The notes under the pieces were generated by a model, which saw nothing but the letters and a program-made list of their open reading frames with translations, was not told the origin of the DNA and searched no databases. DNA of 64,000 nt from Verrucomicrobiota bacterium (GTDB lineage Bacteria > Verrucomicrobiota > Verrucomicrobiia > Limisphaerales > Pedosphaeraceae), in the NCBI GenBank assembly GCA_021325145.1, contig JAJPHR010000061.1, positions 1 through 64,000 of the forward strand. The letters are read 5' to 3'. Position 1 is the first letter of the stretch. Each line of letters opens with the position of its first letter. Made by a program: the position numbers and the translations under genes. Shown here in pieces: positions 1 to 64,000 of this stretch.

Positions 1-1089
1 GAGTTCTTCGTCGAGGAGAGCTTCCCGCTGGACTGGATGTACCCCTACCTGACGCCCTTTGGGGTGATCATGAAGATCAACCGCCAGCCCCTGGCCGAGT
101 TGAGCGATGAGATTGTCCAGCGCGACCACGAGTTCTGGTCCCAATACTCCCAGCGCCTGATTGGCAACTGGATCACCTACGACACCAGCATCAAACAGAT
201 CGCCGACTTCGTGGAGAAGGTGTACTTGGAGCGGGACTTCAGCGGCTTTAAGGGCGACCGCAAGTTCGTGCGCGACGACCAGGCGCAGAAGGCCTTCTCC
301 AAGCTGCGCAGTTCAATTGGCGGTGTCTACAACTATCGCATCGCCGCGGCCAAGTCGGTGCCGGAGCAGCAGAAGATGATGAAGGAGGCGGACTTTGCCT
401 TCAAACAGGCTTTCGCGTTCTGCCCCTACAGCCCCGAGGCAGTGTTCCGTTACGTGCAACTGCTGGCCAACTTCAATCGCCTGGATGATGCCATCCTTGT
501 AGCCGAAACCTGCCATAAGCTCGACCCGAATAACGCGTCAGTGGACCAATTGATGAACCAACTCAAGGGGCTTAAGAGCCAACATCCGAAGATGACAGCC
601 GAGGCCCCCACAATGCAGGCCTTGCCCAGCCTCGAGAAGCTGGAGAAGGACGCCAAAGACAACCCGGACGATTTTCAAACCGCTTTCAACCTGGCTCAGG
701 GTTACTTGCAGGCGAAGCAGCAGGAAAAGGCAATGCAAGTGTTGGACAAGGTGCTGGCCAATCCCAAGGTGAACCGCGACGCGGTGATCTTCATTGTCCA
801 GGCGTGCGCGGAGTTCAAGGATTTCGGCCGGCTGGAAACCGCTTTGAAAAAGCTGACGCAATTGCAACCGGATTCGCCCGAAGCCTGGTATGATTTGGCG
901 GCGATGGAGGCCATGTTGGGCAAAAGCAATGACGCTTTGGACTCTCTCCGGCATTCGGCCCAATTCAATGCTCGCCGGCTCGCCCAGGATCCCAAGGCTT
1001 CGAACCTCATGTTGACGGTGCAAAAAGATGGCCGGTTTGATCAACTCCGCAAATCCCCCGAAGTCCAGCAGATGATCGGGGTGAAGTAA
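1..1089 (+). CDS. DUF2723 (TMEM260-like) membrane protein with TPR tail, 3' part only
   Basis: The frame is open from base 1, so the gene starts upstream of the window and only its last 362 codons are visible. The first residues (EFFVEESFPLDW, then PYLTPFGVIMKINRQPL) resemble the end of DUF2723/TMEM260-like multi-pass membrane proteins, which are predicted glycosyltransferase-type enzymes. The rest is soluble and helical, with TPR-like units at about residues 110-180 and 225-330 (for example AFAFCPYSPEAVFRYVQLL and AWYDLAAMEAMLGKSNDAL). The membrane domain itself lies outside the window, so family membership rests on the short N-terminal stretch and on the TPR tail common in Verrucomicrobial members. 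Substrate is unknown. An ATG at base 37 is in frame but is not a credible start because the conserved stretch runs through it. Confidence 0.7.
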   Translation, partial: EFFVEESFPLDWMYPYLTPFGVIMKINRQPLAELSDEIVQRDHEFWSQYSQRLIGNWITYDTSIKQIADFVEKVYLERDFSGFKGDRKFVRDDQAQKAFSKLRSSIGGVYNYRIAAAKSVPEQQKMMKEADFAFKQAFAFCPYSPEAVFRYVQLLANFNRLDDAILVAETCHKLDPNNASVDQLMNQLKGLKSQHPKMTAEAPTMQALPSLEKLEKDAKDNPDDFQTAFNLAQGYLQAKQQEKAMQVLDKVLANPKVNRDAVIFIVQACAEFKDFGRLETALKKLTQLQPDSPEAWYDLAAMEAMLGKSNDALDSLRHSAQFNARRLAQDPKASNLMLTVQKDGRFDQLRKSPEVQQMIGVK

Positions 1090-1118
1090 GAGAAAACTTC
1101 CCGGTTTCATCGGGCGTT

Positions 1119-1250
1119 TGATATTGGTTGTGAAAATGACCAATGCCAAATTTCCAATGACCACAGCATGCCCAAAGTCCAGGTCCCAATTCATTGGGCA
1201 TTTGACATTGGCCGTTGGTCATTAACATTAGACACGTCAAATTTGAATTG
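1119..1250. repeat. Imperfect inverted repeat, CCAA/TTGG-rich family (copy 1)
   Basis: The arms include AATGACCAA at 1135-1143 and its exact complement TTGGTCATT at 1215-1223, with further partly matching pieces (CCAATGCC, TGGGCATT, ACATTGG) between them. The composition is less GC-rich than the flanking genes. The same word set recurs at 10918-11053, 14861-14903 and 53629-53706, so this is a dispersed intergenic element and not a private operator. Confidence 0.7.
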
Positions 1251-1282
1251 TGCGAAACCCGGCCAGAGGCTATGTTTTGCGA

Positions 1283-1420
1283 GTGACCAAGTACTTGACC
1301 ACGCGGGAGCAAAAAGTCCTGATTACTGTCCTCGGACTGTTGCTGCTGGGTCTGGGCGTCAAGGTTTGGCACATCGGGCATTCAGCGCCGCCGCCGGTTA
1401 AAGAACCGGCAGAACCATAA
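1283..1420 (+). CDS. Small single-pass membrane protein, 45 residues
   Basis: A GTG at 1283 opens a 45-codon frame ending with TAA at 1418-1420, four bases before the next ATG. The product starts VTKYLTTREQKVL, then has one strong membrane segment (about residues 12-27, leucine/valine/glycine-rich), a short basic/His stretch and a proline-rich tail. The frame stays open up to 1247, so GTG 1250 (56 residues) or TTG 1277 are alternative starts. The 'LT-RE-K-L + helix' pattern resembles the N-terminal anchor of ComEA-type proteins, but there is no helix-hairpin-helix domain. Tight spacing to the Minf_1886 gene suggests an operon. I do not know its function. Confidence 0.55.
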   Translation: MTKYLTTREQKVLITVLGLLLLGLGVKVWHIGHSAPPPVKEPAEP

Positions 1421-1424
1421 AACG

Positions 1425-1868
1425 ATGCAAGCCGCCTCATTTGAAGAAGGGTTGGAGCGTATCCTGAAAAAGGAGACGCGCTATCACCGAGAAGCGTACT
1501 CCTTCCTCCGGGATGCGCTGGACTTCACGCAGAAAATCCTGGGCCGCGAAAGCAAGGCCCACCGAGGCAAAACCGAAGAACAGCACGTGAGCCCGGCGGA
1601 ACTGCTTTGCGGTGCGCGCGATTACGCGCTGCAAGCCTATGGTCCGATGGCTTTCATGTTGTTCGAGGAATGGGGCATCCACTCATGCCGGGATTTCGGC
1701 GAGATCGTTTTCATCATGGTTGAAAACGGGCTGCTGCGAAAGACGGACAAGGATTCGCGGGCGGATTTCGAGAACGGCTACGATTTCGAAGAAACCTTCC
1801 GCGAGCCTTACCTGCCCGAACATAAAAAGGTCCGAAGGCTCTTGGAGCCCAAACCAACGAACGTTTGA
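1425..1868 (+). CDS. Minf_1886 family protein
   Basis: 147 residues, starting at an ATG four bases after the small membrane gene. The sequence (EGLERILKKETRYHREAYSF near the N-terminus, SPAELLCGARDYALQAYGPM in the middle, GDIV-like FGEIVFIMVENGLL) fits the Minf_1886/Plancto_Ver family, conserved in Planctomycetes and Verrucomicrobia and of unknown function. It is soluble, mostly helical and acidic, with no signal peptide or recognisable catalytic motif. Its presence is one of the better taxonomic markers here. There is no strong Shine-Dalgarno sequence before the ATG; translation may be coupled to the upstream small gene. Confidence 0.85.
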   Translation: MQAASFEEGLERILKKETRYHREAYSFLRDALDFTQKILGRESKAHRGKTEEQHVSPAELLCGARDYALQAYGPMAFMLFEEWGIHSCRDFGEIVFIMVENGLLRKTDKDSRADFENGYDFEETFREPYLPEHKKVRRLLEPKPTNV

Positions 1869-1970
1869 CCCCGTCGTTTCAAACTGGACTCTTTTGTTTG
1901 GAGTCCCAGCTTTGGACGGTGGAGCTATCGCATGGTCGAACGAGTCGGAATTTTTCAAGTCAGGCCGTTT

Positions 1971-2008
1971 GCGCGCGCCTGCCGCCTGAAGGCGGGACTC
2001 CACACGAA
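1971..2008. repeat. GC-rich palindromic element upstream of the M16 gene
   Basis: CCGCC (1982-1986) pairs with GGCGG (1991-1995) around a TGAA loop, inside a GCGCGCGCC-rich stretch. It sits in the 230-base gap between the Minf_1886 and M16 genes and looks like another of the short GC palindromes scattered between genes in this window. Confidence 0.4.
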
Positions 2009-2098
2009 AGGCAACCCGCTTGGATTGGGTATGGAGCCCCGGTTTTACTTTAGCCGGCGGGGTTGCCACTTGGCCGGGTGCGTTTAAATTATCAAATC

Positions 2099-4669
2099 AT
2101 GATGGACTCAGTTTCATTGTCGATTGGCAACGGTGCGAAAGCAGAACTTCCGGCGATACCACCGGGAGTGGAGGTAACCACGTTGGAAAACGGCCTGACG
2201 ATCATCGTCCGGGAGGACCATAGCGCGCCGGTGGTTTCTGCCCAGGCCTGGAGCATGACTGGCAGCATCAACGAAGGACGCTGGCTGGGCTCCGGAATGT
2301 CCCACGTGCTGGAACACATGCTCTTCAAAGGCACCTCCACGCGTGGCGCATCGCGGATCGATCAAGAAGTGCAGGAGGCGGGCGGTTACATGAACGCCTA
2401 CACCTCTTTTGACCGCACCGTCTATCACATCGATGTTCCCAACACCGGCGCGCGGGTCGCCATCGATATCCTGTGCGACATCATGCAAAACGCGACGCTG
2501 CCCGCCGACGAAATGGCCAAGGAGAAACAGGTCATCCTGCGGGAAATGGACATGAACCAGGACGACCCGGGACGCCGGGCAAGCCGCCGCCTGTTCGAGA
2601 CCGCCTACACTCGGAGTCCCTATCGCTTCACCATCATCGGATACCCGGACATTTACAACGAACTGCAGGCGCAGGATATTGCGGCGTATTACCACGAACG
2701 CTACGCCGCGAATAACGTTTTCTACGTAGTCGTGGGCGACGTGCGGGCGCCGGAGGTTGTAGCCCAGATCCGCGAGGCTTATGCCAGGGCGAAAGCCAAA
2801 CCCATCCCGCCTTCGGTCCTGCCGGAGGAACCGCGACAAACCGCTCCGCGCGAAATCATCGAGGAAGCGCCGATTGAACTCGGCCACATGTACATCAGCT
2901 ATCACATTCCCGAAGTGCGACACCCGGACGTGCCCATCCTCGACGTGCTGGCGGTTGTGCTGGGCAGCGGACGCAGTTCGCGCTTGTACCAGGAGGTGCG
3001 CGAGAAGCAGGGTCTGGTTCACTCCGCCGATGCCTGGACCTACAACCCGGGAAATCCAGGTTTGCTGGGCTTGAGCGCATTGGTGGACGGGGATAAATTT
3101 TCCGCCGCGCGCGATGCGTTATTGGCGCAGGTCGAACGCCTGCAAACCGAACCCATTCAACCGGCGGAAGTAAGCAAGGCCATCAAGCAGTTCGTCTCCG
3201 CCACACTGGCCACGCGCAAGACCATGGCCGGTCAGGCCCAGGATTTGGGCAGCAACTGGCTGGCCGCCACCGATCTGAACTTCTCCCACCGTTACCTCGA
3301 CGCCGTCAAACGGGTCACCCCGGCCGAGTTGCAACGCGTCGCGCGGGAATACCTGGCCGCGGGCAACCGCACCGTCTATGCGTTGCTGCCCGCGGGCGCC
3401 GCGCCCAAGTCAACGCGGACGGGCGAAGAAACCAGCGAAAAGGCCATCCAGAAATTCGAATTGGCCAACGGCCTGCGGTTGCTGGTGAAAGAGGACCATC
3501 GCCTGCCGTTCGTTCAAATCCGTTCCGTTTTCCAGGGCGGCGTGCTCGCTGAAACCATCGCGAACAACGGCCTCACGCATCTCACCGGCAAGCTGTTGCT
3601 CAAGGGAACCAGAACGCGGTCAGCCGAGGACATTGCCGTCGAAATCGAATCGGTGGGAGGAAGCATCGATACATTCGGCGGGAACAATACCTTTGGCGTG
3701 AGTGCCGAGGTGTTGAGCGAGGATTTTGCGACCGGATTGGGACTCGTGGCGGACGTACTGCTGAATCCCGCGTTTCCCGAACCGGCGCTGGAGCGTGAGC
3801 GCGAGATTCAATTGGCGGGCATCAAGTCCCAACGCGATCATCTGCTCAAGAGCGCGAGCATTGCCATGCGACGGGCAATGTTCGGCGACATCGGCTACGG
3901 GCTGGACACGCTGGGCACGGAGGAAAGCATTGCGCGGCTCAACACAGCCGACGTGCAAAGCTTCCACCGGAGGCTCACCGTGCCGGACAATTGCGTGCTG
4001 GCGATCTATGGTGACGTCAACGCGGCCTCGGTTAAAACCGCCGTGGAAAAGGCCTTTGCAGAGTGGAAGCCGGCGGGTTCCCGGCTCGAATTGCCGGCCT
4101 CGCCCGCGTTGAAGGAAATCAAGCGCGTCAGCGAAACCCGCGACAAGAAGCAGGCGGTGCTGGTGATCGGTTTTCGCGGGACGACAGTGCACGATTCAGA
4201 TCGCTATGCGCTGGAATTGTTGCAGGAGGCTTGCAGTGATTTGGGTTCGCGCCTGTTCCTGCGCATTCGGGAACAACTCGGGCTCGCGTATTATGTCGGT
4301 GCGCAGAACTTTCTCGGACTGGCGCCGGGATATTTCTCGTTCTACGTGGGGACAGCACCCGAAAAGCTGGAGTTGGTGGAAAAGGAGTTGTCAAAGGAAG
4401 CGGAGTTGCTGCGGCGCGAGGGGTTGACCGCGGAGGAACTCAAACGCGCCAAGGCCAAGATTATCGGCCAGAAAAAGATCAGCCGTCAGGACCTCGGCTC
4501 ACTCGCATTGACGACAGCGCTGGATGAGTTGTTCGGGCTGGGATACGCTCACAGCGAAACGGACGACGCCAAATACGAAGCGATTACGCTGGAGCAAATC
4601 ACCGACGTCGCGCGGAAGTATCTGAAAGCCGATGCCATGGTTATTTCGACAGTCGCGCCAGGGAAGTAA
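2099..4669 (+). CDS. M16 family zinc metallopeptidase, two-domain (fused) form
   Basis: 856 residues from ATG 2099; the frame extends to a TTG at 2063 but homology starts after 2099. The N-terminal half (about residues 24-440) carries the inverted zinc motif H69-V-L-E72-H73 typical of pitrilysin/processing-peptidase enzymes, preceded by the usual 'LENGLTIIVREDH' strand. A second M16 copy starts near residue 453 (LANGLRLLVKEDH) but at the matching position reads LTHLTGKLL, so it lacks HxxEH and must be structural. Fused active-plus-inactive halves are known in this family. No signal peptide is evident, so it may act in the cytoplasm; substrates are probably small peptides. It lies upstream of the FHA pair on the same strand with a gap of about 195 bases. 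Confidence 0.9.
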   Translation: MMDSVSLSIGNGAKAELPAIPPGVEVTTLENGLTIIVREDHSAPVVSAQAWSMTGSINEGRWLGSGMSHVLEHMLFKGTSTRGASRIDQEVQEAGGYMNAYTSFDRTVYHIDVPNTGARVAIDILCDIMQNATLPADEMAKEKQVILREMDMNQDDPGRRASRRLFETAYTRSPYRFTIIGYPDIYNELQAQDIAAYYHERYAANNVFYVVVGDVRAPEVVAQIREAYARAKAKPIPPSVLPEEPRQTAPREIIEEAPIELGHMYISYHIPEVRHPDVPILDVLAVVLGSGRSSRLYQEVREKQGLVHSADAWTYNPGNPGLLGLSALVDGDKFSAARDALLAQVERLQTEPIQPAEVSKAIKQFVSATLATRKTMAGQAQDLGSNWLAATDLNFSHRYLDAVKRVTPAELQRVAREYLAAGNRTVYALLPAGAAPKSTRTGEETSEKAIQKFELANGLRLLVKEDHRLPFVQIRSVFQGGVLAETIANNGLTHLTGKLLLKGTRTRSAEDIAVEIESVGGSIDTFGGNNTFGVSAEVLSEDFATGLGLVADVLLNPAFPEPALEREREIQLAGIKSQRDHLLKSASIAMRRAMFGDIGYGLDTLGTEESIARLNTADVQSFHRRLTVPDNCVLAIYGDVNAASVKTAVEKAFAEWKPAGSRLELPASPALKEIKRVSETRDKKQAVLVIGFRGTTVHDSDRYALELLQEACSDLGSRLFLRIREQLGLAYYVGAQNFLGLAPGYFSFYVGTAPEKLELVEKELSKEAELLRREGLTAEELKRAKAKIIGQKKISRQDLGSLALTTALDELFGLGYAHSETDDAKYEAITLEQITDVARKYLKADAMVISTVAPGK

Positions 4670-4689
4670 AAGGCAAAACCGGTTCAAGG

Positions 4690-4726
4690 ATTGTAGCAGC
4701 CGACGTGAGAAGGCTGCCACGAGTGG
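4690..4726. repeat. Short hairpin after the M16 gene
   Basis: GCAGCC (4696-4701) pairs with GGCTGC (4712-4717) around a 10-base loop, 20 bases after the M16 stop codon. It has no following T-run. It could be a weak terminator or another dispersed palindrome. Confidence 0.4.
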
Positions 4727-4865
4727 AAGGGCTTCTTGCTCCCATTTGCTTCACGCGTCGGGTATTCTACTGAACCGGGCATTTTGTAGTTCCACACTTT
4801 TTTATCGACAAGGCGGGGAGAGTTTTATATTGAATTAATCGTTCAAAAAGCTTCGGGAGTAGGCT

Positions 4866-6341
4866 ATGGCGCGATTAATTGTCAATCCTCGCACGCCACA
4901 GGCGTACGAGATCCAGCTCAAGTCAGGCGAGAATTATCTCGGTCGTGGATTTGCCAATGATTTCAAGCTCGAAGATCCCTCGATCTCCGGTTCTCATTGC
5001 CAGATTCTCGTCCACGGCAGCGCTGTCGTGATCAGAGATCTTGGTTCCACCAACGGCACTTTTGTCAATCGCGCGCCAATCAAGGAAGCCAGCCTGTTGC
5101 CCGGCCAGATCGTGCGCATGGGTGCGGTTGAGATGGTATTTGAAGGCGATGGAGCGGCGGCGGCCGTGGCCATGCCAGTCACCGCAATTGCGACGGCTGT
5201 CCCTGTGGCTGCTCCAGCGCCAAGCGCAGCCCGAGCGGCAGGACCCGCCATGCCCAGTGCGGCGATGGTCTCGCCTTCACCTGGACCAATGAGGGTTGCG
5301 CCGACGGCGGCAGCGGCTCCGGCGGCAGCGGCACCAAAGATCAGTCTAAAGATCGCGCCAGCCAGTCCGGCGGAAGCGGCATCAGAGCCGCTCCCGCCAC
5401 CCCCTCGGCCATCAATGCCGCCAGTCGCAGAAGCGCCGGCGGCCGTCCCACCCGTCCCTGCTGTTTCCGGCAAGTCGGTTTGCAAATTTCATCCCAAATC
5501 TCCGGCGCGTTGGATGTGTCCAAAATGCAAACGTTTTTTTTGCGACCTGTGCGTGGCCACCCGCTCGACATCCGAGGGGCAGGGACATCTCTGCCGGGGT
5601 TGCGGGGTGGAATGCCATCCGGTGGAAGTAAAGCTCACGCTGCCTGTCAATGCGAGCTTTATGAGCCTGCTCCCTGGAGCATTCGGCTATCCGTTCAAGC
5701 GAGGCGGCGCGTTCATTTTGATTTGTGCGACGGTCTTCTTCGTAATCGTCTCTTTTCTCAAGAGTTACTCCTGGTATCTCCAGATCGTTTTTATGGGATA
5801 CCTGTTTGCTTACATGCAGAATGTGATTCATACCACCGCGGGCGGGGACGAAAGCGAGGCTTCGCTGCCTGATATCACCAACTTCGTCTCTGATATTCTC
5901 GTTCCTTGTTTGCAACTAATAGCCACGGTCGTGCTTTGCTTTCTGCCGGCGGTGGCCTTGAGTTTGTGGAGAATATTTGGCGATGCGGATATTCCGGCGT
6001 GGGCACTTATAGCCGGCATTGTGTTCGGGTGTTTCTATTATCCGATGGCGTTTCTGGGAGTGGCAATGTTTGACAGCGTGGGCGGCGTCAATCCGGTACT
6101 GGTCATTCCATCCATCTGCAAGGTTCCTTTGCAATACTTGATCACCTGTGTTTGTCTGGGCGTGGTCATCACGGTCTATTGGGTCGGCGCAGCTTTGCTG
6201 CCCGCGCTGATTCCGATTATCATCGTGCCAACATTGATTTCGAGTTTCATCTGGCTCTATTTCCTGACGGTCCAGTGCCGCATTTTGGGCCTGCTTTACT
6301 TGAGCAATAAGGAGGAACTTGGATGGTTTTCACGACGGTAA
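4866..6341 (+). CDS. FHA domain / Cys-rich / multi-pass membrane protein (paralogue 1)
   Basis: 491 residues. Residues 1-95 form an FHA domain with all key phosphothreonine-binding positions: G26-R27, S41xxH44 and N63-G-T. A Pro/Ala linker (about 100-200) follows, then a cysteine-rich metal-binding segment (about 205-255) with C-x2-H, C-x2-C, C-x2-C, C-x2-C spacing, similar to a B-box or zinc ribbon. The C-terminal half has about six membrane helices and resembles DUF4013/Yip1-type domains. The expected layout is FHA and zinc domain in the cytoplasm, tethered to the membrane. A phospho-signalling adaptor is inferred, but no Ser/Thr kinase is encoded in the window. A paralogue follows directly. 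Confidence 0.85.
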   Translation: MARLIVNPRTPQAYEIQLKSGENYLGRGFANDFKLEDPSISGSHCQILVHGSAVVIRDLGSTNGTFVNRAPIKEASLLPGQIVRMGAVEMVFEGDGAAAAVAMPVTAIATAVPVAAPAPSAARAAGPAMPSAAMVSPSPGPMRVAPTAAAAPAAAAPKISLKIAPASPAEAASEPLPPPPRPSMPPVAEAPAAVPPVPAVSGKSVCKFHPKSPARWMCPKCKRFFCDLCVATRSTSEGQGHLCRGCGVECHPVEVKLTLPVNASFMSLLPGAFGYPFKRGGAFILICATVFFVIVSFLKSYSWYLQIVFMGYLFAYMQNVIHTTAGGDESEASLPDITNFVSDILVPCLQLIATVVLCFLPAVALSLWRIFGDADIPAWALIAGIVFGCFYYPMAFLGVAMFDSVGGVNPVLVIPSICKVPLQYLITCVCLGVVITVYWVGAALLPALIPIIIVPTLISSFIWLYFLTVQCRILGLLYLSNKEELGWFSRR

Positions 6342-6342
6342 A

Positions 6343-6360
6343 CCCGCCTTTTTCAGGCGG
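6343..6360 (+). terminator. Hairpin just after the first FHA gene
   Basis: CCGCC (6344-6348) and GGCGG (6356-6360) form a stem two bases after the TAA stop; the T-run is inside the loop and not downstream. A transcription terminator or mRNA 3'-end hairpin is possible, but the canonical T tract is absent. Confidence 0.35.
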
Positions 6361-6457
6361 AATGGTTACGCGCACCACGCCCGGCAGAACACCGGCGGGA
6401 AGGCTGCCATTGCCATCGAAAGTGCGCCTGCCAGCAGATTTTTTTCTGCTGTTAGGA

Positions 6458-6530
6458 CCTATCCCAGTAGGGCGGGCAGTTCTCTGCCCGCCGTCGGCGC
6501 GCACGGAGTGACGCGCCCTACCGAGATAGG
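6458..6530. repeat. GC palindrome family 'GTAGGGCGxGCAG' (copy 1)
   Basis: The outer arms CCTATCCCAGTAGGGCG (6458-6474) and CGCCCTACCGAGATAGG (6514-6530) match at 15 of 17 positions when folded; two inner hairpins (GGGCAG...CTGCCC and GGCGCG...CGCGCC) lie between them. Related copies are at 50366-50405 and 60090-60118. A separate hairpin, AGCAGA-T6-TCTGCT (6433-6450), lies just upstream. All are in the gap between the two FHA genes. Confidence 0.65.
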
Positions 6531-6539
6531 CTCTTAGCC

Positions 6540-7847
6540 ATGCCAAGACTGCTTCTTAACTTCGGCACGCCGCAGGAATATCAGTTCGTGCTCCGGCCCG
6601 GCCCCAACCTCCTGGGCCGCAGTGCAGCCAACCAGGTCGGCATCGAGCACCCATCCATTACTGAACCGCATTGCCAGCTCGATTTGCTGGAGGATGGCAC
6701 AGTGCAGGTCCGGGATTTGGGTTCGATCGCCGGCACGTATGTCGATTCGGTTTCGGTGCAGGAATCGGTGTTGCGATCCGGGCAGGTGCTCAAGTTGGGC
6801 GAGGTCGAATTGCTTTTTGACGCGGATACTCCGGAGGAACTAATCATTATACCACCGGCCATGTCGATGGACATCCCCCCGCCAACGGCTCCAGCACCGC
6901 CTCCTCAAGTTGGCCAGCCTCCACCGCTGCCGGAGGGGCCAGTTCGTTGCAACAATCATCCAAAGTCGCAGGCGAAACTGCGATGCCAGCAGTGCGGACG
7001 GCTATTTTGCGACTTTTGCGTCACGACCAAGCGGGCTGGCGGCGCACTGCGCAAGTTCTGCCGGGATTGCGGAGGCGAATGCAATTGGTTGAGCGCGTGG
7101 CTCCTTCGCCCGCAACAGGAAGAGCGAAGTTTCTATCGACTGCTGCCGGGCGCGTTCCTGTATCCGTTCCAGGGAGATGGCATCATCCTGATGATCGTTG
7201 GGACGTTGTTTTACGTGTTTGTGGAGTTTGTGGCCAAAGCGCCCGCGTTCGCCGTAATCGGCAAAGGCGCGGTGCTCGTGATTTTCGTTTTTGCATACGG
7301 CTACCTGTTCGCCTATCAGATGAGGATTATCGCCTCGACCATCGACGGTCGGGAAGAAATGCCGGACTGGCCGGACTTCATGGGAATGGAGGATGTCGGA
7401 CGGCCCTTCGTACAGGTTTTGGTGACCGTGCTGGTGTGTGTTCTACCCGGAGCGGTGTCGCTGTTTGTCTTTAAGGAGCAGGACTGGGGCCCGGCGGTGG
7501 CGGTGGCATTCTTCTGCCTGGGCGCCTTGTATTTGCCAATGGCATTTTTGGCCATTTCATTGTTTGATGCGCTGGAAGTGTTGAATCCGTTGTTCATCTT
7601 TCCATCGATCCTGCGCGTGCTGCGCGAATATATGGTGGCGTTTGGAGTGCTGGCGGCAAGCGTGCTTTTAAACATCATCATCGACTTTCTGTTGGAGCGT
7701 TTCGTTCCCACCAATGACCTGGCCATCCTGATGCTTTCCGGCTTGTTTTCCGGCTTCGTCGGCTTCTACCTCCTGACGGTTGAAATGCGTATTTTGGGAA
7801 TCCTGTATCGAACTCAACAGGACGAATTGGGTTGGTTCAAGCATTGA
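6540..7847 (+). CDS. FHA-like / Cys-rich / multi-pass membrane protein (paralogue 2)
   Basis: 435 residues with the same order as its upstream neighbour: FHA-like domain (1-98), proline-rich linker (about 110-133), cysteine cluster (about 137-182: C-x3-H, C-x2-C, C-x2-C, C-x2-C), then about six membrane helices ending in the same ILGxLYxxxxxELGWF motif. In the FHA domain G26-R27 and T41xxH44 remain, but the usual N of the 'NGT' loop is A64 (GSIAGTYV), so phosphothreonine recognition may be altered or lost. The linker is shorter than in paralogue 1. A tandem duplication followed by divergence is the simplest reading. The ATG is placed right after the palindromic element, with no clear Shine-Dalgarno sequence. 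Confidence 0.85.
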   Translation: MPRLLLNFGTPQEYQFVLRPGPNLLGRSAANQVGIEHPSITEPHCQLDLLEDGTVQVRDLGSIAGTYVDSVSVQESVLRSGQVLKLGEVELLFDADTPEELIIIPPAMSMDIPPPTAPAPPPQVGQPPPLPEGPVRCNNHPKSQAKLRCQQCGRLFCDFCVTTKRAGGALRKFCRDCGGECNWLSAWLLRPQQEERSFYRLLPGAFLYPFQGDGIILMIVGTLFYVFVEFVAKAPAFAVIGKGAVLVIFVFAYGYLFAYQMRIIASTIDGREEMPDWPDFMGMEDVGRPFVQVLVTVLVCVLPGAVSLFVFKEQDWGPAVAVAFFCLGALYLPMAFLAISLFDALEVLNPLFIFPSILRVLREYMVAFGVLAASVLLNIIIDFLLERFVPTNDLAILMLSGLFSGFVGFYLLTVEMRILGILYRTQQDELGWFKH

Positions 7848-7889
7848 AAGAAACGCAAGCAGCGAGACATACTTTTTCTAAAATTCGCA

Positions 7890-10055
7890 ATGAACAGATT
7901 TCCACCATTCGCGCGGTTTGCCCGGCAGGTTACCTGCGCAGGCCTCATGGGTTTCATTCTGTTCAATCGAATTCCAGCGGGAGCGGCTGACTCGACCGCA
8001 AAGCCAATCCAGGTGGATTTTACGGAACTTCGACCTTCTTCAGCCGCGGACGTCCGCCAGGAGCACGATCGACTGGTGGTCAAATGGCCGATCTCAAAGG
8101 CGGAAACCGGCCTTCTGACGCTCAACTTAATTCCGGGAAAGCCGTTGATTGACAGCATCGCCATCGCCGGTTCAGGTCAGCAGCCACGGGCGATCGCCCG
8201 CGAGCTTGATCCCGCCACTTTGCTCACCATCGGAGAACGCGACATGAAAAACCCTGCCGGCTGGGTCGCGTTTTTCGATGAGCCGATGAGCCGGCCGCAC
8301 CAAACCAATGCGGTAAACCTGGAGTTGAGCAGCGTGCGGGTTTCCAGTGTCGGCACAAGAACCACGGTCCATGTCGGCGAAGTCCGCGCCGGATCGTTTC
8401 ACGGTGAGCTTCGATTCAACTTCTATCGTCACAGTCCGTTGATCCATTTGGAGACGGTGATGCAAACCGCGGAAGACGGGCGGGCCATTCTCTATGACAC
8501 CGGCCTAATCAGTCGCGCGTCAAATTGGGAGTCCATGGTTTGGATGGACACCGGGCACAGTCTGCAACACGCGAAGGTTGATGCCGAAACGCCGGCGACT
8601 CCGGTGGCCGTTGCCGGGCGCGCGCTGGTTGCGGAAAACGCGCAGGGTTCGATCGCGGTTTTTCCCGCTCCGCATCAATATTTTTATCCGGTCGATGAAG
8701 CCACCAATCTAAACTTTGTGTGGTACGGCAAGGCATACCAAGCCATGCTGCATGATTTTGGTTTCGGCATTCGCCAATCGCCCACGGGCATAAACCATTA
8801 TGTGCCTTGGTTCAACGCGCCGCCGCACACCGAGCAACATCTGGGTGTTTTTTATTTGATCAGTTCCGGGAACGCCAGCCATGCGCTGGCGCAAGTGTCC
8901 GAGTACACCCATGGCGACCGTTTCAAGAAATTGCCCGGTTATGTGACCTTCACCAGCCATTATCACATCGAGCACACTCAGGAGTTCATCCGGCGGCAAC
9001 ATGAGCAGCACACGGACGGGGTGCCGAAAGGCATGGAGGTGCCGGGATTCGTCACCACCTTTAAAGCGCGCGGGGTCGATATCGCGCATTTGGCGGAGTT
9101 CCATTCGGGCAATACGCCGGCGCTCCGGGATGCCCAGCGTTTGCCGATGCTCAAAACGCTCTTTCGCGAATGTGAACGCCTCTCCGATGCTCAACTACTC
9201 GTGCTGCCCGGCGAGGAGGACAACGTGCAACTCGGCGGCCATTGGATGAGCTTGTTTCCAAAGCCGGTTTATGTGGTGCTCAATCGTTCGGCGGACCAGC
9301 CGTTCGTCCAACAGACGGCTGATTACGGCACGGTTTACCATTTGGGCAGTCCGGAAGATGTGCTTCACCTCATGGAATGCGAGCATGGATTAATGTGGAC
9401 AGCGCATGCCCGCATCAAAGGTTCACGCGGGTTTCCCGATCAATATAAGGATCGCGATTTTTTTCACTCGGATCATTTTCTTGGTGCCGCCTGGAAAGCC
9501 ATGCCGGCCGACTTGTCTCAGCCGCGCCTGGGCTTGCGAGTGCTCGACTTGATGGATGAAATGGCCAACTGGGGATTGAAGAAGCAGGTGATCGGCGAGG
9601 TGGATGTTTTCCACATGGAGCCCGACTTCGAAACCTACGGCCACATGAACATCAACTACCTGAAATTGGACAAGGCGCCGCGGTTTTCGGAAAGCTGGCA
9701 ACCCGTTCTCGACACTTTGCGGGCGGGGCGGTTTTTTGTCAGTTCCGGCGAGGTGCTGATCCCGAGTTTCAATGTGGGTGGCAGGGAGAGCGGACAGACG
9801 CTGGAACTTTCCGGCAAGGGCGCCGCGACTCTCAAAGTAAAACTGGAATGGACGTTTCCGCTGGCCTTCGCTGAAGTCATTTCGGGTGATGGCAAACAAG
9901 TGTATCGCCAGCGGATCGACCTTACGGATACGGAAGCGTTCAGATCAAAAACGCTTCGCATCCCGGTGGCGCTGAAAGGGCGCACTTGGGTGCGTTTTGA
10001 AGCGTGGGATATCGCCGCAAACGGCGCGTTTACGCAGCCAGTGTGGCTAAAGTAG
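7890..10055 (+). CDS. Secreted PHP-like (CehA/McbA-type) protein
   Basis: 721 residues with a likely signal peptide (residues 1-33, ending AGA-ADS). The N-terminal half is beta-rich and unassigned. The middle has histidine- and acid-rich strands, 'FTSHYHIEHT', 'HLAEFHSG' and 'WTAHARIKG', that follow the general order of PHP/CehA-like metallohydrolases, although the canonical HxH opening of that fold is changed to HYHIEH. The C-terminal part repeats the phrase 'FFVSSGEVLIPSFNVGG' and ends in a beta domain, as seen in Planctomycete/Verrucomicrobial CehA-like proteins. Catalysis and substrate are unknown. It stands alone between the FHA pair and the convergent hisA gene. Confidence 0.6.
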   Translation: MNRFPPFARFARQVTCAGLMGFILFNRIPAGAADSTAKPIQVDFTELRPSSAADVRQEHDRLVVKWPISKAETGLLTLNLIPGKPLIDSIAIAGSGQQPRAIARELDPATLLTIGERDMKNPAGWVAFFDEPMSRPHQTNAVNLELSSVRVSSVGTRTTVHVGEVRAGSFHGELRFNFYRHSPLIHLETVMQTAEDGRAILYDTGLISRASNWESMVWMDTGHSLQHAKVDAETPATPVAVAGRALVAENAQGSIAVFPAPHQYFYPVDEATNLNFVWYGKAYQAMLHDFGFGIRQSPTGINHYVPWFNAPPHTEQHLGVFYLISSGNASHALAQVSEYTHGDRFKKLPGYVTFTSHYHIEHTQEFIRRQHEQHTDGVPKGMEVPGFVTTFKARGVDIAHLAEFHSGNTPALRDAQRLPMLKTLFRECERLSDAQLLVLPGEEDNVQLGGHWMSLFPKPVYVVLNRSADQPFVQQTADYGTVYHLGSPEDVLHLMECEHGLMWTAHARIKGSRGFPDQYKDRDFFHSDHFLGAAWKAMPADLSQPRLGLRVLDLMDEMANWGLKKQVIGEVDVFHMEPDFETYGHMNINYLKLDKAPRFSESWQPVLDTLRAGRFFVSSGEVLIPSFNVGGRESGQTLELSGKGAATLKVKLEWTFPLAFAEVISGDGKQVYRQRIDLTDTEAFRSKTLRIPVALKGRTWVRFEAWDIAANGAFTQPVWLK

Positions 10056-10112
10056 CAGATGAAAATAGAAGCCGTGCTTGCCACGACGCCGTCGCGCAGC
10101 GTGCCCATGCGC

Positions 10113-10874
10113 TTACTTTTGCCGTCGATTAAACGCGACCACGTCCGCGTAACGCACTCCGCTGCCGCCGAAAATGTCCAACGCGGAGCCGATGGTCAAA
10201 TCGATCCGCCCGCGCCCTAATCGCGTGACTTCCTCCAGGTCCTGCAACGATTTCGCGCCTCCGGCATAAGTGGCGGGGATGGGCGACCATTGCCCAAGCT
10301 TCTCAACCAGCTCCGCATCGATGCCGCGGCAAAGTCCTTCCACGTCCACCGCATGAATCAGAAATTCGGCACATGACGACGCCAGCGTCTCCAAGGTTTC
10401 AGGGCTGATGGTCAACTCCGTGAACTTTTGCCAGCGATCGGTCACCACGAAGTACTCGTTGCCACGACGGCGGCAACTCAAATCCAGCACCAACCGCTGC
10501 CGGCCAATCAGCTTCACAAGGCTGCGCAGCCGTTCCCAATCCACGCGCCCCCCCTGGAACACCCAGGAAGTGACGATCACGTGCGAAGCGCCGTCGTTGA
10601 GAAAGCCGGCAGCGTTCTCGAGATTGATGCCGCCGCCAAGCTGCAAGCCGCCCGGAAACGCGGCCAGCGCCGCCCGCGCGGCCGCTTCGTTCCCAGAACC
10701 GAGCATGATCACGTGGCCGCCGCGCAAATCATCCTGGCGATACAGTTGCGCGTAGTACGCGCTGGAGCGATCCGAAACAAAATTTGTCCGCAAGCCCGCT
10801 GCCGTGTCGCCCAGCGTGCCGCCAACAATTTGTTTCACCTTGCCCTCATGCAAATCGATGCAGGGACGGAACAT
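10113..10874 (-). CDS. hisA: HisA isomerase of the eukaryotic type
   Basis: 253 residues from the ATG at 10874 (reverse strand); the longer frame up to 11090 is only read-through of the inverted repeat. The protein starts MFRPCIDLHEGKVKQIVGG and contains GGHVIMLG, LQLGGGIN, HVIVTSWVF, LVLDLSCRR, VTDRWQKF, HAVDVEGLCRGID and TYAGGA. These match plant and fungal HIS6-type phosphoribosylformimino-AICAR-ribotide isomerase much better than the common bacterial HisA, which starts IPAIDLKGG. The reaction is step 4 of histidine synthesis, on a TIM barrel. No other his gene is adjacent. Eukaryote-type HisA is known in scattered bacteria, so this is uncommon but not unique. Confidence 0.88.
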   Translation of the reverse strand: MFRPCIDLHEGKVKQIVGGTLGDTAAGLRTNFVSDRSSAYYAQLYRQDDLRGGHVIMLGSGNEAAARAALAAFPGGLQLGGGINLENAAGFLNDGASHVIVTSWVFQGGRVDWERLRSLVKLIGRQRLVLDLSCRRRGNEYFVVTDRWQKFTELTISPETLETLASSCAEFLIHAVDVEGLCRGIDAELVEKLGQWSPIPATYAGGAKSLQDLEEVTRLGRGRIDLTIGSALDIFGGSGVRYADVVAFNRRQK

Positions 10875-10917
10875 GGAAGAAAGGATAAGCGTGAGTGTGC
10901 GGAGCGGCAACTTGAAT

Positions 10918-11053
10918 GAACAATTACCAAGCACCAAGCACCAAGCTCCAGAAAAGCTCCAAGAAGCAATCACCAAACACCCATAATACGTCCTTGGTGT
11001 TTGATGTTTGACTTTTGGAGCTTTTCTGGAGCTTGGTGCTTGGTGTTTCCATT
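10918..11053. repeat. Inverted repeat with perfect 30-bp arms (copy 2)
   Basis: Bases 10932-10961 are exactly complementary to 11016-11045: a 30-bp stem made of CACCAAG / CTCCAGAAAAGCTCC words, with a 54-base loop that itself contains CAAACACC/GGTGTTTG. It lies between the divergent starts of hisA and thiG. Related, less perfect copies are at 1119-1250, 14861-14903 and 53629-53706. Confidence 0.85.
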
Positions 11054-11104
11054 GCGTTCGTGCGCGCCGCAACGTTCTCGACACCCGCATGCTCCTCCAT
11101 TAAA

Positions 11105-11902
11105 ATGTGCCCGATGCGTTTAGTGGATGATGGTTTAACGATTGCCGGGCGGGCGTTTCGATCCCGCTTGATTTTGGGGACGGGCAAGTTCTGCTCGCCT
11201 GAGGCGATGCGTGATGCGCTTGCCGCCAGCGGCACGGAGATGGTCACGGTTGCCCTACGCCGCGTGGACTTGAGCGGGGGGCGTGATCCATATGCGAATA
11301 TTCTCGAATTCATCGATCCCAAGCGCTACTTGCTCTTGCCGAACACAAGCGGCGCCATGAACGCCGAAGAAGCCGTCCGAATGGCCCGCCTTGCGGTTGC
11401 CGGTGGTTTGCCGAAATGGGTGAAACTCGAAATTCATCCGGACCCGCGCTATCTCCTGCCGGACCCGATCGAGACGCTTAAAGCCGCCGAGATCCTCGTA
11501 AAGGAGGGGTTTACGGTGTTGCCATACATTAACGCGGATCCGGTGCTGGCCAAACGTTTGCAGGAAGCCGGCACGGCCACGGTCATGCCGCTGGGTTCGC
11601 CCATCGGTTCGAATCGCGGACTGCAAACACGGGACCAGTTGCGGATCATTATTGAGCAGGCCACGGTGCCGGTGGTGGTTGATGCCGGTTTGGGCGCTCC
11701 CAGCCATGCGGCGGAGGCCATGGAATTGGGAGCGGACGCCGTGCTCGTGAATACGGCCATTGCGGTGGCGAATGACCCCAATCGAATGGCGGTCGCGTTC
11801 AAGACGGCGGTCGAGGCGGGGCGTATCGCGTATGAGGTGGGTTTGGGCGCGGTCCAGGAAACGGCCAGCCCGACAAGTCCGCTAACTGCATTTTTAAGCT
11901 GA
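11105..11902 (+). CDS. thiG: Thiazole synthase ThiG
   Basis: 265 residues from ATG 11105 (ATG 11114 is also possible); upstream in-frame codons belong to the inverted repeat. TIM-barrel motifs typical of ThiG are present: [10 protein letters not shown] near the start, [27 protein letters not shown] (with the Schiff-base lysine), [24 protein letters not shown] and [10 protein letters not shown]. It makes the thiazole phosphate of thiamine from 1-deoxy-D-xylulose 5-phosphate, ThiS-thiocarboxylate and dehydroglycine. No thiS, thiH/thiO or TPP riboswitch is visible here. The next gene starts two bases after the stop, so a cofactor operon is likely. Confidence 0.95.
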
Positions 11903-11904
11903 CC

Positions 11905-12921
11905 ATGCCGCCACAAACCATTTCCCCGGCCCGAGTGCGGCAGATCCTGTCTGCCGCGGCGAAAACGCGCGTGCTCGTGATTGGCGATGTGATGCTTGAT
12001 CATTTCATCTGGGGCGAAGTGGGGCGGATCTCTCCCGAAGCGCCGGTGCCGGTGGTCGATTTTGTCCGCGAAAGTTTCATCCCCGGCGGCGCGGCCAACG
12101 TGGCGCGCAATCTGGCCGCGCTGGACGTGCCTGCGGAATTGTTCGGAGTGGTCGGCGACGATGATTCAGCGACGCGCTTAAAACGATTGCTGACGGAGCA
12201 TCATATTGTTTGTGACGGCTTGCTGCCGCAAGCCGTTCGCGCCACAACTGTGAAGACCCGGATTGTCGCGCATCGCCAGCAGGTGGTGCGCCTGGACCGC
12301 GAGACGCGTTCCGAGTTGGACGAAGAGATTACCAACCAGTTGGTGGCGGGCGTCCAAGCGCGACTGGCGGACGTGCAGGCCGTTATTGTGGGTGACTACG
12401 GCAAGGGAGTGGTCACCCAGCGAATGCTCGATGAACTGAAACGAGTTTGCCGGGAACGGGGAATCTGGCTCAGCCTCGATCCCAAACCGGTGCATAGGCT
12501 CAACCTGACCGGGTTGTCATTAATCACGCCTAACCGAAAGGAAGCTTTCGAGTTGGCCAGAATGCCGGACCTCACGCATAACGGCCATCCCCTTGAGGAC
12601 CGCGATTTGATGCTCGTCGCGAACAGCTTGCTGAAGGAACTGAAGCCTGCGCTGCTGCTGGTGACGCTCGGCGAACTCGGCATGTTGCTTTGCCAGGCGG
12701 GTCGGAGCCCGTTCCATATTCCCACGATCGCGCAGGAAGTATTCGACGTCTCGGGCGCCGGAGACACAGTAATCGCGACCTTCACGCTGGCGATCGCGGC
12801 AGGTGCTTCGCCCGTCGAAGCCGCCATCCTGTCAAATCACGCCGCCGGAATCGTCGTTGGCAAGGTCGGCACCGCCACGACTTCAACCGGCGAGTTGCTG
12901 GCGAGTTTCCGGCGTGGATAA
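11905..12921 (+). CDS. D-glycero-beta-D-manno-heptose-7-phosphate kinase (RfaE domain I)
   Basis: 338 residues, PfkB/ribokinase fold. Visible are the N-terminal VLVIGDVMLDHFIWG, the substrate-binding GGAANVARNLAAL, and the ATP/catalytic DVSGAGDTVIATF near residue 285. The similarity is to the HldE/RfaE kinase domain; the cytidylyltransferase half of HldE is absent, so it would need a separate RfaE2. It makes heptose 1,7-bisphosphate for the LPS inner core. It starts two bases after thiG and is followed by panB at a 40-base distance, so it is probably cotranscribed with cofactor genes, which is an unrelated pathway. Confidence 0.88.
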   Translation: MPPQTISPARVRQILSAAAKTRVLVIGDVMLDHFIWGEVGRISPEAPVPVVDFVRESFIPGGAANVARNLAALDVPAELFGVVGDDDSATRLKRLLTEHHIVCDGLLPQAVRATTVKTRIVAHRQQVVRLDRETRSELDEEITNQLVAGVQARLADVQAVIVGDYGKGVVTQRMLDELKRVCRERGIWLSLDPKPVHRLNLTGLSLITPNRKEAFELARMPDLTHNGHPLEDRDLMLVANSLLKELKPALLLVTLGELGMLLCQAGRSPFHIPTIAQEVFDVSGAGDTVIATFTLAIAAGASPVEAAILSNHAAGIVVGKVGTATTSTGELLASFRRG

Positions 12922-12961
12922 CACGCCACCAGTTGAGAACAACATGGATTTCGAGGGCAGG

Positions 12962-13729
12962 ATGAATTCAACCTCCGAAAAAATAACGGCGGAAGCCATT
13001 CGCGCGATGAAGAGCCGGCGCGAAAAGATTGCCGCGCTCACGGCTTACGATTTTCCGATGACCCGGTTGCTGGACGAAGTCGGCATACCCTTGATCCTGG
13101 TCGGTGATTCAGTGGGGATGGTGGTGCTGGGTTATGAGGACACCACGCTCGTCACAATGGCAGAGATGGAACATCATACGCGGGCGGCGGCGCGGGCGAA
13201 ACCGCGCGCGCTGCTGGCGGCGGACCTGCCCTATCGCAGTTATGAAACGGTGGAAAGCGCGGTGGCCAATGCGCGTCGTTTGGCGGCGGCAGGCGCTGAA
13301 GCCGTCAAAGCCGAAGGTGGCCGGGCCATTCAGGCGCAGGTTCGGGCCATTGTCGCGGCTGGCATTCCGTTCCTCGGGCATCTGGGGATGTTGCCGCAAA
13401 GCGTCCGCGAGGAAGGTGGCTATCATGTCAAAGGCAAGCTGGAAGCCGAACGCCAGGTGCTGTTGGATGACGCGCAAGCGCTGGTTGAAGCTGGCGCTTT
13501 CGGGATCGTGCTCGAACTGGTCAGTCCGGCCACCGCGGTCGCGCTGACTCAGGCCATCCCCGTCCCGACGATTGGCATTGGCTCGGGTCCCGATTGCGAC
13601 GGGCAGATTTTAGTAACGCCCGATTTACTGGGCACTTTCCCGTGGTTCACGCCCAGGTTCGTGAAGCCCAAACTGAATGCCGCCGAGCAGATGCGCAAAG
13701 TGATCCAAGACTGGAAGAAGTTAATTTGA
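12962..13729 (+). CDS. panB: 3-methyl-2-oxobutanoate hydroxymethyltransferase PanB
   Basis: 255 residues from ATG 12962, chosen because GAGGG (12953-12957) precedes it; ATG 12944 is an alternative and the open frame extends into the previous gene. Family motifs: LTAYDFPMTRLLDEVGI, LVGDSVGMVVLGYEDT, KAEGG, GHLGMLPQSVREEGGYHVKG, IPTIGIGSGPDCDGQ. It transfers a hydroxymethyl group from methylene-tetrahydrofolate to 2-oxoisovalerate, the first step to pantothenate. The stop overlaps the TTG start of moaC. Confidence 0.95.
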   Translation: MNSTSEKITAEAIRAMKSRREKIAALTAYDFPMTRLLDEVGIPLILVGDSVGMVVLGYEDTTLVTMAEMEHHTRAAARAKPRALLAADLPYRSYETVESAVANARRLAAAGAEAVKAEGGRAIQAQVRAIVAAGIPFLGHLGMLPQSVREEGGYHVKGKLEAERQVLLDDAQALVEAGAFGIVLELVSPATAVALTQAIPVPTIGIGSGPDCDGQILVTPDLLGTFPWFTPRFVKPKLNAAEQMRKVIQDWKKLI

Positions 13730-14205
13730 AAAAGAAACTCACTCACCTGAACGCGCGCGGGGAGGCCAGCATGGTCGATGTTTCCCACAAGCCACTGCTG
13801 CGCCGTGAAGCGACGGCTGCGGGTGAAATCCGGCTGCGGAGAGAAACCTTGAAATTGATCGAATCGCAGGCCATTGCCAAAGGCAACGTCCTCGCCGCCG
13901 CCCGTCTCGCCGGCATCATGGCCGCCAAGAAGACCGGTGAGTTGATTCCGCTGTGCCATCCCCTGCCTATCAGCCATTGCGAGGTGAATTTTGAGATTCC
14001 GAAAAGCCGTGATCGCATTTTGATCACTGCGTCCGCTAAAATTACCGCGCAGACCGGCGTGGAGATGGAAGCGCTTACGGCGGTCACGGCAGCCGCTTTG
14101 ACCATCTACGATATGTGCAAAGCCGTGGATAAGGCCATGCGGATTGAGAATGTCAGGCTGGTTTCAAAAACCAAGACCGTAGCAAACGCAGAGCCGGCCG
14201 CATAG
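13726..14205 (+). CDS. moaC: Cyclic pyranopterin monophosphate synthase MoaC
   Basis: 159 residues, the normal MoaC length, starting at TTG 13726 that overlaps the panB stop (ATTTGA) by four bases. The frame is open further upstream, but the family N-terminus (KKLTHLNARGEASMVDVS) begins exactly here; an internal ATG (13771) would cut conserved residues. Motifs: GNVLAAARLAGIMAAKKT, LIPLCHPLPIS, TGVEMEALTAVT, DMCKAVDKAM. It forms cPMP in molybdenum cofactor synthesis. The overlap suggests translational coupling to panB. Confidence 0.93.
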   Translation: MKKKLTHLNARGEASMVDVSHKPLLRREATAAGEIRLRRETLKLIESQAIAKGNVLAAARLAGIMAAKKTGELIPLCHPLPISHCEVNFEIPKSRDRILITASAKITAQTGVEMEALTAVTAAALTIYDMCKAVDKAMRIENVRLVSKTKTVANAEPAA

Positions 14206-14352
14206 CGTGTCGTCTTTGTCTCCGATGGCAACCGCATCCAAATATGCCAGGGCGTCGCCTTCTCAAAATCGCAAAACCTCACTAAAATGAGGAGTGCGGT
14301 CTTCTCCAAAATCCGCGCTTCCGTTTCACAGTTCTTGACGCATAATACCAGG

Positions 14353-14835
14353 ATGCAAATTCAAGCTGGCATTATCACGGTTTCGGACCGGGCTTCGCGC
14401 GGACTGTACGACGATTTGGGCGGACCGGCGTTGAAGAAAGCGGCGACGGGTTATGGCTGGAAGATCGTTTCGGAGGCGCTGGTGGCGGACGAGAAATCGC
14501 AAATCCAGCGCGCCATTCGCGAGCAGATCAACCAGGGCTGCCAACTCGTGCTGACGACGGGCGGAACAGGCGTGGCCTTGCGCGATGTGACGCCCGAAGC
14601 CGTGCGCGAAATCGCAGTTCGAGAGCTGCCCGGGTTCGGAGAGGTAATGCGGATGGAATCGATGAAGATCACGCCGAATGCGATTTTGTCGCGCAATCTG
14701 GCGGTGGTGGTGGACAAGGCGCTGGTGATTTGCCTGCCCGGCAAGCCGAGCGGGGCCGTGGAATGCCTGAGCTTTGTTATTGGCGCAATTCCGCACTGCG
14801 TCGAAGTTTTGCAGGAAGTGCCGACCAGTTGCTAG
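14353..14835 (+). CDS. Molybdopterin adenylyltransferase MogA/MoaB family
   Basis: 160 residues from ATG 14353; upstream in-frame codons to 14287 do not look coding. Motifs: AGIITVSDRASRGLYDD, the molybdopterin-binding TTGGTG, DVTPEAVREI, LPGFGEVMR and LPGKPSGAVECL. It activates molybdopterin by adenylation before metal insertion, and with the neighbouring moaC points to molybdenum cofactor synthesis. The other moa/moe genes are not in the window. Confidence 0.92.
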   Translation: MQIQAGIITVSDRASRGLYDDLGGPALKKAATGYGWKIVSEALVADEKSQIQRAIREQINQGCQLVLTTGGTGVALRDVTPEAVREIAVRELPGFGEVMRMESMKITPNAILSRNLAVVVDKALVICLPGKPSGAVECLSFVIGAIPHCVEVLQEVPTSC

Positions 14836-14860
14836 CGGCTGAAAGACGAAGAGTGATTTC

Positions 14861-14903
14861 TGAAGCTCCAGCCACCAAGCTTCAGAAAAATCCCAAACTT
14901 CAA
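14861..14903. repeat. Partial CCAA/TTGG-family repeat (copy 4)
   Basis: TGAAGCT (14861-14867) pairs with AGCTTCA (14878-14884), followed by CCCAAACTTCAA, ending at the ATG of the next gene. The word set is the same as the 30-bp inverted repeat at 10918-11053, but only one half is present. Confidence 0.5.
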
Positions 14904-16016
14904 ATGAATTTGCCGGAACCATTGCAGCAGGTCGGGCGCACTTATGTGCGATGGAAAGGACGGAAGCTCTCGTATTTTGCCGGTTGCGATTATTTTCGGC
15001 TCGCGAGCCATCCGGCGGTAATCAAGGCGCTGCGGAATGGCGTGAAGCAATACGGGCTGAGCGTGGCGGCGTCACGGTTGACGACCGGCAACCATGAGCT
15101 GTACGAAAAACTGGAAGGCGCCCTGCGGCAATTCTTTGGCGCGGAAACAGCCACGCTGGCGTCGAGCGGCTATGCGCCCAACCTGATGGCCGCGCAGGCG
15201 CTGGCTGGGCAATTCTCGCACGCCTTGATGGATGAGCGCGCGCACGCTTCGCTGGTGGATGCGGCCCAATTGCTTGACTGCCCGGTTTTGAAATTCAAGC
15301 ACCGTGATGCCGATGACCTTGCGCGGGTGCTGCATCGTCTCGGAGACATCAAGCCAATTATCCTGACCGACGGCATGTTTTCGCACGACGGCGGCATAGC
15401 GCCGCTCCGCGATTATCTCCGGTTGCTGCCGCCGAAGGGCATGGTCCTGCTGGACGACGCCCATGGCGCAGGTGTGCTGGGCGCCACCGCACGCGGCACA
15501 CCGCAGTATGCGGGAGTTCCGACCCGGCAAATCATTCAGACCATCACGTTAAGCAAAGCCTTTGGCGTGTATGGCGGCGCGGTGCTCGGCGCACGATCGT
15601 TGCGGGAGGCGATTTTGTCGCGCAGTCGCGTGTTCGTTGGCAACACACCGCTGCCTCTGCCGCTGGCCAACGCCGCTATTGCCGCAATCACCTTGTTGCG
15701 CACGGACCGCGGTTTATCCCGCCGCCTGGCGCAAAATGCCGGCAGTTTCAAAAAGCGTTTGGGCTCCAGCGGCTTTCCCGTGCCGGACAATCCGTGTCCC
15801 ATCCTTCCGGTGATTCCTGAGAACGAACGTCAAGCCGGGTCGCTGAAGCGCCAGCTCTTAGCCATGGGGATTCATCCACCCTTCATCAAATATCCCGGGG
15901 GACCGGTGAATGGTTATTTCCGGTTCGTGATTTCCAGCGAGCACACTCCAAAACAACTGGGCGCGTTGTTGGAAGCATTGCTCAAATGGCAAACTGAATC
16001 GTCGGGGCGGCGGTGA
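14904..16016 (+). CDS. BioF-like alpha-oxoamine synthase (PLP-dependent)
   Basis: 370 residues from ATG 14904; the longer frame runs through the repeat and the mogA gene. Fold type I PLP enzyme: SRLTTGNHELYEKLE, ASSGYAPN, DERAHASLVDA, LTDGMFSHDGGIAP, LLDDAHGAGVLG, and the PLP lysine in TLSKAFGVYGG. It is closest to 8-amino-7-oxononanoate synthase, which joins pimeloyl-ACP/CoA and alanine in biotin synthesis, but glycine C-acetyltransferase and related oxoamine synthases share all these motifs. No other bio gene is present nearby, so I leave the symbol open. Confidence 0.82.
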   Translation: MNLPEPLQQVGRTYVRWKGRKLSYFAGCDYFRLASHPAVIKALRNGVKQYGLSVAASRLTTGNHELYEKLEGALRQFFGAETATLASSGYAPNLMAAQALAGQFSHALMDERAHASLVDAAQLLDCPVLKFKHRDADDLARVLHRLGDIKPIILTDGMFSHDGGIAPLRDYLRLLPPKGMVLLDDAHGAGVLGATARGTPQYAGVPTRQIIQTITLSKAFGVYGGAVLGARSLREAILSRSRVFVGNTPLPLPLANAAIAAITLLRTDRGLSRRLAQNAGSFKKRLGSSGFPVPDNPCPILPVIPENERQAGSLKRQLLAMGIHPPFIKYPGGPVNGYFRFVISSEHTPKQLGALLEALLKWQTESSGRR

Positions 16017-16023
16017 GTTCTTT

Positions 16024-16398
16024 CTATTCGCCTTTCGGTTCCCAAAGTTCCACCCGGTTACCTTCCGGATCGCTCACCCATGCAAAGCGGCCGTAATCGT
16101 AATCCTCAACCTTGTGAACCGTCGCGCCCGCGCGACGAAGTTGTTCGAGCATTCCATCCAGGTTGGAAACGCGGTAATTGATCATGAACTCCCTGCCCTG
16201 CCCCAGGTAGTCCGAATCCGCCGGAAAGATCGACCAGACTGTCCGCCCCATCTTTTCCGGTTGGTCCTTGTCGCGCCAGGCGAAGTCAGCGTTTTCGTTT
16301 TCCGCCTGAATGCCCAAATGCTCGCGATACCATGCCGCCAAACGCGCGGGATTACGCGCCTTGAAAAATACGCCGCCAATGCCGGTGACTCGTTCCAT
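16024..16398 (-). CDS. VOC (glyoxalase/bleomycin-resistance) superfamily protein
   Basis: 124 residues. One VOC module pair: GIGGVFFKARNPARLAAWYREHLGI at the start, FMINYRVSNLDGMLEQL and a final FAWVSDPEGNRVELWEP, where E is the usual metal ligand. Function cannot be assigned beyond the fold; members include dioxygenases and glutathione transferases. It is a single gene, convergent with the BioF-like gene, with only seven bases between the stops. Confidence 0.88.
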   Translation of the reverse strand: MERVTGIGGVFFKARNPARLAAWYREHLGIQAENENADFAWRDKDQPEKMGRTVWSIFPADSDYLGQGREFMINYRVSNLDGMLEQLRRAGATVHKVEDYDYGRFAWVSDPEGNRVELWEPKGE

Positions 16399-16735
16399 AA
16401 AGCTTTACTTTCCACTCCGCACTTTGATCAGGAGTGTATTCATTACCGGGGCGGCGACAAGCTGGAACGAGCGCGAGGATTCTGTCCGAACCACCCCAAA
16501 CACGGGTTCCGAAAGACCTTACCCTTTGTTGCACTCCACCAAAAGTGGGCCATCACCCCAACAGAATTTGATAGAAATGTCCACCCTCCGCCTAGCGCAT
16601 CTTTCGGCGCAGGCTATGATGGTAATGGTTGGTTGCTCTCTCCTTTAGAGTAACGCGGAATTGCCGCCGGCTTGCCAAACCACCCGAGCCGGTCCGATCC
16701 TGCCTAACGGAGTGGCAATCCAGAAAGCTGAGGTT
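16399..16735. other. 337-base gap between divergent VOC and DUF6600 genes
   Basis: This divergent intergenic region must hold promoters for both flanking genes. I see no RNA gene, tandem repeat or strong hairpin. A weak purine run (CTGAGG) lies just before the DUF6600 start. Confidence 0.3.
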
Positions 16736-18583
16736 ATGAAACTGCCAAGCATGATTTGTCTCGTTGTTCCCATATCATTAATCTCTTTATACTCAACAAC
16801 CCAGCCCCCGTTGAGATTGGAAGATTCCCTGACGCCGAACACGGTCGCTAATAACAACATCATGGCGGCCTACGATTTCACGACGCCTTCCGATTCGGGC
16901 AACAGTAACAGTGCGGGTATCGGGACAAATTCTCCAATGAAAGTTGTGAACTACGGCTCACGACTTTCCCGGCCAATCCAAGACGTGGTCAAGATGGTGA
17001 ATGGAGGTGTTCCACCCGAAGTGCTGGTGGCTTACGTGCAGAATTCCTCCTCCGTCTTCAATCCCACACCGGAGAACATTATTTATCTCAAAGACAAAGG
17101 GGTTCCGATGACGGTGATCACCGCCATGCTGGTACATGACAAAACGCTGCGTGAGAATGTAAATCAAATGCCCGCGCCGGCCGTAACTGGTCCGCAATCC
17201 CCGCCCCAAACACCTTACGATCAGTATCAACCCTCCTACCAAAACCAAACGCCCGGGATGCCGCCGGCTGAGATTTATCCCAACAGCTATAACGCTCAAC
17301 CCCAGTACGACAACAATATGCCGGAACAGGTGAACTACTTTTACAACGATCTGTCCCCTTACGGTTCGTGGTATAGTCTTCCGGGTTATGGTTGGGCGTG
17401 GCAACCGGACCTCGCAACTTCTTCCTCAAGCTGGGCGCCCTACCGTAACGATGGCCGCTGGTTATACAGTAATTATGGATGGTACTGGCACTCGGATTAT
17501 CCCTGGGGATGGGCGCCGTTTCATTATGGGCGATGGTGGAATCATCCTTCCCAAGGCTGGCTGTGGTTTCCTGGCACAGACTGGGCCTCGTCCTGGGTTA
17601 ACTGGCGCTGTTCACCCGGCTTTTGCGGCTGGGCGCCCTTGTCTCCGTTCACGGATCCGGGCTTCGGATTGCGCGCGGGCCTCGGGGCGGATTCTTTCAA
17701 CCGCGGTTTTGGCAAGTCTGGCAGCGCCAACGACTTTACCTTTGTTCCAATCAACCGCTTTACCGATCCGAACGTCGGCGCGTTCCGGGTGAACAGCACG
17801 CAAGCGCGTTCCCTCTTCACACGCAGCACTTTGGTCAACAACATGCTCACGGGTGGTTTGGGGATCACGGCCAACCAAGGCTTCGATCCCGATCGAGTCG
17901 CGGCTGCCGGTGGCAGTTCGGTCGCGCGCGTGACCGTTCAAGATCCGCCGGCCGGAGTTGATCCGATTCCAGATCGTGTCTTCAACGGGGACTCGGCATT
18001 CTTCGGGTTCGGCGGAGGTTTTGCCGGGTTGGGCGTCTTTCGCGCGCGGCTGCAAAATGGTCCAGTGCTTTCAAGCGCACAAGCCCAGACGATCAACCCA
18101 CGGTTTCCACAAATGCGCCCCGGTCTTTTGAATACTGGCCAGCCAACCACGGCGCAGTCACAGGAGATTAATCCCGCGTTCCCAAACTTGCGACCCGGCC
18201 CGGATAACCCAGCGGCACGCAACCGGTTCTTTCTCGCGCCATTCCCTTCGGGAGCCAGCACTTTTCAAGATCGCTTCGGTCGTAATCAAATCGGATTTTT
18301 TCATGGCAACGCCGGCACAGGGGTGAGTGGTTCGACCAGCACCGGACCGATTCCAAACTTTGCTCCTCCAGGGACTGTTCCGGGCGCGATCGGTCCCCTG
18401 CCTCCGTTCAGTCCGCCGGGGAGCGTGGCTGGATCTGGCGGGCCTGCGGTGGCGCCGTTCAGCCCGCCAGGATCCGTCACGGGATCAGGCGGAGGGCGGG
18501 TAGCTCCGTTCAGCCCGCCTGGCTCGGCTGCCAGAGGAGGCGGCGGAGCCAAGGGCGGTGGCGGTGGTGGCGGACATCGCTAA
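16736..18583 (+). CDS. Secreted Trp/Tyr-rich DUF6600 protein
   Basis: 615 residues from ATG 16736, chosen because it begins a signal peptide (MKLPSMICLVVPISLISLYS). Residues about 60-130 hold a helical segment (RPIQDVVKMVNGGVPPEVLV), then a P/Q/Y-rich linker. Residues about 200-305 are the Trp/Tyr-rich DUF6600 block: LSPYGSWYSLPGYGWAWQP, SDYPWGWAPFHYGRWW, WLWFPGTDWASSWVNWR. The C-terminus has three FSPPGS units separated by Gly-rich spacers and a Gly-only tail ending GGGGHR; a looser INPxFPxxRPG pair lies before it. It is probably an exported or cell-surface protein; function unknown. Confidence 0.85.
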   Translation: MKLPSMICLVVPISLISLYSTTQPPLRLEDSLTPNTVANNNIMAAYDFTTPSDSGNSNSAGIGTNSPMKVVNYGSRLSRPIQDVVKMVNGGVPPEVLVAYVQNSSSVFNPTPENIIYLKDKGVPMTVITAMLVHDKTLRENVNQMPAPAVTGPQSPPQTPYDQYQPSYQNQTPGMPPAEIYPNSYNAQPQYDNNMPEQVNYFYNDLSPYGSWYSLPGYGWAWQPDLATSSSSWAPYRNDGRWLYSNYGWYWHSDYPWGWAPFHYGRWWNHPSQGWLWFPGTDWASSWVNWRCSPGFCGWAPLSPFTDPGFGLRAGLGADSFNRGFGKSGSANDFTFVPINRFTDPNVGAFRVNSTQARSLFTRSTLVNNMLTGGLGITANQGFDPDRVAAAGGSSVARVTVQDPPAGVDPIPDRVFNGDSAFFGFGGGFAGLGVFRARLQNGPVLSSAQAQTINPRFPQMRPGLLNTGQPTTAQSQEINPAFPNLRPGPDNPAARNRFFLAPFPSGASTFQDRFGRNQIGFFHGNAGTGVSGSTSTGPIPNFAPPGTVPGAIGPLPPFSPPGSVAGSGGPAVAPFSPPGSVTGSGGGRVAPFSPPGSAARGGGGAKGGGGGGGHR

Positions 18584-18610
18584 TCTGCAAAGCGCGAGCC
18601 ACCAGCTTCG

Positions 18611-19291
18611 TCAGGCGATAGGTTTGGTCGCCACGGTGCTCTCGATGATTCCTTTTGAGATGGCGTGGCGAGTCAACCCGGCGACATCGTGAATATTCAG
18701 TTTATTCATCACCTGTTGCCGGTGCTTTTCCACTGTCTTGATGCTGATGCACAATTCCGCCGCGATCTGCTTGTTCGCCTGGCCCTCGGCGATCAGTTGC
18801 AGAACCTCGGCTTCACGCGAGGTAAGATAATCCGTCCGCTTGCGTACCGGCTGCCCGCTGACGAACGCCTCGCGGCAATGATCGCGCAGGCGTTTGGCGA
18901 TGGCCGGGCTGAAGAATGCGTTGCCCTTATGCGCTTCACGGATGGCTTTGAGCAGGTCGTTTGCGGCAGTTTGTTTGACCAGGTATCCCGCCGCGCCGGC
19001 TTCAGTCAACTGTTGCACATACTCGTCATCGCTGTAGGACGATAACACCAGCACCTTGGTCGCAGGCAACTGCCTGGTGATTTGCCGGGTCGCTTCCAGT
19101 CCGTTCAACAGCGGCATGGCGATATCCATTACCACCACGTCCGGAAGAAGCTTTTTGGCCATCATCACGGCTTGCCTGCCGGTATCCGCCTCCCCCACAA
19201 TCTCAATGTCCCCTTCCACCACCAGCAAAGCGCGCAGTCCCTGACGAACCACGGTGTGGTCGTCAGCCAGTAAAACTTTGATCTTTTGCAT
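18611..19291 (-). CDS. NarL/LuxR-type response regulator
   Basis: 226 residues from the ATG at 19291. Receiver domain (1-120) with the acidic pair D10-D11, phospho-acceptor D56 (VVVMDIAMP), the SSYSDD switch strand and lysine in GYLVKQ. The C-terminal LuxR helix-turn-helix (about 150-215) contains LTSREAEVLQLIAEGQANKQIA and SIKTVEKHRQQVMNKL. It is the last gene of the rsbT-rsbX-kinase group on the same strand, 58 bases after the kinase, so it is the probable output of that circuit. Target promoters are unknown. Confidence 0.93.
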   Translation of the reverse strand: MQKIKVLLADDHTVVRQGLRALLVVEGDIEIVGEADTGRQAVMMAKKLLPDVVVMDIAMPLLNGLEATRQITRQLPATKVLVLSSYSDDEYVQQLTEAGAAGYLVKQTAANDLLKAIREAHKGNAFFSPAIAKRLRDHCREAFVSGQPVRKRTDYLTSREAEVLQLIAEGQANKQIAAELCISIKTVEKHRQQVMNKLNIHDVAGLTRHAISKGIIESTVATKPIA

Positions 19292-19349
19292 AAAATTTCT
19301 CCAAGAACTAACCATACTACACACTTACCATTAGCCAAGCAAATCCTTT

Positions 19350-20492
19350 TCATTTACTATCGACGGTTTCAAGGTTGAACGGAATCCAGACCCGCACTCG
19401 CGTTCCCTGCCCCGGCTCCGATTCAATGCTAAGTTTCCCGCTTGCCAGCCTGACACGTTCCTGAATCCCCAACAGGCCAAGCCGCTTCTTGCCGGAAGTT
19501 GACGCAAGCTGTTGCTCCACCCGGAAAGACCGTCCATTGTCCTGGATTTCCATTTGGACGCCGTTTTTCAACTTGCGGATGCTTACCTGGCTTTGGGTGG
19601 CCCGCGCGTGTTTTGCGATGTTGGTCAGACTTTCCTGTGCCACGCGGTATAATACGGTTTTTTGTTCCGTCTCCAACTTCTCCACGAGGGGCGTGGCTCC
19701 GAAACTGACGCGCACGCCCGTGCGCTCGGCAAAACTCTTTACGAAGGAACGCAACGCGGGAATCAACCCGAGATCGTCCAGCATGGCGGGACGCAATTCG
19801 CGCGAAAAATCGTGCACCACCTCCATGGTTTGTTCGAGCATGTTTTGCGCGTCGGCAATCTTCCGCCGCAGCCGCGTGTGGCTGCCCCGCACCATTTTCT
19901 TCAACATCGCCAGATTGACATTCACAGCCGTCAACGCCTGGCCGACTTCGTCGTGCAGTTCACGGCTGATCCGCTTGCGTTCGTCCTCCTGCACGCGCAG
20001 AATCTGGCTCGACAAATGGCGCAGATTTTCCTGCATTAATTTCGCCTGCGTGAACAGGTCCCGGTAATGTTCCTCGCTCTCGCGCAATTCGTGTTCCACC
20101 CGCTCGCGTTGAGCGATTTCCTGTTTCAATTTTTGGTTTGTCGCGGCGAGTTGCCGGTTGCGGTCTTCCAGCGCGTCGTTAAGCTGTCTCAGGCTCCGGT
20201 TTGCGTCCCGGAATCCCCGATGCGTGATTTCGAAAGGCGAAAGGCTCTCCGTCAGGAAAGCCCCGGCGTTTTTCGCCACTTTGAAGCTTTCCTCGGCGGT
20301 TTCTGAATTCGGAAGCAGGGTCAGCAGCACGGTTTCATGGATTCTCGCCATGTCGATCACGCCCAGGCCGTGGGCCACCGTTTTTCGTCCCACGTCGTAG
20401 GCCTGTTGGAGCGAACGCTCGTTCCGAAGCTTGAGATAACGCTTCAACGCGGCCAGATACCTTCGGGTCAATGAGCCATTGGAATTACTCAT
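19350..20492 (-). CDS. Histidine kinase with N-terminal RsbU_N-like domain
   Basis: 380 residues. Residues about 8-90 (LTRRYLAALKRYLKLRNERSL, then QAYDVGRKT and IDMARIHETVL) follow the pattern of the RsbU N-terminal domain, which in Bacillus binds RsbT. A coiled coil (about 95-170) leads to a HisKA_3 dimerisation domain with H180 in SRELHDEVGQAL, then a HATPase domain (QESLTNIAKHA, DNGRSF, GLLGIQERV). There is no membrane segment, so it is a cytoplasmic NarX-like kinase. Its start overlaps the RsbX-like gene by eight bases. The N-terminal assignment is mine, by pattern, and should be tested with a profile search. Confidence 0.88.
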   Translation of the reverse strand: MSNSNGSLTRRYLAALKRYLKLRNERSLQQAYDVGRKTVAHGLGVIDMARIHETVLLTLLPNSETAEESFKVAKNAGAFLTESLSPFEITHRGFRDANRSLRQLNDALEDRNRQLAATNQKLKQEIAQRERVEHELRESEEHYRDLFTQAKLMQENLRHLSSQILRVQEDERKRISRELHDEVGQALTAVNVNLAMLKKMVRGSHTRLRRKIADAQNMLEQTMEVVHDFSRELRPAMLDDLGLIPALRSFVKSFAERTGVRVSFGATPLVEKLETEQKTVLYRVAQESLTNIAKHARATQSQVSIRKLKNGVQMEIQDNGRSFRVEQQLASTSGKKRLGLLGIQERVRLASGKLSIESEPGQGTRVRVWIPFNLETVDSK

Positions 20493-21111
20493 GCGCCGCC
20501 CTCGAATATCGCGCGACGAGAATCAGCGCGTCGTCGTTGCCTTTGAAATGGCGCTCCAGAATCCGTTCCGCCATCCGCTGCGGATTTTCCTCCCGGCGCA
20601 ACTCCCCCACAAAATCCCCCTGAATGCCATCGGTCGCCAGCGCCAAGATGTCCCCTGGCTGGAGCGTGCGTTTGCGCTCGGCGAGGATCGGCAACTGATA
20701 ACCGACCACGCCGCCTTGCAGGCGTAATCGCTCGACGGCCGGGACTGCCGCCGCGTCCGCCCGCACCAGCACAGCCTCGACGTTCCCGATTCCCAGCCAA
20801 TGCAAGTTCGCGCGCAAGTCCACAGCGGCCAGCGTCATGACCGCCCCACGCGTCATCATTAAGCTTCTGTGGCATCGTTTGATCAACGAAACGATTGAAC
20901 CGGCACCATATTTTCTGAGTACGCCCACGGCGGTCCGCGCGGCTGCGGCTGCCTCGATGTCCTTGCCCAAGCCGTCCATCGCCGCCAATAGGACCCGGTC
21001 AGGAGACGGTTTGACCACGTAAGCGTCTCCCGAAACCGCGCGCCCGGCGCCAGGCCGGGCCGCAACGCCCCAATCCACCAGCGTGGTGGTGCTGCTATTC
21101 CGTTTGGCCAA
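20485..21111 (-). CDS. RsbX-like PP2C/SpoIIE-family phosphatase
   Basis: 208 residues, small single-domain PP2C/SpoIIE fold. GDAYVV and VLLAAMDGLGKD supply metal-binding aspartates; LIKRCHRSLMMTRGAVMTL, WLGIGNVEAVLVR, GGVVGYQLP and LATDGI match RsbX of the stressosome, which in Bacillus dephosphorylates RsbR/RsbS. The start is a TTG at 21111 overlapping the rsbT end by 17 bases; GTG 21078 is an alternative. It overlaps the kinase gene by eight bases. Gene order and overlaps suggest a translationally coupled operon. Confidence 0.88.
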   Translation of the reverse strand: MAKRNSSTTTLVDWGVAARPGAGRAVSGDAYVVKPSPDRVLLAAMDGLGKDIEAAAAARTAVGVLRKYGAGSIVSLIKRCHRSLMMTRGAVMTLAAVDLRANLHWLGIGNVEAVLVRADAAAVPAVERLRLQGGVVGYQLPILAERKRTLQPGDILALATDGIQGDFVGELRREENPQRMAERILERHFKGNDDALILVARYSRAAHE

Positions 21112-21523
21112 GTTGTTCCGCCCATTTTTTCATGGTCACCGTCGTGCCCTTCCCGACGTTCGATTGAATGTTAAATTCATCCATCAGCCATTTCGCGCCG
21201 GGCAGCCCAGCCCCCGCCCGGCGGCGGGTCGAGTAGCCGTACTGCATTGCCTTGGCGAGATTGGGTATCCCCGGCCCCTGGTCGCGGGCCACGATTTGGA
21301 TGCCGCGGCGGGGACCTTTCTGAATGCCACCCAGAATAATCTCACCCCGGCGGGCGAAATCCACTATGTTCCTGGCTATCTCCGAAATCGCAGCGGCAAT
21401 CAGCGTCAGTTCGCTGCCTTCAAAGCCCAGCGTTTGAGCCAATGCCCGCGCCTCCTGCCGGGCGGTGACAATGTCAAGCGATGAACTGATTTCCACTCGC
21501 ACGTCCTTCCCCGTCGATTCCAT
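21095..21523 (-). CDS. rsbT: RsbT-like switch kinase (anti-sigma regulatory family)
   Basis: 142 residues from the ATG at 21523 (a TTG at 21538 is in frame). GHKL kinase fold with N-box SEIARNI (N52), ATP-lid DQGPGIPN (D81) and GAGLPGAKWLMDEF, the RsbT signature. In Bacillus, RsbT phosphorylates RsbS/RsbR in the stressosome and, when released, activates the phosphatase RsbU by binding its N-terminal domain. Here no rsbR or rsbS is adjacent, but an RsbX-like gene and a kinase with an RsbU_N-like domain follow. It is the first gene of the group. Confidence 0.92.
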   Translation of the reverse strand: MESTGKDVRVEISSSLDIVTARQEARALAQTLGFEGSELTLIAAAISEIARNIVDFARRGEIILGGIQKGPRRGIQIVARDQGPGIPNLAKAMQYGYSTRRRAGAGLPGAKWLMDEFNIQSNVGKGTTVTMKKWAEQLGQTE

Positions 21524-22010
21524 CTGCCTGGTTTTCAAATTTGAATGATCCCATCATCGCCTCGCCTCGCTCCAGTTTGCCCGATCATCTGGCCGAGCCA
21601 GGCCCAACCGCCGGAATTGATGCGCCAGCTTTTCACGAAAGCCACCCGTGCCGCTTTGGCAGATTGTCACGGCGCCCGAGTTGGAAGGAATCATTGCCCC
21701 GGTCATTGCCCTAGCCGACCGGATGTTTTCCTTCGATAAACCTATGCCCTTGACGGGCTTCAGGCCTGTCACATTCACGTAAATTTCCCGCGAATCGTCC
21801 TTGCATACTCCTATTTTTGCCCCAGCTAAAACATGGGGTGAAACCCTAATGGTAATTGATAATCAACGAGTCACGTTCAAACTGCCAGTTCACACTTGGG
21901 GCAATAATTACGTATGCACAACATCGATTTTTTCGGCTCACTAAACGAACTCACGGGCATGGCCGCCCGGGAGGATTCCGAGCTGTTGCCCGCTCGATGA
22001 CTACAATGCC
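21524..22010. other. 487-base gap upstream of rsbT and GH9
   Basis: Divergent intergenic region. I looked for an rsbS/rsbR remnant on the minus strand and found none convincing. It contains a GC palindrome-like stretch around 21755-21780 (GACAGGCCTGAAGCCCGTC on the reverse strand) and an AT-richer stretch at about 21800-21880 with CCCCA/TGGGG pairing around 21822-21839, which is a plausible promoter/operator region. No RNA gene recognised. Confidence 0.3.
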
Positions 22011-24695
22011 ATGAACAAATTCCCCTTGCCCAAAAGCCACAAGACGACGTTTGTGCTGGCGCTGGCGCTGGTATTTTCGCCCTGCCTGCGAGCCGCCGAA
22101 TCGGACCATTTTGAGGGCAATTCCCTGGCGTTGCCGCACCCCGGGGACTGCTGGCTGCACTGCCTTTCACCGACGGTGCTTGAGCTGACGCTGATTACCA
22201 CGAAGCCGCCCGATCCTGCTCCGCCGGGCCGCTGGGACTTTGCGGACGACGATCAGCCGGCCCATCTGCCGAATGCTCGCGAATTCGAGGTCCTGGTCGG
22301 CGGCCAGCCCCAGCCGGTCACTGCGGTTGGATTTAAGCGGAGGGTGATTTACGCGCCCCTGAAACACCGGGACGTGCGAATCGGAAACTGGCTTTATCTC
22401 ACGCTCTCAAAGCCACTCGCGAATGGGCAGATGGTCGAAGTAAAAGATCCGGATGGCAAGCTTTGGCCTCCGGCAGAACAGTTCAAAGCCGCGCTCGATC
22501 CGTTGCGCTGGAGTCCGGCCATCCACGTCAATCAGACCGGCTATCTGCCCGGCTTCCCCAAAACGGCCATGGTGGGCTATTATCTCGGGAGTCTTGGCGA
22601 GATGGATTGTTTCAACACGCTCGCTACGGGGCATGCAGCGCCAACGTCACCTCAGACTTCACCCACTTTCCAACTCATCGACTCCCAAACCGGACGGGAG
22701 GTTTTTAGTGGAAAGCTAACTATCCGGTCCGATCATGGCTTTCCATTCTCCTGTTACCAACAAGTGTGGGAGGCCGATTTCACCAAGTTCAACACGCCTG
22801 GACATTACCGGTTGGCCGTGCCGGGACTCGGCGCGTCGTTCTCATTTTTAATCGACGAAGGTGTCGCCGCCGCTTTTGCGAGGACCTACGCCCTGGGTCT
22901 TTATCATCAACGCTGCGGCACGGACAATGCCCTCCCATTCACACGGGATTTGCACGGACCCTGCCACATTGCTCCCGCCGAGATTCCGGTTCCCCAATCG
23001 GCGTTCAAATTCACCTGGCAAACCATCGCTGATAAAACCGCGGATTTTGCGGAAAACCCGCGCCACACCGCGCCGCAACTCAAGAGCGAGGCCACGCAAC
23101 TCTATCCATTTGTGAAACGCGGCAAGCTGGACGTTTCGGGCGGACACCACGATGCGGGTGATTACAGCAAATACACCATCAACAGCGCGGCGTTGATCCA
23201 CTTTCTTGTGTTTGCGGCCGACGCGTTCCCCGGCGCCGGTGAATTGGACAATCTGGGAATCCCGGAGAGCGGCGATGGCAAGAGCGACCTGCTCGAAGAA
23301 GCCAAATGGGAAGCGGACTTTCTGTGCAAAATGCAGGACGATGACGGCGGCTTCTTCTTCCTGGTTTACCCGCGCGAGCGCGAGTACGAATCCGATGTGC
23401 CGCCGGATCACGGCGACCCGCAGGTGGTCTGGCCGAAAACTACAGCGGTCACCGCCGCTTCCGTTGCCGCGCTGGCACAGTGTTCCTCGTCGGTCTTGTT
23501 CAAGCAGCAATTCCCCGCGGCGGCGGCTTTGTATCTTAAAAAAGCGAAGGCCGGTTGGGACTTTTTGGAACGCGCCATCGCCAAGCATGGCCAGGATGGG
23601 GCCTATCAAAAGATGACGCATTACGGCAACGAGTTCATGCATGACGATGAACTCGCCTGGGCGGCCTGCGAAATGTATCTGGCCACGGGCGAAGCCCGCT
23701 ACCACGAAAAGCTGCTGGCCTGGCTCAATCCTTCCGTGGAAACCCGTCGATGGGGCTGGTGGCGCTTATATGAATCCTACGGCTGCGCCATGCGCAGCTA
23801 CGCGTTTGCCGCGCGAACGGGCCGGCTCAAGCGCCAGCAACTCGATCCGGCACTCCTTGACCGTTGCGAAAACGAAATCATTGCCGCCGCGCAAGACCAG
23901 CTTCACCGCGCCCAGGACAGCGCTTATGGCACCAGTTTTCCAGAGGAAACCAAACGTTCCCGCAGCGCCGGTTGGTACTTTTCCGGGGATGCAGCCTTTG
24001 ATCTCGCGGTTGGCTGCCAGCTTGATTATCCCGAGTTCAATGATCCGCGCCCCCGTTTCCGCGCGGCTTTGCTGAGCAATCTGAACTATGAAGCCGGATG
24101 CAACCCGGTCAATATCTGCTATTTAACCGGACTGGGCTGGCTGCGACCTCGCGAGATTGTGGATCAATACGCGCAGAACAACCGCCGCTTGATGCCCCCC
24201 AGCGGCATCCCGATTGGAAATATCCAGGAAGGCTTCACGTGGATTGCAGTCTATGGCAAGGAACTCGGACGGCTCAGTTATCCATCGGATGGTGCGGACC
24301 GTGCTCCCTACCCTTTCTACGACCGATGGGGCGACAGTTTTAACCTTTGCACCGAATTTGTTTCAGTGAACCAGGCGCGCAGCCTTGCCTACCTGGCCTG
24401 GCTCATGGCCCAAACCCCGCTGAAGGACCAGCCCTGGAAATCCATGCCCGGCCGCATCACGGGTATTCCCGCGGTTTCCAGCCTGTCGAAAACCGTTGTC
24501 GCCAAAATCGAAGCCGACGGACTCAACCTGAATCAGGCTGAGATCGTTTGGGAAGCCCGCGATCAGGAGCCATTCCTTGGGCCGGAGTTTCGCTTCCAGC
24601 CGGTGCACACCGGTGCGCAATGGATTGAAGCGGAAGCCCAGCTTCCCGATGGCCGCCGCATTTTTGCCATCACCAATTTTACGGCCAGCCGCTGA
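22011..24695 (+). CDS. Secreted glycoside hydrolase family 9 (endoglucanase-type)
   Basis: 894 residues with a signal peptide (1-29, ending LRA-AES). The N-terminal ~290 residues include a CelD_N-like immunoglobulin domain (INVNQTGYLPGFPKTAMVG-type strand). The (alpha/alpha)6 catalytic domain holds GGHHDAGDYSKYTINSA, with the catalytic aspartates, and near the C-terminus LCTEFVSVNQARSLAYLAWL, in the position of the acid glutamate. GH9 enzymes mainly cut beta-1,4-glucan; mixed-linkage glucan or exo-glucosaminidase activity is also known. It is followed by the exopolysaccharide genes, without an evident link. Confidence 0.88.
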   Translation: MNKFPLPKSHKTTFVLALALVFSPCLRAAESDHFEGNSLALPHPGDCWLHCLSPTVLELTLITTKPPDPAPPGRWDFADDDQPAHLPNAREFEVLVGGQPQPVTAVGFKRRVIYAPLKHRDVRIGNWLYLTLSKPLANGQMVEVKDPDGKLWPPAEQFKAALDPLRWSPAIHVNQTGYLPGFPKTAMVGYYLGSLGEMDCFNTLATGHAAPTSPQTSPTFQLIDSQTGREVFSGKLTIRSDHGFPFSCYQQVWEADFTKFNTPGHYRLAVPGLGASFSFLIDEGVAAAFARTYALGLYHQRCGTDNALPFTRDLHGPCHIAPAEIPVPQSAFKFTWQTIADKTADFAENPRHTAPQLKSEATQLYPFVKRGKLDVSGGHHDAGDYSKYTINSAALIHFLVFAADAFPGAGELDNLGIPESGDGKSDLLEEAKWEADFLCKMQDDDGGFFFLVYPREREYESDVPPDHGDPQVVWPKTTAVTAASVAALAQCSSSVLFKQQFPAAAALYLKKAKAGWDFLERAIAKHGQDGAYQKMTHYGNEFMHDDELAWAACEMYLATGEARYHEKLLAWLNPSVETRRWGWWRLYESYGCAMRSYAFAARTGRLKRQQLDPALLDRCENEIIAAAQDQLHRAQDSAYGTSFPEETKRSRSAGWYFSGDAAFDLAVGCQLDYPEFNDPRPRFRAALLSNLNYEAGCNPVNICYLTGLGWLRPREIVDQYAQNNRRLMPPSGIPIGNIQEGFTWIAVYGKELGRLSYPSDGADRAPYPFYDRWGDSFNLCTEFVSVNQARSLAYLAWLMAQTPLKDQPWKSMPGRITGIPAVSSLSKTVVAKIEADGLNLNQAEIVWEARDQEPFLGPEFRFQPVHTGAQWIEAEAQLPDGRRIFAITNFTASR

Positions 24696-24878
24696 CAGGG
24701 CATTGCGCGCAGTTCGTTCATTTCCAATCGCAATTCGATTCATAACTCGATCCTTTCGCTATCCAGTTTGTGCCCAAACTTTTGAGATTTTTATCGTAGG
24801 GTATCCTTGGGCTTTTTAGCAGGGTCTTCACCCCCATTGCGATAGCCAGCCACGCATCCTACGGTTGAAGTGCCATTT

Positions 24879-25718
24879 ATGGAACTTAAAGATGCGTGGG
24901 CTAACGGTTCTGATCTCGATAACGCGCCAACTTCTGTTGCGTGTCCAACTGTCCGCAAACAGCCTGTGGAAAGCATTTCGGCCGGGCCGCTCGCGGAGCC
25001 GGACATTGCTTCCACGTTGATGCGCTACTATGCCCGGGCAGGGAGTCGCTCGGGTCATTATCTCCTGCAATTGCAACTGGCCTGGCATCGCCTCTACTGG
25101 CGCTGCCGGCTGGACGGCGGAAGAGTACTGAAGCGAAGCGTTGACTTTTCGGCCAGCCTGCTCGTGTTGCTCTTGATCAGTCCCTTGCTGCTGCTCATCG
25201 GCTTGCTGGTGAAACTTGAGGATGGCGGTCCGATCTTTTTTGCCCAAACCCGGGTTGGCCGCTTCGGCCGGGAATTCAAGATGTACAAAATCCGCTCGAT
25301 GTGTCTCGATGCCGAGGCGCGCCTGGCCGCGCTCGTCTCGCGGAACCAGCATGCCCAAGGCGTCACGTTCAAAATCAAGGACGATCCGCGCATCACGAAA
25401 GTAGGCCGCTGGCTGCGGAAGTTCTCCCTGGACGAACTGCCGCAGCTTTACAATGTGCTGATCGGCGACATGTCGCTGGTCGGACCGCGCCCGCCGCTGC
25501 CGCGGGAAGTGCAGCGTTACACGCTGGCGGATTATCGCCGACTCGCGGCGCTGCCCGGCATCACGTGTATCTGGCAAATCAGCGGTCGCAGCGAAATTGA
25601 CTTTGCCGGCCAGGTCAAACTCGATGTCGATTACATCGAGCACCAATCCTTCTGGACCGATGCAACCATTCTGCTGAAGACCATCCCGGCGGTTCTGGCC
25701 GGCAAAGGAGCTTGTTAA
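24879..25718 (+). CDS. Undecaprenyl-phosphate sugar phosphotransferase (WbaP/RfbP-type)
   Basis: 279 residues from ATG 24879 (GTG 24870 also in frame). After a variable ~85-residue leader comes the bacterial sugar transferase domain: KRSVDFSASLLVLLLISPLL (membrane helix), FFAQTRVGRFGREFKMYKIRSM, GRWLRKFSLDELPQLYNVL, GDMSLVGPRPPL and RLAALPGITCIWQISGRSE. It transfers a sugar-1-phosphate to the lipid carrier and so starts a repeating unit. The N-terminal membrane block of full-length PglC/WbaP proteins is missing, so it is the short form. The next gene starts directly after its stop. Confidence 0.92.
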   Translation: MELKDAWANGSDLDNAPTSVACPTVRKQPVESISAGPLAEPDIASTLMRYYARAGSRSGHYLLQLQLAWHRLYWRCRLDGGRVLKRSVDFSASLLVLLLISPLLLLIGLLVKLEDGGPIFFAQTRVGRFGREFKMYKIRSMCLDAEARLAALVSRNQHAQGVTFKIKDDPRITKVGRWLRKFSLDELPQLYNVLIGDMSLVGPRPPLPREVQRYTLADYRRLAALPGITCIWQISGRSEIDFAGQVKLDVDYIEHQSFWTDATILLKTIPAVLAGKGAC

Positions 25719-26591
25719 ATGAACGCCGTTTTGATTTGTCCCTCCGGCTGCCCTGCGGTCCCGAAGCTGGAGCAAAAATTGCCGCTGGCCATTCAAACTT
25801 ATTTTGGCCGAACGTTGCTGGACTATTGGCTCGAACACCTCGCGGGTTCGGGAGTTTCGCATGTCACGGTGCTGGCCGAGGATCACCTGGGGCTGGTGCG
25901 CGCCCTGGTGAGGAATGGTGAGCGTTGGGGAATCAAGGCCGAAGTCCTGCGCAAGCCCCGCCAGCTTACGCTCGCCGCCGTGCGCGCGGAATATCGCGGG
26001 TCTGACGAAGCCAACTGGCTGCCCGAACCCCATGACATCACTTTGCTGGATCATTTTCCGGGGCTGCCCCAATTCCGGCTGTTCCAAACCTACTCCGGGT
26101 GGTTCGAGGCTTTGCAACAGTTCCTGCCGCGTGCGGCGGGGACGTGCCGTATCGGCATGCGCGAAATCCAGCCGGGGATTTGGGTTTCGGTGCGCGCCTG
26201 TATTTCGCCGCTGGCCCGCTTGCACGCGCCATGCTGGATTGGTGAGCACGCGACCATTGGCCCACGTTGCATCATCGGGCCGCAATCCATCGTGGAGGAC
26301 GGCGCGTTCGTGGAATCCGATTCTGAAATCTCCGCCAGCGTGATCGGGCCGCAGACCTTCATCGGCAAATGGACGGAAGTTCGCCGCTCACTGGCCTGGG
26401 GCGAGAGTTTGTTAAATTGGGAAACCGGTTCGTTCGTCTCCGTGCCCGATCCGTTTCTCATGTGTTCGCTAAGCCCCTCGCACGCTGAGAAAATCTCTCC
26501 GCATCTGGCCCGGGTTAAAGCCGCCTACACGCGCACCAAGTCCGACCTCCAATTGCTCTGGCAGGAACTGCTGGCCCACAAGGGAAGTTGA
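25719..26591 (+). CDS. NDP-sugar nucleotidyltransferase-like protein with left-handed beta-helix
   Basis: 290 residues, ATG immediately following the TAA of the sugar transferase gene. The N-terminal part has the order of nucleotidyltransferases (LPLAIQTYFGRTLLDYWLEHL, VTVLAEDH) but the GxGTR signature loop is replaced by PSGCPAVPKLEQK, so catalysis is doubtful. Residues about 150-210 form hexapeptide beta-helix turns (WIGEHATIGPRCIIGPQSIV, VIGPQTFIG). It may be an inactive or divergent pyrophosphorylase, or an acyltransferase-like scaffold, for exopolysaccharide assembly. Confidence 0.7.
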   Translation: MNAVLICPSGCPAVPKLEQKLPLAIQTYFGRTLLDYWLEHLAGSGVSHVTVLAEDHLGLVRALVRNGERWGIKAEVLRKPRQLTLAAVRAEYRGSDEANWLPEPHDITLLDHFPGLPQFRLFQTYSGWFEALQQFLPRAAGTCRIGMREIQPGIWVSVRACISPLARLHAPCWIGEHATIGPRCIIGPQSIVEDGAFVESDSEISASVIGPQTFIGKWTEVRRSLAWGESLLNWETGSFVSVPDPFLMCSLSPSHAEKISPHLARVKAAYTRTKSDLQLLWQELLAHKGS

Positions 26592-26593
26592 GC

Positions 26594-26659
26594 GGAGCGC
26601 GGACACTCCTGTCCGCTTTGAACGTGCCCACGCGCAAGTGGACAGAACGTCCGCGCTCC
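26594..26659. repeat. Palindrome between convergent genes, possible bidirectional terminator
   Basis: GGAGCGCGGACACTCCTGTCC (26594-26614) pairs with GGACAGAACGTCCGCGCTCC (26640-26659), mismatching only in the centre. It fills most of the 108-base gap between two convergent gene sets. A second family of dispersed element or a bidirectional terminator both fit. Confidence 0.6.
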
Positions 26660-26699
26660 CGCCTGCCATGGCTGAGGCATTGTCTGTCTCACTCCGCGC

Positions 26700-27515
26700 T
26701 CAGTTCAGTTGGCACGTGTGCTCCAGCAATTCCGAAAACGGAATTACCTTCACATCCGGATCGTGTTCGAGATGTTCGGCCACGAGGTGCAACTGCTGGA
26801 TGAATTCCGCATCCGGATGGCCGTTTGGAAAATACTCCCACCAATGCGTCACCAGCACGGTTACCTGCCGCGCTTCGATGGTTTGTTTCACCTCTTTCAG
26901 GATTCCCGCCCGCGGGCGCCGGGCGGAAAGCAGGCACCCGGGATGGCTCAATAACAAGCTGCCTTCGGCCCGCCAATGCGCCGCGCCAAGCAGCTTTTTA
27001 TAGATGTAGCGCGGCCACCATGCCCGTGGGATGCGCCGCAACTCGTACCAACCGCTTGAAACCACGGGGAACCGCTGTGCCGCCAGGCGCAGGCTGGTGC
27101 GGGAGAACCGGTCGTACGGCGCCACAAAAGTCCGAGGGCGGGTCAATCCCGCCTGCAGGAACAAGCGCGTGCCGCATTCCATGCGGAGCTCCACCTCCTG
27201 GCGGTCGTCGGAGTCAAACTCGAATAAGTCGTGCTGAAATCCGTGCTGAAGGAGTTCAAACCCGTCGTTTTCCAACAGATAATTGACCAGTTCCGGATTG
27301 CCGCCAATGGGTACGTGGCGCGGCGCCGATGCGCCCGCCTCCAACAAAAACCCTTCCGCGCGGCCATCCCGCATTTTCGCCGTGGTCGAAACATTTGGAA
27401 TGACGGCGAGGTTTACCGGCAACCCGCGCTGGAGGAACGGACGATAAAGCTGCTCCAGGCACTCCACCGGGGTCAGCGCATTGGTATCATCATCGCGCAG
27501 AAGGACGTATCGCAT
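26700..27515 (-). CDS. DUF2334-like polysaccharide deacetylase
   Basis: 271 residues. LLRDDDTNALTP holds the metal-binding Asp motif, FELLQHGFQHDLF the HxxxH pair, and VAPYDRFS and LVTHWWEYF the later active-site strands, so this is a NodB-like/DUF2334 deacetylase fold. Without a signal peptide it may act in the cytoplasm on a sugar intermediate or lipid-linked sugar. It overlaps the upstream GT4 gene by 26 bases, which places it in the exopolysaccharide operon. Confidence 0.78.
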   Translation of the reverse strand: MRYVLLRDDDTNALTPVECLEQLYRPFLQRGLPVNLAVIPNVSTTAKMRDGRAEGFLLEAGASAPRHVPIGGNPELVNYLLENDGFELLQHGFQHDLFEFDSDDRQEVELRMECGTRLFLQAGLTRPRTFVAPYDRFSRTSLRLAAQRFPVVSSGWYELRRIPRAWWPRYIYKKLLGAAHWRAEGSLLLSHPGCLLSARRPRAGILKEVKQTIEARQVTVLVTHWWEYFPNGHPDAEFIQQLHLVAEHLEHDPDVKVIPFSELLEHTCQLN

Positions 27516-28758
27516 TTTGTTTTTCCTCGATTAAAAGTTCGTAGAGTTCCTTCATTCGTCCGGCGAGAACATCATTGTTGTAAGCCGCCGCGACCAGCGC
27601 CGCGCCATGGGCGGCCTGCTCCTTTCTTAATCCTGCATCAGTGAGCGTGCGCCCGAGCGCTTCATGAAAAATGCCCGGTTGTTCCAAATCAAACAGCCAG
27701 CCGTTGAATGCGTTTATGATCAGGGCGGAAGCCCCGGAGGTGCGGCTGGCAATGACCGTGGTGCCCGCCGCCCACGCCTCCAGCAAAACGAGCCCAAAGG
27801 TTTCCGACACGGACGGCAGCACCAACACTTCAGCTTGTTGCAACAGCCCGACCAACCGCGCATCCCCGGGCGGCAATCCTCCGGTTAACACCACCTGGTC
27901 TCCAATCCTCAATTCCTTGATTCGTTTGGCGAGGGTTTTCCCGTAGGCCTCGTCGGTGCATGCCCCGGCGAACACCAGGACCGTTCCGGGATGCTCCCGC
28001 AAGATCATCGGCGCCTGTTCAATCAACCAGGCCTGGTTTTTAACCGGATCAAGCCGCCCGACCGAGAGCAGGATTCGCCGGTTCGCCAGTTGCGGAAAGG
28101 CCGCGCGCGCCGCGGCGCGCTGATCTTTCTGATACAGTTCCATGGGCACTCCGTGGTGCTGAACCACGATGCGCTTGGAAGGAAACCGCTCCTGCCAAAG
28201 CGCCGCTTCCCTGGGATTGCAAGTGACAATCGCGTCAGCTTCTTCCAACAACGCGTGGGACCGGAACAGCAGGCCAAAAAGCCGGCCCCATTCCCAGCCT
28301 TTGCGGACCGGATGCTCGAAGGCATCCTTCATTTTCTGCGGCAGGTCCAACACACCGCCATGGATGGTCACCACCAGCGGAACGTGCCGGCATCGCGCCA
28401 CGGTGCGTCCGATGGCCCCGATGCGCCCCAACGTATGGGTGTGGATCACCGAAACCTCCTTTTGCAGCCAAAGGGACGGCAGCAGATCAAACGACATTAG
28501 GTTGCCACCGACGGACACAAGCTGCCGTTTTTCGTCCCGGGAAATCCCCCACACCGGCACCGACGCCCGAAACCGCTTCACCTGGCATCCCGCCGATTTT
28601 AATGGATCGGCCACTTGGCTGTCACCGTCGAGACGGGGACTATAAACGATCGAAGTTACGCCATGATGTCTCAGTCCCTCGAACAATCTCTGAATCGCAG
28701 TCTCGGTCCCCCCCCATTCACGAGGGTTGTATTTTCGCAGCAGATGAATCGTGCGCAT
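27490..28758 (-). CDS. Glycosyltransferase family 4
   Basis: 422 residues from the ATG at 28758, one base after the ligase/polymerase stop (TGA-A-ATG). GT-B fold: N-terminal HLLRKYNPREWGGTETAIQRL, then VTIHGGVLDLPQKM, and the GT1_4 nucleotide site (LLSVGRLDPVKNQAWLIEQ, VVLTGGLPPGDARLVGLL, VLPSVSETFGLVLLEAWAAG). It most likely adds one sugar of the exopolysaccharide repeat. Codon extension to 28836 runs into the preceding gene and is not used. Confidence 0.92.
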   Translation of the reverse strand: MRTIHLLRKYNPREWGGTETAIQRLFEGLRHHGVTSIVYSPRLDGDSQVADPLKSAGCQVKRFRASVPVWGISRDEKRQLVSVGGNLMSFDLLPSLWLQKEVSVIHTHTLGRIGAIGRTVARCRHVPLVVTIHGGVLDLPQKMKDAFEHPVRKGWEWGRLFGLLFRSHALLEEADAIVTCNPREAALWQERFPSKRIVVQHHGVPMELYQKDQRAAARAAFPQLANRRILLSVGRLDPVKNQAWLIEQAPMILREHPGTVLVFAGACTDEAYGKTLAKRIKELRIGDQVVLTGGLPPGDARLVGLLQQAEVLVLPSVSETFGLVLLEAWAAGTTVIASRTSGASALIINAFNGWLFDLEQPGIFHEALGRTLTDAGLRKEQAAHGAALVAAAYNNDVLAGRMKELYELLIEEKQNAIRPSAR

Positions 28759-28759
28759 T

Positions 28760-30232
28760 TCACGTTCCCTCAGTCGGCAGATAACTGAATTCCGCCAGGC
28801 CACGCTCAGCCTCCTCCCACGGCGGCTCCAATTCAAACTGCGCCAATGGACGCTGGCTCCGGCACTTGATCCAATACAGGCTCGCCAGCGCGCCTAAAAT
28901 CATATTGAAGGTGAAGAAGATCTGTGTTTGCCGATAAACCCATTCGGTAAGGCTTTGCAGAAAGATGCCCCAGCTTGCGAAAAAGAAACCCGCGCCCATT
29001 CGGTACATTGGATCCGTCAGGCGCGGCCAGAGAAATGACGCCCCCATCTGAAACCAGCGCATCCACAGCGCCGCAAACAGGATCAGGCCCGGGATGCCCA
29101 ATTCGCCCAACGTCAACGCGCCCAGATTGTGCGCCGGCGCGGCTTGCGCCGCATCCAGGTTCCGGCCCGGCGGAACCACGTCGCTGGGCCAATGCTCCGT
29201 GCCGATGTACGGCACGAAAAGCCAGCCCTGTTGAGGCCCGTATTCGTTGCTTACCCAATAGGACCAATTATTCAGTCCCACGCCGAAAAAGCGGTCCAAC
29301 GCGATCGCCTTCGCCAGGCGCAAGTAATAGCCCCTGCCCTGCCCTTTCCCATGTAATTCCTCCTGGAGCGTGGCTTCCTGGTAGCGCGACTGCACCGTGT
29401 GCCACGACTTCACGACAATCCCGGTTACAATCGCGGTCACCACCAGCGCAAGGGCGACCTTTCTGGCCGTGAGTTTGACCGAGACACAAGCAGCGACCGC
29501 GCCCAACATGACGACCGCCATGGTGGCCACGCCCGTTCGCGAGATGGTGAGCACCACTCCCACGATTCCCAGCAACATGGCCAGCGCAGCCAGGCCTTTC
29601 AGTTTTCCTGAAAAGTCCGAGGTCACTGCCGCGACAAAAACCGGAGCGGTCATGCAGAGATACATGGAGAGGCTGTTGGGGTCTCCGATGACTCCGGTCA
29701 CCCGAAACGCGCCGTCGTGATAACGCTCGTAGAGCGCAAGCAGTCCTTGCCAGCACACCGTGCAGGCCAGCCCGACGATAAGCAACCGCAGTTCGCGTTC
29801 CGTGCGAATAAACAGTGCCGCCGCCAGGAAGACGGCCATTCCCCTCGCCATCTTGGAAAGCTCGAAGAAGCCGAACAATTGCGGATCCGAGATGATGACC
29901 GACAAGCACGCATAGCCAAAGAACAGAAGCATGAACCCGAAACTGGCCGGCCAGTACCAGCGCCGTTGCCCTTCATGCGGCCGCAGCAACGAACTGAACA
30001 GGACACTGAGCGCGAGGATGTCCACAGTGGAAAATTCAAATCCGCGCGTCGTGCCGCGATACCATTCGCGGCTGACAAAATTGACATCCAGGTGTTGTGT
30101 GGTGATGGTCAACACCACCAGCAGAAAGAAAAACAGATCCCGCAAGCGCCGCGAAATGGTCGCGGCGAAAATGCCGCACAAAACCGCCGCCGGCAGGACC
30201 GTCAAACCCAGGAAGTTCTTGGCTTCAGACAT
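28760..30232 (-). CDS. O-antigen ligase/Wzy-like membrane protein
   Basis: 490 residues from the ATG at 30232 (a GTG at 30256, directly after the previous stop, is an alternative). About 12 membrane helices and one large extracytoplasmic loop (about residues 285-360) that contains YYLRLAKAI, FGVGLNNWSYWV and AHNLGALTLGELGI, the Wzy_C/WaaL pattern. Roles would be polymerising or ligating the lipid-linked repeat units. It is flanked by glycosyltransferases on the same strand. Confidence 0.88.
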   Translation of the reverse strand: MSEAKNFLGLTVLPAAVLCGIFAATISRRLRDLFFFLLVVLTITTQHLDVNFVSREWYRGTTRGFEFSTVDILALSVLFSSLLRPHEGQRRWYWPASFGFMLLFFGYACLSVIISDPQLFGFFELSKMARGMAVFLAAALFIRTERELRLLIVGLACTVCWQGLLALYERYHDGAFRVTGVIGDPNSLSMYLCMTAPVFVAAVTSDFSGKLKGLAALAMLLGIVGVVLTISRTGVATMAVVMLGAVAACVSVKLTARKVALALVVTAIVTGIVVKSWHTVQSRYQEATLQEELHGKGQGRGYYLRLAKAIALDRFFGVGLNNWSYWVSNEYGPQQGWLFVPYIGTEHWPSDVVPPGRNLDAAQAAPAHNLGALTLGELGIPGLILFAALWMRWFQMGASFLWPRLTDPMYRMGAGFFFASWGIFLQSLTEWVYRQTQIFFTFNMILGALASLYWIKCRSQRPLAQFELEPPWEEAERGLAEFSYLPTEGT

Positions 30233-30256
30233 AGGCGGAAGCGCGTTGCAGGTCAC

Positions 30257-31408
30257 TCATCCGCCGGTCACTCCTTTGCCGGCCACGAAGCCTGACTTGG
30301 CATGGGGCCAATACTGCGTTTGCCCCTTGACGAGCGCCGCCCGCGCCAGAAAGCACGACACCATCGAGAGGAGACAGCCGGCAACTGCGGCCGGGAAGCA
30401 CGCAATCCGCTGCATACCGCGCAGGCGGGCCAATCGGCGGAAACGAAGGCTGGCCAAACCGGGAATAAGCCGCCAGAAAAAGCGGGTGCGCTCGAGATGC
30501 TCCGCAATCAGTCGCTTCACCCACAACGGGTCGTCCCGCTCCAATTCCTGAACGGTTCGGGCCAGGTTCAACCGATCTGGAATGCTCAACGTTCTCAGAT
30601 ATTTGTCCACGAGAATGTGAACCACGGTCTGGCCGATCATTTGCCGCTTTTGATTTTTAAGAACGGCGCGGAGCGTCGTGTACGCCTCGAACGTGTGGGT
30701 TGCGTCCGGGGCGCGAATGATCCGGGTTGGCGTCGTCTCCCGGGTAAGAAATTCCGTGCACACAACCGCCTTGATAAACCCGTCTTCAATGGCGCCAATG
30801 TCCTTCGGCAAATAGATTCGTCGCGCCACACCCGAGCGGATGCAGTAGAGCTGGCCGCAAAGCTGCCCGTCTGCCGCCTGCGTCATATCAGCCATGCGCA
30901 TCGAAAGCCATTCCGCCGGTGACTTCTTCGCCTTCGAGGCAAAGTGCTTGCGCGGCTGGTCGGTCGTGACAAAAGCCGGCGGATTTTCCTCCAGCGCAGA
31001 CACCATGTTCGCCAGCGTGTTCGGACGGTCGATCAGGATATCCGCATCCATCAACATCAGGACCTGTGCTTCCGGCGCAGACTCGCGATGAACGAAGACG
31101 TTCCAGGCATTGTACTTCCCACGCTCCCGGATATCCACCACGTGACACTCGAACGACCGCGCAAAGGGATGCTGGCGGGACTGCGCTTCAAATACTTCCG
31201 CCGCGATTTGCACCGTGCGATCCGTGCAGCCGTTGGCCACGCAGAAGACCTGGGCAATCAGGCCGCGCTGGCTTAACCGCTCAAATAGCGATTGTTGAAA
31301 CAGCGATTCAAGCGTGCGTGCAATGTTCCGTTCCTCATTCCAGGCGAGCACCCCGATGCTTAAGTAAACCGCGCGCTGCCCCTCGCCGCTAGCATTAGTC
31401 TGAGTCAT
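30257..31408 (-). CDS. Glycosyltransferase family 2
   Basis: 383 residues from the ATG at 31408; the frame extends another 81 codons but that stretch looks noncoding. GT-A fold: SIGVLAWNEERNIARTLESL, VANGCTDRTV, MLMDADILIDRP (DxD), then AIEDGFIKAVV with the acidic acceptor-site pair. A C-terminal membrane segment is likely (CFPAAVAGCLLSMVSCF). First gene of the minus-strand exopolysaccharide operon. Confidence 0.9.
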   Translation of the reverse strand: MTQTNASGEGQRAVYLSIGVLAWNEERNIARTLESLFQQSLFERLSQRGLIAQVFCVANGCTDRTVQIAAEVFEAQSRQHPFARSFECHVVDIRERGKYNAWNVFVHRESAPEAQVLMLMDADILIDRPNTLANMVSALEENPPAFVTTDQPRKHFASKAKKSPAEWLSMRMADMTQAADGQLCGQLYCIRSGVARRIYLPKDIGAIEDGFIKAVVCTEFLTRETTPTRIIRAPDATHTFEAYTTLRAVLKNQKRQMIGQTVVHILVDKYLRTLSIPDRLNLARTVQELERDDPLWVKRLIAEHLERTRFFWRLIPGLASLRFRRLARLRGMQRIACFPAAVAGCLLSMVSCFLARAALVKGQTQYWPHAKSGFVAGKGVTGG

Positions 31409-31799
31409 TTGCTTGTTTGTGCGTGTCGTTGCCAAGTCAGATTCTTCGAACAGGGTGAGAAACTTCGACTCTGTTCGAGTTAAAACCGATACACACTGTC
31501 CAGTTTTGGAGTGTGGCGCGTCCCGCCCTCGACCCTGCCAAAGCCTTAACCGTACGCTTCGCTTGGGAAAGTGGGGTAAAGCCCCGAAACACTCAGCCGA
31601 AAGACCGGAGTGGATAAGCATTGACTTTACTTGCGCTGTTCTCGAAACCACGGGCAGCGAACCCTTTTAACGGGTGGCCGCTGCTTCTAGGTTGGACACC
31701 CTATTTCCACAACTGATCTCCTGGGTATCATGGAATGTAACGTGCTGGACATTACATAGCCGTCCCCTGAACTGGCTGACCACGGACGGCAAAGTGTAA
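31409..31799. other. 391-base divergent leader of the exopolysaccharide operon and rlpA
   Basis: Noncoding. TCGAACAG (31446-31453) is exactly complementary to CTGTTCGA (31471-31478); further small hairpins are GGGG-TAAA-GCCCC-like at about 31572-31586 and TAGGTTGGACACCCTA at about 31689-31704. These could be operator or leader structures for the minus-strand operon. I found no match to riboswitch consensus sequences. Confidence 0.35.
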
Positions 31800-32249
31800 A
31801 TGATGAATCAGTTTCTGTTCCCACGGCGGCCGGCTGACGGCCGCAGAAAAGTTCCGGCGAAGCTTCTTCTGATCTTGCTCGGCCTCACGGTCCTGTACTC
31901 GCCGGCTGTCCAAGGACAACAACCTCCGCCGGCCGGCCAGGCTTCGTGGTACGGCGAAGAGCACCGCGGCAAGCTCATGGCCAATGGGAAACCATTTGAT
32001 CCCAACCAAATGACTGCTGCATCCTGGTTTTACCCCCTCGGGACGCAGGTCCGCGTCACCTTGGTCGATCCTTCCCGGCCGGCCGGTTCCCGCCGCAGTA
32101 TTCTCGTCACGATAACCGATCGCGGGCCGGCGAAGAGATTGTCCAGTTCCGGGCGCATCATCGATCTCAGCCACGCCGCTTTCAAAGCCCTGGCTTCTCC
32201 CGAACTCGGTTTGGTCCAAGTCGAACTACAACCCATGCCTCAGGGATGA
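31800..32249 (+). CDS. RlpA-like double-psi beta-barrel protein
   Basis: 149 residues with a signal peptide (1-39, ending AVQG-QQ). The RlpA domain carries GQASWYGEEHRGKLMANG, MTAASWFYPLGTQVRVT, the TDRGP acid motif and IIDLSHAAFKAL. In gamma-proteobacteria RlpA is a lytic transglycosylase acting on denuded peptidoglycan; activity in this clade is inferred from the family. There is no SPOR domain and no lipobox cysteine, so it would be a soluble periplasmic form. Confidence 0.9.
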   Translation: MMNQFLFPRRPADGRRKVPAKLLLILLGLTVLYSPAVQGQQPPPAGQASWYGEEHRGKLMANGKPFDPNQMTAASWFYPLGTQVRVTLVDPSRPAGSRRSILVTITDRGPAKRLSSSGRIIDLSHAAFKALASPELGLVQVELQPMPQG

Positions 32250-32264
32250 TGCGCAGATTTTAAA

Positions 32265-33170
32265 CTACTGGGTCTTGCGTGTGGCCCGTTCCTGCAGCCA
32301 GATTACGTCCTGATTATACGGAGAAGAGAACGTGTCCAGCACAGCCCCTTGCTGGACCAGCGGAGGCATCGTTCGGTCATCCCGCCAGCGCCTGAGTTCC
32401 GAGTGTCCGTCCGCAAATGAAAGTCCGCCGGCGCGGTGGTGATAACTCCCCGGCAAATCGTAGAAACCCGTCTCTCCCGGCTGATCGGACCATCCGTGCA
32501 TGTCGGTGGCAAAATTGCCCACGTCGATGCTGTCCTCCCGCATGTCCAAAAAAACAAACGTCCGCGCCGGCCCCGGGTCGGTCAAGTCGCCAAACCGAGT
32601 ATAAATCCGCCAACCCTCGCCGCGGCCCAAGCCAAAATCACTGCCGCCAAACGCGCCCAGCCACACGTTCATTGACATGCTCCGGACGCGCGGCCGATTT
32701 TCTCCGTTCACGACGACGTAGGATTTGTCAGCCGGACACTTCCAAACGACCGGCGACTTGCCGCAATAAGACCACAGCGGGCTGCGAGCAATGTCCTGGT
32801 TGACGTCCCAATTGGACGGGTTCGAAGGGTCAAAAAAATTGATGTAGCCGAGCACCCAGACATAAGGATCCAGTTCCGGATGGTAATAATCATCCGCGCT
32901 GGCGTACGGAATCCGCTCGCTGCTGTCATCGGTGTACATCTTCCACGCGAACGTCAGTTGCCGGTGGTTGTTCATGCACTGGATGCCCTGTGTTTTGATT
33001 TTTGCCTTGCTGAGCAGTGGGAGCAGCAGGCTGGCCAAAATGCCGATAATGGCAATGACCACAAGCAATTCGATCAGGGTAAAGCCGCCGGAGGGTTTCC
33101 TCGCTTTTGCAATACTGCGATCCGCAGCGGCGGGCGACAACCGCAGTGCATTACATCCAGCGCGGAACAT
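32265..33170 (-). CDS. Type II secretion/type IV pilin-like protein with prepilin N-terminus
   Basis: 301 residues from the ATG at 33170. The prepilin peptidase site is G29-F30 (GGFTLIELL, E34), followed by the hydrophobic stalk helix. The globular part has the pattern of Planctomycete/Verrucomicrobial 'H-X9-DG' proteins: WKCPADKSYV, RSMSMNVWLG, TFVFLDMREDSID, GSYHHRAGGLSFADGHSE. Such proteins are abundant and paralogous in this phylum; the role (pseudopilin of a secretion system) is inferred. A 28-residue leader is longer than in classic pilins. Confidence 0.88.
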   Translation of the reverse strand: MFRAGCNALRLSPAAADRSIAKARKPSGGFTLIELLVVIAIIGILASLLLPLLSKAKIKTQGIQCMNNHRQLTFAWKMYTDDSSERIPYASADDYYHPELDPYVWVLGYINFFDPSNPSNWDVNQDIARSPLWSYCGKSPVVWKCPADKSYVVVNGENRPRVRSMSMNVWLGAFGGSDFGLGRGEGWRIYTRFGDLTDPGPARTFVFLDMREDSIDVGNFATDMHGWSDQPGETGFYDLPGSYHHRAGGLSFADGHSELRRWRDDRTMPPLVQQGAVLDTFSSPYNQDVIWLQERATRKTQ

Positions 33171-33192
33171 GCCCGCAATATGGTATCCACTC

Positions 33193-34314
33193 TCAACGTT
33201 TGTCAATCGGAACGAACGGGCGCGGCGTGGGCCCAATGTAGTCCGCGGTGGGCCGGATCAAGCGATTGTTGGCGCGCTGTTCCATGATGTGGGCCGACCA
33301 ACCTGAAGTCCGCGAAATCACGAACAACGGCGTGAACAATGAAGTGGGTATGCCGCAGAAATGGTAGGCTGCCGCGCTGTAGAAATCCAGATTCGGAAAC
33401 AGCTTCTTTTCACGCCACATTACCGCCTCAACCCGTTCGAACATCCGGTAGAGTTCGGTTTCGCCAGTGGCCTCGGCCAATCGTTTGGCCCAACCCTTGA
33501 TCGAAGCGGAACGCGGATCGGAACTTTTATAAACGCGATGGCCAAAGCCCATGATGAGTTCCTTTTTAGCGAGCATGGCCATCAAACCGGCTTCAGCCTG
33601 CTCGGGACTTTTAAAGCGCTGGATGAGCGCCATCGCTTCCTCGTTCGCCCCGCCGTGCAGCGGGCCGCGCAACGTGCCGATGCCTGAAGTGGTCGCCGAA
33701 TAAAAATCCGCCAGCGTCGAGGTTGTAATGCGCGTCGAAAAAGTCGAGGCGTTGAATTCGTGCTCGGCGTAAAGGATCAGCGACGCATCGAGCGCCCGCA
33801 CATGCAGGTCATTGCCGGATTTCCCGTGCAGCAAATGCAGGAAGTGCGCCGCCATCTGTTCATCATCCGTTTGGGTTTCGATGCGCCGGCCATGCCGGCT
33901 GAACTGAAACCAATAGAGCAGCATGGAAGGAAAAACCGCGAGCAACCGGTCCGCCACCTGATATTGGTTCCGCGATTTGTCTTCGGGCTCAAGGCAACCC
34001 AGCGCGGAACAACCGGTGCGGAGCACGTCCATGGGATGGGTATCCGCCGGCAGCAATTCGAGCACGGCTTTCAACGGCGACGGAAGTCCGCGCAACGCCA
34101 TCAACCGCCGCCGATACTCACGCAACTCCTTGCGGTTTGGCAATCGCTCGTTAATCAGGAGATAAGCGACCTCTTCGAACGTCGCCAACTCAGCCAAGTC
34201 TTCGATGGCATAACCGCGATAGGTCAATCCCGCTCCTTCCTTGCCCACCGTGCAGATGGCCGTTTGGCCGGCCACCACGCCAGCCAGTCCGCCTGATTTT
34301 TTGGTCGCGCTCAT
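33193..34314 (-). CDS. prpC: 2-Methylcitrate/citrate synthase
   Basis: 373 residues. Citrate-synthase motifs: [25 protein letters not shown] (His), [14 protein letters not shown] (His), [10 protein letters not shown] and FPNLDFYSA (catalytic Asp). Length and the short bacterial type fit PrpC; assignment as methylcitrate synthase rests on the adjacent prpB, 19 bases upstream on the same strand. Substrates would be propionyl-CoA and oxaloacetate; plain citrate synthase cannot be excluded from sequence alone. Confidence 0.88.
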
Positions 34315-34333
34315 GTTCGTTCTTGTTCGATCA

Positions 34334-35251
34334 TTATCGCAGCCCTTTCCCGCCCTTTTTAAAAAGTTCGTCTATTTTCCGTTCATACGTGGCATAATTC
34401 AGAAACTCATATAATTCCGCCCGCGTCTGCATCTCCGGCAGTAATTCCTTTTGCGTTCCTTTCGTCCGGATGGTTCGGTAAGTTTTGAAAGCAGCGGCGC
34501 TCATCGCCCGAAAGGCGGACAATGGATATAAAGCCAGTCTCACACCGGCCGAACCAAGCTCATCGACCGTGAACAAGGGCGTTTTCCCAAACTCCGTGAT
34601 GTTCGCCAGCACGGGAATTTTCACCGCTTTGACAAATTGGCGGTACTGCTGCAAATCGGTCAAGGCTTCCGCGAAAATCATGTCCGCCCCGGCATCCCGA
34701 TAAAGACAGGCCCGCTTGATTCCACCAGCCATCCCCTCACCCGCCACCGCATCCGTTCGCGCCATCACGACAAAACCCGCGTCCGATTTTCCGCGAACCG
34801 CCGCCCGGATTCGACCCACCATCTCCTTGGTGCTCACCAGTTGCTTGTTGGGCCGATGGCCGCAACGTTTGGCTTCGACCTGGTCTTCGATGTGAATTCC
34901 CGCCGCCCCCGCCTCGATCATTTTGCGAACCGTCTCTTCCGGATCGCTCCAACCCGTATCGGCATCCACCAATAATGGCAGCGAAGTCGTGCTCGTGATG
35001 CGTTTGACATCGATCAACACGTCGGCCAGCGTGGTCACGCCGAGGTCTGGCAATCCATACGAAGCCACCGCCACGCCCGAACCCGAAAGATAAAGCGCGC
35101 GAAAACCGGCCTTTTCCGCCAGTAGTGCCGCATACGCGTTGATGACGCCCGCCACTTGAAGGGGACGTTCGGCCTTTGATGCCGCGCGAAACCGCCCGCC
35201 CGCAGAACCGCCCGCAGCCGCCGAATGCACTCGGAAGAATTTTTTGTCCAC
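34334..35251 (-). CDS. prpB: 2-Methylisocitrate lyase
   Basis: 305 residues, PEP mutase/isocitrate lyase superfamily. [22 protein letters not shown] at the N-terminus, [24 protein letters not shown] with the signature CGHR cysteine, and MARTDAV. It cleaves methylisocitrate to pyruvate and succinate. With the next gene it makes a two-gene prpBC unit. prpD/acnD are not adjacent, so the dehydratase must be elsewhere. Confidence 0.92.
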
Positions 35252-35438
35252 AACTTGCCTTCGTCATCCCGCCCGGAAATGAAACGCACTCTCGACACCC
35301 TGCTTCCGTCGCGACGATAACAACATCGTCTCGATACCCAAGATTGCAGCTTGGAGCAAGCTCCAAAACCACCATGCCCGGCGGCACATCGACACTATTC
35401 TTACCCCCGAAAGGTAGGGAAATCGCGCTGCGATGTCC

Positions 35439-35460
35439 CCGCCCGCGTTCCAGCGGGCGG
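35439..35460. repeat. Perfect 8-bp GC hairpin in the prpB upstream gap
   Basis: CCGCCCGC (35439-35446) and GCGGGCGG (35453-35460) pair around a six-base GTTCCA loop, inside a stretch rich in GCGCTGCG / AACGCGCTGC words. It lies in the gap between prpB and the SUKH gene, and is probably one more dispersed palindrome. Confidence 0.5.
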
Positions 35461-35513
35461 AACGCGCTGCCGAAGCTGAGCGGTCCGGATCATTCGTTCC
35501 GTCCACCAAAATC

Positions 35514-36041
35514 TCAATTTACATTGAAACACTTTAAACCAATATTTTCTTTATTCGCGCGAATCATGTCGGCCATGAAACAGTCAAATGACACATAGGC
35601 TTCTCTGAACGGCTCGTTGGCCATCGTGTCAATCAACATCACACGGTTGTTTCGGGAAGGCTGCAAATCAACGGCTAACCATTTCGTGTTCTGATTCCAG
35701 AAGGTGGGGAAATATCGTCCAACGGCTTCAAGCATCTCCGGGTGATTCTCGGCGCCCTCCCTAAAAAACTCCATATCGAGTATCGCATCCTCCAATTCCC
35801 GTAAAACATACGTTTCTTTCGGAAAAAAACCTCTTTCTAATTCAGCAATTGCTCGACCATGAACGATCCCGTTTCGCCAAGAATACAGGCGAATAATTGG
35901 GTCGATCAGTCCTTTCACACCCGCATTCTCAATCATTCTTACAATCTGGACTTTCGGGAGGCCTGGCTGAAGCTGCCTGACCAATGTGGGATTTGATATT
36001 GATAGAGAGGCTTCCAACATTTTCATAACTGGATCAATCAT
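35514..36041 (-). CDS. SMI1/KNR4 (SUKH-like) protein
   Basis: 175 residues. LQPGLPKVQIVRMIEN, then IDPIIRLYSWRNGI, is the start of an SMI1/KNR4 domain ('LxLYxWxNG'), followed by ELEDAILD, PTFWNQNTKWLAVDL and ANEPFREAYVSFDCFM. Families in this superfamily serve mainly as immunity proteins to contact-dependent or polymorphic toxins. No toxin gene is beside it. The gene and its upstream region are much richer in A and T than the neighbours, so recent transfer is likely. Confidence 0.7.
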   Translation of the reverse strand: MIDPVMKMLEASLSISNPTLVRQLQPGLPKVQIVRMIENAGVKGLIDPIIRLYSWRNGIVHGRAIAELERGFFPKETYVLRELEDAILDMEFFREGAENHPEMLEAVGRYFPTFWNQNTKWLAVDLQPSRNNRVMLIDTMANEPFREAYVSFDCFMADMIRANKENIGLKCFNVN

Positions 36042-36222
36042 ATTCTCTTCCTTAGTTACAAAACTACTACTACATATGAATCATATACTTTGATATTCTC
36101 CATAAAATTACATGCGCCGATGATCCGCCTTGAACACAGTTTTTCAACAGAGGCCCTGAGCGATCATTCAAAACCAGTTGCCGAAACTTGTGCGCGAGTG
36201 GTTTAATCGGCCACCGAAAGCT

Positions 36223-38634
36223 ATGATGCAGCCGCGCCTTCCATTTTTTGAACGCTTGTTCCATTCCAGTTCCCTGGCCTTGTGGCTGGCCATTTTGCTC
36301 CCCGTCTTCATTCCCGCCCCGCGCGCGATTGCCGCCGCCGCGCTCGATCGCGCCACGCTCCATAAAATGGACGTCGAGATTGAACAGGGCATAGAGGATG
36401 GCCGGTGCCCGGGAGCCGTTCTTTGGGTGGAACATGGCCGCAGCCGGTACAGCAAGGCTTACGGCAATCGCGCACTCGAACCCGAGATGGAAGAGATGAC
36501 CAAAGATACCATCTTTGACCTTGCCTCCTTGACCAAAGTTGTCGCCGGCACCCCCGCGATCATGCTGCTCATCGAGCGCGGGCAGGTGAAACTCGACGCC
36601 CCCATTCAAACCTACATCCCCGAATTCAAAGGCGAAGGCCGCGAAGCCGTCACCGTTCGTCATCTCCTGACGCATACATCCGGCTTGCTGCCCGACATCG
36701 AAACGAAAACCAGCTGGCAGGGGCGCAAAACCGCCGTGGCCAAGGCCTGCCAGGAACCCTTGCGCTCCACACCCGGAACCCGGTTCGTGTACAGCGACGT
36801 GAACCTCTTCATGGTGGGCGAAATCGTCGAACGCGTGAGTGGGTCGAGCCTCGAGGATTTCGTTCGCAAGGAAATTTACGAGCCCTTGAAAATGCGAGAC
36901 ACCGGCTATCTGCCGGCGACGAACAAGCTTGCCCGCATCGCTCCCACCGAGTGGGCTTCGGAAAACACCAACCTCATGCTGCGAGGCGTGGTGCATGATC
37001 CGACCGCCCGCCACATGGGCGGCGTCGCGGGCCATGCGGGGCTGTTCAGCACTGCGGCGGACCTGGCGCGTTATGCCCGGATGCTGCTCAACCTTGGCGA
37101 ATTGGACGGCGTGCGCATTTTTAAACCCGAGACTGTCAAGTTGATGACGACGGTTCAGACGCCGGAAGGCATCGGACAACGCCGCGGGCTGGGTTGGGAC
37201 ATCGACTCCCCTTACAACAGCCCGCGCGGCAGCCTGTTTCCACGCGGTTCCTACGGCCACACAGGTTGGACCGGCACCTGCCTGTGGATCGATCCTTATT
37301 CGAAAACGTTCTTCATCTTTCTCTCGAACCGCGTCCATCCCGACGGCTCCGGCAACGTTTTGCCGCTGTATCGCGCCTTGGGCACGCTCGCGGCCGAAGC
37401 GGTGACGGACTTCGACTTCAGTTTCGTGAAGAACGAGCTGCCGGCGCGGCCCGCCGAAAAGGCCGCCAAATCCGAACTCGACGCAGCCGATGCCCTGAGC
37501 AATGACGTGCCCGGCGTGCTCAACGGCATCGACGTGCTGGCCCGTGAAAACTTCGCGCCGCTCAAAGGTTTGCGCGTGGGCCTTATCACCAATCACACTG
37601 GAAACGATCGCAAACGCTATCCCACGATTCATCTCCTCAAGAACGCTCCCGGCGTCCAACTCAAGGTGCTCTTCAGCCCGGAACACGGGTTGTACGGAAC
37701 CATGGATGAAACCGTGGGCGACAGCGTGGACGAAATCACCGGCTTGCCGGTCTATAGTCTCTATGGCAAGCGGCACGCGCCCACCATGGACCAACTCAGC
37801 GGACTCGACGCCCTCGTTTACGACATTCAGGACGTCGGTTGCCGCTTTTACACTTATCCCTCCACGCTTGGCCTTTGCCTGGAAGCGGCGGGTAAAGCCG
37901 GCGTCAAATTCTTCGTGCTCGATCGCGTGAACCCCATCAACGGCGTCACCATCGACGGCCCCGTGCTCAGCGGAAAAACCAGCTTCGTCGCCTATCATCC
38001 GCTTCCCTTGCGTCATGGAATGACCGTCGGCGAACTGGCCACCATGTTCAATGACGAGCGCCACTTCAAAGCCGACTTGACGGTCATCAAAGTAGAAGGT
38101 TGGAAGCGCGAGTTTTGGTATGACGAAACGGCCTTGCCTTGGCGCAACCTGTCTCCCAACATGCGTTCCCTCACCGAGGGCATCCTTTATCCCGGAGTCG
38201 GCCTGCTCGAACGCACTTCGCTCTCCGTGGGCCGCGGCACCGGAACCCCTTTTGAAGTTATCGGCGCGCCCTACATCCACGACATCAGGCTCGCGGCCGA
38301 GTTGAATAAAGCCTGCCTGCCGGGGGTTCGGTTCATCCCGGTTCGCTTCACCCCCGCCGACTACATTTACAAAGGCGAATCCTGCGCCGGCGTGAACATC
38401 ATGCTCACGGATCGCGAGCACTGCAACTCAGTCGATATCGGCATCACCATCGCGAAGGTTCTTTATCGTCTTTATCCCGATCAATTCACCGTGGATAAGC
38501 TGAATGTTCTCCTCGTTCACAAGCCCACGCTCAATGCGATCAAGGCCGACAAGCCACTGACTGAGATCCACGATCTTTGGACCGCCGATTTGGAAAAATT
38601 CAAGACCCGTCGCGCGAAGTATTTGCTTTATTGA
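36223..38634 (+). CDS. Serine beta-lactamase-like domain fused to NamZ (DUF1343/GH171)
   Basis: 803 residues from ATG 36223 (a TTG at 36178 is in frame), with a signal or membrane anchor at 1-37. Domain 1 (about 45-410) is a class C beta-lactamase/PBP fold with S102-L-T-K105 and Y190-S-D plus GHTGWTG as the third motif. Domain 2 (about 431-803) is DUF1343, now known as exo-beta-N-acetylmuramidase NamZ: VGLITNHTG, FSPEHGLYG, YDIQDVGCRFYTY, LDRVNPING and LSVGRGTGTPFE. Both would act in peptidoglycan turnover: the lactamase-like part on peptide, NamZ on MurNAc from the non-reducing end. In Bacillus subtilis the matching functions are separate neighbouring genes. Confidence 0.9.
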   Translation: MMQPRLPFFERLFHSSSLALWLAILLPVFIPAPRAIAAAALDRATLHKMDVEIEQGIEDGRCPGAVLWVEHGRSRYSKAYGNRALEPEMEEMTKDTIFDLASLTKVVAGTPAIMLLIERGQVKLDAPIQTYIPEFKGEGREAVTVRHLLTHTSGLLPDIETKTSWQGRKTAVAKACQEPLRSTPGTRFVYSDVNLFMVGEIVERVSGSSLEDFVRKEIYEPLKMRDTGYLPATNKLARIAPTEWASENTNLMLRGVVHDPTARHMGGVAGHAGLFSTAADLARYARMLLNLGELDGVRIFKPETVKLMTTVQTPEGIGQRRGLGWDIDSPYNSPRGSLFPRGSYGHTGWTGTCLWIDPYSKTFFIFLSNRVHPDGSGNVLPLYRALGTLAAEAVTDFDFSFVKNELPARPAEKAAKSELDAADALSNDVPGVLNGIDVLARENFAPLKGLRVGLITNHTGNDRKRYPTIHLLKNAPGVQLKVLFSPEHGLYGTMDETVGDSVDEITGLPVYSLYGKRHAPTMDQLSGLDALVYDIQDVGCRFYTYPSTLGLCLEAAGKAGVKFFVLDRVNPINGVTIDGPVLSGKTSFVAYHPLPLRHGMTVGELATMFNDERHFKADLTVIKVEGWKREFWYDETALPWRNLSPNMRSLTEGILYPGVGLLERTSLSVGRGTGTPFEVIGAPYIHDIRLAAELNKACLPGVRFIPVRFTPADYIYKGESCAGVNIMLTDREHCNSVDIGITIAKVLYRLYPDQFTVDKLNVLLVHKPTLNAIKADKPLTEIHDLWTADLEKFKTRRAKYLLY

Positions 38635-38654
38635 CGGGTTCACAACAGACCGGC

Positions 38655-40034
38655 CTACAGCAAAGCGCCGCGCAGAACCACGGAGGCGATGGTGAAATAG
38701 ATCACGAGACCCGTGACATCCACCAGCGTGGCCACGAACGGCGCCGACGACGTAGCGGGATCCAATCCACAGCGGCGGAGGAGAAACGGCAGCATCGAAC
38801 CAGCCAGGCTGCCCCAGAGCACCACTCCAATCAGCGCAAAAAAGATCGTCAGCCCGATCAGCGGCCAATGAGGGCCGTAGATGTGCGAAAACAAGGACCA
38901 GACCCCGATGCGCAAAAAGCCGATTGATCCCAAAATCGCGCCCAAGGCGAAGCCGGACAGGATCTCGCGCCGCATGACCCGCCACCAATCGCGCAAGGCG
39001 ACTTCACCCAGTGCCATCGCGCGGATAACCAGGGTCGTGGCCTGTGATCCCGAATTGCCGCCGCTGGAAATAATCAACGGCACAAACAACGCGAGTACCA
39101 CGGCCTTCGCAATTTGGTCCTCGAAGAATCCCATGGCTGTGGCGGTCAGCATTTCGCTCAGAAACAAAATCACCAGCCAGGGAGCCCGCTTTTGCACCAT
39201 GGCGAAAATGCCCAGCTTCAGATACGGGGCGTCCAGCGCCTCCACGCCGCCCAATTTCTGGATGTCTTCCGTGGCCTCCCTCTCCGCGACATCAAGCACG
39301 TCATCCACCGTGACCACCCCCACCAGGATGCCTTGCGAATCCACGACCGGCAGGATGGTCACATCGTAGCGCTTGAAAGCTGCCACCGCCGTCTCCTGGT
39401 CGTCGGTTGCGTGCAGCGCCAGGTTGCGCCCTTCAAGCAGTTCCGCGACCGGAGTTTTCGGATCCGCCACCACGACGTTGCGCAGTCGAACCCAATCCAC
39501 CAACTTTCCCTTTGCGTCCACGACATAAAGCTGGTTTAGCGACTCCCGCTTTCGCCCCTCCGCGCGCAAGTGCGAGAACACGTCCTCGACCGTCCAGTTT
39601 CGCTGGATCGCCACGTACTCCGGCGTCATGCGCCGGCCGATCGATTCCTTGGGATAGCCCAGAAGCTGGGAAGCGATCTTCCGTTCCTCCGGGGACAGCA
39701 AATTGAGCATTTTTTGGGTCGCTGCCGCGGGCATTTCCTCAAGCAAAGCCGTGCGATCGTCGGGCGAAAGATCATTGAGTATTTGCGCCACCTGCTCGTT
39801 GCCCAGGGCCAGGAGCGTTTCCTCCTGATCACGCAAGGTCAGGTATTCAAACACCTCGGCGGCCAGATCGTGAGGCAGAATGCGCAACAGCACGGCTTCA
39901 TCATCCGGCTTCAGATCAATGAATATCTCCGCAATCTCCAGGGGTGAGAATCCACAGAGAATTTCACGGAGTTCCGTGAAGTTGCGCTGACGGATCAGTT
40001 CCGCCAGTTCAGGCGCCAATAAGTTGCCGATCAT
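38655..40034 (-). CDS. mgtE: Magnesium transporter MgtE
   Basis: 459 residues in the standard order: N-terminal superhelical domain (1-130; EIAEIFIDLKPDDEAVLLRIL, LNDLSPDDRTALLEEMP), two CBS domains (about 135-255), and five membrane helices (about 285-455) with SGGNSGSQATTLVIRAMALGE. It is a Mg2+ channel gated by cytosolic Mg2+. No M-box leader is visible in the ~90-base upstream gap before GH95. Confidence 0.95.
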   Translation of the reverse strand: MIGNLLAPELAELIRQRNFTELREILCGFSPLEIAEIFIDLKPDDEAVLLRILPHDLAAEVFEYLTLRDQEETLLALGNEQVAQILNDLSPDDRTALLEEMPAAATQKMLNLLSPEERKIASQLLGYPKESIGRRMTPEYVAIQRNWTVEDVFSHLRAEGRKRESLNQLYVVDAKGKLVDWVRLRNVVVADPKTPVAELLEGRNLALHATDDQETAVAAFKRYDVTILPVVDSQGILVGVVTVDDVLDVAEREATEDIQKLGGVEALDAPYLKLGIFAMVQKRAPWLVILFLSEMLTATAMGFFEDQIAKAVVLALFVPLIISSGGNSGSQATTLVIRAMALGEVALRDWWRVMRREILSGFALGAILGSIGFLRIGVWSLFSHIYGPHWPLIGLTIFFALIGVVLWGSLAGSMLPFLLRRCGLDPATSSAPFVATLVDVTGLVIYFTIASVVLRGALL

Positions 40035-40122
40035 ACGTAATTAAGAAAGACATTCATGTGTGTGGTACGGAAAGGAAAAACGTTGCGCGGGAGCCGATAT
40101 AAACAGCCGTAGCTTGGGTGCA

Positions 40123-42483
40123 TCAGGGCATAATTTCATAACTTCCACCTGCCACAGTCGAAAATTGGCTCACCCCTTGCGAAAGCTTCTGGGCTTGCAC
40201 CTCATGCCCATCCGATTTTACGGTGAACGGATCTTTGAAACGCACGCGGCACAGGTTGCCCAGTTTCGAATGAATGGTTGCCGACGTCAGTTTGCCTTCC
40301 TGCCAGCGGATTCCCACTTCGAACCCGCCCCGGGCACAGAGTCCGCTAACGCTGCCGCTCGGCCAGGCTGACGGCAGCGCTGGCAGCAACGCGATCTCCC
40401 CGGATTGGCTTTGCAGCAGCATCTCGGCCAGGCCCGCCACCGCGCCAAACGTGCCATCAATCTGTGTGTTGCTGCGCATAAAAACCAGGTTCGGCTGCGC
40501 GTCGCGGCTCACGAGATTGGTGAAGATGGCATAAGCGTGGTCCCCCTCGAGCAGCCGGTCGCGCAGGCATATCTTCCAGGCTTTGCTCCACCCGTTGTTG
40601 TTGAAAGAATCTCCGCGAAGATCCAGCGTCTTCTCGGCCGCCGCAGCCAGCGTTGGAGTTGTGAAGGGTGAAATTTCCTCTCCGGGAAACAAACCGAACA
40701 ACGGTGACAGATGGCGATGCCTTTCCCCTTCACTGTCGATATCCTCCAGCCATTCCTGGAGTTGACCGAACCTTCCAATCTGGTTCGGAGGAAGCTGCCC
40801 GCGAAGTTTGGCAACCTTTGCCCGGAAATCCACATCCCTGCCCAGAACCTCGCTCGCGCTGATGACGTTCTTGAACAGATTTCGCAACAGTTGGTTGTCC
40901 ATCGTCGGCCCGGCGCAGAGATCGCCGTGCTCCGGCGAATAGGCAGGATTGGTGACCAGCCAGGTATTCGTCGCGGGCTGGCGCGGGTCAGGCACAAGAA
41001 AATCCGCGTAAAACTGCGCCGCTTCCTTCATGATCGGGTAAGCGCGCCTGGCGAGAAAATTGGTGTCGCCGCCGTATTCGTAATGCCACCACAAATGCTG
41101 GCAAAGCCAGGCCGAGCCCATCGGCCAGATGCCATCCGGGCCGTTAATGGGCGCCGTGCCGCGCCATAGGTCGGTATTGTGATGCGCCACCCAGCCGCCG
41201 CAATTGTAGTGCAACTTCGCCGTGGTGCGGCCAGGCCCGGTCAAATCCTGGATCAGATCGAACAGCGGAACTTGGCATTCGGGCAGGTTGCATTCCTCCG
41301 CGCACCAATAGTTCATTTCCGTGTTGATGTTGAGCGTCCATTTGCTCTCCCAGGGCGGGTCGGTCCTCGCGTTCCATTTGCCTTGCAGCGTCAGCGGCTG
41401 CGATCCAGGCCGCGAGCCCGCGATCATCAGGTACCGTCCAAGTTGAAAATAAAGAGCTGCGAGTTGCGGATCATTCCCCTGGCCCATCTGGGCAACTCGC
41501 TGGTTCGTCGGCAGATTTGTCCTCGCCGTTGCCCCCAAGTCCAGGGTGACCCGGCGAAAAAGCCCGCGATGGTCCTCCAATTGAGCGGCGCGCAACGCCG
41601 CATACGTTTTGGTCGCCGCCGCCAGGATGGTGTCGGTGCATTCCAGCGCGGGGTTGCCGCTCACATCGTGGTAATTCACATAGCTGGACGCGGCCGTGAG
41701 CAACAATGTCGCCGCCTCGGCTTGATGCACCTCAACGGTCCCGTTGGTCGTGGTCACGAAACCGCCTTTGGTCGAAATATGCACCCGCGCCTCGAATTGC
41801 AGAACGCTGGGCAGTTCGTTGAAGTCGGTGACGGTCGTGACTTTGCCGTGCATCACCAGATCGGCGCCGGCGGCGGTTACCGTATGATTGAGATGAGCCG
41901 AATCCAAACGATAGGTAAAATTCAGTTGCTCCGGCTGGCTGGCGGTCAGCCGCAGGATGATGACATGATCGGGTGCGCTGGCGAAGATTTCGCGTTGATA
42001 GGTCACGCCGTTGCAATCGTAGCGGACGCTGGCCGTCGCGGAATCGAGATCGAGCGATCGCTCGTAATTCGTCGCGCCCTCATGCGGGAAGGTCAGCAGC
42101 AAGTCCCCGCAAGGTTGATACGCGCATTGCCGGATCGGCATGCTCATAAACTTCGCTCTTGCGATCTCCTTGAAAACGTTCGCTCCCTTTCCCTCAAAAA
42201 TCATTTGCCGCATCTCGGCCAGGGATTCCGCGGCTTGCGGGTTTGAATAATCATGGGGTTGGCCGCTCCAAATGGTGTCCTCGTTAAACTGGATGTGTTC
42301 GTTGGTGACGCCGCCAAAGATCATCGCGGCTAGCTTCCCGTTCCCAATCGGCAACGCTTCGCTCCAGTCCGCGGACGGCGTGTTGTACCAAAGCACCATG
42401 GGACCTGGACCGGCCAGCAGCGGCTCCGCCAGCATCAGACCCAAAAGGCAGATGCCGAACCAGCCAATGCGCAGCGCTCTCAT
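40123..42483 (-). CDS. Secreted GH95 alpha-L-fucosidase/galactosidase-type enzyme
   Basis: 786 residues with a signal peptide (1-24). The N-terminal domain starts LWYNTPSADWSEALPIGNGK and continues GGVTNEHIQFNEDTIWSG, which is diagnostic for GH95. The (alpha/alpha)6 core has LTLQGKWNARTDPPWESKW, NINTEMNYWCAEECNL (catalytic-site Asn), GPTMDNQLLRNLFKNVI and GWSKAWKICLRDRLLEG. GH95 enzymes release alpha-1,2-fucose or alpha-galactose by inversion. It is not clustered with a transporter. Confidence 0.92.
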   Translation of the reverse strand: MRALRIGWFGICLLGLMLAEPLLAGPGPMVLWYNTPSADWSEALPIGNGKLAAMIFGGVTNEHIQFNEDTIWSGQPHDYSNPQAAESLAEMRQMIFEGKGANVFKEIARAKFMSMPIRQCAYQPCGDLLLTFPHEGATNYERSLDLDSATASVRYDCNGVTYQREIFASAPDHVIILRLTASQPEQLNFTYRLDSAHLNHTVTAAGADLVMHGKVTTVTDFNELPSVLQFEARVHISTKGGFVTTTNGTVEVHQAEAATLLLTAASSYVNYHDVSGNPALECTDTILAAATKTYAALRAAQLEDHRGLFRRVTLDLGATARTNLPTNQRVAQMGQGNDPQLAALYFQLGRYLMIAGSRPGSQPLTLQGKWNARTDPPWESKWTLNINTEMNYWCAEECNLPECQVPLFDLIQDLTGPGRTTAKLHYNCGGWVAHHNTDLWRGTAPINGPDGIWPMGSAWLCQHLWWHYEYGGDTNFLARRAYPIMKEAAQFYADFLVPDPRQPATNTWLVTNPAYSPEHGDLCAGPTMDNQLLRNLFKNVISASEVLGRDVDFRAKVAKLRGQLPPNQIGRFGQLQEWLEDIDSEGERHRHLSPLFGLFPGEEISPFTTPTLAAAAEKTLDLRGDSFNNNGWSKAWKICLRDRLLEGDHAYAIFTNLVSRDAQPNLVFMRSNTQIDGTFGAVAGLAEMLLQSQSGEIALLPALPSAWPSGSVSGLCARGGFEVGIRWQEGKLTSATIHSKLGNLCRVRFKDPFTVKSDGHEVQAQKLSQGVSQFSTVAGGSYEIMP

Positions 42484-42840
42484 GAGATGATGCTAGTCAG
42501 AACCGCCGCAGTCGACAATGCGCCAGATGCTGTTACCACGTCTTTGATGGAGCTGCCGCACCGCGCCACTTTCAAGCGCGCCCACACCCCACCCGCGTCC
42601 CCCACCGCATCTCGTGCTCGTCGTCGTTCTCGTCCTCGGTTCGGGCCCAACCTTTGCATTCCGTCTTAAATTTCAAATCTACCTTTCCCCTCGGCCTCCA
42701 ACCACCATCAGGGCAGAACTGCGAAAGATGCGCATCTCAGCGGCTTTCATTTTATTGAGGTTTAATTTGGTTTAATTCGCCTTGATTCCTACTCCGGCGG
42801 ATTTGGTTCGGCTCCCGTTGCACCGCCATGTCCTTTATAA
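42484..42840. other. 357-base gap with low-complexity and tandem repeats
   Basis: No gene recognised. A pyrimidine-rich tract of TCGT/TCTCGT words spans 42610-42639, and the 10-mer GGTTTAATTT (42759-42768) is followed at once by GGTTTAATTC (42769-42778). The region turns AT-rich towards the DapA remnant, like the degraded region expected next to a truncated gene. Confidence 0.4.
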
Positions 42841-43245
42841 TTTATAAGGTCTTATTTTACCCGCGTCTTGAAACTGGCCGGCACGCGCCCCGATTGGAGT
42901 TTCCTCATGGGGCCGGAACACCTTTTGGCCGACGCCCTCAAACGCGGCGCTCATGGTGGCGTCAATGGCAGCGCGCAAATTGATCCCGCCCTGCTCGTCG
43001 GACTTTACGAAGCTTCCGTCAAATCGGACTGGGCGCGCGTCGAAACGTTGCAAAAACGCCTTTTGCAACTTGGCAAAATTTACCAGGTGGGCCGCCACGC
43101 GTCGGCCGTGGTCAAGGGAATGAAATGCGCGCTCTCACTGCTGGGCGTTTGCAGCGACCGCATGGCCGAACCGTTTTCCGCATTCCGCAAACCAGAATGC
43201 GACCGCGTCCGGGCCATTCTCAAATCTCTCGCATTAAGCGGGTGA
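42841..43245 (+). pseudogene. C-terminal remnant of a DapA-family aldolase
   Basis: The open frame covers only about the last 125-135 residues of a dihydrodipicolinate synthase/N-acetylneuraminate lyase family protein; a TTG at 42868 is the only early start. Visible are WSFLMGPEHLLADALKRG, HGGVNGSAQIDPALLVGLYE and a helical end. The N-terminal TIM-barrel strands and the Schiff-base lysine are absent, and a stop at 42838-42840 precedes the frame. It differs clearly from the intact DapA-like gene at 45697-46596, so it is not a partial copy of it. Most likely a decayed gene. Confidence 0.65.
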
Positions 43246-43284
43246 GAGCGGCGCAATCTCTAAAATTGCCGCTCCTCAAACAGC

Positions 43285-43962
43285 TCACCTTCGGTGATTC
43301 GCCAGCAGGATTGCGGCCACATGCTCCAGCGCAATTGGCGGGCTCGCCAGAATCGGAACTCGCTGGTCCGGCTTCGCCAAGGCATCCACTACCCGGGCCA
43401 TGGAAGCCTGCGCCAGAACAATCACGTCGGTCTTGGCCGCCAGTTCCCTCAACCCGCCAATGACCATTGCGTCGTGCCGGGCGGCGTCTCCGCTCATCAG
43501 CGCATCGAACGCGCCCTCGCACAACCGGGTCGTAAGCGTAACTTCCTTTTTTGCGATCGCCGCCCGGCGTTGGATCAAGTCCGCCGTGGGCGACAACGTG
43601 CTCGGGAGGGTCGCGATAATGCCGATGCGTGAGCCCGTTTGAACCGCTCGATCCGCCATGGGTTGGTCCACCCGCAATACGGGCACACTGGCCAGCGAAG
43701 CGGCGGCTTCGACCGCAGGTCCAATGGACGAACAGGTCACCAGGATGAAATCAGCCCCGGCAGCCTCCGCCGCAGCAATTTGATTGGCGACTCGCCGTGA
43801 AATTTTCTCCGTCAATCCGCCGCCGGCCATCACATCCTTGATCAGGCTGTCGTCAACGATGTTGAAGGTTTCGACGCCGGAAAGTTTTGCCCGGCAGAGT
43901 TGCTCAAACAGCGGCACATTTGCCGCCGACGTGTGCACCAAACCCAGTCGCTTCAGCCGCAT
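43285..43962 (-). CDS. Aspartate/glutamate (hydantoin) racemase family protein
   Basis: 225 residues from the ATG at 43962, one base after the stop of the aldehyde dehydrogenase. LVHTSAANVPLFEQL and ILVTCSSIGPAVEAA with the first catalytic cysteine place it in the Asp/Glu/hydantoin racemase superfamily; the second site reads VLAQASMARV, so there is no second cysteine of the classical pair. Some family members are decarboxylases or isomerases. Its place as the last gene of the hydroxyproline operon suggests a role in that or a related amino-acid pathway, which is not established. Confidence 0.8.
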   Translation of the reverse strand: MRLKRLGLVHTSAANVPLFEQLCRAKLSGVETFNIVDDSLIKDVMAGGGLTEKISRRVANQIAAAEAAGADFILVTCSSIGPAVEAAASLASVPVLRVDQPMADRAVQTGSRIGIIATLPSTLSPTADLIQRRAAIAKKEVTLTTRLCEGAFDALMSGDAARHDAMVIGGLRELAAKTDVIVLAQASMARVVDALAKPDQRVPILASPPIALEHVAAILLANHRR

Positions 43963-43963
43963 G

Positions 43964-45544
43964 TCAGTGGCACCCCGGCTTTCCATCCACCAGCCGCCAG
44001 ATCCCCAGCGGATTAGCCTCCTTCAATTCATCCGGCAGCGCGGCGTCGGGAAAATTCTGGTAGCAAACCGGCCGCGCGAAGCGCTCAATCGCGCGCGTGC
44101 CCACTGAAGTGGATCTGCCATCCGAAGTCGCCGGATACGGCCCGCCATGCGTCATGGCGTGGCAAACCTCCACGCCCGTTGGAAAACCGTTAAACACCAA
44201 CCGGCCGGCTTTTTGCGTCAGCAACTCAACCAATTCGCCATTGGCGGCAAGATCTTCCGGCGTGCCATGGATCGTCGCGGTAAGCTGGCCCTCCAGCCTG
44301 CGGGCGGCAGCCAGCATTTGCTCGCGTGACGCGCATTCGACCACGAGCGTGGAAGGCCCGAAAACTTCTTCCATTAAACTGTGATTACCTAGAAACGCCG
44401 CTGCGTCCGTGACAAACAAAGCTGCGCCCGCCTGGGCTTTGCCCGCGCCCGCATCAACACTCGCCGCCCGTCGCACGCCCGCTGCTCGCGAAAACTTTTC
44501 CACGCCCGCGCGATAAGCGGAGCAAAGGTCCGCCGTCAGCATTGTCCCCGGCGGAGTCGAACCCATGAGCGTTTCCAGCTTCTTCGAAAATGCCGCCGCC
44601 GCCGCTCCGCTCTCGACGAACGCCAGGCCGGGATTCGTGCAAAACTGGCCGACACCCAGCGTCACCGAACCGTGCATGCCCGCGGCCAATTCCTCCGCCT
44701 TTTGTTGCAACACATTGCTTAACAAAAACACCGGGTTGATGCTCCCCATTTCAGCGTAAACGGGGATCGGTTCCGGACGCGCCGCCGCCGCGTCCATCAA
44801 GGCGCGCCCACCCGCGCGCGAACCCGTGAATCCCACCGCTTTGATCAAGGGATGTTTCACGAGCGCGGTGCCGATTTCCCGACCCGGGCCGAAGAGAACC
44901 GAAAAAATGCCTTCCGGCGCGCCGCATTCACCCGCCGCCTGCTGAACGATCAACCCAACCAACTCCGACGTGCCCAAATGTCCCTGGTGCGGCTTGACGA
45001 TCACAGGACAGCCGGCTGCCAGCGCGGACGCGGTGTCCCCGCCCGCGACAGAAAACGCGAGTGGGAAGTTGCTGGAACTGAAAACCACCACCGGCCCGAG
45101 TGGTGCGAGCAGCGAACGCACATCGGGTTTCGGCAACGGCTTGCGATTTGCGTCCGCGTGATCAATTCGCGCGTCCAGCCACCAACCGTCCTCGATTAGC
45201 GATGCGAACAACCGCAACTGCCCGCACGTCCGCCCCGTCTCACCCTGTAGGCGTCCCAGCGGCAGAGCCGTTTCCAGGTTGGCGCGCTCTTGTATGGCTG
45301 TCGCGTTCGCCTCAATCAGTTCGGCAATGCGCCGCAACAAACCCGCGCGCCGTTGCGCCGGCCAGCGCCGGAACTCAACGAAAGCCCGGTCGGCAAGCTG
45401 CGCCGCCTGCTCCACATCCGACCCCGTGGCCCAAAAATAATCCGGTTCCAGCGCGGCGCCCGTGGCGGGATTCATTGCCGCGGTTGGCTTGCCCGACGGC
45501 TTCGCGCGGTGCTGGCCTAAAATCGAAAGACCTTGAAGTTTCAT
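43964..45544 (-). CDS. 2-Oxoglutarate-semialdehyde dehydrogenase (2,5-dioxovalerate dehydrogenase)
   Basis: 526 residues, NADP-type aldehyde dehydrogenase. LGPVVVFSSSNFPLAFSVAG, CPVIVKPHQGHLGTSELVG, VGFTGSRAGGRALMDAA, the glutamate in YAEMGSINPVF and the nucleophile in GVGQFCTNPG fit the type III alpha-ketoglutaric semialdehyde dehydrogenase branch. In the hydroxyproline pathway it makes 2-oxoglutarate. It begins 152 bases after the deaminase gene, with a palindromic repeat in between. Confidence 0.9.
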   Translation of the reverse strand: MKLQGLSILGQHRAKPSGKPTAAMNPATGAALEPDYFWATGSDVEQAAQLADRAFVEFRRWPAQRRAGLLRRIAELIEANATAIQERANLETALPLGRLQGETGRTCGQLRLFASLIEDGWWLDARIDHADANRKPLPKPDVRSLLAPLGPVVVFSSSNFPLAFSVAGGDTASALAAGCPVIVKPHQGHLGTSELVGLIVQQAAGECGAPEGIFSVLFGPGREIGTALVKHPLIKAVGFTGSRAGGRALMDAAAARPEPIPVYAEMGSINPVFLLSNVLQQKAEELAAGMHGSVTLGVGQFCTNPGLAFVESGAAAAAFSKKLETLMGSTPPGTMLTADLCSAYRAGVEKFSRAAGVRRAASVDAGAGKAQAGAALFVTDAAAFLGNHSLMEEVFGPSTLVVECASREQMLAAARRLEGQLTATIHGTPEDLAANGELVELLTQKAGRLVFNGFPTGVEVCHAMTHGGPYPATSDGRSTSVGTRAIERFARPVCYQNFPDAALPDELKEANPLGIWRLVDGKPGCH

Positions 45545-45568
45545 AAAGTGACAATGCTTTCTTCCGGT

Positions 45569-45636
45569 GGAGCGCAGAGTTCCCGCTCTGCATGTGCACG
45601 CTGTTCAGGTTCGCGCATAACTGGAACTCCGCTCTC
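45569..45636. repeat. Palindrome family 'GGAGCGCAGAGTTCC' (copy 1)
   Basis: GGAGCGCAGAGTTCCCGCTCTGC (45569-45591) pairs internally (GCAGAG/CTCTGC) and has a partner GGAACTCCGCTCTC near 45623-45636. A second copy in the same orientation is at 46634-46703, so the pair flanks the deaminase gene. Confidence 0.6.
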
Positions 45637-45696
45637 TATCGCCGCCGCGACTTTCAAAGCACTAATGATTCCTGGTTCCAATAGCGCCTGAGTCCG

Positions 45697-46596
45697 TCAA
45701 ATCTTCGGACGTTTTGCCAGCGCTTGCTTAAGAGTGTCAAGCGCCGCCTTGCGCTCGGCCCCGGTCAGCACGAGGCGCGGACCGCGCACCCGCTCGTTGC
45801 CCATGCCGGTTTCCTGCTGCACCAGCTTGATAAGCTGTACGAACTTGTTCACCGTGTCCATCAGCAACGGCAGAAACCAGCGGTACAATTCCTCGGCCAT
45901 CTTCCGTTCGCCGCGCATCGCGTATTCGAACAACGCCACCGATTCGCGCGGGAACGCGTTCACCAACCCGGCAATCCAGCCGACCGCGCCCGCGCGAATG
46001 CCTTCCACGATCAAATCGTCCACGCCCACAAACAACGCCAGCCGGTCGCCGCAAAGCGCCTTCAACGCGGTCACCCGGCGCACGTCCGCGCTCGATTCCT
46101 TCACCGCCTCCAAGTTGTCGTTCTCCCGCGCGAGTTCCTGAATCTGCGTCGGCAGGAAATCGGTCTTGTACGAAACCGGGTTGTTGTAAAGCATGCACGG
46201 AAGCTTGGTGGCGCGGATGACGGCCTCCACGTGCGCCTTCATTTCACGCCAGTCACTCGTATAAACGTAGGGCGGCAGGACCATCAAACCGGCGCAACCG
46301 GCCCGCGCCGCCGCCCGCGCGAGTTCCACCCCTTCCGCGGTGGCCAATGAGGCGATGCCTGCGACCACCGGTTTGCCATCGAGCGCCTTGACGCAAGTTT
46401 TAAGGATCTGGACTTTTTCCTCGAACCGCAAGGTCGCGCTTTCGCCGAGCGAACCAAGCGCCACGACGCCGCTGCACCCTTCGTTCACCATCCAGCGCGC
46501 ATGTCGGGCGACGAACGCGTAGTCCACGCTGTAATTCGCTTTAAACGCCGTCGTCATCGCGGGGATGACACCCTTCCAGTTCATATTTGTGCTCAT
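45697..46596 (-). CDS. DapA-family 1-pyrroline-4-hydroxy-2-carboxylate deaminase
   Basis: 299 residues, class I aldolase TIM barrel. GVIPAMTTAF at the start, GVVALGSLGESATLRFEEK, LMVLPPYVY, CMLYNNPVSYKTDF with the conserved tyrosine, and NLEAVKESSADV with the Schiff-base lysine. In the DapA family the operon context (hydroxyproline epimerase and dehydrogenase upstream, semialdehyde dehydrogenase downstream) indicates the deaminase that converts pyrroline-4-hydroxy-2-carboxylate to 2-oxoglutarate semialdehyde and ammonia. A DHDPS function is less likely. Confidence 0.85.
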   Translation of the reverse strand: MSTNMNWKGVIPAMTTAFKANYSVDYAFVARHARWMVNEGCSGVVALGSLGESATLRFEEKVQILKTCVKALDGKPVVAGIASLATAEGVELARAAARAGCAGLMVLPPYVYTSDWREMKAHVEAVIRATKLPCMLYNNPVSYKTDFLPTQIQELARENDNLEAVKESSADVRRVTALKALCGDRLALFVGVDDLIVEGIRAGAVGWIAGLVNAFPRESVALFEYAMRGERKMAEELYRWFLPLLMDTVNKFVQLIKLVQQETGMGNERVRGPRLVLTGAERKAALDTLKQALAKRPKI

Positions 46597-46633
46597 AATA
46601 TTGCTTGTTTCATGATGCCCCTGGCCTGCGGGC

Positions 46634-46703
46634 GGAGCGCAGAGTTCCAGCTCTGCGCGATGTTAATTTTCATATTCACGCAGAGCCGGAGCTCTACACT
46701 CCG
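46634..46703. repeat. Palindrome family 'GGAGCGCAGAGTTCC' (copy 2)
   Basis: GGAGCGCAGAGTTCCAGCTCTGC starts at 46634, with a partner GCAGAGCCGGAGCTCTACACTCC ending at 46702. It shares 22 of 23 bases of its first arm with the copy at 45569. The stop codon of the FAD/Fe-S dehydrogenase gene lies inside it (46663-46665). Confidence 0.65.
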
Positions 46704-48000
46704 AACCTGTGCTCGCTTTGCCGCCTTCGGCGGATTCCTTCTCCGCCACCGAAATTAAACTTTCAATTCTGGCGGGCAACACGGGTGGCCGCACCGATTC
46801 CATGCCCCAGCCGAAAATTACCTTCGCCGCCGCCCCGCACACGCGCCCTTGGCACGCGCCCATGCCGCAGCGCGATTGCAGTTTCGCGTCCCGCCAGCCG
46901 GCAAATTGCTTCATCCGTCCCAACGACACGTCCTCGCAACGACACACCAGCGTGTCAGCCGTGGCCAGGGACTTCAACTCCGCTCGCAATGCAAAAGCGC
47001 GGGCGAGGGCGCTGCGAAATTCATGCCATCGGGATCGTTCTTGAAACAACGCCTGCGCTTCGGCTTTGTGTTCGCTCGCCGTGTGCCCCGCAATTTGCCC
47101 TTCGACCAGGGCGCAATCCGCCCCACCGATGCCGGTCGGTTCACCGGCGCAATAGACATGTGCCGCGCTCGTCGCCTGCCACGCATCCACCCAAACGAAT
47201 CCCTCCAGCAACTCACACCCAAGCGCGAGCGGCAGTTCAACGTTCGGCGCCAGGCCGAAGCCGCAGGCCAACAAATCGCACGCTTCAGTCCAGGAGCGTT
47301 GACCGTCGGTCAGCGTGACCTGGCGGATTTGCGTGTCGCCTTCCGCTTTGACCGGCCACACGCCGCAACGATAAGGCACGCCCAGCAAGCGCCATTTTAT
47401 TCGCGCGGCTTGGGCCAGTTTCGCCGGATGCGCCAGGAGCGTCGCGCCAAAACCCGCAACCCGCCCCCATTGCGCTTGTTCCGCAATCGAAACAATCTTC
47501 GCGCCGAGTTTCTTCAGCCCATCGGCAACCGCGAGCAACAACGGCCCGCTGCCAGCCACAACAACACGCTGGCCGCTGACCGGCCATCCGCTTTTGGCGA
47601 GCGACTGCAATCCACCCGGTCCCAAAATGCCGGGAAGCGTCCAACCGGGAAATGGCAGGAATAATTCCCGCGCGCCAGTCGCCAGAATCAACTTGTCCCA
47701 ATGGATTTCGCGCGGACCATTCGCGTGCTCCGCCAGCAGGACTCCCGCTCGCGGCGCGGCGATGACGCTCGTCCGATCCAAAAGCGTTGCGCCGCTACGA
47801 CGGAAGCGCTCGATCCATTTTTGTGCCTGGGGAACCAAAGGCCGCGCCTGTTGGCCGCGCCAGATTTGACCGCCAAGCCACGGTGTGTCGTCCACGACAG
47901 CCACGCGCTTGCCGTTCTCCGCCGCCATGCATGCGGCAGCCAGTCCCGCCGGGCCCGCGCCGACCACCACGATCTCAAAATCAAACCGGCGCTCACTCAT
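46663..48000 (-). CDS. D-hydroxyproline dehydrogenase, FAD/NAD-binding subunit with [2Fe-2S] domain
   Basis: 445 residues. Rossmann FAD site VVVGAGPAGLAAACMAAENG, WLGGQIWRG, a second nucleotide site RVVVAGSGPLLLAVADGL, and a C-terminal BFD-like [2Fe-2S] domain with TLVCRCEDVSLG and CGMGACQGRVC. It resembles the alpha subunit of three-component amino-acid dehydrogenases (LhpBEF/HcnABC type). The last ~16 residues (GSECRAPALREYEN) are read from a dispersed palindrome and are unlikely to be functional. The next gene upstream overlaps its start by eight bases. Confidence 0.88.
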   Translation of the reverse strand: MSERRFDFEIVVVGAGPAGLAAACMAAENGKRVAVVDDTPWLGGQIWRGQQARPLVPQAQKWIERFRRSGATLLDRTSVIAAPRAGVLLAEHANGPREIHWDKLILATGARELFLPFPGWTLPGILGPGGLQSLAKSGWPVSGQRVVVAGSGPLLLAVADGLKKLGAKIVSIAEQAQWGRVAGFGATLLAHPAKLAQAARIKWRLLGVPYRCGVWPVKAEGDTQIRQVTLTDGQRSWTEACDLLACGFGLAPNVELPLALGCELLEGFVWVDAWQATSAAHVYCAGEPTGIGGADCALVEGQIAGHTASEHKAEAQALFQERSRWHEFRSALARAFALRAELKSLATADTLVCRCEDVSLGRMKQFAGWRDAKLQSRCGMGACQGRVCGAAAKVIFGWGMESVRPPVLPARIESLISVAEKESAEGGKASTGSECRAPALREYEN

Positions 48001-48241
48001 CGGTCCGTACCTCCATGCCTTCCTCGCACAACACCTGGCAACTGCGGCAATGCGGCTGGGCGTTGATCGTCACGCGGCATTCCATGCAAATGCCCATGCC
48101 ACAAAGCGGACCGCGCGCTTCGCCCAGCACCGATTTGCGAAAGCAACTCACGCCCGCCAGCGCAATGGCCGCCGCCACGACCGTTCCGCCGGCAACCCGG
48201 ATTGATTTTCCATTCACCCGAAGTTCGATTTGATCGCTCAT
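47993..48241 (-). CDS. D-hydroxyproline dehydrogenase, [2Fe-2S] ferredoxin-like subunit
   Basis: 82 residues. The cysteine pattern PLCGMGICMECRVTINAQPHCRSC is that of the small [2Fe-2S] subunit of LhpBEF/HcnA-type oxidases; the N-terminus IELRVNGKSIRVAGG is the usual Fer2_4 strand. It sits between the two FAD subunits: its ATG overlaps the stop of the DAO-type subunit by four bases (ATGA), and its end overlaps the next gene by eight. One complex of three coupled genes is implied. Confidence 0.92.
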   Translation of the reverse strand: MSDQIELRVNGKSIRVAGGTVVAAAIALAGVSCFRKSVLGEARGPLCGMGICMECRVTINAQPHCRSCQVLCEEGMEVRTDE

Positions 48242-49362
48242 GCCTTTGCTCCCTCAAATCGAGCGGGCGAATACGGTGAGGCGGGGATTTCAGTCCGCCG
48301 GCCCAGGAGCAAATCAGCGAGCAACCGTCCTGTGCCAAGCGACGTCGTAATTCCCAACCCCTCGTGTCCGGTCGCCAGCCAGACGCGATCACCAACCACA
48401 CTGGGCCCAATGATTGGAAGTTTGTCCGGCGTCGCCGCGCGATGCCCGGTCCAGACGCGAATCGAAGAAAGCCGGCCCAGCGACGGCAGATACTCGATGG
48501 CCCGCTTCAACATGCGTTCGAGAATCGGTTGGTCCACAGCCGTATCTTCGGCGTCGAATTGCCGCGAGGAGCCGATGAGCATCTGTCCGGTCTGGCGCGG
48601 CTGGATGTTGAAAGCCACGGAGTCCTTGCCCATGGAATGCGCGCTCTTCAGGTAACCGAGTTCAACGATTTGGTGCCGCACGAAGCCGGGATGGCGGTCC
48701 GTGATGACCAGGTGGCCTTTGCGTTTGCGAACCGGCAGCCCCGGCGTCAACGCGGGCGACCACGGACCGGTGGCGCTGACGCAACGGCCGGCGGAAATGC
48801 GCGAACCATCCGCCAGCCGAACACCGCCATCGCCGAGCAGTTCGTGGACGGTCACGCTCGTGCGCAACTCCGCGCCGTGCCGTTTCGATTGATCCAACAG
48901 AAAACGGGCCGCGCACGGCGGATAAACCACCGCGTCTTCAACCACGCGCAAACCACCGGCCAGGCCTGGGCGCAGATTGGGTTCGGCGCTCCTGATGTCT
49001 TCCGCATCCAGGACCTCCACCCGCACGCCGCGCTCAGTGTAAAAAGCCTGCTTGCGCCGGACTTCCGCCAGCTCTTCGCCATCCGCCGCCACCCAAAGCG
49101 TGCCGCACGAATCGTATTCAACTTCCGCTGGAAGTTCCGGACGCAATTCCATCCAAAGCCGGCGCGAATAATTCGTCAGCGCAAACTGCGCTTCCGAGTC
49201 GTCCATCACCACGATATGTCCCATGCCCGCCGCCGTGGTGCCGCCGCTGACCGGTCCACGATCCAACACAAGCGTTTTCAGGCCGGCCCGCGCGCACTCA
49301 GCCGCGCACGCCGCGCCGACGATTCCCGCCCCGACAATGATGATGTCGTAAGTTTGGCTCAC
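48238..49362 (-). CDS. D-hydroxyproline dehydrogenase, DAO-type FAD subunit
   Basis: 374 residues from the GTG at 49362, which forms a GTGA overlap with the epimerase stop; an ATG six codons upstream (49380) is also in frame. FAD site YDIIIVGAGIVGAACAAECARAG, GTTAAGMGHIVVMDDSEAQ, and the C-terminal TGHEGLGITTSLGTGRLLADLL of glycine oxidase/D-amino-acid oxidase-like proteins. It is expected to oxidise cis-4-hydroxy-D-proline, giving 1-pyrroline-4-hydroxy-2-carboxylate, with electrons passed through the other two subunits. Confidence 0.9.
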   Translation of the reverse strand: MSQTYDIIIVGAGIVGAACAAECARAGLKTLVLDRGPVSGGTTAAGMGHIVVMDDSEAQFALTNYSRRLWMELRPELPAEVEYDSCGTLWVAADGEELAEVRRKQAFYTERGVRVEVLDAEDIRSAEPNLRPGLAGGLRVVEDAVVYPPCAARFLLDQSKRHGAELRTSVTVHELLGDGGVRLADGSRISAGRCVSATGPWSPALTPGLPVRKRKGHLVITDRHPGFVRHQIVELGYLKSAHSMGKDSVAFNIQPRQTGQMLIGSSRQFDAEDTAVDQPILERMLKRAIEYLPSLGRLSSIRVWTGHRAATPDKLPIIGPSVVGDRVWLATGHEGLGITTSLGTGRLLADLLLGRRTEIPASPYSPARFEGAKA

Positions 49363-50321
49363 GAGCGAATGCCCCAGCAAAACGGATCGGTTTCGTCCAG
49401 CAAGGCGGTCGTCTCGGCATTAACGAAAGCCGAGCCGGTGATCACCGGCTCGACCTCGCCGCGAGCGCGGTCGAGCCAGCGAAAGCTCCCGGTGAACGTG
49501 CTGCCAATGATGCTCTCCTGGATCCACGGCTCGCCTTCGGCCAGACGGCCATCCGCCGCGAGGCAGGCAAGCTTCGCGCTGGTCCCGGTGCCGCAAGGCG
49601 AACGGTCGTAAGCCTTGCCCGGGCATTGCACAAAGTTGCGCGAGTGGGCGCGCGGCAATCCCGGCGGCCCGAATAGTTCGACATGATCCACCTCGGGAAA
49701 ACCCTGCGCGTTGACAGCCTGGCGCACGCGCCAGCAAAAATCCGTCAACTCATCCACATTCGCCAGTGCGAGTTTATGCGCGTGCTTCTCAACGAGAAAA
49801 AACCAGTTCCCGCCCCACGCGACATCGCCAGTCACCGGCCCGATCCCGGGCACGCTTACGGTGACGCCTTTGTTGGCGCGCCAGCTTGGGACGTTGGCGA
49901 CCGAAACTTCGCCGTTCGCATGCAAGGTCGCCGTGACGACGCCGACCGGCGTATCGATGCGATGTTCGCCCGGCTTGATCCTGCCCAAATGCGCGAGCGT
50001 AACGACCAACCCAATCGTTCCGTGGCCACACATGCCGAGATAACCCACGTTGTTAAAAAAGATGACTCCCGCGGCGCAGGATTTATCATCCGGCTTCACC
50101 AGCAGTGCGCCCACGACCACATCCGATCCACGCGGTTCATTGACGATTGCCGAGCGGAACCGGTCGTGTTCAAGACGAAACGTGTCGCGCCGCGACGCGA
50201 GCGGGCCGCGTCCGAGATCCGGCCCGCCCTCAATAATGATGCGCGTCGGCTCTCCGCCCGTGTGCGAGTCGATAAATCTGATCTTTTTAATCGTGGTTTT
50301 AGTCATAGCCAATATATCCAT
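49359..50321 (-). CDS. 4-Hydroxyproline 2-epimerase (proline racemase family)
   Basis: 320 residues from the ATG at 50321, preferred because GGAG precedes it; the ATG at 50306 (315 residues) is equally plausible. RFIDSHTGGEPTRIIIEGGP at the start, MCGHGTIG with the first catalytic cysteine and RSPCGTGTSAKLACLAADG with the second, FTGSFRWLDR near the end. Two catalytic cysteines and the flanking genes identify it as hydroxyproline epimerase. It epimerises trans-4-hydroxy-L-proline to cis-4-hydroxy-D-proline and is the first gene of the minus-strand operon. Confidence 0.93.
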   Translation of the reverse strand: MDILAMTKTTIKKIRFIDSHTGGEPTRIIIEGGPDLGRGPLASRRDTFRLEHDRFRSAIVNEPRGSDVVVGALLVKPDDKSCAAGVIFFNNVGYLGMCGHGTIGLVVTLAHLGRIKPGEHRIDTPVGVVTATLHANGEVSVANVPSWRANKGVTVSVPGIGPVTGDVAWGGNWFFLVEKHAHKLALANVDELTDFCWRVRQAVNAQGFPEVDHVELFGPPGLPRAHSRNFVQCPGKAYDRSPCGTGTSAKLACLAADGRLAEGEPWIQESIIGSTFTGSFRWLDRARGEVEPVITGSAFVNAETTALLDETDPFCWGIRS

Positions 50322-50365
50322 CTTCTCCGGGCGCATCCGAAAACCCGTTACTCGCCCGCACACCC

Positions 50366-50405
50366 GACGTGGCGCGCGCGCGGAGCGACGCGCCCTGCTA
50401 AAATG
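50366..50405. repeat. GC palindrome family 'GTAGGGCGxGCAG' (copy 2)
   Basis: GGCGCG...CGCGCC (50371 to 50394) matches the inner hairpin of the copy at 6458-6530 (GGCGCGC-CGGAG-GACGCGCCCT). It lies in the 180-base divergent region between the hydroxyproline operon and its regulator, so it also overlaps the likely promoter region. Confidence 0.55.
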
Positions 50406-50501
50406 GGCCCGTCTGCCCGCCTATCCTGCCCTCGCCCGCCACGCGCGTCTTGCCCAATTCCTCAGCGGGCGCTAGGATTTCGGCACAACGAAACCGCGTG
50501 C

Positions 50502-51260
50502 ATGACTCCAACCAAACCGGCAGTCGAGCTTTTTTCGCAATTGGCCGAACCCTTTACGGGTGAGGCGCTGTTTGACCGCCTGACTGACCTGGTTTTTTTC
50601 ATCAAGAACCGCCGCGCCGAATATGTGGTGGTGAACCAGACGCTCGTGGAACGCTGCGGCCGGCGGGACAAACGCGAACTGCTGGGCCATCGCACCGATG
50701 AAGTTTTTCCGCCGCCCCTCGGGCAAAGTTATCGCGCCCAGGATGAGCGGGTGCTCCGCAGCGGAACGGCAATTCTTAACCAGCTTGAGCTTCATTTTTA
50801 TCCTTCCGGCGGGCGCGGTTGGTGCCTGACGAACAAACTTCCGCTGCGCGACCGCGCCGGACGCGTGGTTGGCCTCATGGGAATTTCCAAGGACCTCCAG
50901 GCGGCCAACGAACGCAGCGAGGAATACGCCCGCGTGGCTGAGGTCGTCGCGCACATCCAAACCAACTTTGGCGAAACTTTGCGCGTGAACCGCCTGGCGG
51001 TGCGCGCCGGACTTTCGATCTATCAATTCGAGCAACGCATCCGCGCGATTTTTCAACTCACCGCCGGGCAACTCATCCAGAAAATTCGCATGGAGAACGC
51101 GGTTCGTCAGTTGCGCGAGACGGACGCGCCGATCGCCGAAATTGCGCTCGCCTCCGGGTATTCCGACCAAAGCGCCTTCACCCGGCAATTCCGGCAGACG
51201 ATTGGATTGTCGCCCTCGGAGTATCGACGGACGTTTCGTCCGCAAGTCGAATCAGAATAG
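50502..51260 (+). CDS. AraC-family regulator with PAS domain
   Basis: 252 residues from ATG 50502. Residues about 18-130 are a PAS domain (LTDLVFFIKNRRAEYVVVNQTL, ELLGHRTDEVFP, LPLRDRAGRVVGLMGISKD), then an AraC helix-turn-helix pair (about 150-245: LRVNRLAVRAGLSIYQFEQRI, IAEIALASGYSDQSAFTRQF, GLSPSEYRRTF). It is transcribed divergently from the hydroxyproline operon, so it is the probable activator; the PAS domain may sense hydroxyproline or a pathway intermediate, which is inferred. Confidence 0.92.
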   Translation: MTPTKPAVELFSQLAEPFTGEALFDRLTDLVFFIKNRRAEYVVVNQTLVERCGRRDKRELLGHRTDEVFPPPLGQSYRAQDERVLRSGTAILNQLELHFYPSGGRGWCLTNKLPLRDRAGRVVGLMGISKDLQAANERSEEYARVAEVVAHIQTNFGETLRVNRLAVRAGLSIYQFEQRIRAIFQLTAGQLIQKIRMENAVRQLRETDAPIAEIALASGYSDQSAFTRQFRQTIGLSPSEYRRTFRPQVESE

Positions 51261-51448
51261 AACCGAACTTTGGCAAAGCGTCCCGTCATCAGGAAAACAT
51301 TTCTTCAAGCCGTTCGCCTGGAACAGAACCGGGTGACCGGCCTGCTATTGTCCGCCGGGAATACCGATTTGGGATCAAAGCGGAGGAAGGACTAAGCGCC
51401 GCTACAACCACTTGCCTGCCACTGAGACCGACTGCATCCTGTACGAGC

Positions 51449-53638
51449 GTGAGCGCACCTTCAAAGTCATGTGCCGAAAGCTTGTCCGGATTGATCGAAC
51501 GGGTCACGTTCTTCAACGAAGAGAACGGTTTTGCCGTGCTCAAGGTGAAGGCCAGGGGGCATCGCGATTTGGTCACGGTCGTGGGCTCCTTGCCGTCGGC
51601 GAATCCCGGCGAATGGGTGACGGCGGAGGGACAGTGGGTGCAGGAGCGCGAATTCGGACGCCAATTCCGCGCCGAGCGTCTCACGAGCACGGCACCAACG
51701 ACCCGGGAAGGCATCGAGAAATATCTGGGCAGCGGCATGGTCAAGGGCATCGGCCCGCTTTACGCCAAAAAGTTGGTGGAGAAATACGGCGAAGGAATCT
51801 TCGACATCATCGAACAGTATTCCGCGCGGCTTGAGGAGGTGGAGGGCATCGGCCCCAAACGGCGGCGACTCATCAAGGATGCCTGGGCGGAACAGAAGAT
51901 CATCCGCAACATTATGGTGTTCCTGCACTCGAATGGAGTCAGCACCAGCCGGGCCGTAAGGATTTACAAGACCTACGGCGAGAGCGCGATTGAACTCGTG
52001 CAAAACGATCCTTACCGGCTGGCGCGCGACATCCATGGCATCGGCTTCGGTTCCGCGGACCAGATCGCCCGGAAAATCGGCATCCCGGCGGATTCACTGA
52101 TGCGCGCCCGCGCCGGGCTGGATCATGTCTTGTTGGAAGCGACCGGCCAGGGCCACTGCGCTCTCCCGCTCGAAACACTGCTGGAAGCCGCCACCAAGCT
52201 CCTGGAGGTCGATCCGCAAATCGTGTTGCAGGCCCTGGAAAAGACTCTCGCGAGCGGCGATTTGGTCCGCGAGAGCATCGACGGGCAGGATTTGCTTTTC
52301 CTGCCGGCGTTGAAACGGGCGGAAGAAGCGATTGCCCTTCGCATCCGCAGCCTGGCCCGCTCCTCTTCGAACTATCCGACGATTGATTTCGAGAAAGCGG
52401 TTGCCTGGTGCGAGCAAAGAACCGGCAAAACACTTGCGCCGAGCCAGCGCGAAGCCTTGAAGCAGGCACTCTCCCACCGGGTGCTCATCATCACCGGCGG
52501 ACCCGGCGTGGGAAAAACCACGTTGGTGAACGCGATCCTGCAAATACTCCGCGCGAAAAAAGTGCGCTGCCTGTTATGTGCTCCAACCGGCCGGGCCGCG
52601 AAGCGTCTTGCCGAGACCACCGGTCTCGAAGCCAAAACCATCCATCGGTTGCTGGAGGTGAATCCCGCCGGGGGTGGATTCATGCACAAGGAAAGCCACC
52701 CGCTGGAAACCGATCTCGTGGTGGTCGATGAGTGTTCGATGGTCGATGTCGTTTTGATGAGCCATCTTCTGCGCGCGCTTCCGGCAAACGCCAGTTTGCT
52801 TGTGGTTGGGGACGTGGACCAGTTGCCCTCGGTCGGCCCGGGCATGGTCCTGGCGCATTTGATCGAAAGCGGCGTGACGCCGGTCGTGCGCTTGACCGAG
52901 GTGTTTCGCCAGGCTGCGGAAAGCCGGATCATCACAACCGCGCATCGGATCAATGAGGGTTTGCTGCCGGAACCTCCCGACAAATCCAGCGAATCCGATT
53001 TTCATTTCATTGACCGCGCCGAACCGGAACACGTCGTTGCAACGCTGCTGGAGATGGTTAAAACGCGCATACCGGCAAAGTTCGGGTTCGATCCTGTCCG
53101 GGACATCCAGGTGCTTTGCCCGATGAACCGGGGCTCGCTCGGAGTCAGGGAATTAAACGCCAGACTCCAGGCTGAACTGAACCCGCCCAAGCCCGAGGAA
53201 CCGCTCGTGGAAAAGTTCGGCTGGCAGTTCCGTCTTCGCGACAAGGTGATGCAGACCGAAAATAATTACGACAAGGACGTTTTCAACGGCGACATCGGAC
53301 AAATCATAAAGATCGATCCCATCGAGCGCGAGGTAACAGTGAAATTCGACCAGCGCGAAGTGGTCTATGATTTCGGTGAATTGGATGAGCTGTCGCTGGC
53401 TTACGCCATCACGATCCACAAGTCGCAAGGTTCCGAATTTCCCGCAGTCGTCATACCATTGGCGATGCAGCAATACATGCTGCTGCAACGCAATTTGGTT
53501 TACACCGGCATCACGCGCGGCAAACAACTGGTGGTGGTAATCGGCCAGCAGAAGGCGCTGGCGACGGCGGTGAGGAATAATAAGACGCAACAAAGATTCT
53601 CGGGATTGTTGGAGCGCCTCAGGGTGAATGACCAATGA
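51449..53638 (+). CDS. recD2: RecD2-type ATP-dependent DNA helicase
   Basis: 729 residues, GTG start. N-terminal RecD2-type region with helix-hairpin-helix (GSGMVKGIGPLYAKKLVEKYG, VEGIGPKRRRLI), then superfamily 1 helicase motifs: Walker A GGPGVGKTT, CAPTGRAAKRL, VVVDECSMVD, LVVGDVDQLPSVGPG, and the C-terminal AITIHKSQGSEFPAVV and YTGITRGKQLVVVIG. It is the stand-alone 5'-3' helicase of bacteria that lack RecBC partners. The last three residues (NDQ) and stop are read from a CCAA-type inverted repeat. Confidence 0.95.
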   Translation: MSAPSKSCAESLSGLIERVTFFNEENGFAVLKVKARGHRDLVTVVGSLPSANPGEWVTAEGQWVQEREFGRQFRAERLTSTAPTTREGIEKYLGSGMVKGIGPLYAKKLVEKYGEGIFDIIEQYSARLEEVEGIGPKRRRLIKDAWAEQKIIRNIMVFLHSNGVSTSRAVRIYKTYGESAIELVQNDPYRLARDIHGIGFGSADQIARKIGIPADSLMRARAGLDHVLLEATGQGHCALPLETLLEAATKLLEVDPQIVLQALEKTLASGDLVRESIDGQDLLFLPALKRAEEAIALRIRSLARSSSNYPTIDFEKAVAWCEQRTGKTLAPSQREALKQALSHRVLIITGGPGVGKTTLVNAILQILRAKKVRCLLCAPTGRAAKRLAETTGLEAKTIHRLLEVNPAGGGFMHKESHPLETDLVVVDECSMVDVVLMSHLLRALPANASLLVVGDVDQLPSVGPGMVLAHLIESGVTPVVRLTEVFRQAAESRIITTAHRINEGLLPEPPDKSSESDFHFIDRAEPEHVVATLLEMVKTRIPAKFGFDPVRDIQVLCPMNRGSLGVRELNARLQAELNPPKPEEPLVEKFGWQFRLRDKVMQTENNYDKDVFNGDIGQIIKIDPIEREVTVKFDQREVVYDFGELDELSLAYAITIHKSQGSEFPAVVIPLAMQQYMLLQRNLVYTGITRGKQLVVVIGQQKALATAVRNNKTQQRFSGLLERLRVNDQ

Positions 53639-53706
53639 CCAAAGAATGCCCAATCTCCAAATCCCAAATTGGAATTTGGTCCTTGGATGCTTGATTAGTC
53701 ATTTTG
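53629..53706. repeat. CCAA/TTGG inverted repeat (copy 3) at the end of recD2
   Basis: GAATGACCAATGACC at the left end and CTTGATTAGTCATTTTG at the right end, with CAAATCCCAA / TTGGAATTTGG pairing in the middle. It contains the recD2 stop (53636-53638) and fills the 69-base gap to the convergent GH35 gene, so it may also end transcription from both sides. Confidence 0.65.
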
Positions 53707-53707
53707 A

Positions 53708-56098
53708 TTACTGCACCAAGGCCGGGCCGACAAACACCCGGTAATCCTTGATTCGCCCGGCGGGATTACTGCCGGCGCGCGGGGTATACCGGAATCCGCC
53801 GATCTTGACGGACGCGCCCAAGTCGATCACCAACTGATGCGGATGGCCGGGTGGTTGAGGACTGCTCCAGGCGGTATGCCAAAAGTCCGCTGTCTGGCCA
53901 TTGATCGCATTCAAGGCCGAACCATCTTCCGCAGAGAGCTCTTCGCTATCCACGTAGGCAATGGTCCAATTGTTGTGGGAGATGGATTGATGATCGGGAC
54001 CGAATAGATCGAACTCGGCCACGGCAGCGAAGGGTTTGCCGTCGTGGGCGCTGAGCGTCTCCAGGCAGAACTGCCGGCCATCCAATGGCTGGGGAAAAGT
54101 GACCTCCTGGACATCCGAGCCGGGAGCGAACGTGCCAGTGTAAGCGGGTTTAACACCGTCGAGCAGCAGGCGCTTGTTCGGCCTGGCTGGCCGGCTGAAA
54201 TCGCGTTCGGGATGGAGTTCGTTGAGAATTGGTTTATCCAATCCGGCAAGCATCGGCTGGGTCGGGCCCAACAGATCAAACACAAGGACCTCGTTACGGC
54301 CCACGTGCAGCCATGGACCGGGCACGTAGGCGGTTTGGGTCGGACCAATGGCCCAGTATCGCGCGAGGCAATGGCCGTTGACCCAGACGACGCCCTTGCC
54401 CCATGTCCGAAGGTCAAGGAACGTGTCCGCCGGCTTGTCCACCGCGAAGCTGCCGCGCCAGAAGGCGGGGCCTTTCGTTGAGCCCGTTTTCCATTTCAAG
54501 CCAGCGCGCATTTCATCGCCGAAACCGAAGGAAAAGATTTGCCACGTCATGGGCAAAGGCGCATCGCCCCCGGTCAGGCGCACGCCGCTGGGGAGCCCTT
54601 TGCGATCGTGCATTTCGTTGCCGAAATTTACGTGCCCCATGGCTTCAACGAGAATGTCCAGGCGAGCGGGCGACAAGCGGGCTGGCAGGGCAACCTGATT
54701 CCGGCGAGAACGGCGGTCCATCGTACCGACTGGCTTGCCATCAAGAAAGACCCACGCAAAATCCCTGACTTGATCCGCCTGGAGCGTAGTGGAACCGACC
54801 GCGGCAATCGTCGCGCGATAGAGCACGCAGCCATGTCCCTGGTCGTACGCTTCCATGCAACGCGGCGCGCTGTCCTCGACCGGCGTCGGTAAATTTTCGA
54901 ACAACGCAGCGCTCTCGTTGAGGTTGAACGAGGGCACGCTCATCACGGGATTGGCCGGCGGCGGCTCGGGCAGCGTCTCGCCCGGGGCCAGATGCTTCGC
55001 CATCAGTTCGCGCGTCTGGCGAAATTTCTCGGTCACCCACCCGGCTTCGCTGATGGGCGCGTCGTAATCATAGCTGCTGGTGTCGGGCTTGAAGGGGCGG
55101 TCGGTCCCGGACCACATGCCAAAAGTGGTGCCGCCATGGGCCATGTAAATGCTGAACGAAGCGCCGTGCGAAAGCATGTACTCCAGGTCAGTGAGATAAC
55201 GACGGGTGTCGCCCAGATGATGCGCCACGCCCCAGGTATCGAACCAACCCGGATAGAACTCGCCGCACATGAGCGGGCCGGCGGGTTGCACTGCCCGCAA
55301 GGCTTTGAAACCGCTCTCGGGATCGCGACCGAAGTTAACGACTTGGAAAAGATCGCTGCGCAGGCCCTTGCGCAAATCGCCCGCTGGATTGCACGCAAAG
55401 AGCGGCACATCGAATCCGGCATCGATCATCGCCTGGCGTAGTTTGCCCATATACCCCGCGTCGTTGCCGTAGGAGCCGTACTCATTTTCCACTTGTGCCA
55501 TCAGGATCGGACCGCCCTGCGTCATTTGCAGCGGCCCGAGGACGCGGCCGACTTCCTTCAACCACGCCGTGCTGGCGGACAGGTAGTCAGCGTCCTGCGT
55601 GCGCAGCCGTATGTTCGGCTTTTTGAGCAGCCACCACGGGACGCCGCCCATGTCCCATTCGGCGCAGGTGTAGGGGCCGGGACGGAGGATCACCCACAAG
55701 CCTTCTTGTTGCGCCTCGCGGCAAAACTCCGCGGTATTTGCCTCGCCCGACCAATCGTATTTGCCCGGTTCCCACTCGTGGCGGTTCCAAAACAAATAAG
55801 CGCAGACCGTGTTCAAGCCCATGGCCTTGCATAGTTGCAACCGGTGACGCCAATAGTCCCGCGGCACGCGGTCTGAGTGGATTTCCCCGCAACGGATTTG
55901 CAGTGGTGCGCCATCCAGAAGAAAATCTTTTTCACCAATGGAGAACGTGTGCCGGGCCGGTTCAGCTTGCGCCGCGAAAGTTGTGGCGAAACCAAGGAGA
56001 ATTATCCCTGACAAGAAGCGGGCACAGCCGGACCCAATGACACCGGCCTTCCTGACGGTAAACGATTGGGACGTTGCAATTCGGGCGCGGTGCTTCAT
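53708..56098 (-). CDS. Secreted GH35 beta-galactosidase
   Basis: 796 residues from the ATG at 56098 (signal peptide about 1-46, ending AAQA-EPA). GH35 motifs: IRCGEIHSDRVPRDYWRHRL, YLFWNRHEWEPGKYDWSG, acid/base in QVENEYGSYG, nucleophile in CGEFYPGWFDTWG. C-terminal beta-sandwich domains include GKGVVWVNGHCLARYW and a discoidin-like end (VIDLGASVKIGGFRY). It cleaves terminal beta-galactose and is divergent from the GH36 gene with ~290 bases between them. Confidence 0.93.
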   Translation of the reverse strand: MKHRARIATSQSFTVRKAGVIGSGCARFLSGIILLGFATTFAAQAEPARHTFSIGEKDFLLDGAPLQIRCGEIHSDRVPRDYWRHRLQLCKAMGLNTVCAYLFWNRHEWEPGKYDWSGEANTAEFCREAQQEGLWVILRPGPYTCAEWDMGGVPWWLLKKPNIRLRTQDADYLSASTAWLKEVGRVLGPLQMTQGGPILMAQVENEYGSYGNDAGYMGKLRQAMIDAGFDVPLFACNPAGDLRKGLRSDLFQVVNFGRDPESGFKALRAVQPAGPLMCGEFYPGWFDTWGVAHHLGDTRRYLTDLEYMLSHGASFSIYMAHGGTTFGMWSGTDRPFKPDTSSYDYDAPISEAGWVTEKFRQTRELMAKHLAPGETLPEPPPANPVMSVPSFNLNESAALFENLPTPVEDSAPRCMEAYDQGHGCVLYRATIAAVGSTTLQADQVRDFAWVFLDGKPVGTMDRRSRRNQVALPARLSPARLDILVEAMGHVNFGNEMHDRKGLPSGVRLTGGDAPLPMTWQIFSFGFGDEMRAGLKWKTGSTKGPAFWRGSFAVDKPADTFLDLRTWGKGVVWVNGHCLARYWAIGPTQTAYVPGPWLHVGRNEVLVFDLLGPTQPMLAGLDKPILNELHPERDFSRPARPNKRLLLDGVKPAYTGTFAPGSDVQEVTFPQPLDGRQFCLETLSAHDGKPFAAVAEFDLFGPDHQSISHNNWTIAYVDSEELSAEDGSALNAINGQTADFWHTAWSSPQPPGHPHQLVIDLGASVKIGGFRYTPRAGSNPAGRIKDYRVFVGPALVQ

Positions 56099-56388
56099 GG
56101 GTCGTAGATTATACATGCGCACAACCGAGTCAATTTATGACGGGAACGAAAACCGCCGGTAACCCGGACAGCGGCGCAAGGCAACGGTGGGACAGTGATT
56201 GACGCGGGGCGGCTGACATGGACATCATCACCTCGCGGGCGAGCCGTCGAATGCAGACCCCGATGCTTCGAACGAGGCCACCGCGCAGAAAAATGCGGAG
56301 TGCTGGCCGCCGGCGGTGTGCCGTCGTGGCAGGTTCGACTCCGACCGGAGCCGCAGTTCATCAGAACGCCGACACTGACGTCAATTTT

Positions 56389-58524
56389 ATGTCAAGCAAA
56401 GCAACCGCCTCCTGGATTGCCACCCTCCTTGCAGCCCTGTCGTGCGCGGCAGCTCCTTCCGGCCCAATCACCTTGAGAACCGCCACCTTCGAGCTGAACT
56501 TGCAACCCGGCGCGGACGGCAGGCTGTATCAACGTGAGGTGGGCGCCGCCGCATCTTCCAAAGATGCCCGACGCAACGAGGAGTTTTACCCGCAAGCCGG
56601 GGACGGCTATGTTTTTGAACCCGCCCTGCAAGTCACTCACGCGGACGGCAACACTTCCACCACTCTTCTGTTTACCGGTGCAACCCACACCAACGAAGCG
56701 CCGGACATTGGATTGACGCGGGTTAATTTGCGCGATCCAGCGTATCCGTTTGAAGTCTCCCTCTGCTTCCGAACCTACCACGACCGGGACGTCATTGAAC
56801 AATGGCAGGAAATCCATCATCAGGAATCCCGTCCGGTAATCCTGGAACGCATGGCCTCCACGTCGCTGCTTTTGCCATCCACGAACACTTACCTGAGGCA
56901 CTTTTTTGGCGATTGGACCAACGAAATGCAGCCGGTTACCGAGCAGTTGGCCCCGGGAATGAAAGTCCTGGACTCGAAACTCGGTGTCCGCGCCGGCCAA
57001 TTCCGCAACCCCTCCTTCATTCTTTCCCTGGATGGGCCGCCGAACGAGACCGACGGACGCGTCCTCGCTGGTTCGCTCAAGTGGTCGGGAAGCTTCCAAT
57101 GCGCTTTTGATCACGATGGCCAGCGCGTCCGCGCCCTCGCCGGTGTGAATCCGTTCGCCTCTGCCTATTTCTTGAAGCCAAACGAGACCTTCACCACGCC
57201 GGTCATGATCTGGGTCTGGAGCGCGAATGGCCTCGGTGAAATGAGCCGCAAGTTCCATGACTGGGCGCGGCAGTTTGGGATCCGCGACGGCAACAAGATC
57301 CGTTCCGTGCTGTTGAATAATTGGGAGGCGACTGGCTTTAACTTCGACTTCAATCGCATCGCCAGCCTTTTCGACCCGGCAAAGCAAATCGGCGCCGAAC
57401 TGTTTCTTCTCGACGATGGCTGGTTTGGCAACAAATTTCCCCGCACGAATGACAGTGCCGGTCTCGGCGACTGGCAGCCCAACCGTCACCGCCTGCCCAA
57501 CGGCCTGGCGTCGCTGGCGTCGGAAGCCGGAAAGCGGAATTTGCAATTCGGCATTTGGCTCGAGCCGGAAATGGTCAACCCGAAGAGTGAATTGTTCGAG
57601 AACCATCCCGACTGGGTGATCCGCCAGCCCAAACGCGATTTGGAGTTGCAGCGTCATCAACTGGTCCTGGATCTCACCCGCCCCAAAGTGCAGGACTTCG
57701 AATGGAGCGTCATCCATGACACCCTTGGAACGCCGGGCATCGCTTACGCCAAGTGGGACTGCAATCGTTACCTGACTCAGCCCGGCTCATCGTGGCTGCC
57801 GTCGAACCGGCAGTCTCATTTGTGGATTGACTACGTGCGGGCCCTTTACGCGCTCATGGACAAGACCGCTCGCGCCTTCCCCCACACGGAGCTGATGCTT
57901 TGCTCCAGCGGCGGCGGACGTGCCGATTACGGGGCATTGAAATATTTTCACGAATTCTGGCCCAGCGACAATACCGACCCGGTCCGGCGCGTCATCATGC
58001 AATGGGACTACTCCTATTTTTTCCCTTCGATGGCGATCGCCGGCCATGTCACGCATTGGGGTAATCGGCCCATGCATTTCGCTTGCTCTGTGGCCATGAG
58101 CGTTCGCTTCGGCATGGATCTTGACCTGACAAAACTGTCCGCCGAGGACAAAGCCATCTGCGCCGGCGCCATCACCGCCTACAAACATATCCGCGATGTG
58201 ACGCAACTGGGTGACTTGTACCGCCTTGAAGACCCCCACTTGGAGCCGCGCGGTGCGCTCAATTTCGTCGCCAGGGACCGCGCGCGTGCCGTCCTATTCG
58301 TGTTCCAACTCAAAGATGCCCCGGCGCAACCAGTCCTGCCACGGGGGCTTGATCCCGCGACACGTTACATCGTCCGCGAATTAAACCCTGCACCCGGCGG
58401 CCCAGCCTTGCCGCAGGAAGGCAAGACGTTTACTGGAACGGAGCTAATGCGCGATGGCGTCGTGCCTTCCTGCGCCGGGGCACTCGAAGCGTGCGTCGTT
58501 GAGTTCACGGCGAATTCAAACTAA
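56389..58524 (+). CDS. Secreted GH36 alpha-galactosidase
   Basis: 711 residues from ATG 56389, chosen because a signal peptide starts there (SSKATASWIATLLAALSCAA); the longer frame to 56218 is not convincing. GH36 motifs: LFLLDDGWFG, FGIWLEPEMVNPKSELFE, the nucleophile in YAKWDCNRYL, CSSGGGRADYGALKYFHEFWPSDNTD with the acid/base Asp. It releases alpha-1,6-galactose from galactomannan or oligosaccharides. Overlap in substrate with GH35 suggests a galactoside-degrading locus. Confidence 0.94.
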   Translation: MSSKATASWIATLLAALSCAAAPSGPITLRTATFELNLQPGADGRLYQREVGAAASSKDARRNEEFYPQAGDGYVFEPALQVTHADGNTSTTLLFTGATHTNEAPDIGLTRVNLRDPAYPFEVSLCFRTYHDRDVIEQWQEIHHQESRPVILERMASTSLLLPSTNTYLRHFFGDWTNEMQPVTEQLAPGMKVLDSKLGVRAGQFRNPSFILSLDGPPNETDGRVLAGSLKWSGSFQCAFDHDGQRVRALAGVNPFASAYFLKPNETFTTPVMIWVWSANGLGEMSRKFHDWARQFGIRDGNKIRSVLLNNWEATGFNFDFNRIASLFDPAKQIGAELFLLDDGWFGNKFPRTNDSAGLGDWQPNRHRLPNGLASLASEAGKRNLQFGIWLEPEMVNPKSELFENHPDWVIRQPKRDLELQRHQLVLDLTRPKVQDFEWSVIHDTLGTPGIAYAKWDCNRYLTQPGSSWLPSNRQSHLWIDYVRALYALMDKTARAFPHTELMLCSSGGGRADYGALKYFHEFWPSDNTDPVRRVIMQWDYSYFFPSMAIAGHVTHWGNRPMHFACSVAMSVRFGMDLDLTKLSAEDKAICAGAITAYKHIRDVTQLGDLYRLEDPHLEPRGALNFVARDRARAVLFVFQLKDAPAQPVLPRGLDPATRYIVRELNPAPGGPALPQEGKTFTGTELMRDGVVPSCAGALEACVVEFTANSN

Positions 58525-58844
58525 CAGATCCGTTTGATTTCGGTTCCTCGCCCGTTCCTGAATGTTGCACGCGCATCCCGGTTTTGAGCACATCTTCATT
58601 TTGAGCGGATCACAGACATGAGAAGCGCGCCAACTTCGTCGCATCGAGCCCGGTTGTAAGTCCTGAATTGCGCATGGAAAACGTCCTCCTGCCTGTTAAC
58701 GGCACCCTGCTGTGCGAAACCACGACTGAACCAGCCTATCGGCTCTGGTCCATCAATGACCGCCATCCGGCGATGGTTCGCGTGAAATCCAATGGCCGTT
58801 GAAGTCTGGTCCGTCCCGGCTGCGGGACTGGCATAGCCTCAGGC
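58525..58844. other. 320-base gap between GH36 and GH10, with a doubtful 42-codon frame
   Basis: The genes on either side converge. An ATG at 58674 opens a frame to TGA at 58800-58802 (product starts MENVLLPVNGTLL, then AYRLWSINDRHPAM). It has no recognisable domain and may be the decayed end of a larger gene. No terminator hairpin or RNA was recognised. Confidence 0.3.
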
Positions 58845-59969
58845 TTATTGTTTCACCGACTTTGCCACCGCCTCAAACGCCGGCTTGGCCACGTAGTTCC
58901 GATCAAAAAGCAGCGGGTAATCCGTCCGCTTTCTCACCGGCCAATCGTTCAGCCACGATCCACCATCCGCTACTCCCCAAAATGTCACGCGTTTGACACT
59001 ATCGCGGTGTTTCAAAAAAACAGCAAACAGGCTCGCGTATCTTTTGGCCAGTTGCTGTTGCACGGAATCCGGCAATCCGTTCGTGTAAGGATTGATCTTC
59101 GCGCTTGGCTCAAAGTTCGCATTGACGTCCGCTCCCTGGTACTGGCTCGCGGTTGGCAGCACGCTCACATCCAGTTCCGTGATCATCACCTTCACCTGCA
59201 ACTGCTCGAAGGCTTGAATGGTCTGCTCGACCTCCTCCTCCGTTGGTCGAGCCAGCTTGTAGTGTCCCTGCAAGCCAACGCCCGCAATCCGGGCGCCCTT
59301 GGATCGAAGGCTCCGGATCAGGGCCAGCGCTCCTTGTCGTTTCGCCGCGTTCTCCAGCCCGTAATCGTTGTAATACAGTTCGGCGTCGGGATCGGCCTCA
59401 TGCGCAAACTCGTACGCTTTCAGCAGGTAATCCTCACCGATGCTTTGCAGCCATGGTGAACGGCGCAATGTCCCGTTCTCATTCAACGCTTCGTTGACCA
59501 CATCCCAGCCGCGGATCTTTCCTTTGTAACGCCCGACGACAGTGTGGATGTGCTCCCGCATTCGTGCCAGCAACGCCTCGCGATCCAAGGGTTTGCCGCT
59601 GGCATCCTGGAAAACCCAGCGCGGCGTTTGGCTGTGCCAGACGAGATTGTGGCCTACGATGAACATTCCGTTTGATTCGCCAAAAGCCACATACCGGTCG
59701 GCTGCTTCGAAGTCGTAACCGTCCGGCCGGGGGTGCACGGCTTCCCATTTCAGAATGTTTTCGGGTGTAATGGTATTGAATTGCGCCTTCACAATCGCCG
59801 CGCCCTTCGCGTCTTCCTCGAAGATCTGCGCGCGGTTCAGTGCCGCTCCAATGAGAAAGCAGCCCTTGTAAACATCCTTGAGCGTAGGCTGAGGTTCTGC
59901 GCGCGCGGACAGAACCGAGGCGAATACCAATGCAATACACGCCCGCAGGCAGCCAACGCGAGCGGCCAA
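58845..59969 (-). CDS. Secreted GH10 endo-1,4-beta-xylanase
   Basis: 374 residues from a TTG at 59969, which begins a normal signal peptide (AARVGCLRACIALVFASVLSARA); ATGs at 60152 and beyond read through a palindromic repeat (VGRAVLCAPLCE) and are less likely. The GH10 barrel shows NTITPENILKWEAVHP, GHNLVWHSQTPRW, the acid/base in WDVVNEALNE, YYNDYGLE, GVGLQGHYKL and the nucleophile in ITELDVS. It cuts the xylan backbone and is the third gene after GH3 and the GPH transporter. The start site is the uncertain part. Confidence 0.9.
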   Translation of the reverse strand: MAARVGCLRACIALVFASVLSARAEPQPTLKDVYKGCFLIGAALNRAQIFEEDAKGAAIVKAQFNTITPENILKWEAVHPRPDGYDFEAADRYVAFGESNGMFIVGHNLVWHSQTPRWVFQDASGKPLDREALLARMREHIHTVVGRYKGKIRGWDVVNEALNENGTLRRSPWLQSIGEDYLLKAYEFAHEADPDAELYYNDYGLENAAKRQGALALIRSLRSKGARIAGVGLQGHYKLARPTEEEVEQTIQAFEQLQVKVMITELDVSVLPTASQYQGADVNANFEPSAKINPYTNGLPDSVQQQLAKRYASLFAVFLKHRDSVKRVTFWGVADGGSWLNDWPVRKRTDYPLLFDRNYVAKPAFEAVAKSVKQ

Positions 59970-60089
59970 CTGAATTGGAGAGCTCCACTGCGGGGATTTT
60001 ATGACCGCTTCAAATTGCCTGCGGACTCTCAGGTCGGGTGCGCACTCTCGAGCGCGCTGTGAGTGTCTGGAACCGCCAGTTTCACACAG

Positions 60090-60118
60090 CGGCGCGCAGA
60101 GGACTGCGCGTCCTACCC
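60090..60118. repeat. GC palindrome family 'GTAGGGCGxGCAG' (copy 3)
   Basis: On the reverse strand GGTAGGACGCGCAGTCCTCTGCGCGCCGC; the hairpin is GCGCGCAG/CTGCGCG. It is the same family as 6458-6530 (translated there as VGRAVLCPPSA; here as VGRAVLCAPL). It lies in the gap between the transporter and xylanase genes. Confidence 0.6.
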
Positions 60119-60153
60119 GTGCATTGTGAAATATCCGGTTAGATTCAATCATT

Positions 60154-61710
60154 TTACACTTCCGCTTTGGCACCTATCGCTGGTTGACTCCCAATCGGCG
60201 TCGCATTCGCAAATCTCTTCCGCCGCTCGGCTAGTTCATTTGCAATCTGAATCGTCAGGTCCTTGTTAATTTGGTAGGCGATTAACAAGCCGGTGCAAAT
60301 GGCAAACATCACTCCTACATAAATGCTTGAGCACATCCGAATGCCTTCCAGCGTCTGCGGAGTCTGGGGCTGGTTCGCATGGTAGCCGTACAAGGCCATC
60401 AGCCAAAGGAATGATGCCGAACCGAGGCTCAGTCCGGCCTTGAGCGCAAAACCAATCGTCGCGAAAATGATTCCCGTCGCGCGGCGGCCCGTCTTCCATT
60501 CCGAATAATCCGCCACATCCGCAAACATCGCCCAGACCAAAGGGATGGTGGGTGCGTAACAAATCGAGGTGATAATTGTTATCGCGACCATTCCTCCCAC
60601 ATTGGCGGGCTTGAGCACGTAGAGCGCGAGCGAGGCAATCGTGGTCAGCGTGAAGCCGCCAATCGCCACCACCTTTTTCCCAAATGCTTTGGACAATGAT
60701 GGCGACAGGAGAATCACGATGATCGTGACGCCGGTCCCGAGCATGTTGATGATACTGTTGGCGACATCGGCAACGTTGGAATTAACGAGATCCGACCGGT
60801 CGCCATGCACGATGTAGCCCAGCGTTTCCAGTATTCCAGATGGCGCAACCCCAGGAGAAGCAGCGGGCGCGGTCAGATGCAGGGACTGCAACCAGTCATA
60901 AAGCGCGGCCTTGTCGGCATAGTAATGGTAGTAATTATAGTAGGCGCTGCCGCGGAGCGACAGGATCGCAAAATGGACCAACGTGAGCGCGAACATGACT
61001 GCCCAGGGCCGGTTCGCGAGCAGGTCGGCAAAATCCTGTTTCGGGGAGGATTTCTGCCGGGGCTCGGGATGAATCCGCTCGCGGGAAGTGGCAAACGTGA
61101 TAAGGAACAGCACGAGGCACAGAACAGCCCAAATGCCCATCGTGACTTCCCAGCCACGTTGCTTGTTGTGGTCCGCGCCGGCGAATTTGGCCACGAGCGG
61201 AAGCGTGAAACCGCCCACCACAAACTGGGCGACGTTCACCGACACGAACCGGAACGAATTGAGCTTTGCGCGTTGATCGACATCGCCGGTCATGACTCCG
61301 CCCAGCGCCGCGTACGGCATGTTGTTCGCCGAGTAGATGGTCATCAGGAGAATGTTGGTGACCGCGGCATAGGCGATCTTGGCGCTCATGCTCCAACCGG
61401 TCGGCGTGGTATATGCCAGGTACATCACTACGCACCATGGCAGCGCCGTGAACAAAACCCAGGGACGGAACTTGCCCCAGCGGGTGTTCGTGCGGTCCGC
61501 GAGCACGCCCATCAACGGATCAAAAAATGCGTCCCACAAGCGCGCCACCAGAATAATCGTCCCCGCAACCGCCGCGCTGATGCCGAAAACGTCCGTATAG
61601 AAGTTGGACTGGAACAAGATCATCGTCATGAAGACGAAGTTCGCCGCGGCATCGGCGGCGCTATATCCAGCCTTTTCGGTGAAAGAGAGTTTTTCGGTCT
61701 TGGCGGACAT
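60154..61710 (-). CDS. GPH-family sugar:cation symporter
   Basis: 518 residues, 12 membrane helices. EKAGYSAADAAANFVFMTM near the start, WDAFFDPLMGVLADRTNTRWGKFRPWVL (the GPH loop signature), GVMTGDVDQRAKLNSFRF and PLVWAMFADVADYSEWKTGRRATG in the middle. It belongs to the MelB/XynB/XylP-like glycoside-pentoside-hexuronide branch; with GH3 20 bases upstream and GH10 downstream a xyloside or xylo-oligosaccharide substrate is likely. Confidence 0.92.
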   Translation of the reverse strand: MSAKTEKLSFTEKAGYSAADAAANFVFMTMILFQSNFYTDVFGISAAVAGTIILVARLWDAFFDPLMGVLADRTNTRWGKFRPWVLFTALPWCVVMYLAYTTPTGWSMSAKIAYAAVTNILLMTIYSANNMPYAALGGVMTGDVDQRAKLNSFRFVSVNVAQFVVGGFTLPLVAKFAGADHNKQRGWEVTMGIWAVLCLVLFLITFATSRERIHPEPRQKSSPKQDFADLLANRPWAVMFALTLVHFAILSLRGSAYYNYYHYYADKAALYDWLQSLHLTAPAASPGVAPSGILETLGYIVHGDRSDLVNSNVADVANSIINMLGTGVTIIVILLSPSLSKAFGKKVVAIGGFTLTTIASLALYVLKPANVGGMVAITIITSICYAPTIPLVWAMFADVADYSEWKTGRRATGIIFATIGFALKAGLSLGSASFLWLMALYGYHANQPQTPQTLEGIRMCSSIYVGVMFAICTGLLIAYQINKDLTIQIANELAERRKRFANATPIGSQPAIGAKAEV

Positions 61711-61730
61711 TTCAGCTTTGGTTGGTGTTT

Positions 61731-64000
61731 CTACTTCACTACTGTCAGAACGGTTTTTTGGAGATCAGTGTCACGCGAGGAGCTGCCGACCATGATTTCA
61801 AATTCACCTGGTTCCACCAGGTATTTCATGTTCACGTCGTAAAACGCCAGCGACTCCGGCGTGATGTCGAGCGCTACCATTCGTGTTTCGCCTGGTTTGA
61901 GCGTGACCTTGACGAAGCCCTTCAGTTCCTTGACTGGCCGTGTAACGGAACTCACCCGGTCGCGAATGTAAAGTTGCACGACTTCCGTGCCGGTCCGCCT
62001 GCCCGTGTTCGTCACTTCAACCAAGGCTCGCGTCGAACCGCCGCGGTGAATTTTTTGTTTGGTCAACCGCAGCCGTTTGAATGCATAGCTCGTGTAACTT
62101 AAACCGAACCCGAACGGATACAGCGGCGACACGTCATCAAATAAGTAGCCGCGCCGCGCGGACGGTTTGTGATTGTAAAATGCCGGCAAGTGTCCGGCGG
62201 AACGCGGGATGGTGATCGGCAGCTTGCCACTCGGATTGTAATCACCGAACAAGACATCCGCGACCGCCCGTCCCGTTTCCTGGCCCAAATACCAGCATTC
62301 AAAAATGACCGGGACATGCTGGCTCAGATAGTTGATCGAAAGCGGCCGCCCGTTGAACAGCAGGACGATCACGGGCTTGCCCGTCGCGAGCATCGCTTTG
62401 ACCAACTCTTCCTGCCGCCCCAGCAAGTCGAGGCTCGGGCGGTCCCCCAGATGAGTTCGAGACCACGCCTCGCGCGAGGTTTGTTCGTTGCCGCCAATGG
62501 CCAGTACGATCACATCCGCTTGTTGTGCGACCTGCACCGCTTCCTGGATTTGCCGGCGGTCCTCGTCCGGATCGCTAGGCGTTACCGGATCCTGGTTCCA
62601 GGAGCCGCCCGTGGTAATCTTACAACCTTCGGCATACGGCACGGTCACCCGGTCACCCACTTTCGAACGAATCCCATCCAGCACCGACGTGTAGTATTTG
62701 GGCCGCCCACTGTAACCACCGAGCAACTGGCGGTCTGCATTCGGTCCGATGACAGCGACTGACTTGATCCGGCGCGGATCGAGTGGCGCAATGCCGCCTT
62801 CATTCTTCAACAAGGTGATGGTTTCACGCGCGCCTTGCAGCGCGAGCTCACGGTTTGCCGGACAACCGACAAATTGCTCCGCCTCGGCCGGATCCACGTA
62901 AGGATCGTCAAAGAGGCCCAACTTGAATTTGTAATACAGCATCGGCGCGACCAGCTCGTCCAATTCCGATTCCGCCAGCGCGGCTTTGCGCACGAGTTCA
63001 ACGAGATGCAGGTAACAATCCGGTTCGGGTAATTCGATGTTCACGCCGGCCTTGACGGCGAGCAGCGCCGCCGCCTTTTTGTCCGCTGCCACGCGATGGC
63101 CGTGCGTATCGGGCCGGTCGCTTAGCTCCCAGATCGCGTAATAATCCGAAACCACAAAACCCTTGAAACCCCATTCCTTCCGCAGCACGTCACGCAGCAG
63201 CCATTCGCTGGCATGCGACGGCACGCCGTCAATTTCGTTGTACGACGCCATGACGCTCGCCACGCCGCCCTTTTGAACCGCCTCTTTGAACGGTTGCAAA
63301 AACACTTCCCGCAGCACGCGCATGGAAACTTCCGTCGGCGCGCAATTCATGCCGGCTTCCGGCTGGCCGTGCGCCGCAAAATGTTTGAGCGTGGCAAGAA
63401 CGCGTTTTTTGTCCTTGAACAAGCCGTCGCCCTGGAACCCTCGAACTGCCGCCAGACCGAGTTCCGTCACCAAGTAGGGGTCTTCGCCGTACGTCTCCTC
63501 CACGCGTCCCCAACGCGGGTCGCGCGCCACGTCCACCACGGGTGTCAGGGCCTGGTGTGTGCCACGCAGCCGCGCCTCCGCCGCAGTCATCGTATACAGA
63601 GCCTCGACCAACCCCGGGTTGAAGGTCGCCCCAAGCCCGATGGGTTGTGGAAAGCTCGTGCCATCAATCGCCGCCTGGCCATGAAGACATTCCTCGTGAA
63701 ACAGGACGGGAATTCCAAGCCGCGAATTTTCGAGAAAGAATTTTTGAATGCTGTTCGTCAACTCCGCCATGCCACGCGCATCCTTGCCTTTGCCGGCGTC
63801 GCTGGGGCGGCCGACCTGCCCCAAGCCGTGCCCTTTTTTGAAATGGGCCCGGGCTTTTTTCAAATCGAAATTTCCCTCGGCGTCCAGCAGCGTCTCGGCC
63901 TTCTTCTGCCAGACGCACATCATTTGCGCGGCTTTTTCTTCAAGCGTCATCCGGGCCAGCAGGTCTTTCACCCGGCGGGATGGGGAGTGGGAGGGACTTT
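61731..64000 (-). CDS. GH3 beta-xylosidase/beta-glucosidase, 5' end outside the window
   Basis: The frame is open to the window edge (upstream of the GTG at 63971 it reads SPSHSPSRR), so the start is missing. DLLARMTLEEKAAQM opens the domain; DVARDPRWGRVEETYGEDPYL, VLATLKHFAAHGQPEAG and the nucleophile region GFKGFVVSDYYAI follow. Then come the second alpha/beta domain (VIGPNADRQLLGGYSG) and a C-terminal fibronectin-like domain. The family covers xylosidases, glucosidases and arabinofuranosidases; neighbours favour xylo-oligosaccharides. First gene of the GH3-GPH-GH10 operon. Confidence 0.92.
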   Translation of the reverse strand, partial: SPSHSPSRRVKDLLARMTLEEKAAQMMCVWQKKAETLLDAEGNFDLKKARAHFKKGHGLGQVGRPSDAGKGKDARGMAELTNSIQKFFLENSRLGIPVLFHEECLHGQAAIDGTSFPQPIGLGATFNPGLVEALYTMTAAEARLRGTHQALTPVVDVARDPRWGRVEETYGEDPYLVTELGLAAVRGFQGDGLFKDKKRVLATLKHFAAHGQPEAGMNCAPTEVSMRVLREVFLQPFKEAVQKGGVASVMASYNEIDGVPSHASEWLLRDVLRKEWGFKGFVVSDYYAIWELSDRPDTHGHRVAADKKAAALLAVKAGVNIELPEPDCYLHLVELVRKAALAESELDELVAPMLYYKFKLGLFDDPYVDPAEAEQFVGCPANRELALQGARETITLLKNEGGIAPLDPRRIKSVAVIGPNADRQLLGGYSGRPKYYTSVLDGIRSKVGDRVTVPYAEGCKITTGGSWNQDPVTPSDPDEDRRQIQEAVQVAQQADVIVLAIGGNEQTSREAWSRTHLGDRPSLDLLGRQEELVKAMLATGKPVIVLLFNGRPLSINYLSQHVPVIFECWYLGQETGRAVADVLFGDYNPSGKLPITIPRSAGHLPAFYNHKPSARRGYLFDDVSPLYPFGFGLSYTSYAFKRLRLTKQKIHRGGSTRALVEVTNTGRRTGTEVVQLYIRDRVSSVTRPVKELKGFVKVTLKPGETRMVALDITPESLAFYDVNMKYLVEPGEFEIMVGSSSRDTDLQKTVLTVVK

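Follow-up and report, generated by a model that had tools for sequence, protein, structure and literature searches.

Between the 5' ends of a gene with a HisA domain and of thiG lies a long palindrome with no gene inside, and the question it raises is what sort of element it is and which protein, if any, it belongs with. The features of the window (the whole stretch of 64,000 nucleotides that was analysed) that bear on this question are listed here; the word families A and B are described below.

10929..11048, no strand: focal palindromic element, family A, with heptad arms and no gene inside (inverted-repeat search and exact 31-bp arms)
10929..10981, plus strand: focal left arm with ACCAAGC-type heptads, core AAGCTCCAGAAAAGCTCCAA at 10943-10962
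10996..11048, minus strand: focal right arm, the inverted copy of the left arm, core at 11015-11034 (minus)
10113..11090, minus strand: neighbouring ORF whose His_biosynth (PF00977) domain starts at residue 76 and runs downwards from about 10865
11114..11902, plus strand: neighbouring gene thiG (PF05690), with the focal element upstream of its start
1135..1223, no strand: hairpin of the sister family B with AATGACC heptad words, arms 1135-1163 and 1195-1223 (79%)
14861..14903, plus strand: single, decayed arm of family A, lying between two ORFs
53629..53706, no strand: family B hairpin with AATGACC words, similar arms flanking an IVP-clade gene in L382

The focal arms at 10932-10962 and 11015-11045 were perfect reverse complements over 31 bp (chance probability of about 3e-12 in 64 kb). 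Exact complements at 10932-10961 and 11016-11045 had been noticed in a previous sequence-only reading, and the exactness runs one base further inward. Longer, imperfect arms (10929-10981 and 10996-11048) extended over 53 nt with 89% complementarity. The element sits between two gene starts, HisA-domain gene and thiG, and not within 16S or 23S rRNA. Since it overlaps the ORF 10113..11090 only upstream of its domain, the true start of the HisA-domain gene is probably at about 10880 and not at 11090.

Searches of the source genome (6.78 Mb in 112 contigs) with the family A core AAGCWCCAGARAARCWCCAA gave 102+129 matches when 3 mismatches were allowed and 79+102 when 2 were allowed, compared with 4+4 and 0+0, respectively, for the reversed control pattern. 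A similarity search with the focal family in its own genome gave at least 94 matches at E≤1 with 40 of the 153 candidates scored; among these 40, the closest full-length match to the focal copy reached 84%, and thus there was no sign of recent movement of this copy. A de novo hairpin scan of 464 kb (the window plus 20 stretches) yielded 13 hairpins, several of them from these word families. Copies therefore occur far beyond the window, and the earlier description of the element as high-copy, intergenic and MITE-like is supported: many short non-coding copies were found, bearing terminal inverted repeats.

In family A copies, the outer heptads are followed by a phase break CCAGARAARCWCC, then by inner heptads and a variable loop, after which comes the mirror image; the word is [AT]CCAA[GA]C, and the phase break is conserved. 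In 47 paired copies, retained from 59 candidate pairs after removal of nested or duplicate pairs and of pairs with more than 3 core mismatches, the CCAA columns were almost invariant and the 3 bases between them variable. The 94 outer arms of these copies showed an identity of 0.617 at lag 7 and 0.593 at lag 14, the remaining lags from 3 to 15 lying at 0.21-0.33. The words that had appeared to be reused in permuted order are degenerate 7-nt repeats, each arm being a run of heptads; the unlikeness to classic REPs in the earlier description is supported. The related copies reported in the window were real, but of two kinds: those at 1119-1250 and 53629-53706 belong to family B, and the one at 14861-14903 is a lone family A arm. 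Family B gave 41 matches at E≤1 in its own genome and a lag-7 identity of 0.481 (7 hand-picked loci). Loops or inner ends of several family A copies (L113, L155, L124, L079, L087 at about 6741, and L148) hold REP-like or GACGAG-word repeats, as though the loops were favoured targets. We also observed a hairpin family with GACGAG/GAGCAC words and a period of 6 or 3, not 7 (L073:16082-16166; L213 at about 1280-1345), for which no partner gene was identified.

Hairpins scattered in this manner might be REP-like and owe their movement to a Y1 (HUH) transposase, as the sequence-only reading had also considered. The source genome has 9 Y1_Tnp matches, RAYT-type repeats are common in it and are nested inside the loops of family A copies, and RAYT-like genes paired with long TIRs have been published as 'TIRtrons' (PMC3733652). 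Nevertheless, family A words were present in the flanks of 0/9 Y1 loci (1.5 kb where the contig allows), these flanks had a lag-7 identity of 0.257 without 7-nt periodicity, and the GTAG/CGTC tag is absent at the base of the focal hairpin. A RAYT partnership was rejected on the flank words and the lag-7 value, and movement by a Y1 transposase is, in our judgement, very improbable for family A. Several Y1 loci had inverted repeats of their own, and each of the RAYT-like genes L067, L068 and L069 was flanked on both sides by its own inverted-repeat family.

A different gene was found inside full-length copies. The contigs AV80 (L169) and AV17 (L213) share a stretch at 76% identity, and in both of them a small ORF is flanked by family A arms with a spacing of about 480 bp. 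In L169 this ORF matched PF05635, 23S_rRNA_IVP (46.5 bits, cut-off 33.8), and its homologue in the source genome matched the solved structure 2rld (E 1.1e-9). Three PF05635 matches, one of them below the cut-off, were detected in the source genome. The first, L271, is a full copy: the gene at C64:73427-73714 (44.9 bits, cut-off 33.8) lies between opposed family A cores at 73274(+) and 73819(-), and the arms of this element are 82% alike. It therefore has the arms of the focal family, but its gene is no known transposase, and we know of no nuclease or polymerase activity for PF05635. The second match (C1:5731-6051) had inverted arms of another heptad word (GAGGATG-like), and the third, below the cut-off (L272, G000:C85:48537-48749), had no clear arms; by eye, the flanks of L272 contain GTCCAT/GTGGAC words with a period closer to 9 than to 7. 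Family B arms were found around none of these three matches (one below cut-off), though family B is abundant in the genome. The only RVT_1 gene found there (L404, G000:C35:16900-17502) has a 72-nt hairpin upstream, an arrangement that we take to be retron-like; considered as a reverse transcriptase acting in trans, this gene showed no link to the heptad arms in the source genome.

In order to extend the comparison, IVP loci were collected from the order, where PF05635 occurs in 205 of 293 genomes. The sample of 73 loci comprised the 3 from the source genome and the 70 best-scoring ones of the order, which favours canonical IVPs; 58 were used, L272 being left out because it is below the Pfam cut-off and the others because contig ends cut their flanks short. 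Heptad arms enclose the IVP genes: inverted arms scoring at least 16 were present at 50/58 loci, compared with 0/46 control windows from the same loci (medians 20 and 10), and fell below the threshold at the other 8/58. A PF05635 gene between terminal inverted repeats, the arrangement of IVS/S23 elements, was thus found at L271 and at 50/58 order-level loci. When left and right flanks from different loci were paired, 7.6% reached a score of 16, partly owing to words common to related loci. Identities in the IVP arms at lags 7, 14 and 21 were 0.626, 0.571 and 0.524, compared with 0.252, 0.256 and 0.292 in control sequence; the words differ between loci (AGTTGAG, GTTGATG, AGTGATG, AGCGGTC, AGGTGCC, GTCGAGG and others) and the period is constant.

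The flanks of IVP genes in 11 records of named plasmids (cyanobacteria and one Bernardetia) had a lag-7 identity of 0.434 versus 0.268, which indicates that the period extends beyond this order; in several of these records a single arm was clear, and the perfect 31-bp inverted repeat of L347 contains no heptads. In the Anabaena and Nostoc plasmids L346 and L348 an IVP ('four helix bundle') gene, flanked by A-rich inverted repeats, separates cas2 from cas1. IVP ORFs have been noted within cas loci (PMC3936711), and such published cases may be insertions of these elements. Family A arms can also bracket cargo other than IVP, since at L257:6434-6991 they enclose a DUF6572 gene (89.6 bits).

Arm words track the IVP protein. 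Across the 52 loci with an arm score of at least 15, arm similarity was correlated with IVP identity (Mantel r 0.363, reached in 0/5000 permutations), and the correlation persisted after leaving out 45 pairs with homologous outer flanks (r 0.222, 0/5000). Among 30 loci with the nearest IVP relatives, the closer ones had CCAA-type words and several at 55-65% identity had AATGAC words, and the IVP-clade gene of L382 was flanked by family B words. A few of these loci (e.g., L374, L377, L378) were armless by the measure used. Some gene positions in this comparison were placed by motif, and the alignment of L357 joins wrong stretches, both cores being present.

The distribution of hairpins and protein was compared in the same 293 genomes, of which 36 had at least 5 family A cores and 39 an A-clade IVP (E≤1e-25). 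Both were present in 19 genomes, cores only in 17, IVP only in 20 and neither in 237 (Fisher p 5e-10); the 17/36 hairpin-rich genomes without a detected A-clade IVP are draft genomes in which loss is possible. By family, an A-clade IVP occurred in 16/17 families with hairpin-rich genomes and in 5/45 others, large families being likelier to show both. The three richest genomes, with 181, 188 and 165 cores, had IVPs at 100, 79 and 79% identity, and two genomes with an IVP (G282, 80%; G068, 75%) had zero core matches, their arms having diverged. The focal element itself had no significant match in 7/7 other genomes of the same family, and single genomes of other families contained dozens of family A core matches. 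When named genome contigs were scanned for the core, the matches listed comprised 80 loci, of which 79 carried titles that we assign to Verrucomicrobiota (one Akkermansia) and 1 a Proteobacteria title. As regards a phage origin, the exact core was found in only 4 stretches of viral contigs (L266-L269, IMG/VR), which may represent phages, prophages or host DNA classed wrongly, and one phage record had a weak IVP match.

These results also bear on the possibility that replication slippage or template switching generates the heptad arrays, in which the IVP genes would be no more than tolerated passengers. Consistent with it, variable-length heptameric arrays have been published for Xanthomonas, Nostoc and Beggiatoaceae with no protein partner named in the available text (PMC4692102, PMC4679880), hairpins outnumber IVP genes, and family A arms carry the DUF6572 ORF of L257 as well. 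Slippage, however, predicts neither one gene family between inverted arms in 50/58 cases, nor arm words that follow IVP relatedness, nor the co-occurrence of abundant hairpins with an A-clade IVP, and we regard it as an unlikely origin.

The remaining explanation to be weighed is that the palindromes act as regulatory hairpins in host RNA (as terminators, stabilisers of mRNA or sites for RNase III) and are selected for RNA pairing. Folded alone, the focal element gave -81.7 kcal/mol as RNA (z -14.0 versus shuffles), a very stable fold which speaks for this explanation, and -50.9 as DNA (z -12.8 versus shuffles). The variable triplets likewise agreed more within the arms of one copy than across copies (0.731 and 0.658 for the outer 14 nt; maximum of 2000 permutations 0.713), and a stop codon was located from -15 to +10 bp of the copy edge in 36/51 gene ends facing a copy. 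Flanking genes of the 38 of 47 copies that could be classed, with genes taken as ORFs chosen by length and not from proper annotation, were oriented ++ in 9 cases, -- in 8, convergent in 12 and divergent in 9, compared with 88, 100, 66 and 60 for all neighbouring gene pairs of the 464-kb sample. Between convergent genes, a median of 8 bp was left besides the element, versus a general median gap of 58 bp (12 and 66 pairs); 2 of the 12 were outliers (residual gaps of 984 and 1511) with no nearby gene called.

Against selection for RNA pairing, 9/38 classed copies are flanked by divergent genes, no terminator-like site was found at the focal copy and no Rfam match in the window, the core positions of family A arms were without covariation in 47 copies, and the distribution is patchy, the focal element being without a significant match in all seven same-family genomes. 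Moreover, arm mismatches in 50 IVP elements (arm score of at least 16, oriented by gene) comprised 80 G.U and 89 A.C pairs (p 0.54), and since G.U did not exceed A.C no selection for RNA pairing is visible in these arms; their 5' arm on the coding strand was G-rich in 46/50. A terminator or Rfam RNA was thus rejected on the absence of a terminator-like site, an Rfam match and a G.U excess. The idea of a folded RNA 3' end, raised from the sequence alone, likewise does not fit a focal copy between two gene 5' ends or a family with 9/38 divergent settings, and we consider regulatory RNA an improbable explanation. We read the arms instead as word runs that are probably kept because a protein reads them on DNA, with some homogenisation between the two arms.

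Comparison of gene junctions between genomes showed that hairpins and full elements share arms and junctions. At the junction of a DHO_dh-domain gene with an aldehyde dehydrogenase gene, the source genome has a short hairpin (L406), and L169 and L213 have a full IVP element; L198 has a short hairpin before the aldehyde dehydrogenase, the gene on the other side of the hairpin not being identified. Downstream of the same aldehyde dehydrogenase, L169 has a family A hairpin and L213 one with CGAATGA words. Elsewhere, family A in L224 corresponds to a GAGCAC-word hairpin in L213, family A in L212 to no element in L264, and the family A arms with DUF6572 in L257 to none in L193; at two other pairs (L182/L259 and L194/L234) the element is common to both genomes. 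These presence/absence comparisons span diverged stretches of about 68-79% identity, among which neither an empty site with near-identical flanks nor, at that divergence, a target-site duplication was found. Between G043 and G086, which are about 90% identical, both compared family A sites were shared, with arms kept and loops diverged. The same junctions thus do differ between diverged genomes, and transposition as such was not seen in the genome comparisons. In different genomes, several family A elements occupy successive gaps of the DHO_dh/aldehyde dehydrogenase cluster (L406, that is C64:66000-80000, L169 and L213).

Collectively, the full copy on C64, the heptad arms at IVP loci, the words tracking the protein, the co-occurrence in genomes and the common gene junctions lead us to the view that the focal palindrome is probably a non-coding, MITE-like member of the IVP element family, a dispersed counterpart of rRNA intervening sequences. 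Findings that weigh against this view are the 8/58 IVP loci below the arm threshold, the 17/36 hairpin-rich genomes in which no A-clade IVP was detected, the abundance of family B in a genome whose three PF05635 matches lack family B arms, the DUF6572 cargo of L257, and the sharing of both family A sites compared at about 90% identity. Our inference is that mobility is driven by the IVP protein through its reading of the heptads. Each IVP lineage would have its own heptad word, which the protein would bind as a multimer on each arm; the homologous Avd assists DGR retrohoming. The multimers would then bring the two arms together, and the DNA bounded by them, gene-bearing or not, would be copied or moved between genes, often beside stop codons, with a host enzyme performing the cutting or copying. 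The short hairpins may be moved in trans or be formed by loss of the inside, and copies inserted into rRNA would have become the 23S rRNA intervening sequences.

Several known systems resemble parts of this picture. The 23S intervening sequence (IVS) of Coxiella has an S23p ORF, tandem GACAGAT heptamers before it and a 28-bp terminal stem, and the functionality and origin of such elements have been called unclear (PMC4990558). As in the IVS of Coxiella and Leptospira, one PF05635 gene lies between terminal inverted repeats, with heptamers too in Coxiella; in contrast to them, the present elements are high-copy, mostly gene-less and located between protein genes, not in rRNA, and their words vary by IVP lineage. 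In CPR bacteria, IVP ORFs have been described at scattered sites of rRNA genes (PMC11270868), and Xanthomonas S23p forms pentamers of four-helix bundles (cited in PMC4990558). The heptamers of Xanthomonas (GGGAATC, with 70 and 75 convergent inverted pairs in two genomes; PMC4692102), Nostoc (GGGGA(T/C)T) and Beggiatoaceae (TAACTGA) (PMC4692102, PMC4679880) share the 7-nt period, the intergenic location and the proximity to stop or start codons, but they were reported as simple repeats without such a protein partner, and the terms '23S' and 'four helix' are absent from the available text of both papers. With MITEs the elements share being short, non-coding and intergenic, with terminal inverted repeats and a related gene-bearing copy; they differ in that family A has no transposase, the arms are degenerate heptads and the full-length matches of the focal copy are at most 84% among the candidates scored. 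REPtrons (REP/RAYT) and TIRtrons (TIRYT) also consist of palindromes scattered between genes and a linked gene flanked by the same repeats, but here the partner is IVP and not a Y1 transposase, there is no GTAG/CGTC tag, and the arms are about 53 nt long and 7-periodic. PF05635 resembles Avd, the accessory protein of DGRs (PMC10053308); unlike in DGRs, no RT was seen beside the IVP copy of the source genome. In the open-access literature, which mostly leaves out subscription journals, so that prior work may exist, we found no publication that connects PF05635/S23 proteins with heptad arms outside rRNA.

Tentatively, and with somewhat less than even confidence, the proposal may be widened: S23/IVP four-helix-bundle proteins could be what reads the sequence in a widespread class of bacterial mobile elements without a recognised nuclease, with one 7-nt word per lineage repeated along the inverted arms, moving both their gene and gene-less hairpins in trans, and the rRNA IVS, the heptamers published for Xanthomonas, Beggiatoaceae and cyanobacteria and the Verrucomicrobiota palindromes could be one phenomenon. 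The function of S23/IVP, the spread of rRNA IVS and the origin of heptameric repeats each appear to be open questions in the literature, and the heptad arms tie them together. If IVP does bind and move its own 7-nt word, this would be a new way in which a small helical protein reads DNA and would reveal a large hidden class of mobile elements, and intergenic palindromes otherwise taken for regulatory RNAs would be explained as relics of the IVP family.
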